NCBI GenBank assembly: GCA_024998625.1
Contig: JACOEL010000011.1
Coordinates: 1 to 64,000 of the forward strand
Direction: 5' to 3'
Source of the DNA: Nitrospira sp.
Lineage (GTDB): Bacteria > Nitrospirota > Nitrospiria > Nitrospirales > Nitrospiraceae
DNA length: 64,000 nt
Position 1 is the first letter of the stretch, and the number at the start of each line of letters is the position of its first letter. The notes under the pieces are model-generated. The model made no database searches. It had not been told where the DNA came from and worked only from the letters and a program-made list of their open reading frames with translations. Shown piece after piece: positions 1-64,000 of this stretch. Both the position numbers and the translations under genes were made by a program.

Positions 1-124
1 AGTCGAGCCCGTCGACGAAGACGTCAACCACACGAACGGGATTGTCCTCGGCGATATAGTCCTCAAGTGACTCCGGAAACAGGGTGTGTTGCGACCGGTC
101 TTGCCCTGCAATGAAGCGCTTCAT
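1..124 (-). CDS. IS1182-family transposase, N-terminal part (runs off window)
   Basis: Reading the minus strand from the ATG at 124 gives about 41 residues that begin MKRFIAGQDRSQHTLFPESL and continue with an EDNPVRVVD stretch. The pattern 'DR.Q..L.P..L.DY...DNPVRV.D.F' is the typical N-terminus of IS1182-type (IS5-related) DDE transposases. Only the first part lies inside the window, so whether the element is intact cannot be judged. No terminal inverted repeat was recognised in the sequence beyond its start. Confidence 0.8.
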   Translation of the reverse strand, partial: MKRFIAGQDRSQHTLFPESLEDYIAEDNPVRVVDVFVDGLD

Positions 125-943
125 CAGGTACCCCTCGTCAGGCTAGTGGACTGTACCGATTAGATCCGTCGTAGCATCGTCACCATGGGACGCGTAATCA
201 TGTGGCGGAAAATACAACGTATCGAGTGGCATCGCAATGGCAACCGACTCCCGAATGCATTGCTACCGTCCACTCGGTCACTGAAGTATGTGACGTGGAC
301 AAGAACAAACTGTTCCGTACGGATGCGGCGCACGTTTTCACACACCCTCGGTCGGAAGCAGCCGTTCAGAACAGTTAGGCGGCTGATTTGCAGCATTTTG
401 AGTGGCTGGTTTGGAGTAGATCGGTGGCCGGTTTGAACAGAATACGCACCTACACGGCCCACCAAAGCCGAACGCGTACAAACTGCAACCCTCTCCCTAT
501 CGCCCGTACAGACCACGTGTAGACGGAAAGTAGTCGATTTTCCGCCTCAGACAACCGACCAGCGGACGAGAAACTGAGTGTGGCGATGAACAGGACTCGT
601 CCGATTCACCATGGGTGTGCCTTCCCCACATCGTTACAAAAGAGGCGCGGCGAAAGAACTCAGCGTGTGCTGTTCTCAGCAGAGTGCACCTCGGAAGGTG
701 GAAAAGTTGTCAGGAGAGGATGGTGCTATTCGTGGCGAAAAATTACTCCGCACATTTTTCCAGGAGCAGTCACTGCACGGAACAAATTACGTGTAGATTT
801 CTAGGTATTCGGAGCTGCAAAAACGGCAGTTCCAAAGCAAGATTGATCAAGGGTATTGCGGCCTGAGCAGTGCTCGGACCGCCTATAAACCGCCTATGGA
901 GCGGTAAGTGGGGAAGTGCGTTTTAAGGAAGTGATTGAAAAAT
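125..943. other. Gene-poor stretch between transposase and tRNA-Gly
   Basis: About 0.8 kb without a protein I recognise. Several short open frames exist on both strands (for example minus 160-516 and plus 580-866), but their translations are rich in Arg, Cys and Ser with no domain pattern and no convincing ribosome binding site. The stretch is probably degraded sequence next to the insertion element plus the 3' flank of the tRNA gene. Confidence 0.5.
889..905 (-). terminator. Possible terminator of tRNA-Gly
   Basis: On the minus strand, downstream of tRNA-Gly, ACCGC pairs with GCGGT across a 7-nt loop and is followed by TTTAT. The stem is only 5 bp, so this is a weak intrinsic terminator at best. 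Confidence 0.3.
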
Positions 944-1018
944 TGGAGCGGGAAACGGGATTTGAACCCGCGACCCTCGCCTTGGCAAGGCGATGCTCTA
1001 CCACTGAGCTATTCCCGC
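944..1018 (-). tRNA. tRNA-Gly(GCC)
   Basis: A full cloverleaf can be drawn on the minus strand. The acceptor GCGGGAA pairs with TTCCCGC, the D-arm is normal (TAGCTCAGTGGTAGAGC), the anticodon loop is TTGCCAA with anticodon GCC, and the T-loop is TTCAAAT. The CCA end is encoded. A good sigma-70 promoter lies just upstream (1041-1070), so it is a single-gene transcription unit. Confidence 0.97.
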
Positions 1019-1040
1019 TTCCACCGACAGAAGAAGCGGG

Positions 1041-1070
1041 ATTCTACCGGCCATGCGTAAAGACTGTCAA
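1041..1070 (-). promoter_or_regulatory. Sigma-70 promoter of tRNA-Gly
   Basis: Minus strand: TTGACA (1070-1065), an 18-bp spacer, then TAGAAT (1046-1041), 22 bp before the tRNA 5' end. This is a perfect -35 and a near-consensus -10. Confidence 0.8.
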
Positions 1071-1300
1071 GCCGGGCAGCAGAATATCGTCATTACAGCG
1101 CCTCTACGTAGCTGTCTGCCCGGGGCCTCCGTCACAACCGACCAGTCACACGAAGCGCGGGTGGCCCCTTTTCTCGCAAACATACAGCCTTTCGACTCAG
1201 ACCTGCGTGCTTCTTCTGTCCACTTGACGGACCTGCGAGGCTTGAGTAGAGTGATTCCAATGTCGGCGCACCCCATCCTGATCAGCGAGGTACCCGTAGC

Positions 1301-1630
1301 GTGACCTCACGTCCTCAGCAGTCCGCTCCGTTTGCAGCACAGGCCATTCCCTTCGACGAGTATCTCGCATCGGGCAAGATCCCCGAGGGGCTTCTCACAA
1401 GTGAATACATCGGGCAACAGTTTGTTGAGCGATTGGTTCATTACGTACTAAGCGTTCCTGCCGGAAGCTACACAATGGCACAACTCAGCCGTCTTCTCGA
1501 GGAGCTGGATCCGCGCGCCCAGGTCTTCTTCTTCAAGCGACTGAAAGAAAATAGTCCGGATAGTCTAAAAGATTTTGCCCCGCTGTATTATGGATTCATG
1601 AACGAGTTTCATTCCCTCCTGTTTACGTAA
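1301..1630 (+). CDS. Small hypothetical protein, 109 aa
   Basis: Function not recognised. The 109-residue product is soluble and mostly helical, with no signal peptide or membrane segment. GTG is taken as start because the only in-frame ATG (about 1474) would remove half the protein, and a GAGG lies about 10 bases before the GTG. A promoter for the next gene follows at 1655. Codon use looks like that of the genuine neighbours, which supports it being real. Confidence 0.6.
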   Translation: MTSRPQQSAPFAAQAIPFDEYLASGKIPEGLLTSEYIGQQFVERLVHYVLSVPAGSYTMAQLSRLLEELDPRAQVFFFKRLKENSPDSLKDFAPLYYGFMNEFHSLLFT

Positions 1631-1654
1631 GTCACTGCCCAGTAAAAAAATACC

Positions 1655-1682
1655 TTGTCGGCCCCCCATTCTCAGGTATAAT
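1655..1682 (+). promoter_or_regulatory. Sigma-70 promoter upstream of the 122-aa gene
   Basis: TTGTCG (1655-1660), a 16-bp spacer, TATAAT (1677-1682), followed about 33 bases later by the start codon at 1715. Confidence 0.6.
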
Positions 1683-1714
1683 CACGAGAACCTCTTAATG
1701 AGCCAAGGAGCACT

Positions 1715-2083
1715 ATGAATCCCACGTTACAGCGCGCTGTTACGAGTTTTTATAATCTGGTGTACGAAGCCCAGACTTTCGCGACCACCATGTCTCGAAT
1801 CGACACCGCCGAGCAGGAGCACTATGCCGGGCGGATCGAAGGGCTGAACTGGGTCCTGGATCGCTGTCAGGAACTTGAGGACATGGATGCCAATATCACT
1901 CCCACGACACTGCAACGTGTCCTGACGGAAGTGAAATCGGACTTGGATCATGAGCTCTCCGTACAGCGACGCGAAAAAGGCCGACGGGCCGACGGACGCG
2001 AGGAAGCCCTGACCTTCGTGGCGGACTACTTGTCCAGCCTGATCACGGCAACTGAGATCGAATCCGCCAAAACTTCCGTGTAA
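1715..2083 (+). CDS. Hypothetical helical protein, 122 aa
   Basis: Not recognised. The product is soluble, helical and charged, with a basic patch (RREKGRRADGREEA) near residues 85-100 and no cysteines or signal peptide. The start is supported by AAGGAG a few bases upstream and a TATAAT-type promoter at 1677. A DNA- or protein-binding accessory role is possible, but nothing in the sequence decides it. Confidence 0.7.
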   Translation: MNPTLQRAVTSFYNLVYEAQTFATTMSRIDTAEQEHYAGRIEGLNWVLDRCQELEDMDANITPTTLQRVLTEVKSDLDHELSVQRREKGRRADGREEALTFVADYLSSLITATEIESAKTSV

Positions 2084-2140
2084 CCGCCTGTCGATTGTCT
2101 CCAGGCTTATCCTTCGTCATGGCCTCCTCCGAGGGCGACT

Positions 2141-2380
2141 ATGGCCCGTGAGTGGATCATCTTCGCCGTTTGTCTCGGCTTGGGAGGCCATATTGCCCTG
2201 GCCGTGGTATTACACGCGCCTGATCTGTGGCCATGGAGCAAAGCCTGGCTCTATGGGCTGCTCTCAGGCGTTGCGCTCTATGTCGTGGTTCAGGTCGTCC
2301 GTTCACTCTGGTGGATTTTTCGAGGCAGGAACGCCGAGGAGCCGGAAACGCCCGAGGATCAACGTATCGGCCATCCTTGA
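2141..2380 (+). CDS. Small inner-membrane protein, 79 aa
   Basis: Two hydrophobic segments, about residues 4-25 and 36-58, separated by a Trp-rich turn (DLWPWSKAW), then a short charged tail with WIFRGRN. The pattern fits a two-pass inner-membrane protein with a cytoplasmic tail. No family is recognised. It begins 57 bases after the preceding gene, perhaps in the same transcript. Confidence 0.6.
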   Translation: MAREWIIFAVCLGLGGHIALAVVLHAPDLWPWSKAWLYGLLSGVALYVVVQVVRSLWWIFRGRNAEEPETPEDQRIGHP

Positions 2381-2442
2381 TTCCAACCAGGCAGGCATCG
2401 TCCTGTTGCACCACATCTATCTCCGTCAGTAGAATACCGCTC

Positions 2443-2730
2443 ATGCAACCACGCTCGAACAGATCCTCGCCTCCCAGCTGGCCTCCACGCGCCATACGAC
2501 CGCATCCTGCATCGGCACAACCGAGCCAACGCCAGACAGATCAGTATGACTCGTTTAACGCCTCCCTGCTGTACTGCGGACAATGCCGCCAGGCAACTCC
2601 TACACGTCAACGGCTCCTGCTCGTCCTGCCGACAGGCAATCTCTACGAGTACTTCTGCGCTCACTGTGGAGCCTCGACCGGCTCAAAGACCGAAAGTGCT
2701 TCGGCAGCAGGTGGACTCCTCGCCCCGTGA
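2443..2730 (+). CDS. Small zinc-ribbon protein, 95 aa
   Basis: A basic, disordered N-terminus is followed by a compact C-terminal zinc ribbon: CGQC (Cys45, Cys48) and CAHC (Cys72, Cys75), with a hydrophobic strand LLLVLPTGNLYEYF between them. The four-Cys knuckle arrangement is the only functional clue and fits a small metal-stabilised protein or RNA/protein-binding module. The ATG at 2443 is chosen because the earlier part of the frame overlaps the previous gene. No operon partner is evident. Confidence 0.6.
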   Translation: MQPRSNRSSPPSWPPRAIRPHPASAQPSQRQTDQYDSFNASLLYCGQCRQATPTRQRLLLVLPTGNLYEYFCAHCGASTGSKTESASAAGGLLAP

Positions 2731-2888
2731 GCAGACGTGCCGCGATTCACTGACAAACGGTCACTCCAGGACGTGCGCTCACCCATAACACGCCGAGCTT
2801 CAAGCCGAGGGCATCGCTGCCCACGGCGAAGCGCCAACGTCCGGCATGGGAGCACTCGCATTAGGTAAGAGAGGACCGCGGGGAAGTA

Positions 2889-3149
2889 TCAGGAAACCTG
2901 ATCGAGAGGGATCCCTTCGTCGATCAACATAACAGGAATGTCTTCTCGTACAGGATACAGAATCTTGCTGTCAGATCGGATCAATCCTCCATCGAGCTTT
3001 TCCGTAACCGGCTTTTGGGCTTTATTTTTTATCGCCCCGCGCTCGATCGCACCGTTCACCTTTTGAATCAACTGCTCGTCGGCAAGAACCACGGCCTGCT
3101 TCGTTTCGGGGCAACACAGTATGGCTAACAGATCCTTGTCGAGATTCAC
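2889..3149 (-). CDS. Trm112/YcaR family protein, 86 aa
   Basis: Belongs to the Trm112 (UPF0434, YcaR) family of short zinc-binding or zinc-ribbon-derived proteins. Family members act as partner subunits of methyltransferases or accompany lipid-A and other housekeeping enzymes. The conserved LLAILCCPETKQ motif near the N-terminus and the ILYPVREDIPVMLIDEG motif at the C-terminus are diagnostic. A GTG at 3149 with AGGA about 7 bases upstream gives the usual family length. A longer frame from 3269 would add a hydrophobic leader unlike the family. Convergence or divergence with neighbours gives no operon context. Confidence 0.8.
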   Translation of the reverse strand: MNLDKDLLAILCCPETKQAVVLADEQLIQKVNGAIERGAIKNKAQKPVTEKLDGGLIRSDSKILYPVREDIPVMLIDEGIPLDQVS

Positions 3150-3328
3150 CTTTTTTCCTGCGACATCACTCACAATATCTCTCACAATCCCACCCGATGG
3201 GGGTGACTGAACGGTTACCGGAAAGATAGTCCAAATGAATCGCCAGATCAAGAAGATACCAAATCGCACCCCTTTCTGATATCGTCAGTGATCTATTCCC
3301 TCTTCACTCACCAACATCGGGACGTGAC

Positions 3329-3955
3329 GTGACCGCTTCACACCGGCTCGGACGCATTTTCCTCACCGGACTCCTCGTGCTCCTTCCGGCATGGACGACG
3401 TTTCTCATTTTGGCCGCACTGTTCGAGACACTGGATTCCTTCTTGCTCAATCTCATCGGCCGGCAGATCCAGCCCTATGCCCCAGGCCTCGGCCTCCTGC
3501 TACTCATTGGAATGGTACTCACGGTCGGGGCCATTGCGACGCAAGTCATCGGACAACGAGTGGTGCATTGGACCGAGGCCGTCCTGGACCGGATTCCCTT
3601 GATTCGCAGCATCTATATGACCCTCAAGGGCATGACGGATTTACTGAACTACCGGGCGCGCTTCGGACAAAGCACCGTGGTGGCCTTCCCGTTTCCACGC
3701 GACGGCCTTTGGGCCCTCGGCTTTGTCATGGGCTCTCCACCGGCGGCACTTCAAATCGCACCGATGGTGGAATTGGTGATGGTCTTTGTCCCGACCGCCG
3801 TCCATCCCTTCACGGGATACTTGGCCATGATTCCAAAAACACAATTGCACCCCCTGAACCTGTTGCCGGAAGAGGCGTTGAAGTTGGAGTTTTCAGCGGG
3901 ATTATATCGCCCCTTACCAGGCTGGCTGACGTCGCCGGCACGTAACCCATCATGA
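3329..3955 (+). CDS. DUF502 family inner-membrane protein, 208 aa
   Basis: An N-terminal pair of membrane segments (about residues 10-32 and 50-72) is followed by conserved DUF502 features: IPLIRSIYMTLKG, FPRDGLWALGFVMG and VMVFVPTAVHPFTGYL. The family is widespread in bacteria and plants (COV-like) and has no firmly known biochemistry. The GTG start at 3329 matches the family N-terminus. The stop overlaps the start of the GNAT gene by 4 bases (ATGA), implying translational coupling. Confidence 0.85.
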   Translation: MTASHRLGRIFLTGLLVLLPAWTTFLILAALFETLDSFLLNLIGRQIQPYAPGLGLLLLIGMVLTVGAIATQVIGQRVVHWTEAVLDRIPLIRSIYMTLKGMTDLLNYRARFGQSTVVAFPFPRDGLWALGFVMGSPPAALQIAPMVELVMVFVPTAVHPFTGYLAMIPKTQLHPLNLLPEEALKLEFSAGLYRPLPGWLTSPARNPS

Positions 3956-4470
3956 GTCTAGCCGATAGCCTGACCGTGCGACCCGCCACACTGGACGACC
4001 TCGACGCGCTCACGACATTCAGCGCCGCCATGGCCCTGGAAACTGAACAACGCACACTGGATCACACACGCTTACGCCTGGGAACCCAGGCGGTTCTCGA
4101 ACAGCCTGACCGAGGGCGGTTTTACGTGGCAGACTTGCGGCCAGAGCCGCCAGCCGATAGAGTAACCGTAGGCCAGCTGCTCATCACGTATGAGTGGAGC
4201 GATTGGCGGAACGCCCAATTCTGGTGGATCCAGAGTGTGTACGTTCACCCTGACTGGCGACGCAAAGGCATCTACCGGTCGATGCATGGCGCCATCATCA
4301 ACCTCGCTCGATCACAACCGGGGGTGTGCGGCGTCCGGCTGTACGTCGAAGGCGACAATCACATTGCCAAATGCGTCTATGAACGAGTCGGACTCTCGCC
4401 ATCGAGTTACCAAGTGTACGAATCTGATTTTGTCCTACCCAAACCCCACAGCGTCGGCACAAAGACGTAA
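3952..4470 (+). CDS. GNAT family N-acetyltransferase, 172 aa
   Basis: A single GNAT fold of typical length. N-terminal VRPATLDDLDAL is the usual beta1-alpha1 segment. The acetyl-CoA pyrophosphate loop is represented by VHPDWRRKGIYRSM (R-x-x-G-x motif, residues about 105-118), and the C-terminal motif B by EGDNHIAKCVYERVGL. The acceptor substrate cannot be read from the sequence. It is translationally coupled to the DUF502 gene. Confidence 0.85.
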   Translation: MSLADSLTVRPATLDDLDALTTFSAAMALETEQRTLDHTRLRLGTQAVLEQPDRGRFYVADLRPEPPADRVTVGQLLITYEWSDWRNAQFWWIQSVYVHPDWRRKGIYRSMHGAIINLARSQPGVCGVRLYVEGDNHIAKCVYERVGLSPSSYQVYESDFVLPKPHSVGTKT

Positions 4471-4505
4471 GTCAGTCCGATCGACGTCCGCATAAGGAGG
4501 ATCGC

Positions 4506-4886
4506 ATGCGACGAGTCAGTGTGCTCTTGGTTCTGATGCTCCTGACATTGAACGCCTGTGCGTTCAGCCGGGGCACCCTCGGCGACGAGATCAAGACCGA
4601 AACCGTCAACTCCATCAAGAAGGGAGTGACCACCAGGTCGGAAGTCCTGGCTCTACTCGGCGCTCCGGACCGACTCCTTCAACTGAACGGACGAGATCTC
4701 TTTCAGTACTACCGGTACGATGCCAAGGTCGGCAGCCTGCTGTTGATCGTGCTCAATTTTTCTCGGGTGTCGGTCAAGAGCGACGATCTGTTTGTGGTGA
4801 TCAACCGCGAAGGGACCGTCGAGGAAGTGATCGCGTCAAAACGAACAGATGGGCTGGAATTCCGCTTCTGGCCATTCGGAGAGTAA
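4506..4886 (+). CDS. BamE/SmpA-like lipoprotein, 126 aa
   Basis: Signal peptide with lipobox LNAC (Cys18) predicts an outer-membrane or periplasm-facing lipoprotein. The mature part has the small-protein-A/BamE fold signature: a helix with 'I.KGVTTRSEVLALLGAPD' followed by beta strands (FQYYRYDA, LFVVINREGTVEEVI). BamE-type domains bind partners in the envelope, for example the Bam outer-membrane assembly complex. This one is divergent and followed 4 bases later by a second protein of the same type. The strong RBS AAGGAGG confirms the start. Confidence 0.75.
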   Translation: MRRVSVLLVLMLLTLNACAFSRGTLGDEIKTETVNSIKKGVTTRSEVLALLGAPDRLLQLNGRDLFQYYRYDAKVGSLLLIVLNFSRVSVKSDDLFVVINREGTVEEVIASKRTDGLEFRFWPFGE

Positions 4887-4890
4887 GGCC

Positions 4891-5313
4891 ATGATAGGCT
4901 GGAACCGCTCTGTCACGATGCTGCTCTCTGTAGTCATTGCCCTGGCATTGTCCGGCTGCAACGTCGCTCGCCTCACGATCAACACCCCCCTGACGCCGGA
5001 ATCGGTAGCCTTCATTGCGGAAGGCCGCACCACACTGGCTGATGTCGTCGACACACTTGGAGCACCGGATTCCATTACCGATACGGAAACAGGAACCATC
5101 GTCACCTACCGGTTCCTCAACGCCAAATATTCGCGGGTCAATTTCGGCTGGCTACTGAAACCCTGGTCACCCGTGGATCCCGACCTCGTGTTTTCGCGTT
5201 CCGGCCTGGGCACCGACGCCTTTGAACTCCTCTGCGACAATAATTGGATCGTCACCCACCATGCCTTCGTGCGGCACCGCCCGGCACCGCCGTTCACACC
5301 CTATCCGTTCTGA
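4891..5313 (+). CDS. Second BamE-like lipoprotein, 140 aa
   Basis: Lipobox LSGC at Cys23 after a hydrophobic leader. The mature protein again contains the pattern '.I.EGRTTLADVVDTLGAPD' and 'TIVTYRFLNAKYSRVNF', so it is a paralogue of the upstream gene, from which it is separated by 4 bases. The start at 4891 is preferred to an in-frame ATG at 4849 because the latter lacks a leader and overlaps the previous gene. The two probably act together in the outer-membrane or lipoprotein layer, with an unknown partner. Confidence 0.7.
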   Translation: MIGWNRSVTMLLSVVIALALSGCNVARLTINTPLTPESVAFIAEGRTTLADVVDTLGAPDSITDTETGTIVTYRFLNAKYSRVNFGWLLKPWSPVDPDLVFSRSGLGTDAFELLCDNNWIVTHHAFVRHRPAPPFTPYPF

Positions 5314-5345
5314 CCTCTCTGCACATAGGCCGCACATCGGCGAAT

Positions 5346-5373
5346 TGCCGCCCCCTGCGCATCTCGTTATAAT
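5346..5373 (+). promoter_or_regulatory. Possible sigma-70 promoter before LOG-family gene
   Basis: TTGCCG (5346-5351), a 16-bp spacer and TATAAT (5368-5373). Transcription would start near 5380, so the ATG at 5381 rather than 5372 would be used, nearly leaderless. Sequence match only. Confidence 0.35.
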
Positions 5374-6238
5374 GCCGCTCATGGGTGCAAGTTCTTCCGA
5401 CGAGTCATTGAGCCAACAGGTCCCCGGCACCTCATCCTCCTATATCCCGGCTGATCACGACATCGACTTTCTCCAGCGCGACGAACTGCGCCCCCTACGC
5501 CTCGGGCTGGAGTTGCTCAAGCCGGAATTGATACAGACAGAGCAGGGTATCCGCTCGACGATCGTGGTCTTCGGGAGCGCACGGCTGCTGGAGCCGTCGC
5601 GCGCACGCCAAGCGCTGGAACAAGTCTCGGCAGCCTTGCAGGCCTCCCCCGACGATCGAACCTGTCAGCAACGTGTCGCCGTAGCCGAACGCCGTCTCGC
5701 CCTCTCGCGATACTATGATGTCGCCCGGGAATTCGGCCGGCTTGTGTCCTCAACCTGCCAGATCGACGGACAATGCGACTACGTCATCGTCACGGGTGGA
5801 GGCCCGGGCATTATGGAGGCGGCCAATCGTGGAGCCGCGGACGCAGGCGCCAAGTCCATGGGGCTTAACATCACGCTGCCGCACGAGCAGCGGCCCAATC
5901 CCTACATCACTCCAGACCTCTGCTTTCAGTTTCGGTATTTCGCGCTGCGCAAGATGCATTTTCTCCTCCGAGCCCGGGCGCTGGTCGTGTTCCCAGGTGG
6001 GTTCGGCACACTCGACGAACTCTTCGAGACACTGACCCTTCTCCAGACCGGCAAAACACGCAACATCACGATCATCCTGATGGGACAAGCCTTTTGGGAA
6101 CGCCTCATCAATTGGCCGCTGTTGATTGAAGAAGGCCTGGTTGGACCCGAGGACCTCTCGCTCTTCCACTTTGCAGAAACGGCTCAACAGGCCTGGGAGC
6201 TCATCAGCCGAAGCCATGGAGGCCCGCCCACCCGATGA
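5372..6238 (+). CDS. LOG family (TIGR00730) Rossmann-fold protein, 288 aa
   Basis: The lysine decarboxylase-like / LOG fold is shown by GGGPGIMEAANRGA and by the catalytic PGGFGTLDELFE loop. Relatives are nucleoside 5'-monophosphate phosphoribohydrolases that release a base from cytokinin nucleotides or purine nucleotides. The protein carries an N-terminal extension of about 80 residues with VVFGSARL as first strand. Start: ATG 5372, alternatively ATG 5381. The stop overlaps the next gene's ATG (ATGA), so the two are co-translated. The native substrate is unknown. Confidence 0.85.
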   Translation: MPLMGASSSDESLSQQVPGTSSSYIPADHDIDFLQRDELRPLRLGLELLKPELIQTEQGIRSTIVVFGSARLLEPSRARQALEQVSAALQASPDDRTCQQRVAVAERRLALSRYYDVAREFGRLVSSTCQIDGQCDYVIVTGGGPGIMEAANRGAADAGAKSMGLNITLPHEQRPNPYITPDLCFQFRYFALRKMHFLLRARALVVFPGGFGTLDELFETLTLLQTGKTRNITIILMGQAFWERLINWPLLIEEGLVGPEDLSLFHFAETAQQAWELISRSHGGPPTR

Positions 6239-7632
6239 AACTCTCATTCCACGGAGCCGCGCGATCCGTTACGGGAAGCCGCCACTTGCTCGAAATGCCC
6301 GGCAATAAAATTCTCCTGGATTGCGGCCTCTTTCAGGGACAGCGGCAGGAAGCGGATCGTCAAAACCGGTTTCTGGGATTCGACCCGCGCTCGATCCAAG
6401 CCGTGTTGTTGTCCCATGCCCACATCGACCATTCCGGAGCTCTTCCCGTGCTGGGCAAACATCAGTTCCGCGGGAATGTGCACATGACCCGTGCGACCGT
6501 CGACCTTGCCGCGGTGATGCTGGAGGATTCGGCCCGCCTGCAGGAGAACGATTGCGCCTATCTGAACAAGAAAGAAAACCGTCGGGGCAAGCGCTGCCTG
6601 CAACCCTTCTATGAGAGCCGCGATGCCCGCGCCATCATCCGTCGCTTCGTCGGCGCGCGGTACGGGGACACGATCAAGGTGAGCCCTCGCCTCACCGCCT
6701 CCTTTCACGACGTGGGTCACATTCTGGGATCCGCTGCCATTCGCCTCAAATATTCCGCGCGTGGCAACAGTACGACGGTGCTTTTTTCAGGCGACCTGGG
6801 ACGGTCGCAGATGCCGATCCTCCGTGATCCGACTCCGCCGCCAAGCTGCGACGTGCTGATCATTGAATCCACCTACGGCGACCGACTGCACGAAGAAGCC
6901 GGGGAGGCACTGACCCAAAAAGCCGAGCAACTGGTCGCACATGCCAAAGAACATAACAGCAAGATCATCGTGCCCGCGTTCGCGCTCGGGCGCACCCAAG
7001 ACCTGGTCATGCGGATCAAACGATTGGTGGCGGAGGGACGAATCGACCCGCTCCCGATCTATATCGATTCGCCTCTGGCTTCGAAAGTGACGGATGTCTT
7101 CCGAAAACACCCCGAGTGTTACGACGAAGAGACTTTCCGCACGTTCACATCGGAAGGGGATCCCTTTGCGGCCCGATATATTCGCTATGTCTCCTCGCCG
7201 GAAGAAAGCAAACGATTAAATGAGATGAAAGGCCCCTGCGTGATCATCGCCTCTTCCGGCATGTGCGAAGGAGGGCGCGTCGTGCACCATCTCAAACATG
7301 GCATCCAGGACGAAGCCAACATCATCGCCATCGTGGGCTTTCAGGCCGAGCATACGCTGGGACGCAGACTCGTTGAAGGATGGGATGTCGTGCCGATCTT
7401 CGGGATCCCGACGCCGCGCCGCGCTCAGGTGGTCGTCTTTAACGGATTGTCGGCCCATGCGGACCGGAACGATCTGCTTGCGTACGTGCGGGCGATCTCT
7501 CCCGCCCCTCAGCAAGTATTCGTGGTCCACGGAGAAGAAAAACAAGCGTTGTCGCTGGGAGCCGCCATTCAGACAGAACACCCCGGGATGGCCGTCGTGG
7601 TCCCGGCCAAAGACAGCATGTACGAGATCTAG
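6235..7632 (+). CDS. Metallo-beta-lactamase/beta-CASP RNA-processing nuclease, 465 aa
   Basis: Motif 2 of the metallo-beta-lactamase fold is SHAHIDHSG (HxHxDH) near residues 59-67. HDVGHILGSA and SGDLG give motifs 3-4, and the beta-CASP motifs appear as IIVPAFALGRTQ, ASSGMCEGGR and FNGLSAHADRN. This is the bacterial CPSF73/YSH1-like family of zinc-dependent RNA endo/exonucleases, with length normal for that group. It is coupled by ATGA to the LOG gene, so a joint role in RNA or nucleotide turnover is plausible but inferred. Confidence 0.92.
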   Translation: MKLSFHGAARSVTGSRHLLEMPGNKILLDCGLFQGQRQEADRQNRFLGFDPRSIQAVLLSHAHIDHSGALPVLGKHQFRGNVHMTRATVDLAAVMLEDSARLQENDCAYLNKKENRRGKRCLQPFYESRDARAIIRRFVGARYGDTIKVSPRLTASFHDVGHILGSAAIRLKYSARGNSTTVLFSGDLGRSQMPILRDPTPPPSCDVLIIESTYGDRLHEEAGEALTQKAEQLVAHAKEHNSKIIVPAFALGRTQDLVMRIKRLVAEGRIDPLPIYIDSPLASKVTDVFRKHPECYDEETFRTFTSEGDPFAARYIRYVSSPEESKRLNEMKGPCVIIASSGMCEGGRVVHHLKHGIQDEANIIAIVGFQAEHTLGRRLVEGWDVVPIFGIPTPRRAQVVVFNGLSAHADRNDLLAYVRAISPAPQQVFVVHGEEKQALSLGAAIQTEHPGMAVVVPAKDSMYEI

Positions 7633-7675
7633 CCCCGCTGCTCGGGCACACCTACTGACGAGGAGATCAGCAGTC

Positions 7676-8938
7676 ATGAACCCGTCAAGAACGACTTTCA
7701 CTGCGGTACGGGCTTGCGCCGTAATCCTTTTAACTGCCTGTGTGTCTCCGGCCTGGTGCCTGGACGGATCGCCCGATTCGGTGGACCAGGGCCGAGTCCG
7801 TGCGCGCGCATTGGGTCTGCACCCCGGACAATTTCAGCCCGGTCCCTTGAATGCCATCACCGATGTGCCGGGGGTCAAGGTCGGCCAGGTGACGCTGATG
7901 CAAGGAGACGGCCCCCTGCAGCCCGGACAGGGACCGGTCAGAACCGGCGTCACGGTCATCGTGCCCCGAGATGATGTGTGGCACAAGAAAGTCCCGGCCG
8001 GAGCCTTTGTCCTGAACGGCACTGGAGAAATGACGGGGCTGTCCTGGATCGCAGAATCGGGCTTTCTCGAATACCCCATCGCGCTGACCAACACCCTCAA
8101 CGTGCCCCGGGTGGCCAATGGCGTGATCAGCTGGATGCTCAAGCAATATCCCGGCATCGGCATTACCGACGACACCCTGGCCCCCGTCGTGGCGGAATGT
8201 GACGACGGGCGATTGAATGACATCCAAGGCCGCCATGTCTCGGAAACCGATGTCATGCGGGCCTTGGATGAGGCTTCCTCAGGCCCTGTGGCGGAAGGCA
8301 GCGTGGGAGCCGGAACCGGCATGATCACCTATGGATTCAAAGGCGGCATCGGCACGGCCTCGCGGCGGCTCCCTGAAGCCAATGGAGGATTTACGATCGG
8401 GGTGTTGGTGAATGCCAACCATGGCCGCAGACCAGAGCTCACCATGGGCGGGGTACCGGTTGGACAACGGTATGGTGCCGCTCCAACCCAGTCCAGCCTG
8501 TCGCCGAATCAGAATTCGAGCTCCCTTCACGCCCGCGAAGGAACCAGCGGCAACGCCGAAGGGTCGATCATCATCGTCATCGCCACCGATGCACCGTTGG
8601 ACAGTCGGCAACTGACTCGCCTTGGGAAACGTGCCGCGCTAGGGCTCGCCAGAACCGGCTCAACTGCTCGCCATGGAAGCGGGGATTTCATGCTGGCCTT
8701 CTCCACCGGAAACGTTATCCCCCATTACCCGTCGGAGCCCATCTTTTCACTCACCCATCTGGCCGACACCCATCTCAATTCGGTGATGACCGCCACGGTT
8801 GAGGCAACAGAAGAAGCGATCCTGAATGCGCTCACCGGAGCCACCACCGTCACCGGGCGCGACGGGTTTCGTGCCGAAGCCATCTCCATCTCTCGCCTGC
8901 GAGAGCTTCTATCCGCCGGTGCCACGCCCGAGCCCTAA
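7676..8938 (+). CDS. P1 family (DmpA-like) aminopeptidase, exported, 420 aa
   Basis: The DmpA/BapA Ntn-hydrolase family comprises self-cleaving L-aminopeptidases/D-esterases. The fold motif NAITDVPGVKVGQ and the GAGTGM loop are present. The autoproteolytic site is Gly296-Ser297 in AEGSIIIVIATDAP, where Ser becomes the N-terminal nucleophile. A signal peptide (residues 1 to about 28, ending AWC) predicts export. ATG 7676 is chosen because it starts this leader and follows the upstream stop with GAGGAG nearby. It probably degrades or trims short peptides in the periplasm. Confidence 0.88.
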   Translation: MNPSRTTFTAVRACAVILLTACVSPAWCLDGSPDSVDQGRVRARALGLHPGQFQPGPLNAITDVPGVKVGQVTLMQGDGPLQPGQGPVRTGVTVIVPRDDVWHKKVPAGAFVLNGTGEMTGLSWIAESGFLEYPIALTNTLNVPRVANGVISWMLKQYPGIGITDDTLAPVVAECDDGRLNDIQGRHVSETDVMRALDEASSGPVAEGSVGAGTGMITYGFKGGIGTASRRLPEANGGFTIGVLVNANHGRRPELTMGGVPVGQRYGAAPTQSSLSPNQNSSSLHAREGTSGNAEGSIIIVIATDAPLDSRQLTRLGKRAALGLARTGSTARHGSGDFMLAFSTGNVIPHYPSEPIFSLTHLADTHLNSVMTATVEATEEAILNALTGATTVTGRDGFRAEAISISRLRELLSAGATPEP

Positions 8939-9032
8939 CAGCGCGGCATGTCTCGGCTGAACCTCCGGCACCTTGCAATTGCACGGAGCCACGGCTATTC
9001 TCCTGGCTTGTCCGTATGTCATCCGGAGGGCT

Positions 9033-9260
9033 ATGACTGATTATCCTATCGGAGGTGGCCTCACACTTCTGACCGCGCTTGAAAAAAACGGGAAGTTTGC
9101 AGAATTTCTACAAACGCGCATGACGCAAGCACTGGAAACCCAAGACCCGACCGAACTCCACTACTTGCTCGCCCAGCTCGATGACTACCATTCGTATATG
9201 TGGCGCTATTACAAGAAACTCGCATCGGATCGACCTGAGCGCATGAATCCGGGCGTCTGA
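9033..9260 (+). CDS. Small hypothetical protein, 75 aa
   Basis: Not recognised. A helical, acidic-to-neutral cytosolic protein rich in aromatic residues (HYLLAQLDDYHSYMWRYY). The start is decided by GGAGGG 7 bases before ATG 9033. It sits between the P1 peptidase and the FIST protein with gaps of 94 and 47 bases. Confidence 0.6.
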   Translation: MTDYPIGGGLTLLTALEKNGKFAEFLQTRMTQALETQDPTELHYLLAQLDDYHSYMWRYYKKLASDRPERMNPGV

Positions 9261-9307
9261 CCGCCCCAGGCAAGTGACGCCCTGATCCTATCGGCAAAGA
9301 TAGACCT

Positions 9308-10534
9308 GTGATTCTGACACCTCCATCAACACTGCGGTTCGCCTCCGCCCTCACCCATCAGGCTGACGCAGAGGCTGCAGCGGATGAATTGATCCGAGCC
9401 ATTCGTGGGCAGTTGGGCTCCTCCCGCATTGACGTCGCCTTCCTGTTTATCTCCGCCCAACATACCGATCAGGCCGATACGCTCTCGCAGGCACTCCGCA
9501 CGGCACTCGAGCCCGATACCCTGGTCGGCTGTACAGGAGAGGGAGTCATTGCCACTGGACGAGAAGTCGAAACGGGACCGGCCGCAACCCTGTGGGCGGC
9601 CCATTTGCCGGGAATCATCGCGCATCCGTTACGACTGTCGTTTTCAAGCGTCCATGATCAGTTTTCACTGCGCGACTGGCCTGAACTGGACTATAAGGGC
9701 AAGTCGGCCCCCGTCATGCTCCTCTTCGCAGATCCCTTCTCCACCCCGCTGCAAGACGTGTTGGGCGTCATCGAGGAGCGTTACCCGCAAGCTCGTGCAC
9801 TCGGTGGGCTGGCGGGTGGCGGGCAGGATCTTGCCGAGAATCGCCTGTTTCTGGATGACGAGGTGTACAGCGACGGCTTGGTCGGTGTCGCGCTCTCCGG
9901 AAACATCTCGGTTCGCACCGTTATTTCGCAAGGCTGTCGCCCGATCGGAGACCGGTTCATTGTCACAAAGGCGGAGCACAACGTCATTCAAGAGCTCGGC
10001 GGAATCCCGGCCTTGCATTGTCTGCAAACTGTCTTCGGGCAACTCTCCATGGAGGAACGCGCGCAGGCTCAGCGGGCGCTCCATATCGGTATCGCCATGG
10101 ATGAGCAACGCGCGCAATTTACCCGGGGGGATTTTCTGATCCGCAATCTACTTGGAGCAGACCAGCAGACGGGGGCCATCGTCGTCGGTGACGTCATCCA
10201 GGAAGGACAAACCGTTCAATTTCAAGTTCGGGACGCACAGTCCGCAGACGAGGATCTCCACGCGTTACTCGCCGCTTCCCGTCTGGAGGAATCACAACGG
10301 CCACTGGGGGCGCTGCTGTTCAGTTGTTGCGGACGCGGGAAAGGACTCTTCGGGGTTCCCAACCACGACGCCTCTGTCCTGGGGGAACAATTGGGCGCTA
10401 TTCCTCTGGCGGGTTTTTTCGCGCAGGGCGAATTGGGACCGGTCGGCGGACGTAATTTTCTCCACGGTTATACGGCGAGCATCGCCATCTTTTCTGAACC
10501 GGATCGATCAGACACACAAGGCTCGAATCATTGA
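9308..10534 (+). CDS. FIST domain sensory protein, 408 aa
   Basis: Contains a FIST_N region (about residues 30-225, with [21 protein letters not shown] and ALGGLAGGG) and a FIST_C region (about 230-395, with [14 protein letters not shown] and [16 protein letters not shown]). FIST domains are predicted small-ligand (amino-acid) sensors and are often linked to signalling modules. Here it stands alone without kinase or cyclase domains. The GTG at 9308 gives the family N-terminus; its RBS is weak. The stop lies just before the FKBP gene. Confidence 0.88.
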
Positions 10535-10593
10535 CTACCGTCAGCGTATACAGGTCACGCCCCCGGACCTGCAGACTGGACAAGGGCACCTCT

Positions 10594-11037
10594 ATGAACA
10601 CTCGCTTCTGGCTGACGACTTGCGGTATCGTGGGATTCTTATTCCTGACCATAGGGAGACCAATCATGGCACAGAGTGAACAAACCGCCTCAACGCCTGA
10701 AATCACAACCGTTTCCGGCCTGACCTACACAAACGTCGTAGTGGGCACAGGCCGTGAGGCTGCCGCGGGAAACCTGGTGACCGTCCACTATACCGGCTGG
10801 CTGACCAACGGGAAAAAATTCGATAGCTCCGTTGACCGCAGCGAGCCGTTCTCCTTTCCACTCGGTGCCGGCAGGGTCATCAAGGGATGGGATGAAGGCG
10901 TCGCGGGAATGAAAGTCGGCGGAAAACGGAAGCTGACCATTCCTTCGCAACTTGGATACGGCGCGCGTGGAGCCGGCGGCGTGATCCCGCCTAATGCGAC
11001 CCTCGTCTTCGACGTGGAACTGCTGGAAGTCCAGTAG
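10594..11037 (+). CDS. Exported FKBP-type peptidyl-prolyl isomerase, 147 aa
   Basis: A cleavable signal peptide (residues 1-26, ending IMAQS) precedes one FKBP domain with the canonical [18 protein letters not shown], 'F.LG.G.VI.GWDEGV.GMKVG', GYGARG and '[16 protein letters not shown]'. It catalyses cis-trans isomerisation of Xaa-Pro bonds, here in the periplasm. ATG 10594 is preferred over an upstream TTG because only it starts the leader directly. The domain is complete. Confidence 0.93.
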
Positions 11038-11092
11038 GACCGTTTTACACGCGCAGGCATTCACTCACCACCGTGGACGTTAGACGCACCTG

Positions 11093-12202
11093 ATGAAACA
11101 GACACCCCTCATCGACGCTCACCGCAAAGCCCATGGCAAACTCGTCGACTTTGCAGGCTGGGAAATGCCCATCCAATATTCCGGCGTAGTGGACGAATAT
11201 CAGACCGTCCGCCGGCACGCAGGACTGTTCGATGTGAGTCATATGGGGCGCATCAGCGTTACCGGGCCTGGCTCGTTGGCATTTTTGCAGCGCGTCACCA
11301 CGAACGATGTGTCCAAACTGTCCGTGCGTCAATCGCATTACTCCATGATCTGTGCCCCGAACGGCGGCATCAAAGACGACATCTTCGTCTACCACGTGAA
11401 GCCGTATGAGTTTCTGGTTTGCGTGAACGCCTCGAACCGGGAAAAGATTGTGGCATGGCTGCACGAGAAGGTTGCGCAGGCCCAGGGCTGCAAAGTCCAG
11501 GACCAGTCAGCGTCCCTCGCGCAAATCGCGATCCAAGGTCCGGCTTCACGTGACATCCTGGCAGCCGCCGGCCTTGCAGACCTCACGACGCTGAAAATTC
11601 GTCACTGCCTGGACGCCACGCTCTGTGGTCATTCACTGTTGGTGACACGGACCGGGTATACCGGCGAGTTGGGATATGAGGTGTATCTTCCGGCAGCGGG
11701 GGCGCCGACAGTCTGGGATCGACTCCTCGAAGCGGGACGTCCACTGGGGATTAAGCCGGCAGGGTTAGGCGCACGTGATTTGCTCCGGCTCGAAATGGCC
11801 TACCTGCTCTATGGCAACGACATGAATGAGGAAACAACTCCCATCGAGGCCGGGGCGGAATGGGTTGTGAAATTCGATAAGGGAGACTTCATCGGCCGGA
11901 CTGAATTGCTTGCCCAACAATCACAGGGAGCAGCACGACGGCTCGTGGCGTTCGAGCTCGTCGAAAAGGCTGTGCCGCGTCACGGATTCAAAATTCTGAG
12001 TGCACAGGTACCTCATGCTGAAATCGGTGAAGTCACCAGCGGAAACCTGTCGCCCTTGCTGCAAAAAGGTATCGGTATGGGGTATGTCACGCCCACTGCA
12101 GCCCAACCAGGGTCGTCCATTCTGATCGATATTCGAGGCAAGACTTGCCCCGCCGCCGTCGTGAAACCACCGTTTTACAAGAAACCCGCGGGCACGCCGT
12201 AA
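11093..12202 (+). CDS. gcvT: Glycine cleavage system T protein (aminomethyltransferase)
   Basis: Transfers the methylene group from the aminomethyl-lipoyl H protein to tetrahydrofolate, releasing ammonia. A normal-length (369 aa) GcvT with HRKAHGKLVDFAGWEMPIQY at the N-terminus, FDVSHMGRI, RTGYTGELGYEVY, GLGARDLLRLE and the C-terminal IGMGYV motif. It is followed 3 bases later by a Nudix hydrolase. The P protein gene is 5 kb away on the other strand (17283-20168). No gcvH or lpd gene is seen between, so the system is split in this genome. Confidence 0.95.
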   Translation: MKQTPLIDAHRKAHGKLVDFAGWEMPIQYSGVVDEYQTVRRHAGLFDVSHMGRISVTGPGSLAFLQRVTTNDVSKLSVRQSHYSMICAPNGGIKDDIFVYHVKPYEFLVCVNASNREKIVAWLHEKVAQAQGCKVQDQSASLAQIAIQGPASRDILAAAGLADLTTLKIRHCLDATLCGHSLLVTRTGYTGELGYEVYLPAAGAPTVWDRLLEAGRPLGIKPAGLGARDLLRLEMAYLLYGNDMNEETTPIEAGAEWVVKFDKGDFIGRTELLAQQSQGAARRLVAFELVEKAVPRHGFKILSAQVPHAEIGEVTSGNLSPLLQKGIGMGYVTPTAAQPGSSILIDIRGKTCPAAVVKPPFYKKPAGTP

Positions 12203-12205
12203 GTC

Positions 12206-12724
12206 ATGGTGAAACCGATCTACAAGGGCACGGTGGTCACGCTCAACGTCGATACGGTTCGCCTGCCGAACGGCCATACAATCGATCTGGAAATCATCCG
12301 CCATCCCGGTGCCTCCGCCGTCGTTCCCCTGAAAGAAGATGGAACGGTCGTGCTGATCCGTCAATTCCGTCATGCGGCGAACGGTTTTATTTACGAAATA
12401 CCCGCCGGGAAACTCCATCCGAAAGAAGACCCGTTCGACTGTGCGGCCCGCGAACTCGAAGAGGAGATCGGCTACAAGGCCGGTCGCTTCGAACTCCTCT
12501 CCAGCATTTTCACCGCGCCGGGATTTGCGGATGAAGTCATCCACATCTATCTTGCAACGGGCCTGACGATCGGCACGCAAAATCTGGATCAGGATGAAGT
12601 TCTAGAAGTGGTGGAAATGCCTCTCCGTGAGGCTATTGCGAAAATTGAGGATGGAACCATTCGGGACGGAAAAACGATCGTAGGGCTACAAGCAGTCTAT
12701 ATTCGTCAGGAGCGATACCGGTAG
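12206..12724 (+). CDS. Nudix hydrolase, ADP-ribose pyrophosphatase type, 172 aa
   Basis: The Nudix box is complete near residues 70-95: a Gly-start, the Glu, then ARELEEEIGY. It is preceded by VVLIRQFRHAANGFIYEIPAGK, typical of the ADP-ribose/ADP-sugar pyrophosphatase subgroup (NudF-like). It probably hydrolyses ADP-ribose or related nucleoside diphosphate derivatives in the cytosol. The start lies 3 bases after gcvT, so the two are one transcript. A strong hairpin follows the stop. Confidence 0.9.
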   Translation: MVKPIYKGTVVTLNVDTVRLPNGHTIDLEIIRHPGASAVVPLKEDGTVVLIRQFRHAANGFIYEIPAGKLHPKEDPFDCAARELEEEIGYKAGRFELLSSIFTAPGFADEVIHIYLATGLTIGTQNLDQDEVLEVVEMPLREAIAKIEDGTIRDGKTIVGLQAVYIRQERYR

Positions 12725-12733
12725 ACGACTCAA

Positions 12734-12764
12734 GAGGTCTCCCACCTCCAGGATGGGAGACCTC
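12734..12764. terminator. 11-bp perfect hairpin between convergent genes
   Basis: GAGGTCTCCCA (12734-12744) and TGGGAGACCTC (12754-12764) pair perfectly around a 9-nt loop, between the convergent Nudix gene and the repeat-protein gene. It lacks a U-tract on either side, so it may be a bidirectional, non-canonical terminator. Confidence 0.6.
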
Positions 12765-12800
12765 CCAAGCCAGCTAGCCTCGCCAGAAACGGTGTAGTGT

Positions 12801-13025
12801 TTAGTGGCCGCCCTTCTTCTCTTCCTTCTTCTTGTCGTCACCGAACACGGTCTGGGACAGGTGGCCACCCTTCTTCTCTTCCTTCTTCTTCTCTTCACCG
12901 AAGAGGGTCTGGGAGAAATGGCCGCCCTTTTTCTCTTCCTTCTTCTTGTCGTCACCGGCGAACGAAGGAGCGCTGAACGCAACCAACAATGCAGCCGCCA
13001 TCACCGTCAACATCATCTTCTTCAT
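12801..13025 (-). CDS. Small exported Lys/Glu repeat protein, 74 aa
   Basis: A signal peptide of 23 residues (ending PSFAG) is followed by three tandem units of the form [D/E][D/E]KKKEEKKGGH, joined by HFSQTLFG or HLSQTVFG linkers. The mature protein is almost entirely charged, low-complexity and about 50 residues long. AGGAGGT just before the ATG is a very strong ribosome binding site, hinting at high expression. No family or function is recognised. His, Lys and Glu richness would suit metal or polyanion binding in the periplasm, but that is speculation. Confidence 0.75.
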   Translation of the reverse strand: MKKMMLTVMAAALLVAFSAPSFAGDDKKKEEKKGGHFSQTLFGEEKKKEEKKGGHLSQTVFGDDKKKEEKKGGH

Positions 13026-13264
13026 TCTGACTTACCTCCTGTTAGGTTTGAAATGAGCAACGACCGACGGCACTTCGATAAAGCAAAGTTCTTGCCTCAT
13101 ACATGCGCAGATCTAAACTATTGTTTTTTCGGACATGTCATTCATAGCACTTTGTAATGCTACAGAAAGCCCAGCTCGATTCTGTGGCAGAATAGCCTGG
13201 ACGATACTAAACCGCCTCATCAGTCGATTTAGAAGGTACGACCAGGCATGCTCTCACGACCATA

Positions 13265-13810
13265 ATGCCAGAACAACCTCCCCTGCCGGATCATCTCGGC
13301 CCGGAACTCAGCATCGTATTTGTGGGTATCAATCCTGGGCTACGCTCAGCCGCGCTGGGTCACCACTACGCGGGACCTTCGAATCGTTTCTGGAAACTGA
13401 TTTACGACGCGAACCTCGTGCCGGAACCACTGAGCTATCGAGATGACAGGCGACTTCCGGAATGGGGATTGGGACTCACCAATCTGGTCAGCCGATCGAC
13501 AGCGAGCATGGAGAGTCTCACGCCGCAGGATTATGCAGCCGGTCGACTTGCGCTCATGAGGAAACTTCTCCGGTATCGTCCGCGTGTTGTCGCCCTACTC
13601 GGCATGACGCTCTACCCCATCCTCTTTCCACTCGACCCAAAACAGACAGGACAAAAACCAGGTCTGCAAGCAGCGACACTGTACGATTCCCGTGTCGTGC
13701 TACTCCCCAACCCGAGTGGGCGAAACGCATCCTATCCCTACCATTCCATGTTGGAGGCTTTTCGTACGCTGGCACCGTGGGCCAGGAACGGCCCCATGAG
13801 TCCTCCCTGA
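13265..13810 (+). CDS. mug: G/U(T) mismatch-specific DNA glycosylase (Mug/TDG family)
   Basis: Removes uracil or thymine opposite guanine and ethenocytosine during base-excision repair. The catalytic motif GINPG (about residues 20-24, Asn is the key residue) and the C-terminal minor-groove loop PNPSGRNAS are both present. The N-terminal half also carries HYAGPSNRFWKL, typical of the family. At 181 aa it has usual length. Codon usage is like the neighbours. It stands alone between a divergent repeat-protein gene and a TPR gene. Confidence 0.88.
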   Translation: MPEQPPLPDHLGPELSIVFVGINPGLRSAALGHHYAGPSNRFWKLIYDANLVPEPLSYRDDRRLPEWGLGLTNLVSRSTASMESLTPQDYAAGRLALMRKLLRYRPRVVALLGMTLYPILFPLDPKQTGQKPGLQAATLYDSRVVLLPNPSGRNASYPYHSMLEAFRTLAPWARNGPMSPP

Positions 13811-13910
13811 CTATCCTCTCTTCACACCATGCGCTCCGCTGGAATTCCGCCGGGGATCTGCTGTAGAATTTGCGGCTGATTTCATTCCGGCACACCGAAA
13901 CGGTCACTCC

Positions 13911-14552
13911 ATGAAATGTCTTCCCATCGCGATGAGCCTTGCTATCGCGCTGGCATTCATTGCCGAGCTGGCTTCCGCTGGCACCTCGGTTCAACAACTC
14001 ACGGCCGATGCGATGCACGAATGTGCGCTGGGCCGTCAAGCTCAGACCCGTGCGGAGCGCGTTCAACACTTCGCACAAGGTCAAGCGTTTGGAGAACAGG
14101 CGGTCGAAAAAGACGACTTATCGCCTGATGCCCACTTCTCGCTGTTTTGTAACCTTGGTGAGCAACTGCGGATCGACGGGGAAAGCCTGACCTCGCTCTT
14201 CGGATTCCGACGCATGATGAAGGAGTTGAACCGCACCCTCGAACTGGCTCCGGACCATTTGGACGCCCTCTCAGCCAAGGGAACCGTTCTCGTTCGCATT
14301 CCGGCATTCATGGGTGGGGATAAAGAAAAGGGGGAGACGCTGCTGCGTGAGGTCATTGCCAGAGAACCGGCTGCCGTCAATGCCCGATTGAGCCTTGCAA
14401 AGAGTTATTGCGCCAATGGGCGACATGAAGAAGCGGTCGCGATAGCGACAAAGGCGCTGGATCTCGCGCAAAGCCTTCAACGCGCAGACTTCATTCCCGA
14501 AGCCCGGCAAGTGTTGTCCCAGTTGCGAGCCCAAGCGGCCAAAGGTAATTGA
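13911..14552 (+). CDS. Exported TPR-like protein, 213 aa
   Basis: A signal peptide (about residues 1-23, ending ELASAG) is followed by helical repeats of TPR type: 'ALGRQAQTRAERVQHFAQG', 'LNRTLELAPDHLDALSAKG' and 'VNARLSLAKSYCANGRHEEA'. It is probably a periplasmic scaffold. It resembles small TPR proteins that carry three to four repeats, and no enzymatic residues are visible. A TAGAAT hexamer at about 13865 could be its -10. Confidence 0.75.
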   Translation: MKCLPIAMSLAIALAFIAELASAGTSVQQLTADAMHECALGRQAQTRAERVQHFAQGQAFGEQAVEKDDLSPDAHFSLFCNLGEQLRIDGESLTSLFGFRRMMKELNRTLELAPDHLDALSAKGTVLVRIPAFMGGDKEKGETLLREVIAREPAAVNARLSLAKSYCANGRHEEAVAIATKALDLAQSLQRADFIPEARQVLSQLRAQAAKGN

Positions 14553-14593
14553 ACAGCCGCTTCTCCCACTCTCCTGAAATCAGGTCTTCCGAC

Positions 14594-15526
14594 TTACAAA
14601 CGTTGCGGCGGTTCCAACTGCCTGACCCCGGATCGACATAACTGCTCGATGTCATCTTTAGTCGGCATCGACTCCTGTGCCCCACGTCCGGTGGTGGCCA
14701 ACGCACCGGCCGCATTGGCCCGCTCGATCGCATTCTTGATCGGTACCCCTTCCGCCACAGCACAGGCCAAAGCACCGTTAAACGCATCTCCGGCGCCCGT
14801 CGAATCAATCGTCTCGACCAGAAAGCCGGGGATATGGGTCACATCGTTACCAAGCGTCAGGAACGCCCCGTCTGGGCCGCAGGTCACGACCACGGTGCCG
14901 GCTCCACGATCAGTGAGAATCCGTGCCGCCTCTGCCGGATCCGCCAAACCGGTCAACGTCTGCGCTTCGCTTTCGTTGGGAGTGAGGATATCGACCAATC
15001 GTAGGAGGTCTGACGGCAATGAAGCCGCCGGAGCCGGATTAAGAATCGTGGTGAGACCATATTCGCGGCCAAGTCTCAATGCTTCCAAAACAGTCTCCAG
15101 CGGAATTTCCATTTGAACCAGCAGGACTTGTGCTCCGGCCATTAACTCATGATGCTGCCGCAGATCTGCTGGCGTCAAACGCCCATTGCTCCCCGGCACG
15201 ACCACGATCTGATTCTCCCCAGCCTGGTCGACGAGAATTATCGCAACTCCGGTAGGGAACGCGGCATCGCGAAGAAGGATCGGGCGCAACAGCCCCTGCG
15301 CGGCTAGGTGCTGTTCGATCAACCGTCCATTGGCATCCGTTCCCAGCTTGCTGAGAAATGCGACCTCCGCTCCGGCACGGGCTGCCGCTACGGCCTGATT
15401 TGCGCCCTTGCCGCCGAATGATTGGGCAAACCGGTATCCGAGAACGGTTTCTCCTTGATTCGGCAAGCGATCGACCGACGCCACCAAATCGATATTGCTG
15501 GACCCGACCACTAGGATCATGGGCAC
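14594..15526 (-). CDS. rbsK: Ribokinase (PfkB family), 310 aa
   Basis: Phosphorylates ribose to ribose-5-phosphate using ATP. N-terminal VVGSSNIDLVASVDRLPNQG and FGGKGANQAVAAARAG are the ribokinase sugar-binding signature. The C-terminal DSTGAGDAFNGALA contains the catalytic Asp and anion hole. Length is normal. Its start overlaps the end of the nucleoside hydrolase by 10 bases, so the two are coupled: the hydrolase frees ribose, the kinase traps it. Confidence 0.92.
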   Translation of the reverse strand: MPMILVVGSSNIDLVASVDRLPNQGETVLGYRFAQSFGGKGANQAVAAARAGAEVAFLSKLGTDANGRLIEQHLAAQGLLRPILLRDAAFPTGVAIILVDQAGENQIVVVPGSNGRLTPADLRQHHELMAGAQVLLVQMEIPLETVLEALRLGREYGLTTILNPAPAASLPSDLLRLVDILTPNESEAQTLTGLADPAEAARILTDRGAGTVVVTCGPDGAFLTLGNDVTHIPGFLVETIDSTGAGDAFNGALACAVAEGVPIKNAIERANAAGALATTGRGAQESMPTKDDIEQLCRSGVRQLEPPQRL

Positions 15527-16503
15527 AGCCGGTTGCGTAAGAGACGCAGCGTCCGGTCGACATCGACATCAACGGCCACGCGCATGTTCGGACGTGCCTT
15601 CTCCTCCGGCGTGCGCAGGCGACGATCAGCGATGGTAATCCCCCGGGACGCGCGCCCGGCCATTTCAACCGACACATGTAATGGCTCCACCTTCAACAAG
15701 GAGGGATCGACGGCGGCCAGAACGGCCAACGGATCGTGGAAATAGAAGAGCCCATGCCCTTCAACCTTTTCAGCGAACTGGAATGCCTTCCGCGTCATGT
15801 CGGTCGTCATCCGGGCGAGCGGGGATCGCGATTCAGCGGCCCAAGTCATCAAGCTCTCTCTTGTCACTCCGACGCGGGTCGTCACGTCGAGTGGAATGAG
15901 GGTGAGCGGGAGCGAGGCCTGAAAGACTCGATGAGCCGCGTGCGGATCCACATACATATTGAATTCGGCTGCGGGCGCAACATTGCCGGGCACGCCGACC
16001 GCGCCCCCCATCACAATCACCGAACGAAACTTCTGAACCGTCAGGGGATTCACCTTAAGCGCCACGGCCACATTCGTCAGTGGTCCTAACGTGATCAACG
16101 TAACATCATCGGGATACCGGCGGACACATTCATTCCAAACATCCTGGGCGGTTGGGAGCACAGAAGGCAATCGGACCTGAGGGTATCGCGACGCCCCCTC
16201 AGCAGTCAGCACAGAGTCCAATTCGCCAAGTCCGTCACTCCCGTGGACCTGGACCGCTGTCACAAGATCCTCCGCCAAAGGCCGCGCCGCGCCCTGTCCG
16301 ACCAACAGTCTCGGGGGTGTCTGTACAACGTTCAGCAGGCGGAACAAATTCTTCGTCGCCTGTCCCACTGGCACATTCCCGCATACTGTGGTCACCCCGA
16401 CAACCTCCAATTCCGGCGAGGCGAACGCCAGCAACAGCGCCAGGGCGTCATCAACTCCTGGATCGGTATCGAGAATCACTTTCGTGGGGGAGGGGCTCTG
16501 CAT
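15517..16503 (-). CDS. Inosine-uridine-type nucleoside hydrolase, 328 aa
   Basis: Hydrolyses ribonucleosides to base plus ribose. The calcium-binding motif ILDTDPGVDDALAL lies at the N-terminus, with VTLITLGPLTNVAVAL in the middle and the HDPLAVLAAVDPSLL His-Asp motif towards the C-terminus. Family length is normal (IunH/CU-NH group). It is first gene of a two-gene nucleoside salvage operon with ribokinase. A short MITE-like element lies immediately upstream, ending the promoter region. Confidence 0.92.
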   Translation of the reverse strand: MQSPSPTKVILDTDPGVDDALALLLAFASPELEVVGVTTVCGNVPVGQATKNLFRLLNVVQTPPRLLVGQGAARPLAEDLVTAVQVHGSDGLGELDSVLTAEGASRYPQVRLPSVLPTAQDVWNECVRRYPDDVTLITLGPLTNVAVALKVNPLTVQKFRSVIVMGGAVGVPGNVAPAAEFNMYVDPHAAHRVFQASLPLTLIPLDVTTRVGVTRESLMTWAAESRSPLARMTTDMTRKAFQFAEKVEGHGLFYFHDPLAVLAAVDPSLLKVEPLHVSVEMAGRASRGITIADRRLRTPEEKARPNMRVAVDVDVDRTLRLLRNRLCP

Positions 16504-16505
16504 GC

Positions 16506-16610
16506 CTAGGGAAGGTCTGATTAATTCGATGTTCCCGACAACGATGGTTAAATTCTCGGTGTTTTAGACGCCGACCGATCAAAAGCGGGCATTAATCAGC
16601 CCTGCCCTAG
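16506..16610. mobile_element. MITE-like element with 16-bp TIRs and CTAG duplication
   Basis: The left end, 16506-16525, reads CTAGGGAAGGTCTGATTAAT. The reverse complement of the right end, 16591-16610, matches it at 18 of 20 positions. Each outer CTAG can be read as a 4-bp target duplication, leaving a 97-bp element (16510-16606) with 16-bp terminal inverted repeats. It carries no gene and lies between the start of the nucleoside hydrolase gene and the stop of the downstream-facing 16637 gene, so it may supply promoter or terminator sequence. Confidence 0.7.
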
Positions 16611-16636
16611 AAAATCTGATGGGGAATCGACCCCTA

Positions 16637-17227
16637 TTACAAGCCGACGTCACGCCCGGATACCGTCCCGGCAAATCGAGTAGATTGTCCAAGCCCTTCC
16701 AGAACGGACTGATACCCGGACGCCTCGTCGGGAGGTCCCATGAGAAAATATATCACCGACGTATTGCCGGGCCCGAGGACTGCCAGGGCACGACCGGCCA
16801 GGTCTTCCCCCTGATACGAGCGGGCGATCGAGCGTTCGGTCTCAACTTCAGAACCGGCAGGAATAAACGATAACCCGTGTAACAGCGATAGAGGTTGACT
16901 GAGGTGATCACGGACCGTCTCACGGGTCACATCAGTCAGGGGGAACATCATCCCCAGGCCCTTCCCTTCCTCCGCCATCAGAAAGGGCATTTCCGAATCT
17001 TCGGGGCGCGTACTCTGCCAACCGGCGGGCACCAGGAACGACCAATCGGTCCCGGGAATTCTGAGCCTGGCGCCGGCGCGGTACGTCACGCCGGGATCGA
17101 CATCGAGCATGGGACTGCTCTGTTGCGTCTCCGCAGTCGCGCCCGATTCTAAATCGGCCCAAGCCGGGAGCGAGAAGAACAGGGGCCACAGAAGACAACC
17201 GGCGGCGATCGACAGTACGGCAGGCAC
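16637..17227 (-). CDS. Exported hypothetical protein, about 196 aa
   Basis: The mature part (LRIPGTDWSFLVPAGWQS..., then GLGMMFPLTDVTRE and AVLGPGNTSVIYFLMGPPDE) is a periplasmic alpha/beta protein of unknown role. A hydrophobic leader VPAVLSIAAGCLLWPLFFSL ends at AWA. The start is uncertain: a GTG at 17227 begins the leader directly but lacks a clear RBS, while ATGs at 17344 and 17335 would overlap the end of gcvP in another frame. It follows gcvP on the same strand with probable readthrough. Confidence 0.6.
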   Translation of the reverse strand: MPAVLSIAAGCLLWPLFFSLPAWADLESGATAETQQSSPMLDVDPGVTYRAGARLRIPGTDWSFLVPAGWQSTRPEDSEMPFLMAEEGKGLGMMFPLTDVTRETVRDHLSQPLSLLHGLSFIPAGSEVETERSIARSYQGEDLAGRALAVLGPGNTSVIYFLMGPPDEASGYQSVLEGLGQSTRFAGTVSGRDVGL

Positions 17228-17282
17228 CTGCGGCAGGCGATAAATCGCCCGTTCAGTCGAGGAGCCACCGCCTACAGATCGA

Positions 17283-20168
17283 TTAGGAAGCGGGATCCAT
17301 CGGAGGACAAGTGCAAAAGAGGTGGCGGTCGCCATAGGCTTCATCGATACGACCCACGCTCGGCCAAAATTTATTGTCACGCACCCACGGAGCAGGAAAC
17401 ACCGCCTGCTCACGCGAGTACGGCTTCGTCCACTCAGCCGCGGTCACAGATAATGCCGTGTGAGGAGCATTTTTCAGAACATTGCCTGCACGCGGTTGCC
17501 GGCCTTCGGCAATCGATTGAATCTCGCCCCGGATCGCGATCAAGGCTTCGCACAACCGATCCAACTCCGCCTTCACTTCGCTCTCCGTCGGCTCGATCAT
17601 CAAGGTGCCGGCCACGGGAAACGAGACCGTGGGAGCGTGGAACCCGTAATCCATGAGACGCTTAGCCACGTCCATCGCTTCCACACCGCTGCTCTCCTTG
17701 AGCGGGCGCAGATCCAAAATGAACTCATGTGCGACGAAGCCACGGGTGCCGGTATACAAGACGGGGTAATGCTTTTCCAATCGTTTGGCCATGTAGTTGG
17801 CGTTCAGAATGGCCACCTGCGTGGCTTTGGTCAGGCCCTCTCGTCCCATCAGGGCAATATAGACCCAGGAAATCGTGAGGATGCTTGGGCTCCCGTACGG
17901 TGCGGCGGCAATCGGGCCGATCGACTCCGATCCACCCAGTTTTGTGACGGGGTGTCCGGGGAGGAACGGCACCAAATGACGAGCGACTCCGATCGGTCCC
18001 ATCCCGGGTCCACCACCGCCGTGAGGGATGCAGAACGTCTTGTGAAGATTCAGGTGACAGACGTCCGCTCCCAGGTCGGCCGGCCGACAGAGCCCGACTT
18101 GGGCATTCATATTGGCCCCATCCATATAGACCTGTCCGCCATGTGTGTGCACGAGCTGGCACATGCGGCGAATCCCTTCCTCGAACACACCGTGGGTCGA
18201 TGGATAGGTGATCATCAACGCCGCGAGGCGATTGCGATGCTGAGTGGCTTTGGCCTCAAGATCGTTCAGATCCACATTGCCACGCTCATCACAGGCCACC
18301 GCGATGACCGTCATTCCACACATCGAAGCGCTCGCAGGATTCGTCCCGTGCGCGGACACCGGAATCAGACAGACGTCGCGCTGAGTCTCGCCGCGATGCC
18401 GATGATGCGCACGGATCACCATCAGCCCTGCATACTCCCCCTGCGAACCGGCATTGGGTTGCAGCGAAATGGCCGCAAACCCGGTCAATTCAGCCAGCCA
18501 GGCTTCGAGCTGTTGGAACAGCGCCTGGTATCCCTGCGCCTGTTCGGACGGAGCAAACGGGTGAAGGCGCCCGAACTCCGGCCAGGTCACCGGCAACATT
18601 TCCGCCGTCGCATTCAGTTTCATCGTACAGGACCCCAAGGGAATCATGGAATGCACGAGCGACAAGTCGCGGGACTGAAGCCGATGGATGTAGCGTAAGA
18701 GTTCATGTTCGGCATGGTACCGGTGAAACACCGGATGCGTGAGATAGGGGCTCGTGCGCGCGAGCGGCGCGGGATAATGCACATCGACCGATGCGAGAAT
18801 GGCCTGGAATTCTTCGGCGGGGATCTCGTGGCCGACGAAGAGCGCCAACACCTGCTGGACTTCCTCAACCGTACTCCATTCATCCAATGAAAGCCCCAGG
18901 CTATGATCGTCGTACTGACGGAGATTGATCTTTTGCTGTCGCGCCCGGTTCAGAATGGTGTCCGATTGTGCCGGCGACAGGGGGACACGCAACGTGTCGA
19001 ACACCGGCTCCAGGCCGACGGCGCAACCATGTCGGCGTAAACCTTCAGCCAGTACCATCGTCAGGCCGTGAATCCGCTCTGCAATCCGACGCAACCCTGC
19101 AGGACCGTGATAGACCGCATACATACCCGCCATGACCGCCAACAGCACTTGCGCCGTACAAATATTGCTGGTGGCCTTCTCGCGCCGGATATGTTGTTCC
19201 CGAGTCTGTAGCGACAAGCGATAGGCCACACGGCCCGTTACATCTTTCGAGACGCCGATGATCCGGCCGGGCATCTGCCGGCGAAACTCCCCCTTGGTGG
19301 CAAGAAACGCCGCATGAGGCCCACCGAATCCAAGTGGGACGCCGAACCGTTGGCTGGAGCCGACCGCCACGTCCGCACCGAATTCTCCCGGTGAACGCAG
19401 CAGCGTAAGCGCCAGCAAGTCGGTCGCTACCACGACGTAGGCCCCCGAGGCATGCGCGCGCGTGATGAACTCGCTGTAATCACCGACATACCCGTCCGTC
19501 GAGGGGTATTGGAGCAACAGCCCGAAGAATTCGTCCTGGGAAAGATCCAACGACTGAATCGCACCGATCTGCAGGACGATGCCCAACGGTTCCGCACGAG
19601 TCTGCACCACCGCAATCGTTTGCGGATGGCAATTTTCAGAGACGAAGAATTTCTTGCGCTCATGCCCGGCCGCTCGAGACATGGCCGCACACATCGTCAT
19701 CGCTTCGGCTGCGGCAGTCGCCTCATCGAGGAGCGACGCGTTGGCGAGCGGTAACCCGGTCAGATCGGCGACCATGGTCTGAAAATTGACCAGGGCTTCG
19801 AGACGTCCCTGCGCAATCTCGGCTTGATACGGGGTGTACTGCGTATACCATCCGGGATCCTCCAGAATGTTTCGCTGGATCACCAACGGCGTGACGCAAT
19901 CGTAGTACCCCATGCCGATCAGAGACCGCCACACCTGATTCTGTCCGGCCAAGCCACGCAATTCCGCCAGGACCTGCTGCTCGCCCCGGGGAGATGGCAC
20001 CGCCAAGGAAGTCTGCAAGCGAATATCGGACGGGACCGTCGCCTCGACGAGGGCCTCCAACGACGGCAGGCTCAATGTGGTCAGCATCTCCTGAATATCG
20101 GAATCCGTCGGGCCGATATGGCGGGGCACAAACGTATCGTTCGGCTCAAAGAAATTCGGTTGTGGCAT
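17283..20168 (-). CDS. gcvP: Glycine dehydrogenase (P protein), single-chain, 961 aa
   Basis: The PLP enzyme decarboxylates glycine and passes the aminomethyl group to lipoylated GcvH. The single polypeptide contains both the alpha-like half (residues 1 to about 450; FVPRHIGP at the N-terminus) and the beta-like half with the cofactor lysine in [17 protein letters not shown] and the conserved [13 protein letters not shown]. Length fits the bacterial fused form. gcvT is at 11093 on the plus strand. gcvH is not in the window. Confidence 0.96.
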
Positions 20169-20347
20169 GGGGGTGAAATCCTGCTAAAAGTTGGCGCTCT
20201 CGTCCATTCGAAGCGGTGTGAGCTAACCTATCATGCAGAACCGAGTTTTCCAAGCGTTCAGCACCCGTCGCCGTCGCTTGTTTTCCGAAATTCCATAGCG
20301 TAATAGTGACATCGCACGGCTGAACTGCGGCCAGGATACGATGCCCC

Positions 20348-22003
20348 ATGATCACACATGACATCTTGATCGTCGGAGCGGGACTCGCCGGAATGCGGGC
20401 GGCTATTGCCGCACCCCCTGACCTGAATGTGGCCCTCCTCTCCAAGGTTCATCCGGTCCGCAGCCACTCCGTAGCCGCCCAAGGCGGGATTAACGCGGCC
20501 ATCGGGGAGCAGGACTCCTGGGAAGCCCATGCCTATGACACCGCTAAGGGGGGACTGTACCTGGGAGATCAGGATGCAATCGAGGCGATGTGCCGGGAAG
20601 CCCCGCAAGACATTTTGGAGCTTGAACGCATGGGGGTGATCTTCAGCCGCACCCCCGAAGGGCGAATCGCCCAACGGCCGTTCGGGGGAGCCGGATTTCC
20701 ACGAACCTGCTATGCCGCCGACCGCACCGGACACGCGTTGTTGCACGCCATGTATGAACAGCTGATGAAGCGACGTTGCCGGGTGTATGAAGAATGGTAC
20801 GTCACGGCATTGCTGGTCGAACAGGGCCGTTGTTGCGGAGTGGTGGCCTGGGATCTGGTCCAAGGAGGCTTGCAGGCCCTGCGTGCGAAGGCCGTCATTC
20901 TTGCCACCGGCGGCAGTGGCCGCGTCTTTGCGACCAGCACGAATGCCGTGATCAACACCGGGGACGGCATGGCCCTGGCATATCGCGCCGGGCTCCCGCT
21001 GGAAGACATGGAGTTCGTCCAGTTTCATCCGACTACCCTGAAAGACACCGGCATTCTGATCACCGAAGGCGCGCGCGGGGAAGGCGGCTATTTGCTGAAT
21101 ACGCTCGGCGAGCGGTTCATGAAACGATATGCGCCGGAGCAGATGGAGCTGGCGACCCGCTCCACGGTGTCCTTAGCCATTGGCCAGGAAATTCAAGAAG
21201 GACGAGGCGTCGACGGCTGCGTCCTCCTCGATCTTCGGCACCTCGGCCGCGCCCGCATTCTGGAGCGGCTCCCGCAGATTCGAGAGCTGGCCCTGGAATT
21301 CGCCGGACTCGATCCGATCGAAACACCCATTCCCATCAGGCCCGGCGCCCATTACCAAATGGGCGGGGTGAGAACCAACGCCTGGGGGGAGACCGATTTG
21401 CCGGGACTCTTCGCTGCGGGCGAATGCGCTTGCGTGAGTGTGCATGGAGCCAATCGCCTGGGAGGGAATTCTCTCCTCGAAACCATTGTCTTCGGACGCC
21501 GAGCCGGCACGAGAGCCGCCGAGGCGATCCGAGACTGTAACCTGCCTCCCGTTCCCGAAGACGTCCTCAAGAGTGAAGAACAGCGACTAAAGACCCTGCT
21601 GACCAATCCCGGCCCGGAACGGGCTTGGCAGATACGGGATGACCTCGGCAAGACCATGAGCCTCAATCTGGGCATCTTCCGCACCAAGCAGTCCATGCAA
21701 GAGGCCCTGGGGGCCATTCAAGCCCTCAAGATCCGTGGACAACGGATGTGCGTTCAGGACAAGGGACGGATCTTCAACACCGACCTGATCCAGGCGCTGG
21801 AGCTCCAGTGCCTACTGGACATCGCGGAGACCATTGTCGTGAGCGCCCTCGGACGGGAAGAAAGCCGCGGGGCCCACTACCGGGCCGATTTTCCCACTCG
21901 AAACGACAGCGCCTGGCTCCGCCACACGGTAAGCCAGCGTCAGGCGGACGGGCCCCGGTTGAGCTATGCCCCCGTCACCATTACGCGATTCCCTCCCGCA
22001 TAA
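20348..22003 (+). CDS. Succinate dehydrogenase/fumarate reductase flavoprotein, 551 aa
   Basis: FAD-binding subunit of an SdhA/FrdA enzyme, interconverting succinate and fumarate in the TCA or reductive TCA cycle. Seen: the [10 protein letters not shown] dinucleotide-binding loop, the His-flavin motif [31 protein letters not shown] with the catalytic Arg, [13 protein letters not shown] and [10 protein letters not shown]. These exclude L-aspartate oxidase (NadB). No iron-sulphur or membrane-anchor subunit is adjacent, so partners must be elsewhere. At 551 aa it is shorter than classical SdhA, as in archaeal-type enzymes. Confidence 0.85.
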
Positions 22004-22055
22004 CGCCTCGATTCCCGACCCAGACGGCCCCTGTCCGATGAGTAGCCCCTGAACG

Positions 22056-22078
22056 GGCCGGCCTCAGCCCAGCCGGCC
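22056..22078 (+). terminator. GC-rich hairpin after the flavoprotein gene
   Basis: GGCCGGC (22056-22062) pairs with GCCGGCC (22072-22078) over a 9-nt loop. No clear U-tract follows, so termination strength is uncertain. Confidence 0.45.
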
Positions 22079-22180
22079 GGTTGCGCTCCTACCGTTTTGC
22101 GCTATCCTTTTCAATAATCACCGATCGCTCCACTCACGGGACCGTCCACAACAAGCCCGGGCGAAGGGTCGTTAGGCATC

Positions 22181-23494
22181 ATGGCAACCGTTCACCCAGG
22201 CACAGCAACATCTGCGTCCGCCATCTCTTCGCCGCTGGATTCGACGCCGGCGGTCGTCTGCCCTTTCTGCCAAACCTTCACCCGTTACGCGCCCGTTGCC
22301 GGCGCCCCCCTGCATCAATGTCCCTGTCCCTCCTGCAACGAAAATCTGTTGATTCTCAACTCGGACGGACAACCAGCCGATGAGGACATGATCGCCCAAT
22401 CGTCAGCCGGCGGGCCTGATGCCACCGACATGTCGCGGCGACTTGTGGGCCTTGCCGTGGCTGTATTGGCCTGCGTCTTGAACTATGCCCTGCTGGCCGG
22501 CATGGCGTCCTGGATGCTCAATCAGATCAAATCGACGCATGATCCCTATGACATCGATGAATTGACGCTCTCCCCGCTCATCTTGAAAGCCAACGGTTGG
22601 ACACCGCTTCACCTCGCAGCAGCACGAGGAGATGTGTCCGAAGTGACATCGCTACTGGAGAACGGGAGCCCGGTTGACCGACACAGTAACAATGGACGAA
22701 CAGCCTTGTTCGAAGCAGCAAAGCGCGGGCAGACACCGGTGGTGACGGTGCTGCTGCAATATGGAGCCAACCCCAACGCGAGGACGAAGCACAACGTGAC
22801 CGCGCTCCTGACGGCAGCTGAGCACGGACATGCTGACACCCTTGCCGCGCTCCTTTCCAACGGCGCCGATATCACTGCGCTGTGCACCTGTGGCGATTCG
22901 GCACTGCACCGGGCCGTACGCAACGGTCATCTGGCTGCCGCTCAAGTCCTGCTGGAGCAGGGCATCGCCCCCAACCAAAAGAGCCATGGAGAGACCGCCC
23001 TTGAGATCGCGCAGCATGACGAGGATCGGGAGCTGATCGAACTGCTGCGCGCGCACGGAGGGAGGGAATTCTCCCAGGCCAAGGCCCATCGTGCCCAAGG
23101 CGAGGCCTTCCAGAAGAAGGGACAGGTCGAGAAGGCGCTCTTCGCGTACGCCGAATCCCTGAACCTGGACCCGGATGATCCGTACGCCTATTTCGACCGC
23201 GGCACCGCGCTGCTCGAAAAGGAGTCTCCCGATGAAGCACTCATCGCCTTTCACGCCGCTATAGACCTCAATTCAACCTTCATTGAGGCCTATAGCGCGG
23301 CGGCCTCCGTACACATCGCACGCCGCCAGTGGGACTTGGCCTTAGCCTTGTGGGACCGATACCTGACACAACGACCGCAGGACGGCCGCGCCCATTTTGA
23401 ACGAGCGATCGTCAGACGGGCAAAGGGAGACAGCAAGGGCTTCCTGCAGGAACTGCAACAGGCCTGCACCTTCGGGCATCGGGCGGCCTGCTGA
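22181..23494 (+). CDS. Zinc-ribbon/TM/ankyrin/TPR protein, 437 aa
   Basis: Domain order: N-terminal zinc knuckles (Cys27, Cys30, then Cys47/49/52); a membrane segment at about 88-112 (VGLAVAVLACVLNYALLAGM); four to five ankyrin repeats at about 125-290, starting GWTPLHLAAARGDVSEVTSL; and a C-terminal TPR block at about 300-425. It is the first of three tightly spaced genes (3- and 5-base gaps) with a DUF898 membrane protein and an M48 protease. The architecture suggests a membrane-anchored protein-interaction hub. No enzymatic residues are visible. Confidence 0.8.
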   Translation: MATVHPGTATSASAISSPLDSTPAVVCPFCQTFTRYAPVAGAPLHQCPCPSCNENLLILNSDGQPADEDMIAQSSAGGPDATDMSRRLVGLAVAVLACVLNYALLAGMASWMLNQIKSTHDPYDIDELTLSPLILKANGWTPLHLAAARGDVSEVTSLLENGSPVDRHSNNGRTALFEAAKRGQTPVVTVLLQYGANPNARTKHNVTALLTAAEHGHADTLAALLSNGADITALCTCGDSALHRAVRNGHLAAAQVLLEQGIAPNQKSHGETALEIAQHDEDRELIELLRAHGGREFSQAKAHRAQGEAFQKKGQVEKALFAYAESLNLDPDDPYAYFDRGTALLEKESPDEALIAFHAAIDLNSTFIEAYSAAASVHIARRQWDLALALWDRYLTQRPQDGRAHFERAIVRRAKGDSKGFLQELQQACTFGHRAAC

Positions 23495-23497
23495 ATC

Positions 23498-24766
23498 ATG
23501 ACCACCACCGACGCGTATACCGTGACCAGCGACCGCACTCCAAGCGTAACCTGCAATCGCTGCCTCGGTCGCTATCAAATTCGCGACGCACGTCGATTGA
23601 CGGACAGATCCCGAAGCACCTGTCCGACTTGCGGTGCACGATTCGCCGTCATAGTCGCCGCGCGCTCTGCAAATCAACGGCATGTGGAGGAACAGATCCC
23701 TTCGCCGGTGTACATCCAGCCTTTGGCATCCGACCCCCCTGAATCCACCTCCTCAATACAACGCGGGTCTTTTCACGGATCCGGCGGCACCTTGCTGGGC
23801 ATGCAGATCGTCAACGTCTGCCTGACCATCGTCACCCTTGGCGCTTACCACTTTTGGGCCAAAGCAAAGATCCGCCGGTACCTGTTCAGTCAAACCGCAT
23901 TCGCAGGAGACCGCTTTGTCTATCGCGGCACCGGAAAAGAACTTTACCAGGGGTTCCTGAATGCGATGGTGGTCTTCGGCATTCCCTATTTTTCGTTAGG
24001 CGCAGCGCATAGCTTTCTGGCCCTCCCGCAATCGGTCGACTTCCTATTACAAGCGATGGCTGCGCTGGTGCTGTTCCTCTATGTCCCGGTCGCCATCGTC
24101 AATGCGCGGCGGTATCGCTGCACGCGCACCTCCTGGCGAGGCATCCGATTCTCGTTTCGAGGACGAACGGTGGACTTCCTGAAGCTCTATTTCAAAGGGT
24201 GGCTCTTCACCCTCCTGACCCTGGGCACCTACTATCCCTATTTCCAGACGCAGCGGCAGGCATTTCTCCACTCCCACACCTATTTCGGCAATCAACGGTT
24301 CCAGTTTACCGGACACGGATCGGGCCTGATGGTGCCCTTTGCCGTCACACTCTTCACCACCTATGCGGTACTGTGCCTGTGCGGCCTCGCCCTGGCCCTC
24401 CAGTTGACGAACGCCGGGCTCACGCTGCTCCTGATTCCCTTCGTGCTCGGTCCGGTGTGGGTGTGGCTACTCGGGCAAAAACAGAAGTACTACTGGGATC
24501 ACACCACGTTCGGCGAGGCACGATTTTCATCCAGCATCACCTGGCAAAAACTGTTCGGCCTCTATCTCGGCAACCTTGCCCTCTTGCTGCTCACGTTGGG
24601 GTGGGCCTGGCCATGGGTGACCGTCCGGAACGCCCGCTTCTTCACCGGCACGCTTTCGTTGCAGGGAGTGACGGATCTCGATCGCGTCCTGCAAGACACC
24701 ATCGAAACATCCGTCACCGGCGAAGGCCTGTCGAACCTGCTCGACACCGGCTTCGATATGGACTAG
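23498..24766 (+). CDS. Zinc-ribbon plus DUF898 (YjgN-like) membrane protein, 422 aa
   Basis: An MJ0042-type zinc ribbon (Cys19, Cys22, Cys42, Cys45) precedes a polytopic DUF898/YjgN membrane domain with the internal repeats 'TLGAYHFWAKAKIRRYLFSQ', 'TLGTYYPYFQTQRQAFLHSH' and 'LLLTLGWAWPWVTVRNARFF', each opening a TM-rich unit. YjgN relatives are of unknown function. The gene starts 3 bases after the ankyrin gene and ends 5 bases before the protease. It is a three-fold internal duplication. Confidence 0.85.
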   Translation: MTTTDAYTVTSDRTPSVTCNRCLGRYQIRDARRLTDRSRSTCPTCGARFAVIVAARSANQRHVEEQIPSPVYIQPLASDPPESTSSIQRGSFHGSGGTLLGMQIVNVCLTIVTLGAYHFWAKAKIRRYLFSQTAFAGDRFVYRGTGKELYQGFLNAMVVFGIPYFSLGAAHSFLALPQSVDFLLQAMAALVLFLYVPVAIVNARRYRCTRTSWRGIRFSFRGRTVDFLKLYFKGWLFTLLTLGTYYPYFQTQRQAFLHSHTYFGNQRFQFTGHGSGLMVPFAVTLFTTYAVLCLCGLALALQLTNAGLTLLLIPFVLGPVWVWLLGQKQKYYWDHTTFGEARFSSSITWQKLFGLYLGNLALLLLTLGWAWPWVTVRNARFFTGTLSLQGVTDLDRVLQDTIETSVTGEGLSNLLDTGFDMD

Positions 24767-24771
24767 CCCTC

Positions 24772-25914
24772 ATGCCCACTGGCCGGAGCGCCCATTATCT
24801 CGACGGTCGCACGGCCACGCGCCATCACGTCACCCTCACAGTCACCCCAGCGGCCCTACACATCGCAATGTCCAACGGCAGTGCCAAACAATGGCCCTAT
24901 GACGAGATCCGCCAGACGCAAGGGACTTATCGCGGCGAACCGGTCCGCCTGGAATTCGGGCCTGAACCAGCCGAAGCTATTGTGATTTCCACAGCCGCGT
25001 TGCTGGATGACATTCACGAGACGGCGCCGACTCTCGCGCGGCACTTCCACAACCCGGCCAGACGAAACGCACGAATCGGTTGGACCCTCTGTGCCGCAGT
25101 GGTAGTTGCCATCATGGCCGTAACCCTCTATCGATGGGGCATCCCCGGTGTCGCTTCTGCCGCCACGCCCTATGTGCCCGTGGCATGGGAAGACTCATTG
25201 GGCCGGCAAGTCGTCGCACACCTTGCACCGGAAACACAGCAGTGTCGCGATCCGGAGCGATTGCGAAAACTCGACCACATCGTGCAAACTCTGGCCGCCA
25301 CGCATCCAGCATCCCCCTATCGAATCACCCTCTCCGTCGTCGATGAGCCGACCGTCAACGCATTCGCCGCACCAGGCGGCCGGGTGGTGATTCTCCGCGG
25401 CCTACTGGAACAGACAGCCAGCCCGGAACAACTGGCCGGAGTGCTCGCACACGAACTCCAACATGTCTATCAACGCCATACGACCAAAGCCATTCTGGAA
25501 CAGACGACCGCCACGTTGCTGTTGAGCGCCGTCTCCGGCGACATGGCCGGTGGGCTCGCCTGGGGACTCGAAGGTGCGCGCGCAATGGGCTCGTTACACT
25601 ACAGCCGTACCCATGAAATGGAGGCCGATATCGAAGCACTTCGTATGATGCAGGCCGCCCGCCTCGATCCCGCCGCCATGATTGCCGCCTACGGAACCAT
25701 GGAGAGGGGAGCCCAAGACCATGCCGCGCCGCCTGATTTTCTCTCTACCCATCCGAACATGGGCGAGCGCCTCGCCACACTCATCGCATTGGCCGGCCCT
25801 CCTCCGTCCGACACCCAGCGGCTCCTCCCTGGAGAAGATTGGAAAGACATACGCTCGCTTTGTCGCATACAGGCCAGCGGGCGTTCCGCCTCAGCCCCTC
25901 CCGAGTTATCTTAA
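24772..25914 (+). CDS. M48 family zinc metalloprotease with N-terminal GRAM-like domain, 380 aa
   Basis: The zinc motif HELQH lies at residues 227-231, with the third ligand in EADIEALRMM (Glu284). These are signatures of the M48 (HtpX/BepA/OMA1) family. A beta-rich N-terminal domain (residues 1-95) and a membrane segment at about 102-122 precede it, so the catalytic domain is probably periplasmic. The signature residues NAFAAPGGRVVILRGLL are those of active members. It completes the zinc-ribbon trio and may process envelope proteins. ATG 24772 follows the DUF898 stop by 5 bases. Confidence 0.88.
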   Translation: MPTGRSAHYLDGRTATRHHVTLTVTPAALHIAMSNGSAKQWPYDEIRQTQGTYRGEPVRLEFGPEPAEAIVISTAALLDDIHETAPTLARHFHNPARRNARIGWTLCAAVVVAIMAVTLYRWGIPGVASAATPYVPVAWEDSLGRQVVAHLAPETQQCRDPERLRKLDHIVQTLAATHPASPYRITLSVVDEPTVNAFAAPGGRVVILRGLLEQTASPEQLAGVLAHELQHVYQRHTTKAILEQTTATLLLSAVSGDMAGGLAWGLEGARAMGSLHYSRTHEMEADIEALRMMQAARLDPAAMIAAYGTMERGAQDHAAPPDFLSTHPNMGERLATLIALAGPPPSDTQRLLPGEDWKDIRSLCRIQASGRSASAPPELS

Positions 25915-25930
25915 CCCCGAGATTCCGCTG

Positions 25931-25959
25931 CTCACAGATCCGACGACCTCTGGTATAAT
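25931..25959 (+). promoter_or_regulatory. Sigma-70 promoter of the two-component/HtrA operon
   Basis: CTCACA (25931-25936; 4 of 6 consensus), a 17-bp spacer and TATAAT (25954-25959), 24 bases before the response-regulator start at 25983. Confidence 0.55.
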
Positions 25960-25982
25960 TCACCGACTTATGGGTCCCCTGT

Positions 25983-26654
25983 ATGCGCGTCCTCGTCATT
26001 GAAGATGAAACCAAGGTCGGCTCCTTCATCAAGCGAGCACTTGAGGAGGAGAGTTATGCGGTCGACCTCTGCGAGGACGGCGCACAAGGCCTCGACATGG
26101 CCTTGAGCGGCAGTTATGACCTCATCATGATCGATCTCATGCTGCCGAGCCTGCCCGGACTGGAAGTGCTCACCCGCCTCCGCAAAGAAAAGATTCAGAC
26201 CCCCGTGCTGATCCTGACGGCGCAATCGAAAGTGGACCAGCGGGTCAAGGGATTGGACGCCGGGGCGGACGATTACCTCACGAAGCCCTTCGCCATCGAT
26301 GAATTACTCGCGCGTGTGCGAGCTCTGTTGCGACGCGGCACGGCGGAAACCTCCGGCACGCTCCAGATCGACGATCTCCTGCTCAATCCGGCCACACGCG
26401 AGGTCACACGCGGCGGACAGCGCATCGATCTGACGGTCAAGGAATATGCGCTGCTGGAATATTTCATGCGCCATGCCGGGCGGGTGCTGACTCGTCCCAT
26501 GATTTCCGACCATGTCTGGAATCAGGACTTCGATACTTTCACCAACGTGATCGACGTCTATGTGAACTACTTGCGGAACAAGATCGATCGTGGACGCGCG
26601 AGAAAGTTGATCCATACGATTCGAGGGAGTGGGTACATGCTCAAGGTGGACTGA
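25983..26654 (+). CDS. OmpR/PhoB-family response regulator, 223 aa
   Basis: The receiver domain has the acidic pocket (Glu7-Asp8), phospho-acceptor Asp51 (DLIMIDLMLP) and Lys101 (YLTKPF). The C-terminal winged-helix DNA-binding domain ends with VIDVYVNYLRNKID and HTIRGSGYML. The closest named type is the CusR/QseB subgroup. The histidine kinase overlaps its stop by one base (TGATG), and an HtrA protease follows. It probably controls envelope stress genes, including htrA. Target sites are not identified. Confidence 0.93.
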   Translation: MRVLVIEDETKVGSFIKRALEEESYAVDLCEDGAQGLDMALSGSYDLIMIDLMLPSLPGLEVLTRLRKEKIQTPVLILTAQSKVDQRVKGLDAGADDYLTKPFAIDELLARVRALLRRGTAETSGTLQIDDLLLNPATREVTRGGQRIDLTVKEYALLEYFMRHAGRVLTRPMISDHVWNQDFDTFTNVIDVYVNYLRNKIDRGRARKLIHTIRGSGYMLKVD

Positions 26655-28057
26655 TGCCGCTGCGTGTCCGGCTCACACTCTGGTACGGAACGGCCCTGGC
26701 CCTGATCCTGCTGACCTTTTCCGTGGTGCTCTATACCATCACAGCGCGCGGCCTCCGAGATCAAGTCGATGAGTCGCTGCAAGAAACCGCATCGGCAGCC
26801 GTGCGTTCACTGGAGAAGCGCGGATTTCTCCCCTTGATCGACGAAGATGCGTTGTTGAGCCAATTCCCCGAATTGACTCGCATCGACAAATTCTTCCAGA
26901 TCTTCAGTCCCACCGGCACCATCACCATCCGCTCTCCCAATATCCGGCAGCATGACGTGCCATTGAGCCGTCACGCGCTGGAAGCCGCCTTTACGGGCAG
27001 CACCGTCTTCGAGTCCGCCAGGTATCCCAACGAGCCTCCCCTCCGTCTGGTCTCCGTTCCCATCATCTACCGCGGCTCTCTGCTCTATATCGTGCAAGTC
27101 GGCACGACCCTGGAAGGTGTCGAGGAAACCCTCCGCCGGTTTTTGCTAGTCCTCGTGGTAATGGCGCCGATCGCCCTGGTGGTCTCACTGGTGGGAGGAT
27201 GGTTTCTGGCCGGACGCGCCCTCCGGCCCGTCGATTCCATTACCATCGCAGCGCAACGCATTGCCGCAGGCGACCTCACACAGCGCCTGACTTCAGAACG
27301 TTCCACGGACGAAATCGGACGCTTGACCGACACTTTCAACAACATGATCGCGCGCCTGGAAACCTCCTTCGCGCAAATCCGGCAATTCAGCAGCGATGCC
27401 TCGCATGAACTCCGGACCCCGCTGACCGTCATGAAAGGCGAAAGCGAGCTGGTCCTCCGCCGTCCTCGTCCCGTCGAAGATTACATTGCGGTCCTGGAAA
27501 GCAATCTGGAAGAAATCGACCGGATGTCGCGCATCGTCGAGGAACTCCTCTTCCTCTCGCGGGCGGATCTGGGCCAAGTCAAAACAGAATGTGAGCCGGT
27601 CCGCCTGGAGGCCTTGGTGGAAGATATTCAGCGCCAGGCTTGCCTGCTCGGTCAAGAGCGTGGGGTAGACGTAATCATGGGCACCATTCAACCGGCAACC
27701 GTCCGTGGCGACGAACTCCGGCTGCGGGAACTCATTCTGAACATCGTCGACAATGCCGTGAAATACTCCTACCCACAGGGCACGGTGGATATCGATCTGC
27801 TGGTGGAAGGCCGCACGGCGCGTCTGTCAGTGCGGGACCACGGGATCGGCATCCCCCAGGACGCACACAAACAAATTTTTGACCGGTTCTTCCGCACCGA
27901 CGACGCGCGCGCCCACACGAAAAAGGGAACCGGGCTCGGCCTGGCCATCTGCGCCTGGATTGCCGAGGCGCACCACGGACACATCGACGTCCAGAGCGAA
28001 GTCGGCAAAGGGTCGACCTTCACCATCGTGCTGCCCCTCGCTCCGCCGACTGCTTAA
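26654..28057 (+). CDS. Membrane sensor histidine kinase (HAMP, HisKA, HATPase), 467 aa
   Basis: Two TM segments (about residues 8-30 and 160-185) flank a periplasmic sensor region. The HAMP linker follows, then HisKA with phospho-acceptor His251 in SDASHELRTPLTVMKGE, then the ATPase domain with N box ILNIVDNAVKYS, G1 VRDHGIGIP and G2 GTGLGLAICAWI. Orthodox type, with all catalytic boxes intact. It pairs with the upstream regulator by overlap and precedes an HtrA protease by 114 bases, a CpxRA/CzcS-like arrangement. The stimulus is unknown. Confidence 0.93.
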   Translation: MPLRVRLTLWYGTALALILLTFSVVLYTITARGLRDQVDESLQETASAAVRSLEKRGFLPLIDEDALLSQFPELTRIDKFFQIFSPTGTITIRSPNIRQHDVPLSRHALEAAFTGSTVFESARYPNEPPLRLVSVPIIYRGSLLYIVQVGTTLEGVEETLRRFLLVLVVMAPIALVVSLVGGWFLAGRALRPVDSITIAAQRIAAGDLTQRLTSERSTDEIGRLTDTFNNMIARLETSFAQIRQFSSDASHELRTPLTVMKGESELVLRRPRPVEDYIAVLESNLEEIDRMSRIVEELLFLSRADLGQVKTECEPVRLEALVEDIQRQACLLGQERGVDVIMGTIQPATVRGDELRLRELILNIVDNAVKYSYPQGTVDIDLLVEGRTARLSVRDHGIGIPQDAHKQIFDRFFRTDDARAHTKKGTGLGLAICAWIAEAHHGHIDVQSEVGKGSTFTIVLPLAPPTA

Positions 28058-28171
28058 CAACTTTTAATCCCTCGCTAATTGGTTTCTCATCCACGGTTGC
28101 TACCTTCCAGAGTGTCTGCTGCGGGATCTCTCCCGCGCACACCGATCACCGACTTCAGGAGGAGGAGCCCC

Positions 28172-29650
28172 ATGAAACGACCTACGCAGTCCGTCAGTGC
28201 CATTGCCGGCATCGCCGCCCTCGGTGCTGCCTTGCTATGGAGTTATCTCCCGCTTGCCACCTCACACGCTTCGAATCCGTCACCGGCCGCAGAGGAGCGC
28301 CCAGCCACGATGACGGGTAGCTTGCCCGCGGCCGGATTCGCAGATGTGGCCAAGACGGTCACACCTGCCGTCGTGAACATCACCACGAGCGGCGCAGAAG
28401 AAGCGTCTGATTCCTCACGCCCGCGCGGCCGGATGGAAGACTTTTTCGGATCGCCGTTCGGTCCGCGGCGATTCGGACCTCCGATGGAACCGCGTGAACG
28501 GCGCGGTGGAGGGCAGGGATCGGGCGTGATCGTTACCCCGGACGGGTATGTGCTGACCAACAACCACGTGATTGCAGGAGCGAAAACCGTCACCGTCACA
28601 CTGCCCGACAAACGGGAATTCAAAGGGCGCATCGTCGGCAGCGACCCAAAGAGCGATATCGCCGTGGTCAAGATCGACGGGACTCAGCTTCCAACAATTC
28701 CATGGGGCGACTCCAGCCGCCTCCAGGTCGGCGAATATGTCCTGGCTGTCGGGAACCCGTTTGGCTTGAACTCCACAGTCACCCTGGGCATCGTCAGTGC
28801 CCTTGGTCGCGGACACATGGGGATTACGCAGTATGAAGATTTCATCCAGACGGATGCCGCAATCAATCCAGGCAACAGCGGCGGGGCACTCGTGAACACC
28901 AGAGGGGAGTTGATCGGCATCAACACCGCGATCTTTTCCCAGACCGGCGGGTATCAAGGCGTCGGTTTCGCGGTTCCGACCGGCATGAGCAAGCCGATAT
29001 ATGAGAGCCTGGTCAAGACCGGCAAGGTCGTGCGTGGGTTTCTGGGGGTCGGTATTCAGGATCTGAATCAGGAACTGGCCAAGTCCTTCAATGTCACAGG
29101 GAGCAACGGCGCTATCGTGACGGATGTGAAGGACGACGGCCCTGCAGACAAGGCCGGCCTCAAGCAGGGAGACGTGATCCTGTCCTTTCAGGGAACTCCA
29201 ATCGAAGATGCCGTCACCCTTCAGCGCGCCGTTACAAGAAGCTCGGTCGGCAGCAAGGCGACAGTCACCGTGATGCGAGAGGGTCGTGAAAAGGACCTGA
29301 CCGTCACGATCGGTGAACTGCCGGACAACCCGCAGGTCGCTAAGGCGGAGGCCGGTCCGTCGGAACAGCCGCTGGCCGGACTGGCCGTGCAGGAGTTGGA
29401 CCGGGAAACTGCCCAGGAGCTCGGGATCAAAGGCAACATTCACGGCGTCGTCGTCACGACCGTCGATCCAGAGAGCGACGCGGAACGCGCCGGGTTGATG
29501 CCGGGCGACGTGATCCGGGAGATCAACCGCAAACCAGTCACCTCGATGAAAGATTTCGATCGGGCCGCATCGGACCTCAAGAAGGGGCAAACGGTGTTGG
29601 TGCTGGTGAATCGGAGAGGCGCGTCCCTATACCTCAGCGCCAAGATCTAA
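28172..29650 (+). CDS. Periplasmic HtrA/DegP serine protease, 492 aa
   Basis: Trypsin-like protease with two PDZ domains, for degradation of misfolded envelope proteins. Catalytic triad: His132 (TNNHVIAG), Asp162 (SDIAVVKI) and Ser236 (GNSGGAL). A signal sequence is seen at residues 1-33, and PDZ domains span roughly 295-380 and 395-490. ATG 28172 follows AGGAGGAGG, a strong RBS, and is preferred over an upstream frame without leader. The two-component system lies upstream and is a likely regulator. Confidence 0.93.
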   Translation: MKRPTQSVSAIAGIAALGAALLWSYLPLATSHASNPSPAAEERPATMTGSLPAAGFADVAKTVTPAVVNITTSGAEEASDSSRPRGRMEDFFGSPFGPRRFGPPMEPRERRGGGQGSGVIVTPDGYVLTNNHVIAGAKTVTVTLPDKREFKGRIVGSDPKSDIAVVKIDGTQLPTIPWGDSSRLQVGEYVLAVGNPFGLNSTVTLGIVSALGRGHMGITQYEDFIQTDAAINPGNSGGALVNTRGELIGINTAIFSQTGGYQGVGFAVPTGMSKPIYESLVKTGKVVRGFLGVGIQDLNQELAKSFNVTGSNGAIVTDVKDDGPADKAGLKQGDVILSFQGTPIEDAVTLQRAVTRSSVGSKATVTVMREGREKDLTVTIGELPDNPQVAKAEAGPSEQPLAGLAVQELDRETAQELGIKGNIHGVVVTTVDPESDAERAGLMPGDVIREINRKPVTSMKDFDRAASDLKKGQTVLVLVNRRGASLYLSAKI

Positions 29651-29667
29651 GCGCGTCCGGATAGAGC

Positions 29668-29711
29668 GGGGCAGGCGACTGGTGAGCGCAGGCTTATCGG
29701 TAGCCTGCCCC
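29668..29711. terminator. Perfect 9-bp inverted repeat at the htrA/rimO junction
   Basis: GGGGCAGGC (29668-29676) and GCCTGCCCC (29703-29711), 26-nt spacer. The right arm lies inside the last codons of rimO. It could form a shared stem between the convergent genes. No U-tract. Confidence 0.4.
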
Positions 29712-31148
29712 TGATTTCTTGGGCATGAGGAGAGTCGGAGCAGCGGGCGCAGCAGTCGGCGCGTCGGCCCGCCCAACCGGCTGGGCAATCAGATCATAGC
29801 CGGCCACATCGGTAACGGTGACCGAAATAAACTCTCCCGGCTTCCCCGCGCTGCGATCACAGAAGACCACCCCGTCAATCTCAGGCGCCAACCCTTCGTG
29901 TCTGCATTCCAGCAGCCGGTCCGATACTTCAGAGATCCCATCCACAAGGACTTCCATCGTACGGCCAAGGTAGTCACGGTTCTTAGCTTCTGAAATGGAT
30001 TCCTGCAGAGCCAGCAGCTCATTGCGGCGTTCTTCCATCACCGCCTGATCAACCTTCCGGTCGAGATCGACGGCCGACGTGCCCTCTTCATCAGAATAAA
30101 GAAACACTGCCACACGATCGAATTCCATATCGAGGATGAATTGCTTCAGCTCCTCGAACATGGCATCGGTCTCACCGGGAAACCCGACGATAAACGCCGT
30201 TCTGAAAAAGACGCCGGGAATCTTGGCGCGGATACGTTCGACCAGCTTGGTGACGTGTTTGCGGTCTCCCAACCGGTGCATCCGCTTCAGCATGCCGTCG
30301 CTGATATGTTGCAACGGCATGTCGAGATACTTGGTGATACGCGCCTCTACGGCATACAGATCCAGCAACTCATCTGTCACCTGTTGCGGGTACAGATAGA
30401 AGGGCCGGATCCAGCGCACATCCTTCACCGTCACCAGTTCCCGAAGCAACGCTGTGAGCCCCTGCTTCAATCCGAGGTCCACCCCGTAGTTGATCGTGTC
30501 CTGGGAAATCAGGTTGAGCTCCTTCACCCCTTCCTGAACCAACCGTCCCGCCTCAGCCACAATCGATTCGATCGGGCGACTGCGCTGCTTCCCCCGCATG
30601 ATAGGAATCGCACAAAACGCGCAGTTCCGGTTACAACCCTCAGCAATTTTCAGATACGTGCTGTGGGGAGTTCCGAGGCGAATACGTGGAGTCTCGGCAT
30701 CGTACAGATAAGGCGGTTGTCCAATCCAGAGTCGCTGCTGACGAATTTTCGGCGCCAGCAAACTGCGACAGATCTCTGCAATGCGCCCGAACTCGCCCGT
30801 TCCCACGACGCCGTCCAGCTCAGGCAATTCTTTCAACAGTTCGCCCTGATACCGCTGCGCCAGACATCCGGCGGCGATCAGGACGCGGCAGGATCCGGAC
30901 TTCTTCAACCGTCCATGTTCGATGATGCTGTTGATCGATTCCTGCTTGGCCTCTTCGATGAAGCCGCAGGTATTGATAATGACGACTTCCGCGGCGCTCG
31001 CGTCCCCCGTGAGTTGGAAGCCGCCGGCGACCAAGGTGCCGAGCATGACTTCGGAGTCCACCTGGTTCTTTGAACAACCGAGGTTCACAAAACCGATCGT
31101 GGGTTTGTCGCGTTTCGCGCGCGATGGGGTAATCAATGACGAGGCCAT
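29694..31148 (-). CDS. rimO: Ribosomal protein S12 methylthiotransferase RimO, 484 aa
   Basis: Radical-SAM methylthiotransferase modifying S12 Asp. N-terminal UPF0004 domain with GFVNLGCSKNQVDSEVMLG supplies three of its Fe-S cysteines. The radical-SAM cluster motif is CNRNCAFC. The C-terminal TRAM domain (about 410-475) follows. RimO rather than MiaB is supported by VNLGCSKNQVDSE and by length. A 20-residue C-terminal extension rich in Ala/Pro is unusual. The gene is divergent from the carbonic-anhydrase-like gene by 84 bases. Confidence 0.92.
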   Translation of the reverse strand: MASSLITPSRAKRDKPTIGFVNLGCSKNQVDSEVMLGTLVAGGFQLTGDASAAEVVIINTCGFIEEAKQESINSIIEHGRLKKSGSCRVLIAAGCLAQRYQGELLKELPELDGVVGTGEFGRIAEICRSLLAPKIRQQRLWIGQPPYLYDAETPRIRLGTPHSTYLKIAEGCNRNCAFCAIPIMRGKQRSRPIESIVAEAGRLVQEGVKELNLISQDTINYGVDLGLKQGLTALLRELVTVKDVRWIRPFYLYPQQVTDELLDLYAVEARITKYLDMPLQHISDGMLKRMHRLGDRKHVTKLVERIRAKIPGVFFRTAFIVGFPGETDAMFEELKQFILDMEFDRVAVFLYSDEEGTSAVDLDRKVDQAVMEERRNELLALQESISEAKNRDYLGRTMEVLVDGISEVSDRLLECRHEGLAPEIDGVVFCDRSAGKPGEFISVTVTDVAGYDLIAQPVGRADAPTAAPAAPTLLMPKKSGAGYR

Positions 31149-31232
31149 AATTTGGCAGTCTACGAGACGCCGGAAAACTCTGTCAAACGAGCTCTCTTGC
31201 TATTCCCTCTGCAGCTATCCTAAATTGAGCGC

Positions 31233-31772
31233 ATGATCCGGACATTTCAGGGCATCACCCCGACCATCCCGCAATCCTGCTTTATTGAAGAGACCGCCGT
31301 GGTCATCGGCGACGTCGTCATGGGCGAAGAGTGCAGCGCCTGGTTTCATGCCGTCATTCGCGGCGATGTGAACTACATTCGCATCGGGCACCGCACGAAC
31401 GTGCAAGACCTCTGCATGTTGCACGTCACACACGACACGCATCCGCTCATCATCGGCGACGACGTCACCATCGGGCACCACGTGGTCCTGCATGGCTGCA
31501 CCATTCAGAACCGCGTGCTGGTCGGAATGGGCGCCATTATCATGGACGGAGCGGTCATCGGGGAAGACTCGGTAGTCGGTGCCGGGGCATTGATCACCGA
31601 AGGCACCGTCGTTCCGCCCAAGAGTCTCATCCTGGGCTCACCGGCCAAAGTAAAACGCCCCGTTACCGAGCAGGAACTCGCCTGGATCCGAGAGTCGGCC
31701 CAGAACTATATCCGCTATTCGCGCCAATACCTCTCAGGCCCCGATAAACCTCGCCCCGGATTTTGGGTCTAG
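31233..31772 (+). CDS. Gamma-carbonic anhydrase family protein, 179 aa
   Basis: A left-handed beta-helix with hexapeptide repeats throughout. The metal-ligand pattern is conserved: HVTHDTHPL and GHHVVLHGC supply the His residues, with WFHAVIRGDVNYI as N-terminal signature. Length and motif match the YrdA/PaaY/CamH group, which hydrates CO2 or remains a non-catalytic transferase-like protein. No promoter is assigned. The upstream gene, rimO, runs divergently. Confidence 0.9.
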   Translation: MIRTFQGITPTIPQSCFIEETAVVIGDVVMGEECSAWFHAVIRGDVNYIRIGHRTNVQDLCMLHVTHDTHPLIIGDDVTIGHHVVLHGCTIQNRVLVGMGAIIMDGAVIGEDSVVGAGALITEGTVVPPKSLILGSPAKVKRPVTEQELAWIRESAQNYIRYSRQYLSGPDKPRPGFWV

Positions 31773-31811
31773 TACGATCCACGTGCATACCCGCCTTCGA
31801 CAGTTCGCTTC

Positions 31812-32510
31812 TCACCCGAGCCGCATGAGACAAATGGGATCACCCACCGTCGGTGAGGCATACGTGCGCTGGTCGATCCGGTAACGGATACCCCGCCGAT
31901 GGCACCACTCGGCAACCCATACGGCCTCCTCCACCGTCGTCGTCACCGATCCCGGAATCATCAATCGACTCAAGCACCGATCTACCAATGTGGCAACCGT
32001 GCGCTGCTGAGGCAGAAATTTTCGCGCATCGAACGTCACCGGATTCGCACGACCGTAGGACAAGGCCGATAACTCGGGAAACCGCTCGGGATCGTTCAGC
32101 ACGCTGACGAGCCAGAGATGATCCACCCGGTCTTTCACGGCCCCGGCGTCCTGATGACGGAACCGGATCGGGAACCCAACACAGGCGCGATTGAGCACCT
32201 GCACTTCCTGCTTGCGTAGATTACAGGCCAGCACATGTCTCCCGAGATCCAGGCTTTCCATCAGAAGGAGCGGAATTTCCGCCACCCCCGCGCCCACATA
32301 TAAACTGGTGCCGCCCGGCTGAAGCCGCGGCAGGAGCGCCTTCGCCAGCTTCAAACCAAGCCGCTGACAAAGCCCGCGCTTCGCCGCCCAGAATTCATCT
32401 CCGCCTTCGTCGCAATAGATCGGACCCAGTCGCCCGTAGTCGAGGCGCGCGAAGATGTCCTTCATCGCCCGCCGAGCGACCGTCCCCACGTTCATCAGTT
32501 TACGGGCCAT
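31812..32510 (-). CDS. Methyltransferase-like Rossmann protein, 232 aa
   Basis: Residues about 80-105 contain LYVGAGVAEIPLLLMES, a motif I-like glycine turn, followed by 'VLACNLRKQEVQVLNRACV', resembling a SAM-binding fold. The remaining C-terminal half (PVTFDARKFLPQQRTVATL and so on) is not recognised. A start at ATG 32510 is preferred because GGAG lies 7 bases before it; a further upstream ATG exists at 32555. The gene is convergent with the carbonic anhydrase. Substrate unknown. Confidence 0.6.
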   Translation of the reverse strand: MARKLMNVGTVARRAMKDIFARLDYGRLGPIYCDEGGDEFWAAKRGLCQRLGLKLAKALLPRLQPGGTSLYVGAGVAEIPLLLMESLDLGRHVLACNLRKQEVQVLNRACVGFPIRFRHQDAGAVKDRVDHLWLVSVLNDPERFPELSALSYGRANPVTFDARKFLPQQRTVATLVDRCLSRLMIPGSVTTTVEEAVWVAEWCHRRGIRYRIDQRTYASPTVGDPICLMRLG

Positions 32511-32741
32511 GCCGCTCCATCCCGACCAAACCGGTGGCCGTTCTCCCGGCGCCAACGGCCACCGGGCGCATACAATTGAGAGTCAACTTATCTCGCCTGT
32601 CTCTTGATTAACGAGAATGTGGGAGGCCTGAGATTCGCCGTGACTGGACACGACCGTCCGGCACGGCCCCATGGCAGCACCGCAGAGCCCTTCCACGACG
32701 ACTCGCGTCTGCGCATCGTTAAGGCGCCGCGTCAGGAACGC

Positions 32742-33638
32742 CTACGCGACGATCTCTGTGCCGATCCCCTTGTGAGTGAAGATTTCCAACAGAATGGCAT
32801 GGGGTGTACGACCGTCGATGATGTGCGCCTTTCCCACACCCCCGGCCAATGCATCCAGACAGGCGTGAACTTTCGGCAACATACCCTCGCTGATGGTGCC
32901 GCGCTTGACCATCCGCTGCACATCTTTGCGGGAGACCGTCGGCAGGTGGCGGCCATTGGCATCGCGGATGCCCTTCACATCAGTCAACATCACGAGCTTT
33001 TCCGCCTTCAACGCGGCGGCAATCGCGCCCGCCACCAGGTCGGCGTTAATGTTGTACGTATTGCCTTCCCGGTCCGTTCCGATCGGCGCGATGACAGGAA
33101 TGTAATTGTCTTCCTGGAGCTTCAAGAGCAGCGTGGGATCGATCGATTTCACATCGCCCACAAACCCGAAATCGGCATCCGAATCATCCGAATCGAGATC
33201 CTTCTCAATGCTTTCCGCCCAGGCCTTCGCAGTGAGCGGCTTGGTCAACATCAACCCACCGTCCTTGCCGCTGAGCCCAACCGCCTGCCCGCCGTGCCGA
33301 TTCAGGAGATCGACGATCTCCATGTTGATCCGACCCGCCAGTACCATCTCCACAATTTCCATTGTCGCTGCATCGGTCACCCGAACCCCGTGCCGAAACT
33401 TCGCGACCATTCCCAGTCGATCCAGCATCTGATCGATTTGCGGACCGCCGCCATGTACGATCACGGGGTTGAGCCCGACATACTTCAGCAACACCACATT
33501 CTGGGCAAATCGCTCTTTCAGGGGCGCATCGGTCATCGCATGCCCCCCGTACTTGATGACGACCGTCTTGCCCTTGAAGGTGCGGATGTAGGGCAGGGCC
33601 TCGATCAGCACGTCCGCTTTCTTAATCAGTTTGTTCAT
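32742..33638 (-). CDS. argB: N-acetylglutamate kinase, 298 aa
   Basis: Second step of arginine biosynthesis: phosphorylates N-acetylglutamate. Seen: the amino-acid kinase signature VVIKYGGHAM near the N-terminus, VIVHGGGPQID, a YNINADLVAGAIA motif, and a C-terminal GTEIVA end. Family length is normal. It is the last gene of the trmFO-xerC-hslV-hslU-argB run (24-base gap from hslU), so it is probably co-transcribed. No other arg gene is in the window. Confidence 0.96.
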   Translation of the reverse strand: MNKLIKKADVLIEALPYIRTFKGKTVVIKYGGHAMTDAPLKERFAQNVVLLKYVGLNPVIVHGGGPQIDQMLDRLGMVAKFRHGVRVTDAATMEIVEMVLAGRINMEIVDLLNRHGGQAVGLSGKDGGLMLTKPLTAKAWAESIEKDLDSDDSDADFGFVGDVKSIDPTLLLKLQEDNYIPVIAPIGTDREGNTYNINADLVAGAIAAALKAEKLVMLTDVKGIRDANGRHLPTVSRKDVQRMVKRGTISEGMLPKVHACLDALAGGVGKAHIIDGRTPHAILLEIFTHKGIGTEIVA

Positions 33639-33662
33639 GCGTTCCCCCGTCCTGCCTGCCGC

Positions 33663-35066
33663 TTACAGAATATAGCGGCTCAAGTCTTGATCCTTCACAA
33701 TATTCTGCAAGCGCTCCCGCACATACCCGGCGTCCACAACGATGGTCTTTTCTTTCATCTCGGAACCTTCGAACGATACCTGCTCCAGCAACCGCTCCAT
33801 AATCGTAAACAGCCGCCGGGCACCGATATTTTCCGTCCGTTCGTTGACCTGCACGGCCGTTGCCGCAATCTCAGCCAGTCCGTCATTCGTAAACTCGACG
33901 GTGAGGCCTTCCGTCGCCATCAACGCATGATACTGACGAACCAACGCGCCTCGCGGTTCGGTCAGGATACGCACGAAGTCTTCTTTGGTGAGCGGCGCCA
34001 ACTCGACTCGGATGGGGAAACGGCCCTGAAGTTCGGGAATCAAGTCAGACGGCTTCGCAACATGAAACGCTCCTGCGGCAATGAACAGAATATGGTCGGT
34101 CTGCACGGCGCCATGTTTGGTGCTGACCGTGGAGCCTTCCACAATCGGCAGCAGGTCGCGCTGCACCCCTTCGCGGGATACATCCGGCCCCATCGCGCGT
34201 TCACGGCCGGCGATCTTGTCGATCTCATCCAAAAAGACAATGCCGGTCTGTTCGACCTTCGTGATGGCCTCCCGGACTACTTCATCCATGTTGATCAGCT
34301 TTTGCGCTTCTTCCTGGGTGAGTTGCTTCAGTGCATCAGGCACTTTCATCATCCGTTTCTTTTTCTTCCCTTGGAACATACCGCCCAGCATGTCACGCAG
34401 GTTCCCTTCAAGATCCTCCATGCCGGCGGCATTGGAAATCACCCCCAGCGGCAACGCCCGCTCCTTGACCTCTACTTCCACAGATCGCTGATCGAGTTTG
34501 CCCTCGCGCAGTTGCAGGCGAAGCTTCGATCGCGTGGCATCCGGCGATTCGGTCGGTTCCGAAACATCGGCACGCGCTCCGGAAGGTTCAAATCCAGGGG
34601 AAGTCGGACGGAACGGTGCACCGGGCAACAGGAGATCGAGCAGCCGCTCTTCTCCAAGGCGCGACGCCTTCCCCTGCACCTCTTCCAAGTGTTTGGTCTT
34701 CACTAAACTGATGGCCAGCTCGGTGAGATCACGAATGATGGATTCGACATCCCGGCCGACATAGCCGACTTCCGTAAACTTCGAGGCCTCCACCTTGATG
34801 AAGGGCGCTTCGGCAAGTTTCGCCAGACGTCTGGCAATTTCGGTTTTCCCCACGCCGGTCGGCCCGATCATGATGATGTTTTTCGGCATGACCTCATCAC
34901 GCAGCTCAGGAGCCAACTGCTGACGGCGCCAGCGGTTACGAAGCGCAATCGCGACCATGCGCTTGGCATCGTGCTGGCCGATCACATAGCGGTCCAGCGC
35001 TTCGACGATTTGCCGGGGCGTCAGACTATTCACATTGAGCGGGCGGGACGTCGATTCGGTCGTCAT
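33663..35066 (-). CDS. hslU: ATP-dependent protease ATPase subunit HslU, 467 aa
   Basis: AAA+ unfoldase that feeds the HslV peptidase. N-terminal [16 protein letters not shown], Walker [13 protein letters not shown] (about residue 65), Walker [10 protein letters not shown], sensor 2 region and the C-terminal tail ending LSRYIL, which docks in the HslV ring, are all present. The I-domain (about 110-240) is normal. A 12-base gap from hslV indicates one operon. Confidence 0.96.
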
Positions 35067-35078
35067 GGCAGGCAGATC

Positions 35079-35615
35079 CTAACGCGAGAGCGATTCGATC
35101 ACAATCTGTTGGTTGGTATAAATGTCGATCCCACCGGCAATCATCAGGGATTCCCGCACAACCTGCTCGGCGACCAGTTCGGAATGCCCTAGGAATGCAC
35201 GGGCGGCGGCCAATGCATAGGGTCCACCCGATCCGATTGCCAGGATGCCGTCTTCAGGCTCGACCACATCTCCGGTTCCGGAAATAATGAAGGAATGATC
35301 GAGATCGGCAACGGCCAGCAACGCCTCCAAGCGCCGTAACACGCGATCGGTCCGCCAGTCCTTCGCCAGTTCCACGGCGGCTCTAGTGAGGTTTCCGCGA
35401 TACTCGGCCAATTTGGCCTCAAACTTTTCGAACAGGGTGAAGGCATCGGCCGTGGCGCCGGCGAACCCCGCCAGCACCGAATCGCTGTGCATACGACGCA
35501 TCTTCCTGGCATTGTGCTTCATGACCGTAGTGCCGACCGTGACCTGTCCATCGCAACCCATCGTCACCTGACTGTCTCGTCTCACACACAAGACCGTGGT
35601 GGATCGAATAATCAT
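35079..35615 (-). CDS. hslV: ATP-dependent protease peptidase subunit HslV, 178 aa
   Basis: Threonine protease of proteasome-like fold. The N-terminal [14 protein letters not shown] indicates a short propeptide, after which TT provides the catalytic Thr. Also seen: GDGQVT-type [23 protein letters not shown] and [16 protein letters not shown], typical of HslV. Overlaps xerC by 4 bases (ATGA) and precedes hslU by 12 bases. It is active only with HslU. Confidence 0.96.
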
Positions 35616-36568
35616 CGTGAACCCTTCTGCTTGGTGGACTCGCTGGCCTCCGCGGTACGGACCGCGCGAGGGTGAGTGCGATCGTATAACGCGAGTAGTT
35701 GGTCCGTCGCAAGATGGGTATATTTTTGTGTCGTACTGAGCGAGGCATGTCCCAGCATTTCCTGAATGGCGCGTAGGTCGGCACCTTCATCCAGCAAATG
35801 GGTGGCAAACGAATGGCGCAATGTGTGGGGATGGACCGCGCCTCCGGTCAGTTGCCGCGAATACTTGGCCACAATGCGCGCAATAGTTCTCGTGGTCAAT
35901 CGTCCTCCGCGGCGGTTTCGAAAGACGGCCACGGTGTCCGACGAGCGCCCTGAGAACGGTCCCGCCACCATTGAGATCTGCGCGTGGTAGGCATCGATCG
36001 CCTCCAGAGCAATGCTGCCCAGCGGAATCACACGTTCTTTTCGCCCCTTCCCGCGCACACGCACCAGTCCTTCGCTCCGGCTGATATCGTCGCAATTCAT
36101 ACCGACCAACTCGCTGACACGAGCCCCCGTGGAATACAAGGTCTCGAGAATCGCGCGATCCCGCAACCCTTCCCGCTCCGTTCCGCCGGGGAACTCCATC
36201 AACGCGCCGGCATCGTCCTTCGTGAGGACCTGGGGAAGATGCTTGGGAAGTTTCGGGGCGCGCACGTCCTCTGCAGGGTTCACCTCCAACTGCCCGATAC
36301 GCACCAGATACCGGAAGAAACTGCGCAGACAGGCCAGCTTTCTCGCCAACGAGGTCTTCTTTTCCCCCTTGCGATCGCGCGCGGCGAGAAATGCGCGAAT
36401 CAGAGCAGGCGTGACCGATTCGGGCACCAGCGGCCCACCAGGCTTTTGCGCACCCAGCGCGAAGGCGTGGAACTGAGCCAGGTCGGACGCATAAGCACGA
36501 ATGGTTTGGGGGGACGCGCTCTGCTGGACAGTCAAGACCTCTAGGAAAGTCCGGATTGCGCGATCCAT
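35612..36568 (-). CDS. xerC: Tyrosine recombinase XerC, 318 aa
   Basis: Site-specific recombinase for chromosome dimer resolution. N-terminal core-binding SAM-like domain is followed by the catalytic domain with Arg in [10 protein letters not shown], Lys in [23 protein letters not shown] (His-x-x-Arg), [12 protein letters not shown] (His and nucleophile Tyr). XerC rather than an integrase is supported by its place between trmFO and hslV, as in many bacteria. It overlaps trmFO by 28 bases. Confidence 0.93.
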
Positions 36569-37857
36569 GCGTCAAAATCCTCAACGGCTCGTTGCTGGAT
36601 GAGACGCCGCTTCTGATCCTTGTCGCGCGTCTTGACGGTGACGGGTGGAAACAGCCCGAAGTTCGTATTCATCGGCTGAAAATGGGCTGGATCGCTCTTG
36701 GTAACATGCGCAATCAAACAGCCGTGAGCGCTGTTCGGCGGCGGAGTCACCAACGGCTGTTCCACCAGGCCTCGCGCCGCATTGATGCCGGCAATCCCCC
36801 CCATCGCAGCCGACTCGGTGTACCCTTCAACCCCGACCAATTGTCCGGCGAAAAATACGGTGCCACGGGACTTGAGCTGGAGCGTCTCGCGCAGCAGTTG
36901 CGGCGAGTTGATGAAGGTGTTGCGATGAAGACTGCCGAGTCGTAGAAATTCGGCATTCTCCAGCCCCGGAATGAGACGAAACACCCGGCGCTGCTCCGGA
37001 TACGTCAGTTTGGTCTGAAACCCGACCATGTTGTAACAAGTCCCATGTGCGTTCTCGGTACGAAGCTGCACCACGGCGTACGGGCGCACGCCAGTCTTCG
37101 GATGCTCCAGTCCGACCGGCTTGAGCGGTCCAAACTGCATGGTCTGCCGACCACGCTCGGCCATGACTTCAATCGGGATACAACTTTCAAAATAGGCAAT
37201 TTTCTCGAACTCTTTCGGCTGAACCTTCTCGGCCGCCATCATCGCGTCGTACAACGCATTGTACGCAGCTTCATCCAGCGGACAATTGAGGTAATCAGCC
37301 CCTCCCTTGCCGTATCGTGACGCACGATAGACGATGTCCATATTGATCGACTCCGCATCGATAATGGGCGAAATCGCGTCAAAGAAATAGAGATGCCGTT
37401 CATGCGTCAATTCGCTGATGGCCTTCGATAATTTTTCCGACGTGAGCGGACCGGTCGCAATGATGCAGCAGGCGTCCTGCGGGATCTCCGTGACTTCCTC
37501 ACGCATGATCCGGATGTTTGGATGTCCCTCTAACGCCAGGGTGATCACCCGAGCGAACTGCTCGCGATCGACCGCTAACGCCGAGCCGGCCGGTACACGC
37601 GCCTCCTCCGCTGCACGAATCACGAGCGAGTTCAGGCGACGCATCTCCATCTTCAGAATGCCAGGCGCATTGAGCGAATCGGCGGATCCAAGGGAGTTCG
37701 AACACACGAGCTCTGCCAGATCACCTGTCTTATGTGCTTTGGTCATCTCTTTGGGGCGCATTTCGTAGAGCATCACCTTGGCGCCACGATTCGCTGCTTG
37801 CCAGGCGGCTTCTGTGCCGGCCAGCCCCCCCCCAATGATCACGATGTCTTCACGCAT
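36541..37857 (-). CDS. trmFO: Methylenetetrahydrofolate-tRNA m5U54 methyltransferase TrmFO, 438 aa
   Basis: FAD- and folate-dependent enzyme making m5U54 in tRNA. N-terminal FAD loop [13 protein letters not shown], then [25 protein letters not shown]-type signature (shorter segments seen: [15 protein letters not shown]), and C-terminal [14 protein letters not shown] 37857 with an AAAGG upstream begins the family N-terminus; the frame extends further to 37923 but would add a non-family leader. First gene of the trmFO-xerC-hslVU-argB run. Confidence 0.95.
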
Positions 37858-38015
37858 GAATGGGAAACCTTTGAAAAGATGGAAGGAGAGCCCATTGTAG
37901 GAATCGCCTTTTCTCGATGTCAAGAAACGGAGGGCTTATTCCCGTGCCCCTTGCTTCATAACGCCATCTGAAGCCGATCAATTGAAGGCGGGCTGGAAAA
38001 GGCGCTCTGAGTTTG

Positions 38016-38045
38016 TTGCTCCCTTTCGCCAGACCGTGCTAGACT
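38016..38045 (+). promoter_or_regulatory. Sigma-70 promoter of tRNA-Val
   Basis: TTGCTC (38016-38021), an 18-bp spacer and TAGACT (38040-38045), 11 bases before the tRNA 5' end, with a G+C-rich discriminator. Confidence 0.6.
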
Positions 38046-38055
38046 CTTCCCGCGT

Positions 38056-38130
38056 GGGCGATTAGCTCAGGGGGAGAGCGCTTCCTTCACACGGAAGAGG
38101 CCACTGGTTCGATACCAGTATCGCCCACCA
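38056..38130 (+). tRNA. tRNA-Val(CAC)
   Basis: The acceptor GGGCGAT pairs with ATCGCCC, the anticodon loop TTCACAC gives anticodon CAC, the T-arm loop is TTCGATA, and CCA is encoded at the 3' end. The 3' end abuts a degraded phage-type integrase, so it served as an attachment site for an integrative element. The tRNA itself is intact. Confidence 0.95.
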
Positions 38131-38379
38131 TCTTTTCAACGACTTCCAGACCGTACTCTCCGACACGCGCAACACTGTGGTCAGTTTTGTGTCACGGTGT
38201 CCGTGTCGGTCCAGGATCTCCACTCCATCTCACAGGCTTTTAGGGTAATGATGCGCATATCGTTGCGTCATCATCGGAGACTTGTGTCCGAGGAGCCGTT
38301 GAACCTTGTAGAGATCGACTCCCGCTTGGACCAGCCGCGTCGCGAAGGTGCGGCGGAAATCATGGAAATGACAGTTCAC
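38131..38379 (-). pseudogene. Phage-type tyrosine integrase remnant (C-terminal)
   Basis: Minus-strand reading recovers an integrase C-terminus. It includes HDFRRTFATRLVQAG (His-x-x-Arg box), LLGHKSPMMTQRYAHH (second His and Tyr nucleophile) and then YPKSL, a TGA stop at 38230-38232, and DGVEILDRHG in the same frame. The TGA looks like a nonsense mutation of an Arg codon, since relatives read SLRDGVE. The frame then continues up to the tRNA-Val 3' end. N-terminal parts are missing beyond about 38380, where IS3 sequence begins. Confidence 0.85.
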
Positions 38380-38382
38380 AAT

Positions 38383-38849
38383 GTCGAGCGCCGTAAGTCC
38401 GGTCACTCTGCAGGAAACTCGTCCGGATCTTGCCCTCCAATATCTCGTCGCGGCTTCGTGGGCGTGTCAGCCACGCATAGAAGCCACCCGCGAGACACCG
38501 AGCGCCTCACATAACCATGCCGTCGACCAGAGCCCCGGTGCTTCACGATGAAGCCGCACTTCACAGCGACTCCTTCGCAAAGTAGGCCGCGGCTTTTTTA
38601 GAATGTCCCGCTCCGTCTTGAGCTTAGTCACCTCGCGGCGGAGGCGCTCGATCTCCAACAGATCCGGTTTCATCTGCCCCTGCTGGGGAAGGCCTGCTGC
38701 GGGTCGGCGGTGACCTCCCGCACCCATCGGCGCAAGACCGTGCCGTGTACCCCCAAATCCCGTGCAGATCGCGCCACGGGTACACCACGGTCTTCGATCA
38801 ACTTCACCGCTTCCCGCTTAAACTCTCGCGTAAACTTGCGTCGTTCCAT
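38383..38849 (-). mobile_element. Decayed IS3-family transposase (orfA and 5' part of orfB)
   Basis: OrfA starts at 38849 (MERRKFTREFKREAVKLIED), then after a frameshift continues 'GQMKPDLLEIERLRREVTKL', and after another shift near an A-run, AAAYFAKESL with stop. OrfB-like sequence follows: LWSTAWLCEALGVSRV, then shifted GFYAWLTRPRSR and IRTSFLQSDRTYGAR. At least three frameshifts show it is dead. OrfB stops being recognisable after TYGAR, where it joins integrase sequence. The catalytic DDE part is absent. Confidence 0.85.
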
Positions 38850-38867
38850 GCCCACCTCCGGTTTCAT

Positions 38868-39448
38868 TCATACACCTAACTCGATGCCTTTAAAACCGGC
38901 AGCAGCTCTGGATCAGGCGTACTCCAATGTGGCTTAGTCGGTTTCGCAGGGAACAGAGGGCAGCTTTCGCCCGCCGCCTGACCACATACAGTAATTACTA
39001 CGCGAAAGGTTGATCGGCAAACTCACACCACGATTTGCTACGCGGCTGACCCGGATCGCTCCCATGTCGCTTGAGGGTTTCGATGGATTTATGATCACAT
39101 ACCTGGTCGGATGGCTCCCTGAGCTCCATGCTTGGTGGCATACACGGTGGAGAGCATTGATCAACGCTTCCGCGACAGTTGCAAGAATTCAGACAAATTT
39201 GTGATCAGAACAGGATACCGACATATGCGACGCTGGGGCCGTCACTACCGCCTAATTTAAGCTGCTGAGTCGAGGGAGAACTGCACGCGCATAGCTTCCA
39301 CCTCTGCGCAATGGGTACACTTACGCCGCAAACAAGTGAGCTGCCAAGTGGTAACCGTTTACCACGCAATCTGATTGGCGAGGGATCTGATAGGAATGCC
39401 TCGAACAGGGCAGCCTGGCGAGATTTCCAGGGACGAAAACGTATCCGT
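38868..39448. other. Gene-free debris inside the tRNA-Val island
   Basis: About 580 bases without a supportable gene. Short frames on either strand (for example minus 38934-39164 and plus 39010-39204) show no family pattern and no RBS. Visibly more A/T-rich than the surrounding core genome. Confidence 0.5.
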
Positions 39449-39882
39449 CTAAGCTGAAGGGCGGGGCGGGCCGACCATGATGACGTAGTCGACGAGTTCG
39501 TCCATCGCAACGCAGGGCAGCTCACAGGACAGTCGATAGAATTCCTGACCGCGGTCTCCCGCCGTAAAATCAATGGTGACCATCTTCCGTGTCTCGCCGT
39601 CGATAGTCAGCGATGTGATTTCAGTATTCTTCGCCGTCAACGTAAATTTATGGGCGTTTCGGTTAGTATCCGCGTAATCGAGCACGAGTCGCACAGGGGT
39701 GCCACGCGGAATGGTCATTCGTCGATCCTGCATACCAATGCCTGACACCTTTAGCCCTTCCGACGTCACTTTCATGGTCACAGTCAGCCGTTCAAGGCCA
39801 GCACATGTGAACGTTCAGATGTGAAAACTAAGAAACTGGCGGTGAACAGCAGGCCGACAATTATGCGCTGAATCATGGTCAT
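39449..39882 (-). pseudogene. Exported cupredoxin-like protein, frameshifted after the signal peptide
   Basis: The minus strand from ATG 39882 encodes MTMIQRIIVGLLFTASFLVF, a clear signal peptide, and stops at TGA 39784. The mature part lies in another frame, 39449-39781: a 110-residue cupredoxin-like domain with HKFTLTAKN, then a CELPCVAMDELVDYV motif with Cys and Met candidate copper ligands. Shifting by one base near 39790 joins leader and domain (ALERLTVTMKV). It is either a recent pseudogene or a sequencing indel. Role, if intact: periplasmic copper or electron carrier. Confidence 0.65.
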
Positions 39883-39910
39883 AACACCCGGTTGCTGATT
39901 GGAAGTTCAA

Positions 39911-40192
39911 TTATCCTATGACACTACTATGAGCGATTATGGGATGTGATTTGCTGAGGGCAGTTAAACACGCTTGCCTGCAGCCGTGATTGAATTCCTG
40001 GCTATCGCAGGCCTCGACAGCGAGACTGCGGTCGGCCGCATTCCACATCAAAGAGACTTGTGCTGGTTGGTCAGATGCAGGACAGTGGGTTCTCGCTTGG
40101 ATGGATGGAGGTTTCTGGGATTGCATCCCAAATACGCTCACGGCCAACATGGCGAAAAACGTTCCCACGACTCCAATTCCTACAATATCCAT
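39911..40192 (-). CDS. Small membrane/cysteine protein, 93 aa
   Basis: The start is ATG 40192 with AGGAG about 8 bases before. An N-terminal TM segment (IVGIGVVGTFFAMLAVSVFG) is followed by a periplasmic tail with a THCPAS, VEACDSQ and GCRQACL set of four cysteines. Function unknown. It shares strand and neighbourhood with the frameshifted cupredoxin, so an envelope or metal-related role is possible but not shown. Confidence 0.6.
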   Translation of the reverse strand: MDIVGIGVVGTFFAMLAVSVFGMQSQKPPSIQARTHCPASDQPAQVSLMWNAADRSLAVEACDSQEFNHGCRQACLTALSKSHPIIAHSSVIG

Positions 40193-40730
40193 GAAAAACA
40201 CTCCTTGTTCTGCGCCCAGGCTATTATCGTAGCCTGTACCGGCTGGTTGGATTCTTATCGCGTGCTTCTTACTGATGCAATGGAGGTGCCAAAAGCAGCA
40301 TCGAACGCTTTCTAGGTTCAACATAGGTATATGTTGAGTTTATGTAGGCTCTGTGAATAGGGCACAAGCGAAGATGGTCACAAAATGACGAGAATCGTCA
40401 AAAAATGTCAGTAGACCGGTTTCGTGAGGCAAGTTGGGAACTCAATCTAGGGGAACAAGGAATTACCCCTAGCATGCTGGAGGCTAGCAGCCCATCCTGG
40501 CTAGGGGAAAGGTATCCCATGCTCTTGTTTCATCAATGATGTAGGGGGCAGAATACCATCTTTCATAAAGCAGGAGTTTTGAAAGGAAGTAGGAAAAGCC
40601 TTCTATTCGAGGACCTAGAGCTAAGAACTCCGAACACGACGAGTGCTGTGGAGCAATGTGCGAGCGGATGGACCATCATTGTAGCTTTAAATGTGTGATA
40701 CGCACACATCGTTTCAACTAAAGTAGGACC
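40193..40730. other. Non-coding stretch with palindromes
   Basis: No gene recognised. It contains CTAGGGG (40447-40453) inverted against CCCCTAG (40466-40472), with a further direct CTAGGGG at 40501-40507. It also contains ATGTGTG (40691-40697) inverted against CACACAT (40703-40709), 21 bases before the IS481 start, possibly part of its left end or operator. Lower G+C than the flanks. Confidence 0.5.
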
Positions 40731-41273
40731 ATGGACTCCGACATTCGCAGGCGACTTCTGTGGGTACAGCTCTGTCAGCGAACCGGGAATGCCGGCCTGG
40801 TCTGTCGACGATTCGGGGTCTCTCGCCCCACACTCCGGAAGTGGATTCGTCGGTTTCATGAGGCAGGAGAGGCCGGTCTCCTCAGTCACAGTCGCCGCCC
40901 CGTGCGGTCACCCAATCGGCGTGTGTTCGAGAAAGAACGACGGCTTATTCTCAGCTTGCGGACCGAGCGGAAGCTGGGAGCACGACGAATTCAGAATGAA
41001 CTACGATGCCATCACGATCTCAGGCTCTCGCTCGACTCGATTCACAAGACCCTGGTCAGCAGTCAGGACGCCCCATTGGCACGCCCGGCGCGGCAGAAGA
41101 CCCGACACCGGTATGTTCGGCTCATTCCCGGGGACCGCGTGCAGCTCGACACCTGCAAGATGGCTCCGGGATGCTATCAGTACACGGCGGTTGACGATTG
41201 TACGCGTTACCGGGTGCTGGCCGTCTTTCGTCGACGCACGGTGGCTGGCCCAATCCAGCTCGAAAGGACGTAG
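40731..41273 (+). mobile_element. Truncated IS481-family transposase
   Basis: The N-terminal helix-turn-helix (VCRRFGVSRPTLRKWIRRFH), linker PNRRVFEKERRLILSLR and the start of the rve core (VQLDTCKM, YTAVDDCTRYRVLAVF) are all in one frame. Homology ends after about 170 residues (RRRT), so the second Asp and the Glu of the DDE triad are missing. The frame stops at 41273. The element is therefore inactive. Confidence 0.8.
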
Positions 41274-41453
41274 CCATCACAACGGTATCAGCCGAAAGTG
41301 TCTCGCTAGATGCGAGTTCAACCCCATTGACTCGATCGTTGGAAACTCTTACCGGCGACACCGGCGCGTCGGTTCGAATACTGCCCCCTCGTCAGGCAAT
41401 GGCTTGGGCGAGCGAACCGCACATCACCTCGGTCATTCCTCCCAAGAAACCTC

Positions 41454-41723
41454 CTACCAGAAATTGGAGCAACCGGCGTAGATAAGGCCCGAGATGCTCG
41501 AAGAAAGCATAGGCAGAGTACCGACTGTGGGGAGAAAAAACGGCCCGGCGGTGAAGGCGGTCAAACTTGTGTCGATGAGATATTGGGGGACGTCGTGGCC
41601 TTGCGCATAAGCCGCGCCGGTCCGCTGATCGAGTTCGAGCGGGCGCTCAAAGTACTCATGTAGCCCGGATGCGATAAACCGGGACAGCCGAATTTTATCA
41701 CGTGGCGAGATGAGGTCGTTGTT
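41454..41723 (-). pseudogene. Orphan open-frame fragment, 89 codons without start
   Basis: The minus strand is open from 41723 to a TAG at 41454 and reads like real protein (for example IRLSRFIASGLHEYFERPLE and QYLIDTSLTAFTAG). There is no start codon at its N-terminal end, and a TGA lies immediately before. It is probably the C-terminal remnant of an unknown gene whose front was lost by a rearrangement. Family not recognised. Confidence 0.4.
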
Positions 41724-42661
41724 TCAGGCTAGGCTGCGGAGTGTTTGCAAAGGCTTATGGAGCGGCGCCGATCCAAACAGGGCGCAGGGACCTCCGTCGG
41801 ACACACGGATTTCGAATTGGTCCTCCCCATAGTACGATTGCATCGAGGTCGATGCCCGCACGTTTGGGGATAGTGGTAACGCTTCATATAAACCCTGCAC
41901 CCGGTGCAAACCTGATTCTACCGGCATGCCGTCCTGCCGCCAGGAGGCAGTGTGCCCGCCGACAACGGACCTTGCCTCGAGCAGCAGCGGACGCCATCAG
42001 CGATGCCGGTCCGCAATCTGGGCACGAGAACGGCGCGAAGGCCAGGCCGTGCTCAGACGGCCGCTTGGGAGATTTGAAGACCTCTTTTTGTTATGGTCCA
42101 GGCTGGGCCTTTAAGGAACCCTTAGCTACTAGGGAGATACCTTGTGAGGAGTTAGTCCATTATTAGATGAAAGGCCCAGTGAATCAGCTTCTTGGGCTGA
42201 CCAAACCGAAGGACACCAGCGTTGTGTGGTTTTGTGCTGAGACGAGAATCTCTATTTTCTGAATTGGTAAGGCGACGGTCGGGGGATTCAATCCCCTTTG
42301 CCGACATTACTCAGCAACTTGCGGGCACCCCCGAAATGCCTCCCAGCGCCTTCTCCCTGTGGCCGTTTTTGTGTCAGAATTGCCTGAAGTCTCGAAATGT
42401 CTTGTAGCCACTATAGGCGATAGGGAACTCTGAGCCACCTGAAATTCAAGATCTTTGTGGGGAAACCACTGCAACAGCGAGCGATTAAAAAATCCATCTT
42501 TTACTACCGTCCTGCAAGCCGCTCAATTTATCTCGACATCCTATGGTAGCCAGCTGCTTGCGCCTCCAACTGGACAGAATCAAGACCCTGAGCTAGACTT
42601 TTCTCACAAGGAACAGACTTCGTCTTTACGAATGTTCCGACAGAAGAAAGAGAGGCATGGT
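41724..42661. other. Gene-free right part of the island
   Basis: About 0.9 kb in which I can support no gene. The longest frames (minus 41724-41927, plus 41741-42166) have no pattern or RBS. At 42282-42296 there is a palindrome, GGGGATT-C-AATCCCC. The stretch shows lower G+C, matching the island rather than the core. Confidence 0.45.
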
Positions 42662-42991
42662 ATGCGCCGGACTGTAACAACCATCATATTGGGACTGGTT
42701 CTGACCACGGGCTGCTCGACCACCAATCAGGTGGCGACACAAGACCAGAACTATAATGCGCCGCTCAGTATTTATAGTGCCATGGACAGCACCTCCCTGG
42801 TCTATTCCGATCCCATGGCCGCCTCACAAGCCAATGACCACCCTTATCGATGGGCTGCGTTCATCCTCCATCCAGTCGGCCACCTCGTTGACTACACCGT
42901 AAACCGCCCCCTCTACGCCATTGCCAAACACGCACCCTATCTCTTCGGTTATACGTCCGAAGATTCCATGATCGACTCGCAGCGACGGTAA
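42662..42991 (+). CDS. Lipoprotein, 109 aa, unknown family
   Basis: Lipobox TTGC (Cys18) after a hydrophobic leader. The mature protein (SIYSAMDSTSLVYSDP, HPYRWAAFILHPVGHLVDY, YAIAKHAPYLFGY) is aromatic-rich and might associate with membranes. Such short lipoproteins are common in Nitrospira-type genomes, with no known role. ATG 42662 has AGAGG upstream and directly begins the leader. It marks the return to core-like sequence after the island. Confidence 0.7.
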   Translation: MRRTVTTIILGLVLTTGCSTTNQVATQDQNYNAPLSIYSAMDSTSLVYSDPMAASQANDHPYRWAAFILHPVGHLVDYTVNRPLYAIAKHAPYLFGYTSEDSMIDSQRR

Positions 42992-43141
42992 CCCTGCTCG
43001 AAACCTTACCGGCCGGGACCTCTCCCGGCGGTGAGGTGAGCGTTTCTTGCCCGCCTATTGCCAGTCGCATCTCCCTTGCCGTTCGGGTATGCTCGCCACT
43101 TCGATCGTGCGCCACGTTAAAGCGGGGCATCGAATCAGGCC

Positions 43142-44287
43142 ATGCATCGTCACCTCTCACTGCTGCCGTTCTTGTTCGCTGTCTGCGCCCTCTGGACGGG
43201 ATGCGAAACTCCACCACCGGCTCGGCCTCCGCTTCCTCCCTCCGAGAGTGATCTTGACCTCCTGGGCCCCACGAAACTCTGCGATTCCCGTCAGACGTTT
43301 CTGGCGGCACATCCTGGAATCATCCCCCACACTCACGCCTGGGGCAGTGGGCAAGAACTCCGGATCCCGTCTGAGCACAGCCGCTCCCAAAGCGAGGAGT
43401 CCTATTTCTTCGACGAAGACGGAACCTTGGTCGGCATGCTGTTCGTGTTTCGTTCCGGACTCGATCTGGCCCCCTACAAGACGCTGCGCTACACCCTCTC
43501 CCGCCTGAAGCCCAGCCTGGAGTTCTATTTGACCGTGGCGCAGTTGGCCGATCGGCAGAATATGGAAGCCAGCACCATCTATGACACCGGCGACGAAAAG
43601 ACGACCACTCGATATCTCGTGCTGAGCGATCGCGGTGACCAACGCCTGCTCGAAGCCTCCTTCACGGTTGATCCCTACGTGAAGCTTTTTTCTCCCTACC
43701 GCAAGGAATTTCTGGACCGCCTCCGCGATACCGCTCAGCAAACCGGCGGCCAGCACCTCGATACACAGGGGTCTGAGGACAAGGAACCCTTCGCATCGCT
43801 GCAACAGTTCGCGCGTGGACAAACCGCGCAACTGGCCTATTGCGGCACAAGAAATCAGGTGATCGCCCTCGACGCCTACCAGAAAGCCAGCGTCTCGGGA
43901 TTCACCGGCACGGTCTGGCAGGCGGAGCTTCACCACCGGTTGGGCGTCTCCTGGGAAGCGGCCGGCAACTTGGAAAAGGCCAAAAGCGAACTCCTCGCCT
44001 CCTTAGCCCTACGCCCCAATTCCCCGGAAGTCGTCAATAACCTCGGAGCCGTGTACGGGAAATTGGGCGATAAGAAGAATGCGTTGGCCTCGTTCGAAAA
44101 GGCCATTTTGCTGCGCCCCAACTACGCCATTGCCCGTTTCAACGTGGCGGAGGCCATCGCTGATGACAACCCGCGACGGGCCATCACCGAATACGAAACA
44201 TACCTGGCCCTCGTGGAAGGCATTCTCGAAGAAACAGACCGCGCCGCCCTCGCCCAGAAGCGCGTCCAAGCTCTCAAGCATCAGTAG
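43142..44287 (+). CDS. TPR-containing lipoprotein, 381 aa
   Basis: Lipobox LWTGC (Cys21). The N-terminal region (residues 40-215) is a beta-rich domain of unknown type (YFFDEDGTLVGMLFVF, YLVLSDRGDQRLLEASF). The C-terminal region (about 240-380) has TPR units, for example 'FHHRLGVSWEAAGNLEKAK'-like segments and VVNNLGAVYGKLGDKKNAL. Probably an outer-membrane-attached scaffold. It has no close partner gene; the DksA-like gene converges from the right. Confidence 0.75.
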   Translation: MHRHLSLLPFLFAVCALWTGCETPPPARPPLPPSESDLDLLGPTKLCDSRQTFLAAHPGIIPHTHAWGSGQELRIPSEHSRSQSEESYFFDEDGTLVGMLFVFRSGLDLAPYKTLRYTLSRLKPSLEFYLTVAQLADRQNMEASTIYDTGDEKTTTRYLVLSDRGDQRLLEASFTVDPYVKLFSPYRKEFLDRLRDTAQQTGGQHLDTQGSEDKEPFASLQQFARGQTAQLAYCGTRNQVIALDAYQKASVSGFTGTVWQAELHHRLGVSWEAAGNLEKAKSELLASLALRPNSPEVVNNLGAVYGKLGDKKNALASFEKAILLRPNYAIARFNVAEAIADDNPRRAITEYETYLALVEGILEETDRAALAQKRVQALKHQ

Positions 44288-44353
44288 GCCAATTCGGATT
44301 GCAGGTGGCCACTCGCCCGGCATAGAGCCGAACGTGAGAAACGTAGGGACGGA

Positions 44354-44770
44354 TCAGCGGGGGGACTTTTCGGCTTCTTCTTGACTGGTCTTACACTCAA
44401 TACATAACGTGGTCACAGGGCGGGCTTTCAGACGCTTATAGGGGATATCGCCTTCACAGCCCTCGCAAATGCCGTAGGTTTGCGTGGCAAATCGTCCCAG
44501 CGCCTCATCGATTTTCTTGAGCAGTTTCCGCTCTCGTTCCCGAATACGAAACGAGAAATGCTGGTCAGCTTCGGCAGAAGCCTGGTCACTCACATCGGGG
44601 AATACTTCCAAACCGGTTGGATTCGTCAGCACCACGCCAGCTTCAGCCAAGATCGCCGCACGCTGCCCCTCAAGGTCTGCCAGGATATCGGGATACTTGA
44701 CCCCGTTTGCCTTGTTGGCCTTGGGTGTCTTTCGCCGAGTTACCGTGGTTTTTTTCGCGGGAGTCTTCAT
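44354..44770 (-). CDS. DksA/TraR family zinc-finger transcription factor, 138 aa
   Basis: C-terminal four-cysteine finger CEGC...CIEC, with the conserved GICEGCEGDIPYKRLKARP, is diagnostic. The coiled-coil (residues about 60-100) normally reaches into the RNA-polymerase secondary channel. The N-terminal Lys/Thr-rich extension (residues 1-25) is extra. The family modulates rRNA and stress promoters with ppGpp. Acidic tip residues of canonical DksA are not clearly matched, so it could be a DksA-like paralogue. Confidence 0.85.
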   Translation of the reverse strand: MKTPAKKTTVTRRKTPKANKANGVKYPDILADLEGQRAAILAEAGVVLTNPTGLEVFPDVSDQASAEADQHFSFRIRERERKLLKKIDEALGRFATQTYGICEGCEGDIPYKRLKARPVTTLCIECKTSQEEAEKSPR

Positions 44771-44910
44771 CGAATACTCGGAATCGAGATGCCGGTATTG
44801 TCTTCAGACCGTATACAGAAATGCAACTATAGCAGCCGCAAATCAAAGGGGTCAATCGGTTCTTCGAGGCTTCGCCAAGGCATCACCATGCCCGATCCGG
44901 AAGATCCCGG

Positions 44911-45513
44911 TCAGAGATCCCTCCGACCCTCGATCGACTTCACGAGCGTCACTTCGTCCGCATACTCGATATCCATCCCGACAGGAATGCCATAGGCGAT
45001 ACGGGTCACCCGAACTTGATGCGGCTTCAGGAGCCGGGTCAAGTAGATGGCGGTCGCTTCGCCCTCGATCGTCGGATTCGTCGCCACGATAACCTCTTCC
45101 ACTCCTCCCGCCTTCACTCGATCCAGCAACTCCTCGGCACGAATGTCCGATGGTCCGACGCCATCCAACGGAGACAACACCCCGAGCAGGACGTGATACA
45201 GGCCTCGATAGCCACCGGCCCGTTCTATTGCGTACAACGTGCTGGGCTCTTCAATGACGAGGATCTTGCTGCGATCCCGCTTGGGATCCCGGCAGAACTC
45301 GCAGAGTTCCCCTTCGGCAATATTCCTGCATTGCCGACAGAACGACAGCCCGTCCTTCACCGCCTGAATCGCTTCGGAAAGGCGCATCGCATCTTCCCGC
45401 TCAGCTTTAAGAAGATGAAAGGCCAGCCGTTGCGCACTTTTCTGACCAATCCCAGGCAGACGCACCAACTCCCGCACTAATTTCGCCAACAGGCCTTGCT
45501 GATCAACACTCAT
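44911..45513 (-). CDS. recR: Recombination protein RecR, 200 aa
   Basis: RecFOR pathway protein loading RecA on gapped DNA. An HhH motif (LVRLPGIGQKSAQRLAFHLL), a C4 zinc finger (CRQC...CEFC) and a Toprim domain with ILVIEEPSTLYAIE and YLTRLLKPH are seen. Usual length. The dnaX-ybaB-recR order is the classic replication/repair cluster; the gap to ybaB is 36 bases. Confidence 0.96.
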   Translation of the reverse strand: MSVDQQGLLAKLVRELVRLPGIGQKSAQRLAFHLLKAEREDAMRLSEAIQAVKDGLSFCRQCRNIAEGELCEFCRDPKRDRSKILVIEEPSTLYAIERAGGYRGLYHVLLGVLSPLDGVGPSDIRAEELLDRVKAGGVEEVIVATNPTIEGEATAIYLTRLLKPHQVRVTRIAYGIPVGMDIEYADEVTLVKSIEGRRDL

Positions 45514-45549
45514 AACGAATCATCACATCCGGGAAGCACGCCGCCGCCA

Positions 45550-45873
45550 TCAAAATAAACCGGGGATCTTCATCCCGCCCGTTACGGCCTTCATTTCTTC
45601 CGCCATCATTTCACGGGATTTTTTCAGCGCATCGTTGCCGGCCGCCACGACCAGATCCTGCAGCATCTCGACATCGCCGGCCTTCACGACTTCCGGATCG
45701 ATCTTCACGCTCAGCAGGTCCATGGCCCCATTGACCGTCACCGTCACAATCCCGCCACCCGCAGTCCCGGAAACGGTCTTGGTCGCAGCCTGCTCCTGCA
45801 CCTTAGCCATCTGTTCCTGCATGGCTTGGGCTTGCTTCAAGATGTTGGACATATTCCCGAATGGACTCTTCAT
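45550..45873 (-). CDS. YbaB/EbfC nucleoid-associated protein, 107 aa
   Basis: DNA-binding nucleoid protein. Typical features are NMSNILKQAQAMQEQMAKVQ, GGGIVTVTVNG and DVEMLQDLVVAAGNDAL. Its ATG overlaps the dnaX stop (ATGA), so it is translationally coupled. Family length. It lies between dnaX and recR as in most bacteria. Confidence 0.94.
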   Translation of the reverse strand: MKSPFGNMSNILKQAQAMQEQMAKVQEQAATKTVSGTAGGGIVTVTVNGAMDLLSVKIDPEVVKAGDVEMLQDLVVAAGNDALKKSREMMAEEMKAVTGGMKIPGLF

Positions 45874-47735
45874 TCCTGTACCTCCTGTACCGGAGCCGTC
45901 GCGCGAACTTCTGCCAGCTCTCCGCCGAACATCTCCAGGGCTTGTTTAACAAGGGGATGAGCCTTCGCCTGTTGCGTCAAGATCAGGCGTTGTTCCTGCT
46001 CCTTCGCAACCCGGATCTGTTTCATCGTAGGGGTGGCTCCTGGATCCTGCTCCGCCACCTCGACGATTCGAATTCGTACGGCACGCCCGTAGAGACTTTC
46101 TCCCAACGCCGCCAAAGCTTGCAGGTTGTCTTCCTTCTCCAACATCGACCGCGCGGTCGTGGCCTGCTTGGCAAACCCCAACGTGATCAACCCGCCCTCG
46201 ATCTTGACCAGACGGCCCATTTCAAGGAACGGTGCGATATTGGGATGATTCGTGGAGACCGCCTCTTGGAACTGCTCCCAATTCACTTCGACCGCGGCAG
46301 CCGACGCCTCAGCAGACAAGGCAGCCTTCGGTTCCTGCTGAACCGGCGCAACGGAAGCCGGAGGAACCACCGGAGCCGATAAGGGAGCGGCAGGCGGAGC
46401 CGCCACTTCACGCGGCGGTGCGACAGAAGGGGCCTTGAGGGCACTCCCACCAGCAACAGACACCTTTGCAACGTTGCCCTGGCTGACTTTCACACCGGCA
46501 GTCTTGACCACAGGCGCAGGAGACGGTGCCGCCTTATCCTGAGATTTCGGAGGCGTCGGTGTCACGACCCGGCGGTCGGCTGCCGACTTCTCAGGCTGAA
46601 CCTCGAGGCGGCTTGATGCCGGTTGTACCTCAGCATTTCGCAATAATCTGGTGGCACGAACCGCCGCTGTTTCAAGCACAAACCGCGGATGGGCATTGAC
46701 TCGCAAACTGTCTTCCGCGGCGGCATATATTCGAAACAATTCCTGCAATTGCTCCACGGTGAATCGCTCGGCGTCACGAGCCAGCTGTGTCAAGTCTTCT
46801 TCGGTCGCTTCGATGAGACTCCGCAATTCAGGCCCTGACGGCACGACCGCCGCCACCAGCATATTCCGCACATATTCCACTAGATCGGCGCAGTAGGCGC
46901 GCACGTCATGTCCTTGATCCAACAACGCCGCGATGACCTGCAGTGCCTTGGCGCTGTCCTGCTGGATCACCGCTTCAACCATGGCCCGGATACGTTCCTG
47001 CGGAACCGCGCCGAGCAACGCTTCGAGATCCTCGTGGCGAATCGTGTTGCCGCCGAACGCAATGACCTGATCCAGCAAACTGAGCCCATCACGCATGCTA
47101 CCTTCGCTGGCCCGCGCCAGGGCCATCAGACTGCGGTCTTCGATGGTCAACCCGTCTTGATTGGCGACATGCCGCAACCGTTGCACGATCTCGGCTTTGG
47201 AGATTCGGCGAAAATTGTAGTGCTGGCAGCGTGACAGAATCGTCGCGGGAATCTTATGAATTTCTGTCGTCGCGAAGATGAATACGACGTGGGCCGGAGG
47301 CTCTTCCAGCGTCTTCAGCAAGGCGTTGAACGCCGAGTTGGAGAGCATGTGGACTTCGTCGATAATGTAGACTCGATACTGCCCGCGAAACGGCGTAAAC
47401 TTTACATTCTCGCGAATCTCGCGAACGTCGTCCACGCTGGTATTCGACGCGCCGTCGATCTCGACCACATCCACCGACGTTCCCTGGGTGATCTCCTGGC
47501 AATTCGCGCAGGAATTACACGGCGTTCCGGTCGGCCCCTGCTCGCAATTCAGCGCCTTGGCCAAAATACGGGCCACCGTCGTTTTTCCCACTCCACGGGT
47601 ACCGGAAAAGAGGAAGGCATGGGCGATCCGCTTCGTCGCAATCGAGTTCATCAACGTCTGCACGACGTGCGACTGTCCGATGACGTCGTCAAACGTCCCC
47701 GGCCGGTATTTTCTCGCGGAAACTTGATAATCCAT
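45870..47735 (-). CDS. dnaX: DNA polymerase III subunit gamma/tau, 621 aa
   Basis: Clamp-loader ATPase of the replisome. Walker A GTRGVGKTTVARIL, the zinc module CEQGPTGTPCNSCANC, Walker B VYIIDEVHML and sensor 1 FIFATTEIHKIPATIL are present in the AAA+ part (residues 1 to about 230). The clamp-loader lid follows, then a Pro/Ala-rich linker (about 380-480) and a C-terminal tau-like domain. I saw no obvious slippery A-run for a gamma frameshift. The SRP RNA lies 82 bases upstream. Confidence 0.96.
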   Translation of the reverse strand: MDYQVSARKYRPGTFDDVIGQSHVVQTLMNSIATKRIAHAFLFSGTRGVGKTTVARILAKALNCEQGPTGTPCNSCANCQEITQGTSVDVVEIDGASNTSVDDVREIRENVKFTPFRGQYRVYIIDEVHMLSNSAFNALLKTLEEPPAHVVFIFATTEIHKIPATILSRCQHYNFRRISKAEIVQRLRHVANQDGLTIEDRSLMALARASEGSMRDGLSLLDQVIAFGGNTIRHEDLEALLGAVPQERIRAMVEAVIQQDSAKALQVIAALLDQGHDVRAYCADLVEYVRNMLVAAVVPSGPELRSLIEATEEDLTQLARDAERFTVEQLQELFRIYAAAEDSLRVNAHPRFVLETAAVRATRLLRNAEVQPASSRLEVQPEKSAADRRVVTPTPPKSQDKAAPSPAPVVKTAGVKVSQGNVAKVSVAGGSALKAPSVAPPREVAAPPAAPLSAPVVPPASVAPVQQEPKAALSAEASAAAVEVNWEQFQEAVSTNHPNIAPFLEMGRLVKIEGGLITLGFAKQATTARSMLEKEDNLQALAALGESLYGRAVRIRIVEVAEQDPGATPTMKQIRVAKEQEQRLILTQQAKAHPLVKQALEMFGGELAEVRATAPVQEVQE

Positions 47736-47817
47736 GTTGCCTCGACCCTGTCGGGACGGTGGTGCTTGCCGCTGCCGGCGGCGCTTGACCCGCCGCGCGA
47801 GATGTCATCGAAAAAGT

Positions 47818-47918
47818 GGGGCCAGGTGATCCTGCGGCACACAGAACGAACCGCTTACCGTTGCTTCCTTCCGGACCTGGCGGGGTTCACAGGGTTCTGT
47901 TGCACAGGGCCCGGCCCC
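47818..47918 (-). ncRNA. ffs: Bacterial small signal recognition particle RNA (4.5S)
   Basis: About 101 nt on the minus strand. The 5' GGGGCCGGG and 3' CCTGGCCCC ends pair. The conserved domain IV loop region GGTCCGGAAGGAAGCA contains the GGAA tetraloop bound by Ffh. A T-run (ACTTTTTC) follows the 3' end and probably terminates transcription. It lies between dnaX and tRNA-Ser. Confidence 0.95.
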
Positions 47919-47921
47919 GTT

Positions 47922-47949
47922 ACACTAAAGGATCTTCTCCGCTCGCCAA
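47922..47949 (-). promoter_or_regulatory. Sigma-70 promoter of ffs
   Basis: Minus strand: TTGGCG (47949-47944), a 16-bp spacer and TAGTGT (47927-47922), a few bases before the SRP RNA 5' end. Confidence 0.55.
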
Positions 47950-48109
47950 GAGGCATAGAATGGCTCGGGGTCGAGCTAGCTCTGTTTGGCGGAGAGGGTG
48001 GACATTCGAAGTCGCGCGCACGCGATCCCCCTCGTCGACTCCCACCGCATCCGTTCGCGATGGCAATTCCGACTTACACGCCAGCTCAACCTTGCTTGGT
48101 GCCGTTCGA

Positions 48110-48199
<90 letters not shown>

Positions 48200-48225
48200 G
48201 CAATCGGACGACTTCAAGGGGACGC

Positions 48226-48254
48226 ATCTTATCACGCAGGTTTTGGTGCGGCAA
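48226..48254 (-). promoter_or_regulatory. Sigma-70 promoter of tRNA-Ser
   Basis: Minus strand: TTGCCG (48254-48249), a 17-bp spacer and TAAGAT (48231-48226), 27 bases before the tRNA 5' end. Confidence 0.6.
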
Positions 48255-48361
48255 GGTAAGCCGGAGCCTGCAAACATGACACTGCGATGGTGAAGGGAAG
48301 TCCGACCTCGATCGGGAGCCCCCCCGAGGGCCCCGTGGCGACTGCCCCCGGGATGTCACCA

Positions 48362-48390
48362 TTGACCACTCCTGCGCGCATTCCTATACT
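48362..48390 (+). promoter_or_regulatory. Strong sigma-70 promoter of the AsmA gene
   Basis: TTGACC (48362-48367), a 17-bp spacer and TATACT (48385-48390), followed by GGAGG and the ATG at 48418. Near-consensus. Confidence 0.75.
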
Positions 48391-48417
48391 GCGGGACTAT
48401 TTCAGCGGAGGTACGTG

Positions 48418-50526
48418 ATGAAAATCCTGGTCGGGATCGGTGTCGTGATCCTGCTGCTCATCGTCCTGATCGTCGCGTTGCCATTCCTTATCGATCTGAA
48501 CAAGTATCAAGACCGGTACCGCCCCTTAATCGAAGAGGCCCTCAACCGGAAGGTCGAACTCCGGGACATTCGGCTCACCATTTGGCCACGCATCGGCGCA
48601 AGGGTCGGCGGCTTCGTCGTCCAGGACGACCCGGCCTTTCGCACAGGCCCCTTCGCATCGCTCTCCTCATTGGATGTGGGCGTCAAGCTGCTGCCGCTGT
48701 TCAAGGGCAAAGTCGATGTCGAGGAGATCACCCTGCGCGACCCGGTCATCACGGTCCTGAAAAATGTCCAGGGCCAACTCAATATCTCGACCCTCGGTGC
48801 CAAAACACCGGCTCCGCCCACACCTTCAAAACCCGAGGTGCCGGGGCAGGCACCCGGCAATCCGTTCCAAGTCCTGGCGCTCCTTGCGGTGGACCGGGTC
48901 TCGATCGACGGGGGCAAACTTTTGTATCGTGACGAGTTCACCCAGAAACCGACCGAGTACACCGTCAATAACCTTGAGTTTCTGCTCACCTCGGTCCACC
49001 TCGACGAAAGCCCCACCGTCCACCTGGGTGCGACGGTGCAGCCCTATAACTTGCCGGTCCGGCTCGATGGCACCTTCGGCCCACTCGTTGAAACCCTAGA
49101 CGTGAAGTCGTTCACATTCAACCTGACACTAGGGAAAATGGCCGTCGGGCTCAAGGGACGCGCGGTCGGAGGGAACCTGGACGCAACCGTCAATGCCCTG
49201 CAGATCGACACGGCGGATCTCCCCATCGCACTGCCGCTGACGAAGCCGGTACAGATCAAGGATGTGCACCTCACTCTCCATGCCCTGTACCCGGTTCCGC
49301 CCGACACCCCGCCCGCCAATCAGGTCGATCTGACCGATCTGGGATTGACCCTGGTCATGGGCGGATCGGCGATCAACGTCAAAGGCACGGCCACCAAAGG
49401 CTTGGCCAACCTGACAGCAGCATCTGCCAGTATCAACTCCGCGGATCTTCCGGTTGCCATCCCCCTCACGAAGCCGGTCGAATTCAAAGACCTTCATGTG
49501 AATCTCCGGGCTAAATATCCGCCTAGGGAGGGAGCCGCGCCGCTCGAACTTGCCGAGATTCCGAACCTGGGCCTCACCGTCGCCATGGGGAGCTCACGTA
49601 TCGAGGTCAAAGGATCGGTGCTGGGCGGACTGGCGAAAATCACTGCCAACTCAAAACTCATCAACACGACTGACCTGCCGATCGCGCTGACACTGAAAAA
49701 GCCGGTGGAGGTCAAAGACCTGCAGGTCGCAGCCGAAATGAAGGGACAAGAAGCACGCCTCACCAACGCCTCTCTCCAACTGTTCGGCGGATTCGTCCGC
49801 ACGCAGGGAACGCTCGGCCTGGGCACCGCAACTCCCCCCTTCAACAGCACGGTCTCGATTCAAGGCCTCCAACTTGGACCGGCCCTTCAGGCCATCGGCA
49901 CCGACCAGGTGTCCATGAGCGGGACAGCCAGCGCCGAGCTGGCAGTGAACGGGCGCGGATTTACCCATCCGGACCTCGTCAAGGCCCTCGCAGGCACCGG
50001 CCGAGTGACAGTGAAAGATGGGAAAATCGAGGGGATCAATTTATTGCAGCAGGCCTCGATGTTGCTCAAAGTGGTCGGCGTTTCCTTAGACAACGTCAAG
50101 GCCACCGCTTTTTCCGCCATCGAAAGCGACTTTGCGATCAAACAAGGTCTGATCGCCATCCAACGACTCCTCATCGACAGCCATGATTTTCAGGCCACCG
50201 GCGGAGGAACGATCGGCCTCGATCAGTCGCTCGACATGAAACTGAACCTGAATCTGTCCCAGGCCTTGAGCCAGAAGATTGTGGCCGGCTCTCCCATCGC
50301 CAAAGTCGCGTTGACCGGCGGGCGGCTCTCGCTCCCGCTGCTCATTACCGGCAGCACGCAGGCCCCTTCCTATGGGCTCGATACAAAAATGTTTGCGGGA
50401 AAAGTCAAAGAGGAGGTGAAGGAAAAGGTCAAAGGCGCCGTGGGAGACCTCTTGAAAGGTTCCGCGAAACCGGACGACCTCAAACAGCAAGGTAAGGACC
50501 TCTTGAAGGGGCTCTTCGGGCGATAG
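48418..50526 (+). CDS. AsmA family envelope protein with a 76-residue repeat, 702 aa
   Basis: An inner-membrane anchor (residues 4-26) precedes a long periplasmic beta-rich body. AsmA/TamB-type proteins form grooves that carry lipids across the periplasm. The N-terminal AsmA segment includes ALNRKVELRDIRLTIWP. From residues about 264 to 430 three units recur, each with [A/S/T]-D-L-P-[I/V]-A-[L/I]-x-L-x-KPV, anchored at codons 266, 342 and 418, exactly 76 codons apart. A C-terminal AsmA_2-like part follows. ATG 48418 is chosen because GGAGG lies 6 bases before it. MscS follows after 20 bases. Confidence 0.9.
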   Translation: MKILVGIGVVILLLIVLIVALPFLIDLNKYQDRYRPLIEEALNRKVELRDIRLTIWPRIGARVGGFVVQDDPAFRTGPFASLSSLDVGVKLLPLFKGKVDVEEITLRDPVITVLKNVQGQLNISTLGAKTPAPPTPSKPEVPGQAPGNPFQVLALLAVDRVSIDGGKLLYRDEFTQKPTEYTVNNLEFLLTSVHLDESPTVHLGATVQPYNLPVRLDGTFGPLVETLDVKSFTFNLTLGKMAVGLKGRAVGGNLDATVNALQIDTADLPIALPLTKPVQIKDVHLTLHALYPVPPDTPPANQVDLTDLGLTLVMGGSAINVKGTATKGLANLTAASASINSADLPVAIPLTKPVEFKDLHVNLRAKYPPREGAAPLELAEIPNLGLTVAMGSSRIEVKGSVLGGLAKITANSKLINTTDLPIALTLKKPVEVKDLQVAAEMKGQEARLTNASLQLFGGFVRTQGTLGLGTATPPFNSTVSIQGLQLGPALQAIGTDQVSMSGTASAELAVNGRGFTHPDLVKALAGTGRVTVKDGKIEGINLLQQASMLLKVVGVSLDNVKATAFSAIESDFAIKQGLIAIQRLLIDSHDFQATGGGTIGLDQSLDMKLNLNLSQALSQKIVAGSPIAKVALTGGRLSLPLLITGSTQAPSYGLDTKMFAGKVKEEVKEKVKGAVGDLLKGSAKPDDLKQQGKDLLKGLFGR

Positions 50527-50546
50527 CAGTTGCGGGGAGGGGGCGC

Positions 50547-51347
50547 ATGCCGTTGGCCAATCTGATCACTCAATACATCGTGCAATACGGCTTTCGAATC
50601 ATGGGGGCGGTCCTGGTCGTCGCCGCCGCCCTGTTCGTGGCCAAATCGGTGGGTCGGCTCTTCGAGCGCTGGCTGAACGAGCAGGACCTGGAACCACCGC
50701 TTCGCCTGTTGCTCCTGCGACTCGTGAAGGCCCTCGTGGTGATCCTCGGTCTTCTGATCGCGCTGGATCAACTCGGCCTACAAATTGCGCCGCTGGTCGC
50801 CGGACTCGGTGTGGCCGGCCTCGGGGTCGGACTCGCCCTGCAAGGCGTCCTGAGCAATGTCGTAGCCGGTCTGTCGATCATCTTTACCAAACCCTATCGA
50901 GTCGGCGAACATGTGTCGCTCTTAGGGGTGCACGGGGATGTCACAAAAATCGATATCTTCACGACGACGCTCATGCATCCGGATCACTCCCGGATCGTGA
51001 TCCCCAATCGCAAAGTCGTCGGAGAAATTCTGCACAACTTCGGCTCGATCCGACAGCTAGATCTCTCCATCGGAGTATCGTACCGAACCGATGTGGACGC
51101 CACACTGCGGGTGCTGCGCGATCTCGTGAGCCGACACCCGAAAGTGCTTCAGGACCCGGCCCCGATCATCGGCATTGCCGGCTTCGCCGATTCCTCTATT
51201 ACCCTGTCCATTCGGCCCTGGGTCCAGGTCGCGTCCGTCGGAGCTGCGCACATCGAACTCAATCGGGCGATCCTTCAACGATTACAAGCCGATGGGGTGG
51301 AGATCCCGTTCCCTCAGCGTGAGGTACGACTACTGAATCCCTCCTAA
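50547..51347 (+). CDS. MscS-type mechanosensitive channel, 266 aa
   Basis: Three N-terminal TM helices (about residues 15-35, 58-78 and the pore helix with GLGVGLALQGVLSNVVAGL) are followed by the cytoplasmic beta domain (LGVHGDVTKIDIFTTTL, VIPNRKVVGEILHNF). These are the hallmarks of MscS, which releases solutes under hypo-osmotic shock. Length matches the minimal E. coli-like channel. It lies 20 bases after asmA, so co-expression is likely. A second, unrelated mechanosensitive channel (MscL) is encoded at 58402. Confidence 0.92.
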   Translation: MPLANLITQYIVQYGFRIMGAVLVVAAALFVAKSVGRLFERWLNEQDLEPPLRLLLLRLVKALVVILGLLIALDQLGLQIAPLVAGLGVAGLGVGLALQGVLSNVVAGLSIIFTKPYRVGEHVSLLGVHGDVTKIDIFTTTLMHPDHSRIVIPNRKVVGEILHNFGSIRQLDLSIGVSYRTDVDATLRVLRDLVSRHPKVLQDPAPIIGIAGFADSSITLSIRPWVQVASVGAAHIELNRAILQRLQADGVEIPFPQREVRLLNPS

Positions 51348-51408
51348 GGCCGGAACCGCTGATCACCCTCCAGGCTGCACACTCACGCCGCCGACACCCG
51401 GCGCTGAC

Positions 51409-51437
51409 TTGTTGGTCCCAGCGCAACATGCTAGTCT
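51409..51437 (+). promoter_or_regulatory. Possible promoter of the GTPase/OmpA cluster
   Basis: TTGTTG (51409-51414), a 17-bp spacer and TAGTCT (51432-51437), 46 bases before the start codon at 51483. No sigma-54 (GG-N10-GC) site was noticed nearby. Confidence 0.4.
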
Positions 51438-51482
51438 AGGCCCCTTTCGTGACAGAACGATCGCGACCAAGGAGATCCCATC

Positions 51483-52100
51483 ATGAGCAGGCAGCCGGAC
51501 CTCGATCGCCCCCGACGTTCAGAACGAACCTCGGGCAATAGTCTCGCCGACGCAGACACGGAATCCGCACTGACCGACGAACATGCAGCCGGCACCAACC
51601 TCGACAAGATCCGTGACATTCTGTTCGGCGCCCAGGTCCGTGATCATGAACGCCGGTTCGCCAAACTCGAAGCGCAGTTGCTCGCAGAAGCAGCGCAATT
51701 GCGCAATGACCTTAAGGAACGATTCGCTTCGCTGGAGCAATACATTCGAAAAGAAGTGGACACGGTGACGGGCCGCCTGACGGCCGAAGAACAGGACCGC
51801 ACCGATGCCGTCGGACGCCTGACCACGGAACTGCACACGCTGGCCGGCGTGCTCCAGCAGACGGCGACCCAGCTGCGGGAGCAGAGCGAGCAGGCGCATC
51901 ACGATTTGCGCACCCAACTCCAAAATCAGGCAGCCTCCCTCTCCGGTGACTTCACCCAGCAACACGCCGCCTTATCGGCCACCCTCGACGATGCGGTCCG
52001 TCAACTCTCACACCAAAAGACCGACCGCGCGTCCCTTGCGACGTTGTTTCAGGAACTCTCACAGAGGCTCTCGCATGACCAGCCTCCGCAACAGGCGTAA
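51483..52100 (+). CDS. Coiled-coil protein of the GTPase/OmpA cluster, 205 aa
   Basis: A cytosolic, nearly all-helical protein. After a disordered acidic start (residues 1-38) comes the segment NLDKIRDILFGAQVRDHERR at about 39-58, followed by long heptad-patterned helices (about 60-195). No signal or TM. It precedes the OmpA-type membrane protein by 116 bases and is probably part of the same locus. A structural or adaptor role binding GTPase or partner is inferred from context only; no enzymatic motif is seen. Confidence 0.75.
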   Translation: MSRQPDLDRPRRSERTSGNSLADADTESALTDEHAAGTNLDKIRDILFGAQVRDHERRFAKLEAQLLAEAAQLRNDLKERFASLEQYIRKEVDTVTGRLTAEEQDRTDAVGRLTTELHTLAGVLQQTATQLREQSEQAHHDLRTQLQNQAASLSGDFTQQHAALSATLDDAVRQLSHQKTDRASLATLFQELSQRLSHDQPPQQA

Positions 52101-52216
52101 CTCCACGCCCATTCGTCAACGGTTCCGGTCTGCCCTCCAGACCGCGCGTACGGCTGTTTCCCCGACTACGATGTGTCGCGTAGAATGCCCTCCTTCCTTC
52201 AAGCCACGGAGACGGG

Positions 52217-53947
52217 ATGGCGCATGCACCTAAAGCCGGCACGCCGGCAGTCGAACGCGACTATGCTGAATTGCGGAGCCTCCTCCTGGCGCCCGAGCAA
52301 TCGCGTCTGGAGCAACTGCAAGAGCAGGTCGAACACCTCGACCTCAACGCCCACAATCTGAATCGTGTGCTCCCCGAGGCGATCGCGCTTCGTGGGGAGA
52401 CTGACCACCGGCTGACTCATGCGCTCACCCCTCACGTCTCCGAAGCACTGGGAGTCTCCGTTCGCAAGCAGCCCCATATGATCGTCGATGCGATCGCCCC
52501 GATCATGATGCCGGCGATCCGCCAGGCGATCGCCAATGCCTTGCGCAGCATGGTGCAATCGCTCAATCAAACCATTGAACACAGCCTCTCGATCCGAAGC
52601 ATGCAATGGCGGTTGGAGGCCTTGCGCACCGGCAAACCGTTCGCCGAAATCGTCCTGCTGCATACCCTCTGCTACCGAGTCGAACAGGTCTTTCTCATTC
52701 ACGCTCAGACCGGCCTGCTGCTCGCGCATGCAGCCGGCGACGCAGTCGCCGTGCAGGATCAGACCCTGGTCTCGGGCATGTTGTCGGCGGTTCGAAGCTT
52801 CGTCCAGGATTCGTTCGGCGCAACACCTGATCAGGCGTTGAACACCTTGCAAGTCGGTGATCTGACCGTCTGGATCGAACAGGGCCCCTCGGCAATCCTC
52901 GCGGCCGTCATACGTGGCACGCCGCCGGAGACGTTCCACGTTCACCTCCAGGACACCCTCAATCGCATTCACGCCGAACATTTCGATGCGCTGACACGCT
53001 TCAGTGGTGATGCGGCACCCTTTGCCGGGGCCACACCACTCCTGGAAGAGTGCCTGCGGGTCCAGTTTGAAACGCGCCGGCGTGCCATCGCTCCCATCAC
53101 CTGGATCTTCCTAGTGGCGATCATCCTGGCAGCAATCTGGTGGGGAGTATCGGTCTTTCAAGACCGACAACACTGGCAGGCCTACCTGGAGCGGCTGGCC
53201 TCGGAGCCGGGCCTCGTCGTCACCTCCACACATTCAGAAGGCAATCGATATGTGCTCACCGGGCTGCGCGACCCGTTGGCCGCTGATCCGGACGCGCTTT
53301 TGCAGGGCAGTGGGGTGACGGCCGATCACGTCGACGCGAAATGGAGTCCCTACTACGCCCTCGACGCCGCGTTTACCCTGAAACGAGCCGGAATCGTCCT
53401 GTCCCCCCCAGACACAGTTCGCTTGACCCTAGAAGGACCGCGCCTGACGGCCACCGGCACAGCCGGCGCAGAGTGGATCCGGCAGAGCCGACCGCTGGCG
53501 CGCCTGCTCCCCGGCATCACCGAATATGACGATCGCCACGTCGTCGCTCGGTCGCTTGAGGCACTGGTCCAACGGATGGCAGGGGTCTGGATTCTGTTCC
53601 AACAGGGGACGGCCACGATCCAATCACCGGACCAGCTTCAGGGGGTACGTCGCATATCAGAGCTCCTGCATCAGCTGGACGACCTGGCGCGTCTCTCCGG
53701 CGCAACGGTGATACTAGAGATCACCGGCCAAACGGATGTCGTAGGCCGGTCAAGCCGAAACCAACGGCTGAGCGAGAACCGCGCCCGGTCGGTGCTCGAT
53801 GCCCTTCATCCCGCCACCTTTTCCGCGATCACGTTTCACGCTCGCGGGATCGGCCCGGCATCTGAATCGTCGACTTCCCTGAGCGCCGCCACGTTGCCGC
53901 AAGACCGGCGAGTGTCTTTTCAGGCCACCGTTCACCCCGCGTCGTGA
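52217..53947 (+). CDS. Membrane protein: cytoplasmic longin/roadblock-like half, TM, periplasmic OmpA domain, 576 aa
   Basis: Residues about 1-110 are helical. Residues 130-250 form an alpha/beta segment (FAEIVLLHTLCYRVEQVFLI, TGLLLAHAAG, LTVWIEQGPSAILAAVIRG) whose strand/helix order resembles longin or roadblock/LC7 domains. One TM at about 293-313 (APITWIFLVAIILAAIWWGV) separates it from a periplasmic part, ending in an OmpA-like peptidoglycan-binding domain (ITGQTDVVG, NQRLSENRARSVLDAL). It lies 12 bases before the GTPase. Roadblock proteins such as MglB are GTPase-activating partners of small GTPases, so a regulator or effector relation is plausible. Confidence 0.75.
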   Translation: MAHAPKAGTPAVERDYAELRSLLLAPEQSRLEQLQEQVEHLDLNAHNLNRVLPEAIALRGETDHRLTHALTPHVSEALGVSVRKQPHMIVDAIAPIMMPAIRQAIANALRSMVQSLNQTIEHSLSIRSMQWRLEALRTGKPFAEIVLLHTLCYRVEQVFLIHAQTGLLLAHAAGDAVAVQDQTLVSGMLSAVRSFVQDSFGATPDQALNTLQVGDLTVWIEQGPSAILAAVIRGTPPETFHVHLQDTLNRIHAEHFDALTRFSGDAAPFAGATPLLEECLRVQFETRRRAIAPITWIFLVAIILAAIWWGVSVFQDRQHWQAYLERLASEPGLVVTSTHSEGNRYVLTGLRDPLAADPDALLQGSGVTADHVDAKWSPYYALDAAFTLKRAGIVLSPPDTVRLTLEGPRLTATGTAGAEWIRQSRPLARLLPGITEYDDRHVVARSLEALVQRMAGVWILFQQGTATIQSPDQLQGVRRISELLHQLDDLARLSGATVILEITGQTDVVGRSSRNQRLSENRARSVLDALHPATFSAITFHARGIGPASESSTSLSAATLPQDRRVSFQATVHPAS

Positions 53948-53959
53948 GTCACCCCTGAC

Positions 53960-54496
53960 ATGATCGAAAAGAAAATCTGTATGCTAGGTGCCTTTGCCGT
54001 GGGAAAAACCAGTCTAGTGCGCCGCTTCGTCGCCAGCTGTTTCTCCGATGAGTATCAAACAACCATCGGGGTGACCGTCGACAAGAAAACCCTGTCGATG
54101 GACGGCCGACCCGCGACATTGGTGCTCTGGGATCTCTACGGAGAAGACGAATTCCAAAAATTGCGCCGCTCGTATCTGCGCGGATCGTCCGGGTACCTGG
54201 TAGTCCTGGACGGAATGCGGCGGGCCACGCTGGACATCGCGTTGCACATTCAACTGACCGCGGCGGACGCACTCGGTCCGGTTCCGTTTGTGGTCCTCAT
54301 CAATAAACTCGACCGCCGGCCGGATTGGGAAGTGACCGACCAAGACCTCGTGCAGTTAGCCCAACGTGGTTGGACGGTGCTTTTGACCAGCGCAAAGACG
54401 GGGCAGGGTGTCGAAGAGGCCTTCACGGCTCTCACGCGCGCCATGCTCGGCACGCCACAAGAACCGCCTCCTGCAGGAACACCCGATGGCTCATAA
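53960..54496 (+). CDS. Ras/Rab-like small GTPase, 178 aa
   Basis: All G motifs are visible: P-loop GAFAVGKTSL (Gly10-Lys16-Thr17), switch I Thr34/35, DLYG (Asp58-Gly61), NKLD (115-118) and SAK (144-146). The spacing is that of eukaryotic Ras/Rab. In the DxxGQ motif the catalytic Gln is replaced by Glu (LWDLYGEDEF), suggesting slow intrinsic hydrolysis and need for a GAP. There is no lipidation motif, and its C-terminal tail is Pro-rich. It lies between the OmpA-type protein (12-base gap) and the sigma-54 activator (11-base overlap). Confidence 0.88.
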   Translation: MIEKKICMLGAFAVGKTSLVRRFVASCFSDEYQTTIGVTVDKKTLSMDGRPATLVLWDLYGEDEFQKLRRSYLRGSSGYLVVLDGMRRATLDIALHIQLTAADALGPVPFVVLINKLDRRPDWEVTDQDLVQLAQRGWTVLLTSAKTGQGVEEAFTALTRAMLGTPQEPPPAGTPDGS

Positions 54497-56279
54497 CTCG
54501 CACCCGTCTACGCCGGACCTGCTTTGCACGGATCTCTTGCACCGGCTCCAATTCGCCATCCTCGAACACGTGACCGATAGAGAGTTTTGCGTCATCGGGC
54601 ACCCGCCGGCCTGGCTCTTCACCCTCTACCCTGATGCCCGACACAATCTGCCGCTGTCCATCGATGCGCGCACACCGGTGCTTCTGAATTTCCTGGTCGA
54701 CGCAGCCGATGCATGGCAGGCAGACGACGACATCGCGCACTCGGGGTTTTGGAGTGAGCAACCCGCAGCCGAAGAGCCCTGGCACTTTCATGCCATGGCG
54801 CTGCGACACGGTTCCAGCCGTCTCTTGCTAATCCAACGAAGCACGGCAGCCTATGACCAACAGGCCACCCTCCTCCAGCGAGCCCGCGACCAGGTGCTTC
54901 AGCAGCACGAACACAATCGTGGACACCAACGCACCCAGCACGAGCTCACCACAAAACTGGTGGATATGGAGCGGTCGAGGGACGACGTCGCCGTCATTTT
55001 GCAGCAGCTCGGACTGGCCACCCTCCTCATCGACCAAGAGGGGGAGGTGCGGTTTCTCAGTGCCTCCGCAGCTCGTCTGTTGGATACGCCCGCAACCGGC
55101 GGGCCGGACGGCCTGCTGTGGGAGACACTGCTCCCGCTGACGAAACCGGACCGCCTGGCCCTGCAATCGATGTTGCAGCAACCCGCACCCCGGCGCGAAC
55201 GAGTGCAGTGCCATGTCGAAACCCAGGCCGGGCGGCACCTCTGGCTGGAAATCGAACTGCAAGACGATCCACGGGACACCGGAACCAAGATCATGTTTCT
55301 CCACGACATGACCGACGTCCACCACTTGCGGCGACTGTTGGAACTGAAGGCGCACTATCATGATCTGGTCGGCAAGAGCCGCGGGATGACGCAGATCTAC
55401 GAACAGATTCAGGATCTGGCTCGTGTCGACTCTACAGTCTTGATCGAAGGCGAGACCGGCACGGGGAAAGAATTGGTGGCCCGCGCGTTACACCAGGCGA
55501 GCGCACGACATAAGGGACCCTTCATTGCAGCCAACTGCGCCGGGCTCACGGATTCGCTGCTGGGCAGCCAACTCTTCGGCCACAAGAAAGGCGCCTTTAC
55601 CGGAGCCATCGACGACCAGCAAGGGCTCTTCGAGGCCGCGCAGGGCGGAGTCTTGTTCCTCGACGAGATCGGCGATATCCCCCACAACGTCCAAACCAAC
55701 CTGCTTCGCGTACTGCAAGAGAAGGAAGTCACTCGGCTCGGTGAAACCAGACCGAGAAAAGTGAACGTGCGCGTATTGACCGCCACCCACCACAATTTGA
55801 GTCAGGACGTAGCAAAAGGAACCTTTCGCGCCGACCTCCTCTATCGGATTCGAGTCTCACGGATCCAGCTCCCGCCGCTGAGGGAGCGAAAGGAAGACAT
55901 TCCCCTCCTCGTCGCCTCCTTCCTGACCGAGGGGCGGGCCAGCATGGGAAAAATCATCCATCGCGCCAGCCCGGCCGCGATGGCGGCACTGATGGAGTAC
56001 CATTGGCCCGGCAATGTGCGGGAACTCAAGAGCACGATCGAGTGCGCGATGATTCATTGCAAGGGCGACACGCTCGAAGCCATAGATCTTCCTCCCGAGC
56101 TTCGGCAGGGGCCGACAGACCTTCCCCCCGAAGCTGTGCTGCCCGGAGACGAGCGCAGTCGTTTCATGGCCGCCCTCGGACAAGCCCATGGCAACCGAAC
56201 AAAGGCCGCGCGCCTCCTCGGAATGAGCCGTGCCACGTTTTACCGCCGACTGAGTGAACTCGGTCTCCCGACCAGCTAA
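54486..56279 (+). CDS. Sigma-54-dependent Fis-family activator, 597 aa
   Basis: N-terminal sensor region with a PAS-like domain (about 165-275, including LIDQEGEVRFLSASAARLLD), an AAA+ domain with Walker A GETGTGKELVAR (about 320), the GAFTGA loop intact (about 368, KKGAFTGAIDDQQG), Walker B LFLDEIGD, and a C-terminal Fis-type HTH (RTKAARLLGMSRATFYRRL). All motifs needed to drive sigma-54 RNA polymerase are present. There is no receiver domain, so the signal is internal. It overlaps the GTPase stop by 11 bases, hence co-translated. Confidence 0.93.
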   Translation: MAHNSHPSTPDLLCTDLLHRLQFAILEHVTDREFCVIGHPPAWLFTLYPDARHNLPLSIDARTPVLLNFLVDAADAWQADDDIAHSGFWSEQPAAEEPWHFHAMALRHGSSRLLLIQRSTAAYDQQATLLQRARDQVLQQHEHNRGHQRTQHELTTKLVDMERSRDDVAVILQQLGLATLLIDQEGEVRFLSASAARLLDTPATGGPDGLLWETLLPLTKPDRLALQSMLQQPAPRRERVQCHVETQAGRHLWLEIELQDDPRDTGTKIMFLHDMTDVHHLRRLLELKAHYHDLVGKSRGMTQIYEQIQDLARVDSTVLIEGETGTGKELVARALHQASARHKGPFIAANCAGLTDSLLGSQLFGHKKGAFTGAIDDQQGLFEAAQGGVLFLDEIGDIPHNVQTNLLRVLQEKEVTRLGETRPRKVNVRVLTATHHNLSQDVAKGTFRADLLYRIRVSRIQLPPLRERKEDIPLLVASFLTEGRASMGKIIHRASPAAMAALMEYHWPGNVRELKSTIECAMIHCKGDTLEAIDLPPELRQGPTDLPPEAVLPGDERSRFMAALGQAHGNRTKAARLLGMSRATFYRRLSELGLPTS

Positions 56280-56546
56280 CCTGTCCCGCAGCCACTCGCC
56301 CTCACTCACTGTCTCGATATGTCTCGCGTGATACAGCGCGAGACAACGGCGTTCGTCTCATCCGCGGACAATCATGGGAGATTCTTAAGGGTCCTCCGCC
56401 GAGATCCCAGATTTTATCGTCGCGCGGCAACACACACAGGGTATGGCATAGAGCTTGATAGGAGGATAACCGCGAAAACCACTGCAGGCAATACCCTGAA
56501 GACGGGCGTCCCAGCAGACGTATCGAAGCGATCGCAAGGAGAACCG

Positions 56547-56864
56547 ATGGACAAGCTCATTCCCTTCTCACGACCACGACCGGATACGCCCACGGCAAGA
56601 GAGCGCGAGATACTCAATCACATTTGGGCTGGCCTGACGAGTCAGGAAATTGCGTCGCGGCTCCAGATCGCCCCCAAAACCGTGGAATCACACCGTGCCA
56701 ATCTCTTGAGAAAATTCCGCGCGACGAACTCGGCACAACTGCTTCGCCTGGCGTTGCTTGAGGGCATACTCCACAGGCCGTCATCGAATTCCACAGGTTC
56801 ATCCCAGACCTCGGCGGACTCGCAGAGCACCAAAGAGGCACGGAAGTTGACGAACGTCAAATGA
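56547..56864 (+). CDS. Small LuxR-type DNA-binding regulator, 105 aa
   Basis: A LuxR/FixJ HTH: TAREREILNHIWAGLTSQEI, then SRLQIAPKTVESHRANLL, at residues about 15-70. No receiver or sensor domain; a stand-alone HTH with a Ser/Thr-rich disordered tail. ATG 56547 is preferred, with AAGGAG close upstream, over an earlier ATG at 56319 lacking similarity. It may regulate the GTPase cluster or the downstream DUF481 gene, but no target site is visible. Confidence 0.85.
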   Translation: MDKLIPFSRPRPDTPTAREREILNHIWAGLTSQEIASRLQIAPKTVESHRANLLRKFRATNSAQLLRLALLEGILHRPSSNSTGSSQTSADSQSTKEARKLTNVK

Positions 56865-57241
56865 TGCCCTCAGCTCCCGCACCCATGACTGGATCACCGT
56901 TGCGCCTGTGGGCAGCGACCGCGCCGGGATCCTCAGACTCACAAGCCTGTTGGATAATGAACCACTCCTCCGCACCATCGGGCCCTGCTGCGTCCATGCG
57001 CTGAACAGACGGCATGATACACCGTTATCTACGTATACTCAGCGGGATGAGCCATTCATGCGTGCGGAAAGGCCGTCCTCCGCTCGGTCCACAAGCCAGG
57101 CCGAGCAGGAGCGCGACGGATTTCTCGTGCTCAAGTGTTGATCTCCTACGCAGAATCAATTATGCATCGCGAGCATTTCTCACTAATCAGGCAACCGACA
57201 CATTGTTGCCGTTCGCAAGCCCCAGGAGGAGGACCTGAACG
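56865..57241. other. Intergenic region without recognised gene
   Basis: About 380 bases upstream of the DUF481 gene. A TATACT hexamer near 57037 and AGGAGGAGG just before 57242 are the only signals seen. Short frames show no family pattern. Confidence 0.5.
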
Positions 57242-58351
57242 ATGCGACGACTCGGATCTGTCTTTTTTGCACTACTTGTCATGGCGCTCGCCGCCTCGAT
57301 CGCGCGAGCCGAAGCCCCGGCACCGGCCGATGCGACACCCGCGACGCCCACACTCGATGCCGTCACGCTCAAGGACGGCACGGTGATCTACGGGCAGGTC
57401 CTTGGCATGATCGCGGGCGAACTGCACATCAGAACCAGTTTCGGGCCGACCGCCGGTGACGATATCGTCAAAGTCATGTGGCCGAACGTCTCCAAGCTCG
57501 TGGTCAATCGTCCCGTCCCTTTCAGTCTTAAAGAAGGCACGACGGTGGTGGGGACCGCGCAACCAGGCGAGCCCGGCACCATGATCCTGAACGCCGCCCC
57601 CACAGGGACACCAATGGCCATTCCACTCAATACGGTGATCGGCATGAACCAGCCTGCCGTGATCTACACGGGCGCCCTCCAGGCCGGGTTTTCACAAACG
57701 ACCGGCAACAGCCATCTGCGAAATGGCAGCTTGCTCGGCGAACTGTCCGCCCGCAGTGAATCACTGCGCCTGACCATCTTGGGACGGTACATCTACGGTG
57801 ATACTGCCCAGAACCTGATCGTACGGAACAGCCGTGGCACCATCAAGCTTGACTTCTTCCTCTCGAAACGTTTGTATTGGTTCGCGTCGGCGTATTTCGA
57901 GCAAGATACCTTCCAAGACTTGAAGTTGCGCACCGCGCTTGCCTCCGGTCCGGGCTATCAATTCCTCGACCGAGGCGACCTGACGGGCTTCTTCAAAGAT
58001 ATGACCCTCTGGGCGGAAGCTGGCGCGGCCTACTTCAACGAAGATTTTAAGCTCGCCGACGATAGGTCCAGCACACGAGGTCGATGGGCCGTGAAATGGA
58101 ATTGGCCGCTCTGGGGCGGCGACCAGGTCAGCCTGTACCACTTCCAGGAAGGATTCCAATCGCTCGCCAACTCGAAGGACCTGTACCTGACGGCCGACAC
58201 CGGCCTGCGATTTAAAGTGTGGGGCGGGCTCGTGAGCGGCTTCCAGTGGACCATGCGGTACAACAAAAACCCGCCGCCGGGCGTTTCGGATACGGACAAT
58301 CTCTATCTGATCACGCTGGGATACAGCTTCGACACCAGCCGGAAACAGTAA
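57242..58351 (+). CDS. DUF481 outer-membrane beta-barrel protein, 369 aa
   Basis: Signal peptide (residues 1-23, ending ARA). After an N-terminal beta domain (about 40-140: [29 protein letters not shown]), the C-terminal 230 residues form alternating amphipathic strands typical of DUF481 (YtcJ/OmpA-like barrels): [26 protein letters not shown] and a C-terminal [10 protein letters not shown]. Relatives are associated with salt stress in several bacteria, though the function is not established. Strong AGGAGGAGG upstream. MscL follows after 50 bases, so an osmotic-stress context is suggestive. Confidence 0.85.
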
Positions 58352-58401
58352 GGGCCGAAACGGGCTCGGCACAGAGTCGGTTCACACAAGGAGGTGGCAG
58401 G

Positions 58402-58827
58402 ATGAGCATGATGAGTGAATTTAAAGAATTCGCCGTGAAGGGCAATGTGCTCGATATGGCCGTGGGAGTCATCATCGGAGGCGCATTCGGGAAAATCGTA
58501 TCGTCCGTCGTCAGCGACATCCTGATGCCGCCCATCGGTCTCCTGATGGGGAGGGTGGATTTCTCCAGCCTCTTTATCCCCTTGACCGAGGATGCCAAAG
58601 GAAAATCGCTGGCCGCAGCTAAAGCCGCCGGTGCCGCCACCATCAACTACGGCGTCTTCCTGCAAACCCTGCTCGATTTTACGATTCTGGCCTTCGTCAT
58701 TTTCATGGTGATCAAACAAATGAACCGTTTCAAGAAAACGCCGCCTCCCGGCCCGCCTCCTGCCCCCCCGAAGGAAGAAGTATTATTGACGGAAATCCGA
58801 GACCTCTTAAAGAATCAGCGCCACTAA
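58402..58827 (+). CDS. mscL: Large-conductance mechanosensitive channel MscL, 141 aa
   Basis: N-terminal [20 protein letters not shown] and TM1 [19 protein letters not shown] are diagnostic. TM2 is [20 protein letters not shown], and the C-terminal cytoplasmic helix ends [12 protein letters not shown]. Gated by membrane tension, it vents solutes in hypo-osmotic shock. A Pro-rich linker ([10 protein letters not shown]) precedes the last helix. AAGGAGG decides the ATG at 58402. A DUF481 gene lies upstream. Confidence 0.96.
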
Positions 58828-58905
58828 TAGTTCGCGCTTGCGCGGGACTCGTCCCCGCTGCCTGGGATAGACCCGGCGGCTCCGATATTTTTGAAGGAGG
58901 ATTGC

Positions 58906-60108
58906 ATGACTACACCTCGCACCATTCCCGTACTGTTGGGCACTCTGCTGCTCGCGGCCTGCACAACGGCCCCGGCCCCTAACGACTCGGCGAGTCGAGC
59001 TTTGAATGAAATGAAGGCGGTCGCCAAACCGCTCCCGCCCAAGCCAGACCCGAAAGATACACGAATTGCCGACCTCGAGCGCCAGAAAGCGGCTCTCGAA
59101 ACGGAACTGGCACAGGTTCGTTCCTCCCTCACCGGCGATCTGGACCAGGCGAAAGCCAGAACCAGCGCGCTCGAATCACAACTCAGCCAGCGCGACCAGG
59201 AATTAGCCTCACTGCGGAACGCATCAAGCGACAAGGAGCGACTGGCCGGCCAGTTGTCGGATGCTGAACGTCAACTGTCAGCGAAAGACCAGGAGCTCGC
59301 GGCCCTTAGGGGCAGCGCCGGAGACAACGACCGCCTGGCCGCGCAACTGGCGGCGCTCCAGGGGCAACTCTCCACCAAGGAGCAGGAACTTGCCGGACTG
59401 AAAGGGAACGCCGGAGATCGCGACCGTTTGTCGTCCGAACTCGCGCAAGCCAAACAACGGATCACTGAACTCGAGCGACAACTGGACGCAAAAGACCACG
59501 AACTGGCAGCGGTGAAAAATGCCGCAGGCGACCGGGAAAAGATCGTTGCAGACCTCGCAGCGGCCAGACAGCGGGCCTCGGACCTCGAGAGTGAGCTCGC
59601 GCGCAGAGACCAAGAAATGGCTGCCCTTAAAGGCGCGTTGGACCAACACAAAACCAGTCTGGCGGAAGCGAAGGACGATTTATCGAAGCTCCTGCAGGCG
59701 GAGGTGGCAAAAGGCAACGTGACCATGAAGCAGTTGGGTGACCAACTCACCCTTGGCCTAGCCACCACGTTGCTGTTCGACTCCGGCGAAGCGACGCTCA
59801 AGCCGGGAGGAGCCGATGTCTTGCACCGCATCGGTGGCGTACTCAAACAATATCCCGATCGTTCGATTCATGTGGCCGGCCACACCGATAACGTTCCCAT
59901 CAAGGGACGACTGGCCAAGACGTATCCAACCAATCTCGAACTGTCTCAAGCGCGCGCGGAAAGTGCGCGGCAGGCGCTGACCGAGGGGGGTATGGCCCCG
60001 GACAAGATCGAAGCCAAAGGGCATGCCGACAGCCGGCCGATTGCGAGCAATTCGACCGCTGAAGGACGGCAGAAGAATCGACGCGTCGAAATCGTCGTCG
60101 GACACTAA
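58906..60108 (+). CDS. OmpA-type lipoprotein with heptad-repeat coiled coil, 400 aa
   Basis: Lipobox LLAAC (Cys19), then a central coiled coil (residues about 50-260) built of units such as GDNDRLAAQLAALQGQL, each ending 'QEL..L'. Two successive spacings are 31 residues and two are 38 (31 plus one heptad). The C-terminal OmpA domain has GHTDNVPIKG, LELSQARAESAR and RVEIVV, which binds peptidoglycan. ATG 58906 follows GAAGGAGG. Probably anchored in the outer membrane and tethered to the cell wall. It is paralogous to the next gene. Confidence 0.88.
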   Translation: MTTPRTIPVLLGTLLLAACTTAPAPNDSASRALNEMKAVAKPLPPKPDPKDTRIADLERQKAALETELAQVRSSLTGDLDQAKARTSALESQLSQRDQELASLRNASSDKERLAGQLSDAERQLSAKDQELAALRGSAGDNDRLAAQLAALQGQLSTKEQELAGLKGNAGDRDRLSSELAQAKQRITELERQLDAKDHELAAVKNAAGDREKIVADLAAARQRASDLESELARRDQEMAALKGALDQHKTSLAEAKDDLSKLLQAEVAKGNVTMKQLGDQLTLGLATTLLFDSGEATLKPGGADVLHRIGGVLKQYPDRSIHVAGHTDNVPIKGRLAKTYPTNLELSQARAESARQALTEGGMAPDKIEAKGHADSRPIASNSTAEGRQKNRRVEIVVGH

Positions 60109-60354
60109 CCGGCTCCTCGCAGCTCCACCAGCCTTGCATCAGCCCCAGGAACGCGATAGATTGCTGTCGTGTTCTTGGGGCACGCACGTCGCTCAACAGA
60201 TTCGGTCGTGACGCCTGGCTCACACCAGCGAATCACCATCCGTCAGCTCGGTCACAGTCGGTTCCTTTTCTTGACTGCGGTGGCTCCTCTCGGGTGACTG
60301 TCGGCCCGATGCAACCGGCGCCGTCTTCCTAATCAATGACGGGGGAGAGATCGT

Positions 60355-61860
60355 ATGAGACAAGCAGTATGGGCACTCATGGTTCTCAGTTCCCTCTCCG
60401 CAGGCTGTGAAACCGCTCCGCACGTCCAGCCCATCGCATCGAGCCCGGCGACCGTAGAACCGAAGCTGATGGCCCTTCAACAGGAGCGCGAACAGCTGCT
60501 GACCACTCTGGGTGAATTCCACGATCGCATTCGCGACCTCGAAAGCAAATTGGGAGATCGCCAGAGTCAACCCGCCGCAGCATCGTACGACCAATTGCTC
60601 AGCGCGAAGGAAGCGGAGCTTGTCGAACTGAGGCGGTTGGCACCGGAACGGGATCGACTCACCGGCCAATTGACGACCGCCACCAACGAGCTCATCCAAG
60701 CCCGCCAACGAATCGGGACCCTCGAACAACAGTTGGCAACGCGAGACAAGGACCTCGCGGCTCTCCAGACAAGGGCAACAGCTATCGCCGACCTGGAAGT
60801 CGCCCGACGCAGGATCTCGGAGCTGGAAGCGCACATTGCCCGTCAAGACCGCGACCTTCACACAGTGCGTACGGGGTCAGCCGAACGGGACAGCCTGGCG
60901 GCTCAACTACAAACCGCGACCGCCACCATCGAATCCCTAAAAGCCCGTATCAGCACACTCGATCAGCAGCTCAAAGACCGCGAGCAGGCCTATGAAACAG
61001 TCCGGTCTCGCCTCATGGAGCGCGACAAGCTGGTCCCCCAATACAATGCGATGATTGCAGAAATCTACCAGGCCAGGCACCGCATCGCAGCACTCGAACA
61101 GCGCCTGAACGAGAAGGGGCGAGATCTATCGCCGCGGCAGAGGGGGACTCAACTCACCCCCAGTCAGCGCGATGGGGGACAGCTGAATCAGCGCTCCGGC
61201 GCTGCCAGCCAATCGTTTGGCGACACGGCCAAATCGATACCCGATGGGAAATCAGCCCCCCAGGGAAAGGACTCCACACGCAGCGGTGCTGCATTTCCAG
61301 GAAACCCGACACAGGCTGAGGCTCGGAGCGGAAGCATTGCGGCTTTGAAAGAAGAACTTCTCAAAGTCCTGCCGGGCGACAACAGCCAGAAATCGATCAG
61401 CATGAGGCAAGATGGAAATCGATTAACAGTCGCCCTGGACAGCAACTTGCTGTTCACATCGGGTGACGCTGCGCTGAGCCCGGAAGGCGCAACCATCCTC
61501 AAACGCATCGGGGCAGTCCTGGGACTGGTTTCAGACAAGTTCGTGCAGGTCGCAGGACATACGGACAATCAAGCACTCAGCAAAACGCTTCAAAAAACCT
61601 TCCCCGACAACAAGGCGCTCTCATGGGCTCGTGCTGAAAATGCCCGCAGGGCACTCGTCAATGGAGGGATACCGGCCGACAGGACGAAGGCCGTCGGGCT
61701 GGCCGATACACGCCCTCTCACATCCAATGCCACCGAGCAGGGCAGGCAGAAAAATCGTCGCCTCGAATTGATCATCGTCCAGGGGCCGACCGTTGCCGCG
61801 ACGGTCGAGGAATCGAGGCGCGGGCAGGTTCGACTCGCGACCCTCAGCGCAACACCCTAG
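60355..61860 (+). CDS. Paralogous OmpA-type coiled-coil lipoprotein, 501 aa
   Basis: Lipobox LSAGC (Cys18). The coiled coil spans about residues 35-260, with 'RDLESKLG', 'RQRIGTLEQQLATRDKDLAA' and 'RISTLDQQLKDREQAYETV', then a low-complexity linker (about 260-330), then an OmpA domain with GHTDNQALSK, LSWARAENARRAL and RLELIIVQG. Same plan as the upstream gene, from which it is separated by 246 bases. Presumably they arose by duplication, and both link the outer membrane to peptidoglycan. Confidence 0.87.
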   Translation: MRQAVWALMVLSSLSAGCETAPHVQPIASSPATVEPKLMALQQEREQLLTTLGEFHDRIRDLESKLGDRQSQPAAASYDQLLSAKEAELVELRRLAPERDRLTGQLTTATNELIQARQRIGTLEQQLATRDKDLAALQTRATAIADLEVARRRISELEAHIARQDRDLHTVRTGSAERDSLAAQLQTATATIESLKARISTLDQQLKDREQAYETVRSRLMERDKLVPQYNAMIAEIYQARHRIAALEQRLNEKGRDLSPRQRGTQLTPSQRDGGQLNQRSGAASQSFGDTAKSIPDGKSAPQGKDSTRSGAAFPGNPTQAEARSGSIAALKEELLKVLPGDNSQKSISMRQDGNRLTVALDSNLLFTSGDAALSPEGATILKRIGAVLGLVSDKFVQVAGHTDNQALSKTLQKTFPDNKALSWARAENARRALVNGGIPADRTKAVGLADTRPLTSNATEQGRQKNRRLELIIVQGPTVAATVEESRRGQVRLATLSATP

Positions 61861-61924
61861 TCTGTCACCTAAGCGGAATCGCCGCGTATCGACGACTCGC
61901 CACCGTCACATCACGGCCTGTTCG

Positions 61925-63169
61925 CTACAGCTGACAGACACCTGCTTGAACGGGCGCCGTAAGACCGTCGCCTGGAACCGTCGCCAGAATCTTGTAATGC
62001 CCCAGTCCCAACTCCTTCCCGTAGGCTTCCCCGACCAGCACATCCTGCATATGCTGATGGTTTGAGGCCTGGAAGTAGGACCGTCCCTCTTTCAGCCCGT
62101 CAAACTCATGCCCCTCCAATGCCTTAACGAGTGCGGAGGCGTCCGTCGTTCCAGCTCGTTGAATCGCCTCAAGGATCTGCGTCATGGCGGCATACCCAAG
62201 ATAACAACGCGAAGTTGGCGTGTGATTGTATTTGTCGACGACGGCCCGAATAAACTGCCTGGATCCTTCCGTGTTGACCTTTGGATCCCAGATGAGCCCC
62301 CAAATGCCGGCGTTGTTGGCATACCCGAGGGGCCGCCCAATTTGTTCACCCGCAATCATCCCACCCACGCCGATCTTCTCCTTCGCAAACTCATGTTTGC
62401 TGTACGCCTTCAATGCGTGGACCAAATCCCACCCATAGAGGTTGAGCACCACCAGCGTCGGATGTTTATCCTTGGCCGCCGTGAACGCCGCGGTGAAGTC
62501 CGTCGCCCCGAACGGCACCAGTGTCTCCCCCACAAACTCAACGCCATGAGCCTGGCCGGCCGTCACCATGGCCTGCGCCATGGCCTTGCCGTCCAATGAG
62601 CTAGTCGTCAGCATATACCAGCGCGTGCCGTAGGCCTTGAGCAAGTGGGGCGCGACGGCCTGCGCCATCATCGAAGCATTCGGCATAAAGACGAACGTGT
62701 GCGAGCTGCACGCGGCTCCGGTCAGCTCGGGGAGAAGGGAGCCCGTGACCATGAACAGCTTGTTCTCCTTCTTTGCCAACTCCGAAACCACAAGCGCACA
62801 ATCCGCATTAAACGTGCCCATCAGGACATCAACCCGATCATCTCGCACAAACTTGGTGGCGGCTTTGATGGCCGTCTCAGAATTCGACGCATCGTCGGCC
62901 TCGAGAATCGCCACCGGCCGCCCTAACACACCGCCACGTTTATTGAACAGATCGACGGCCACATTGGCCCCATGCACATCATGAACGGAAGAGGTCTTGT
63001 ATGGGCTCGAGAGCGGATCGAGGATCCCGATCTTGATCGGCTCGGCGGCAGAGGGCACCGCTTGATCAGGCGACGCACCGAGCACACGGTCGACCAAGTC
63101 GCCACAGAGCAACGCGCCCCCGGTCATGGCTGATAGTTGCAAGAAACGTCTGCGTGAGATCCTATTCAT
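61925..63169 (-). CDS. Tat-exported ABC-type urea/amide/branched-chain substrate-binding protein, 414 aa
   Basis: Twin-arginine signal: SRRRFLQLSA at residues 5-14, then a hydrophobic core to about residue 30. The mature protein is a type I periplasmic-binding fold of the Leu/Ile/Val-urea-amide group (KIGILDPLSSPYKTSSVHD, NKRGGVLGRPVAILEADDAS, TPTSRCYLGYAAMTQILEAI). Homologues deliver urea or short amides to an ABC permease, but none is adjacent here. Either the permease lies elsewhere, or the protein has been recruited as a sensor. GGGGGG upstream of ATG 63169. Confidence 0.85.
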   Translation of the reverse strand: MNRISRRRFLQLSAMTGGALLCGDLVDRVLGASPDQAVPSAAEPIKIGILDPLSSPYKTSSVHDVHGANVAVDLFNKRGGVLGRPVAILEADDASNSETAIKAATKFVRDDRVDVLMGTFNADCALVVSELAKKENKLFMVTGSLLPELTGAACSSHTFVFMPNASMMAQAVAPHLLKAYGTRWYMLTTSSLDGKAMAQAMVTAGQAHGVEFVGETLVPFGATDFTAAFTAAKDKHPTLVVLNLYGWDLVHALKAYSKHEFAKEKIGVGGMIAGEQIGRPLGYANNAGIWGLIWDPKVNTEGSRQFIRAVVDKYNHTPTSRCYLGYAAMTQILEAIQRAGTTDASALVKALEGHEFDGLKEGRSYFQASNHQHMQDVLVGEAYGKELGLGHYKILATVPGDGLTAPVQAGVCQL

Positions 63170-63532
63170 ACACTTGATCCCCCCTGGTTTTCATTCGCCC
63201 TCTTATGCACCACGACCCCGATGGTAAAGCCATGATCACACTGAGCGGGACTGTCTCTCTTAACAGAGTCAGCTGCGTTTTCACAGCACGAAGTTGGACC
63301 TCTGGAACGACGATCTCCTCTCACAATGGGCGAGGTAGAGCCCTCGCAAATGATGGTGGTCAAAACAACTGGGAGAGCCGGGCGAGAATCTTCCTGGAGT
63401 GCGAGGGATTCAAATAACCCTCGCTGATTGCGGTAAGAGGACAAAGCGGGATTGAGAACACACATCTCAGCCTCCATCCCGGCCACCGCCGCTGGAACGG
63501 CAAGAAAGAAACGGGAGGGTGTGACTCATGGG
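63170..63532. other. Intergenic region without recognised gene
   Basis: 363 bases. An open minus-strand frame at 63166-63486 overlaps the substrate-binding protein start and has no family pattern. No tRNA or repeat seen. Confidence 0.5.
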
Positions 63533-64000
63533 TTAGCTGTACTGGTCTTCGGTGTACACCTGCTTAATCGACCAGAACACTGCCTCCTTTAGCTTCTTGA
63601 TCTGAGGATCTGGGGGATCGTTACGGATCTTCTGCAGTTTCCTATCGAGTGCAAACAGCGGCTCAACCGATCGCCGGTCGGGAACCCGCCCCAACGCCCA
63701 GGCAATCTCCGTTTGAACAGCGATGTCAATGCCGGGTGCGTCCAACATCTCAAGAAGCGGCGGAACCACTCTCGGGTCACTATGGATATTCCCAAGATCA
63801 CCCAACCCCTTAGCCGCCGCGGCCTGCAAATCTGGCTGTTTGGAGTGCTTCAGAATATCGATGAGCACTGGGATTCCCTCCTTCCCCATATTGCCCAACG
63901 CCACCGCCGCTTGCTTTGCCAAGTCTTTATCCTTCAGCGCCTCTGTCAGATGAGGCAACGCTTCATCTGCTACCATCTCTCCCAGGAGGGAAATAATATT
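63533..64000 (-). CDS. HEAT-repeat protein, C-terminal part (runs off window)
   Basis: About 155 residues from the C-terminus of a PBS-lyase/HEAT-type repeat protein: helices such as DEALPHLTEALKDKDLAKQA, AAVALGNMGKEGIPVLIDIL and VQTEIAWALGRVPDRRSVEP. The frame stays open to the window edge (IISLLGE). Such repeats form protein-binding solenoids. No catalytic motif. N-terminus and any domain fusion lie outside. Confidence 0.75.
   Translation of the reverse strand, partial: NIISLLGEMVADEALPHLTEALKDKDLAKQAAVALGNMGKEGIPVLIDILKHSKQPDLQAAAAKGLGDLGNIHSDPRVVPPLLEMLDAPGIDIAVQTEIAWALGRVPDRRSVEPLFALDRKLQKIRNDPPDPQIKKLKEAVFWSIKQVYTEDQYS

Follow-up and report, generated by a model that had tools for sequence, protein, structure and literature searches.

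OMA1, a stress-regulated protease of the mitochondrial inner membrane, has its single M48 domain outside that membrane and its N-terminal part inside; it is not known to have a DUF898 partner or a PH-like domain. HtpX, an inner-membrane protein, belongs to the same M48 family. In BepA, which consists of one periplasmic polypeptide, TPRs are fused to the protease (PMC7950410), and substrates are selected by this TPR domain. The motif HPx4R has been described as an active-site plug for BepA, YcaL, LoiP and HtpX, and a BepA mutant in the histidine of this plug appears deregulated (PMC7950410).

The window considered here, a stretch of 64,000 nucleotides from Nitrospira sp. (phylum Nitrospirota; GCA_024998625.1, contig JACOEL010000011.1), contains three membrane-protein genes on the forward strand, at 22181-23494, 23498-24766 and 24772-25914, for which ATG starts and stops were confirmed. 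They encode a zinc-ribbon/ankyrin/TPR protein (gene 1), a DUF898 protein (gene 2) and an M48 protease (gene 3), and are separated by 3 bases (23495-23497) and 5 bases (24767-24771), exactly the spacing given in an earlier reading made from the letters of the DNA (the sequence-only reading). That reading proposed that the three form one functional unit, perhaps a membrane quality-control or proteolytic assembly, a proposal that the protease family and the predicted topology fit, although the role itself is deduced. The interpretation preferred here, to which we assign a probability of about 0.6, is a quality-control protease of the inner membrane, assisted by a membrane scaffold and, in Nitrospiraceae, by a periplasmic adaptor that can be exchanged; the likely task of the three-gene set is to police cell-envelope proteins. 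Among open-licence papers, a body of literature outside which most subscription journals lie, neither a function for DUF898, YjgN, COG4269 or DUF7092 nor a paper on the DUF898-M48 pair was found, consistent with the earlier remark that no described system has these parts.

Gene 3 (24772..25914, + strand) was delimited with Pfam, an alignment of 65 proteins and a predicted model (mean pLDDT 81.7) that comprises a seven-strand domain with a C-terminal helix (residues 74-92), a long TM helix and a protease domain. The protein belongs to the M48 family (PF01435), with a Peptidase_M48 match of 1.4e-29 (Pfam), an intact HELQH motif (H227, E228, H231) and the Glu ligand E282. The intact HExxH had been seen by the sequence-only reading and is invariant in the 65 aligned partner proteases, as are E282 and the HPx4R plug motif (H327, P328, R333). 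Residues about 1-93 match DUF7092 (PF23368) with 37.3 bits against a gathering score of 24.5 (4e-9, Pfam), and many PH domains could be aligned with residues 1-93 of the model at Z of about 6.5-7.4 over 81-92 residues, below the caution level of Z 8. The GRAM-like domain that the sequence-only reading had proposed for this protease is thus suggested to be a PH-like fold, its Z of about 7 lying under the same level. A single TM helix is predicted at residues about 102-120, where the positive-inside signal is modest. The protein is predicted to comprise a cytosolic PH-like domain, one TM helix and a periplasmic BepA-like domain, a topology that recalls OMA1, where the M48 domain likewise lies outside the inner membrane.

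The predicted protease domain aligns best with 3c37, a Geobacter M48 peptidase and the closest solved relative of gene 3 (Z 22.7; profile 3.1e-36), whose solved chain of 253 residues corresponds to gene 3 in the protease domain only, and it aligns with BepA at Z 21.6 over 204 residues. The likeness to BepA includes HExxH, the Glu ligand, HPx4R and the predicted periplasmic location, and TPR repeats occur in both systems. Unlike BepA, however, gene 3 combines a predicted PH-like domain with a TM helix and has a near-obligate DUF898 partner, while the TPRs belong to the ankyrin protein, a separate polypeptide, and are restricted to some lineages. Gene 3 also differs from HtpX in having one predicted TM helix with DUF7092 ahead of it. 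Assignment as BepA itself (NF052400) was rejected, since the protein scores 86.6 bits where 570 are required and contains no TPR, and so was assignment as HtpX at 19.7-28.4 bits against NCBIfam equivalog cut-offs of 245-422.

Gene 2 (23498..24766, + strand), delimited by Pfam and a predicted model, encodes a polytopic membrane protein of the DUF898/YjgN family (PF05987), residues 89-413 matching profile positions 3-335 with 299 bits (4.3e-89, Pfam). It is a member of the YjgN/DUF898 family of RefSeq and differs from it by an N-terminal zinc ribbon (C19, C22, C42, C45; a weak Pfam match over residues 16-49). The model (pLDDT 82.5) shows three short and two long helical hairpins with beta hairpins in between; the earlier description of DUF898 as triplicated is approximately right. 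In the 62 proteins compared, hardly any charge is found at the hairpin tips, and most of the segments that follow a hairpin are rich in K/R, for which reason the charge-free hairpins are predicted to face the cytosol. A profile search of DUF898 against PDB sequences gave no match. With Foldseek and VIA-align no solved fold was found for the membrane part (best Z 4.3), the query being the whole 422-residue model, with which a weak single-domain match could be missed; only a zinc ribbon of the ZitP/GltJ type stood out in the structure search.

Depending on the lineage, DUF898 is preceded by a zinc ribbon, by GYF_2, by a J-like domain lacking HPD, by an L7/L12-like domain, by acidic repeats or by nothing, so the ribbon is one exchangeable cytosolic module among several. 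Examples are a protein with the J-like domain lacking the HPD motif (L121 3153-4499) and one whose long N-terminal extension repeats acidic motifs of the 'DDEWAAALAEQ' kind (L044 7018-9648). This variation bears on the idea of a zinc-status or redox switch, in which the ribbons would respond to zinc or oxidants in the cytosol and act as a gate on the zinc protease. Such a switch would suit an operon with two invariant four-cysteine ribbons, but other DUF898 proteins swap or drop the ribbon and yet keep the protease, and most of the sampled relatives have no ribbon. Zinc sensing can therefore not be the core function, and we regard the switch as very improbable.

The sequence-only reading had called for a neighbourhood search for DUF898-M48 pairs, and such pairs are found in several phyla. 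Scanning genome contigs with a DUF898 alignment yielded 80 loci, mainly from Proteobacteria and Desulfobacterota with single ones from Acidobacteria, Myxococcota, Nitrospinota and Neomarinimicrobiota, to which six loci from a plasmid collection were added. An M48 gene with HExxH lies directly 3' of DUF898 in 83 of these 86 sampled loci, often with a 4-base overlap; at two of the other three the contig ends, and at the third the neighbouring M48 homologue has no HExxH. This homologue (L066 3686-4600) keeps the rest of the domain, and either an in-frame deletion or an assembly artefact may be involved. DUF7092 is carried by 64 of 65 M48 partners, and in the RefSeq annotation of several plasmids YjgN-family and M48 genes stand side by side. 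In a survey of 198 Nitrospirota genomes, DUF898 scored over the cut-off in 35, every one of which has the M48 partner (35/35); DUF7092 was detected in 34 of these 35, and in the remaining genome (G177) the adjacent M48 has a sub-threshold DUF7092. A relative from the same order (G047) likewise has a neighbouring M48, at 23% identity. Speaking against the preferred interpretation, E. coli has a DUF898 protein, YjgN, the gene of which presumably stands without a neighbouring M48. The next real family among the neighbours of the pair occurs in only 7 of 93 loci, and larger neighbour clusters look like reverse-strand shadow ORFs. Taken together, DUF898 followed by DUF7092-M48 is a near-obligate two-gene module.

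The two proteins have also diverged in step. Between genomes of the genus, the distances of DUF898 and those of M48 correlate with r 0.95, and the partial r is 0.71 when five flanking genes are controlled for. Because of the near-obligate adjacency, the co-occurrence in all 35 Nitrospirota genomes with DUF898 and this coupled divergence, the sequence comparisons strongly support DUF898 and M48 as one functional unit. The presence of one protease per DUF898 at nearly every locus, together with a polytopic DUF898 fold that has no PDB match, would also suit a membrane channel or transporter under regulation, paired with a maturation protease that would process DUF898 or a specific partner, in place of general quality control. 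We consider this unlikely; no conserved periplasmic loop of DUF898 is evident for cleavage, and the hairpin tips are short as well as uncharged.

Gene 1 (22181..23494, + strand) was delimited with Pfam, genus orthologues and zinc-ribbon/TM homologues in other Nitrospiraceae. An N-terminal zinc ribbon (C27, C30, C49, C52) and a single predicted TM helix (residues about 88-113) are followed by ankyrin repeats (residues about 136-298) and TPRs (residues about 299-437), both matched by Pfam as the sequence-only reading had described them, with invariant C-terminal cysteines (C429/C437). That reading had further placed N-terminal zinc ribbons on genes 1 and 2; both are present, and their CxxC...CxxC patterns are invariant across 12 genus members. 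When searched with the PADLOC anti-phage models, gene 1 matched ankyrin-containing models, most likely via its ankyrin repeats, and the DUF898 and M48 proteins gave no match.

The ankyrin protein is confined to some Nitrospiraceae, and in other genera of the family zinc-ribbon/TM homologues of gene 1 lie directly upstream of DUF898. Their periplasmic part is ankyrin plus TPR in the own genus and in G240, G241 and G296, all of one clade; Coa1-like in G151, G252, G308 and G237 (in G237 with a match below the Pfam cut-off), at least one of these also giving a SnoaL-like match; and a short tail in G180, G312 and G315, with G270 and G292 similarly short. As to the earlier question whether the ankyrin protein occurs in orthologous loci, the zinc-ribbon/TM part thus recurs within Nitrospiraceae, but the ankyrin/TPR part is swapped or missing. 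The ankyrin/TPR region is a replaceable domain, predicted to be periplasmic, and not a defining part of the unit. Bacterial proteins with a zinc ribbon, a TM helix and Coa1, one of which gives a SnoaL-like match, adjoin an M48 protease at L161 6174-6767, L176 3693-4820 and L180 6219-7232.

Upstream of gene 1, a promoter-like block (22079..22115, + strand) is near-identical in 23 of 23 same-genus sequences, the remaining upstream gap being more variable; we infer from this conservation that the block is a promoter. A consensus scan for promoters did not pick it up. Behind gene 3, a promoter-like site of the downstream response-regulator gene (25931..25959, + strand) has TATAAT in 22 of 22 aligned same-genus sequences; it reads CTCACA-17-TATAAT with 10/12 consensus matches, one such site being found against 1.0 expected by chance, and likely marks the end of the three-gene unit. 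The conserved block before gene 1 and the TATAAT site after gene 3 make it probable that the three genes are transcribed together. The genes next to this site (25983-29650) encode an OmpR-type response regulator, a histidine kinase and a Do/HtrA-type periplasmic protease; this set, syntenic in the genus and with its own conserved promoter-like site, resembles an envelope-stress group adjoining the M48 unit.

Within the genus, 28 other genomes were examined and 27 have the three genes next to one another, in some cases cut by contig ends. Spacing between DUF898 and M48 is 5 bases in all 21 genomes measured, and between gene 1 and DUF898 it is -3, 2 or 3. However, the flanks (glycine dehydrogenase, flavoprotein, response regulator, histidine kinase and Do-type protease) are equally syntenic across the genus, so that adjacency at this level is weak evidence for a unit. 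The sole exception, G017, lacks DUF898 and M48 in its assembly. Its gene 1 (L041 6088-7901) is frameshifted and shortened and is followed by a transposase-like insertion of two ORFs resembling the IS3 family, and the upstream block is still kept at this decayed locus. As the contig stops at the broken gene 1 and the next one starts at the response regulator, joint loss of the unit is only suggestive.

In the Nitrospiraceae examined outside the own genus, the zinc-ribbon/TM gene is present at 12 of 12 loci with a ribbon-bearing DUF898 and absent at 5 of 5 with a ribbon-less one, both features missing together in G108. The DUF898 tree requires two changes to account for this association, in the simplest case a gain and a joint loss, the latter in G108, and the Fisher p of 1.6e-4 therefore overstates it. 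In G237 (L170 5080-8544) the order is M48, zinc-ribbon/Coa1-like gene 1, DUF898 at an unchanged site between the flavoprotein and the response regulator, which indicates that the cluster survived an internal reorder. A competing explanation holds that only DUF898 and M48 form the functional unit and that gene 1 shares their promoter and acts independently. This would explain why no third gene recurs outside Nitrospiraceae, why some Nitrospiraceae have the pair without gene 1, and why gene 1 shows no co-divergence in excess of the flanking genes (partial r 0.21 and 0.24; controls -0.46 to 0.53). It is nevertheless a doubtful, if serious, contender in view of the tie between gene 1 and the ribbon, the retention of the cluster through the G237 reorder and the decay of gene 1 in G017 where the pair is missing from the assembly. 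The recurrence of the ribbon/TM part, the survived reorder and the joint absence in G108 lend moderate support to gene 1 as part of the unit. The proposal of one functional unit is accordingly upheld strongly for DUF898 and M48 and moderately for gene 1, but not for the ankyrin/TPR scaffold as a defining component. Scattered orthologues and unconserved zinc ribbons had been named as what would speak against a unit; the orthologues stand together and the ribbon cysteines are kept.

In the preferred interpretation of a quality-control protease with scaffold and adaptor, the proteins would form a physical complex. The M48 protease would be anchored by its one helix, with the catalytic domain in the periplasm and the PH-like domain in the cytosol, and the HPx4R plug, a motif shared with BepA, would keep it latent. 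DUF898 would be its dedicated membrane partner. The hairpins of DUF898 would enter the membrane from the cytosolic face, the PH-like domain may dock on its cytosolic surface, and its N-terminus would carry the exchangeable cytosolic module (zinc ribbon, GYF_2, J-like, L7/L12-like or none). Gene 1 would serve in Nitrospiraceae as an adaptor, with its cytosolic ribbon next to that of DUF898 and with periplasmic repeats that would pick the substrates, a task that in BepA falls to the TPR domain fused to the protease. A bolder and rather improbable extension is that DUF898 is a new membrane-protein fold whose charge-free hairpins, inserted from the cytosol, thin or deform the bilayer and hand membrane proteins to the periplasmic M48 domain. 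If so, the pair would be a widespread, undescribed, ATP-independent machine for membrane-protein quality control with interchangeable cytosolic adaptors and, in Nitrospiraceae, interchangeable periplasmic ones as well.

The DUF898 (YjgN) family, which has no described function in open-licence papers, almost always travels with one type of M48 protease in several phyla, and this pairing turns a family of unknown role into a testable partner question. The M48 proteases in turn gain a type that is predicted to be membrane-anchored and to bear a PH domain, and the swapped periplasmic domains of gene 1 would offer a natural experiment on the choice of substrate or signal.
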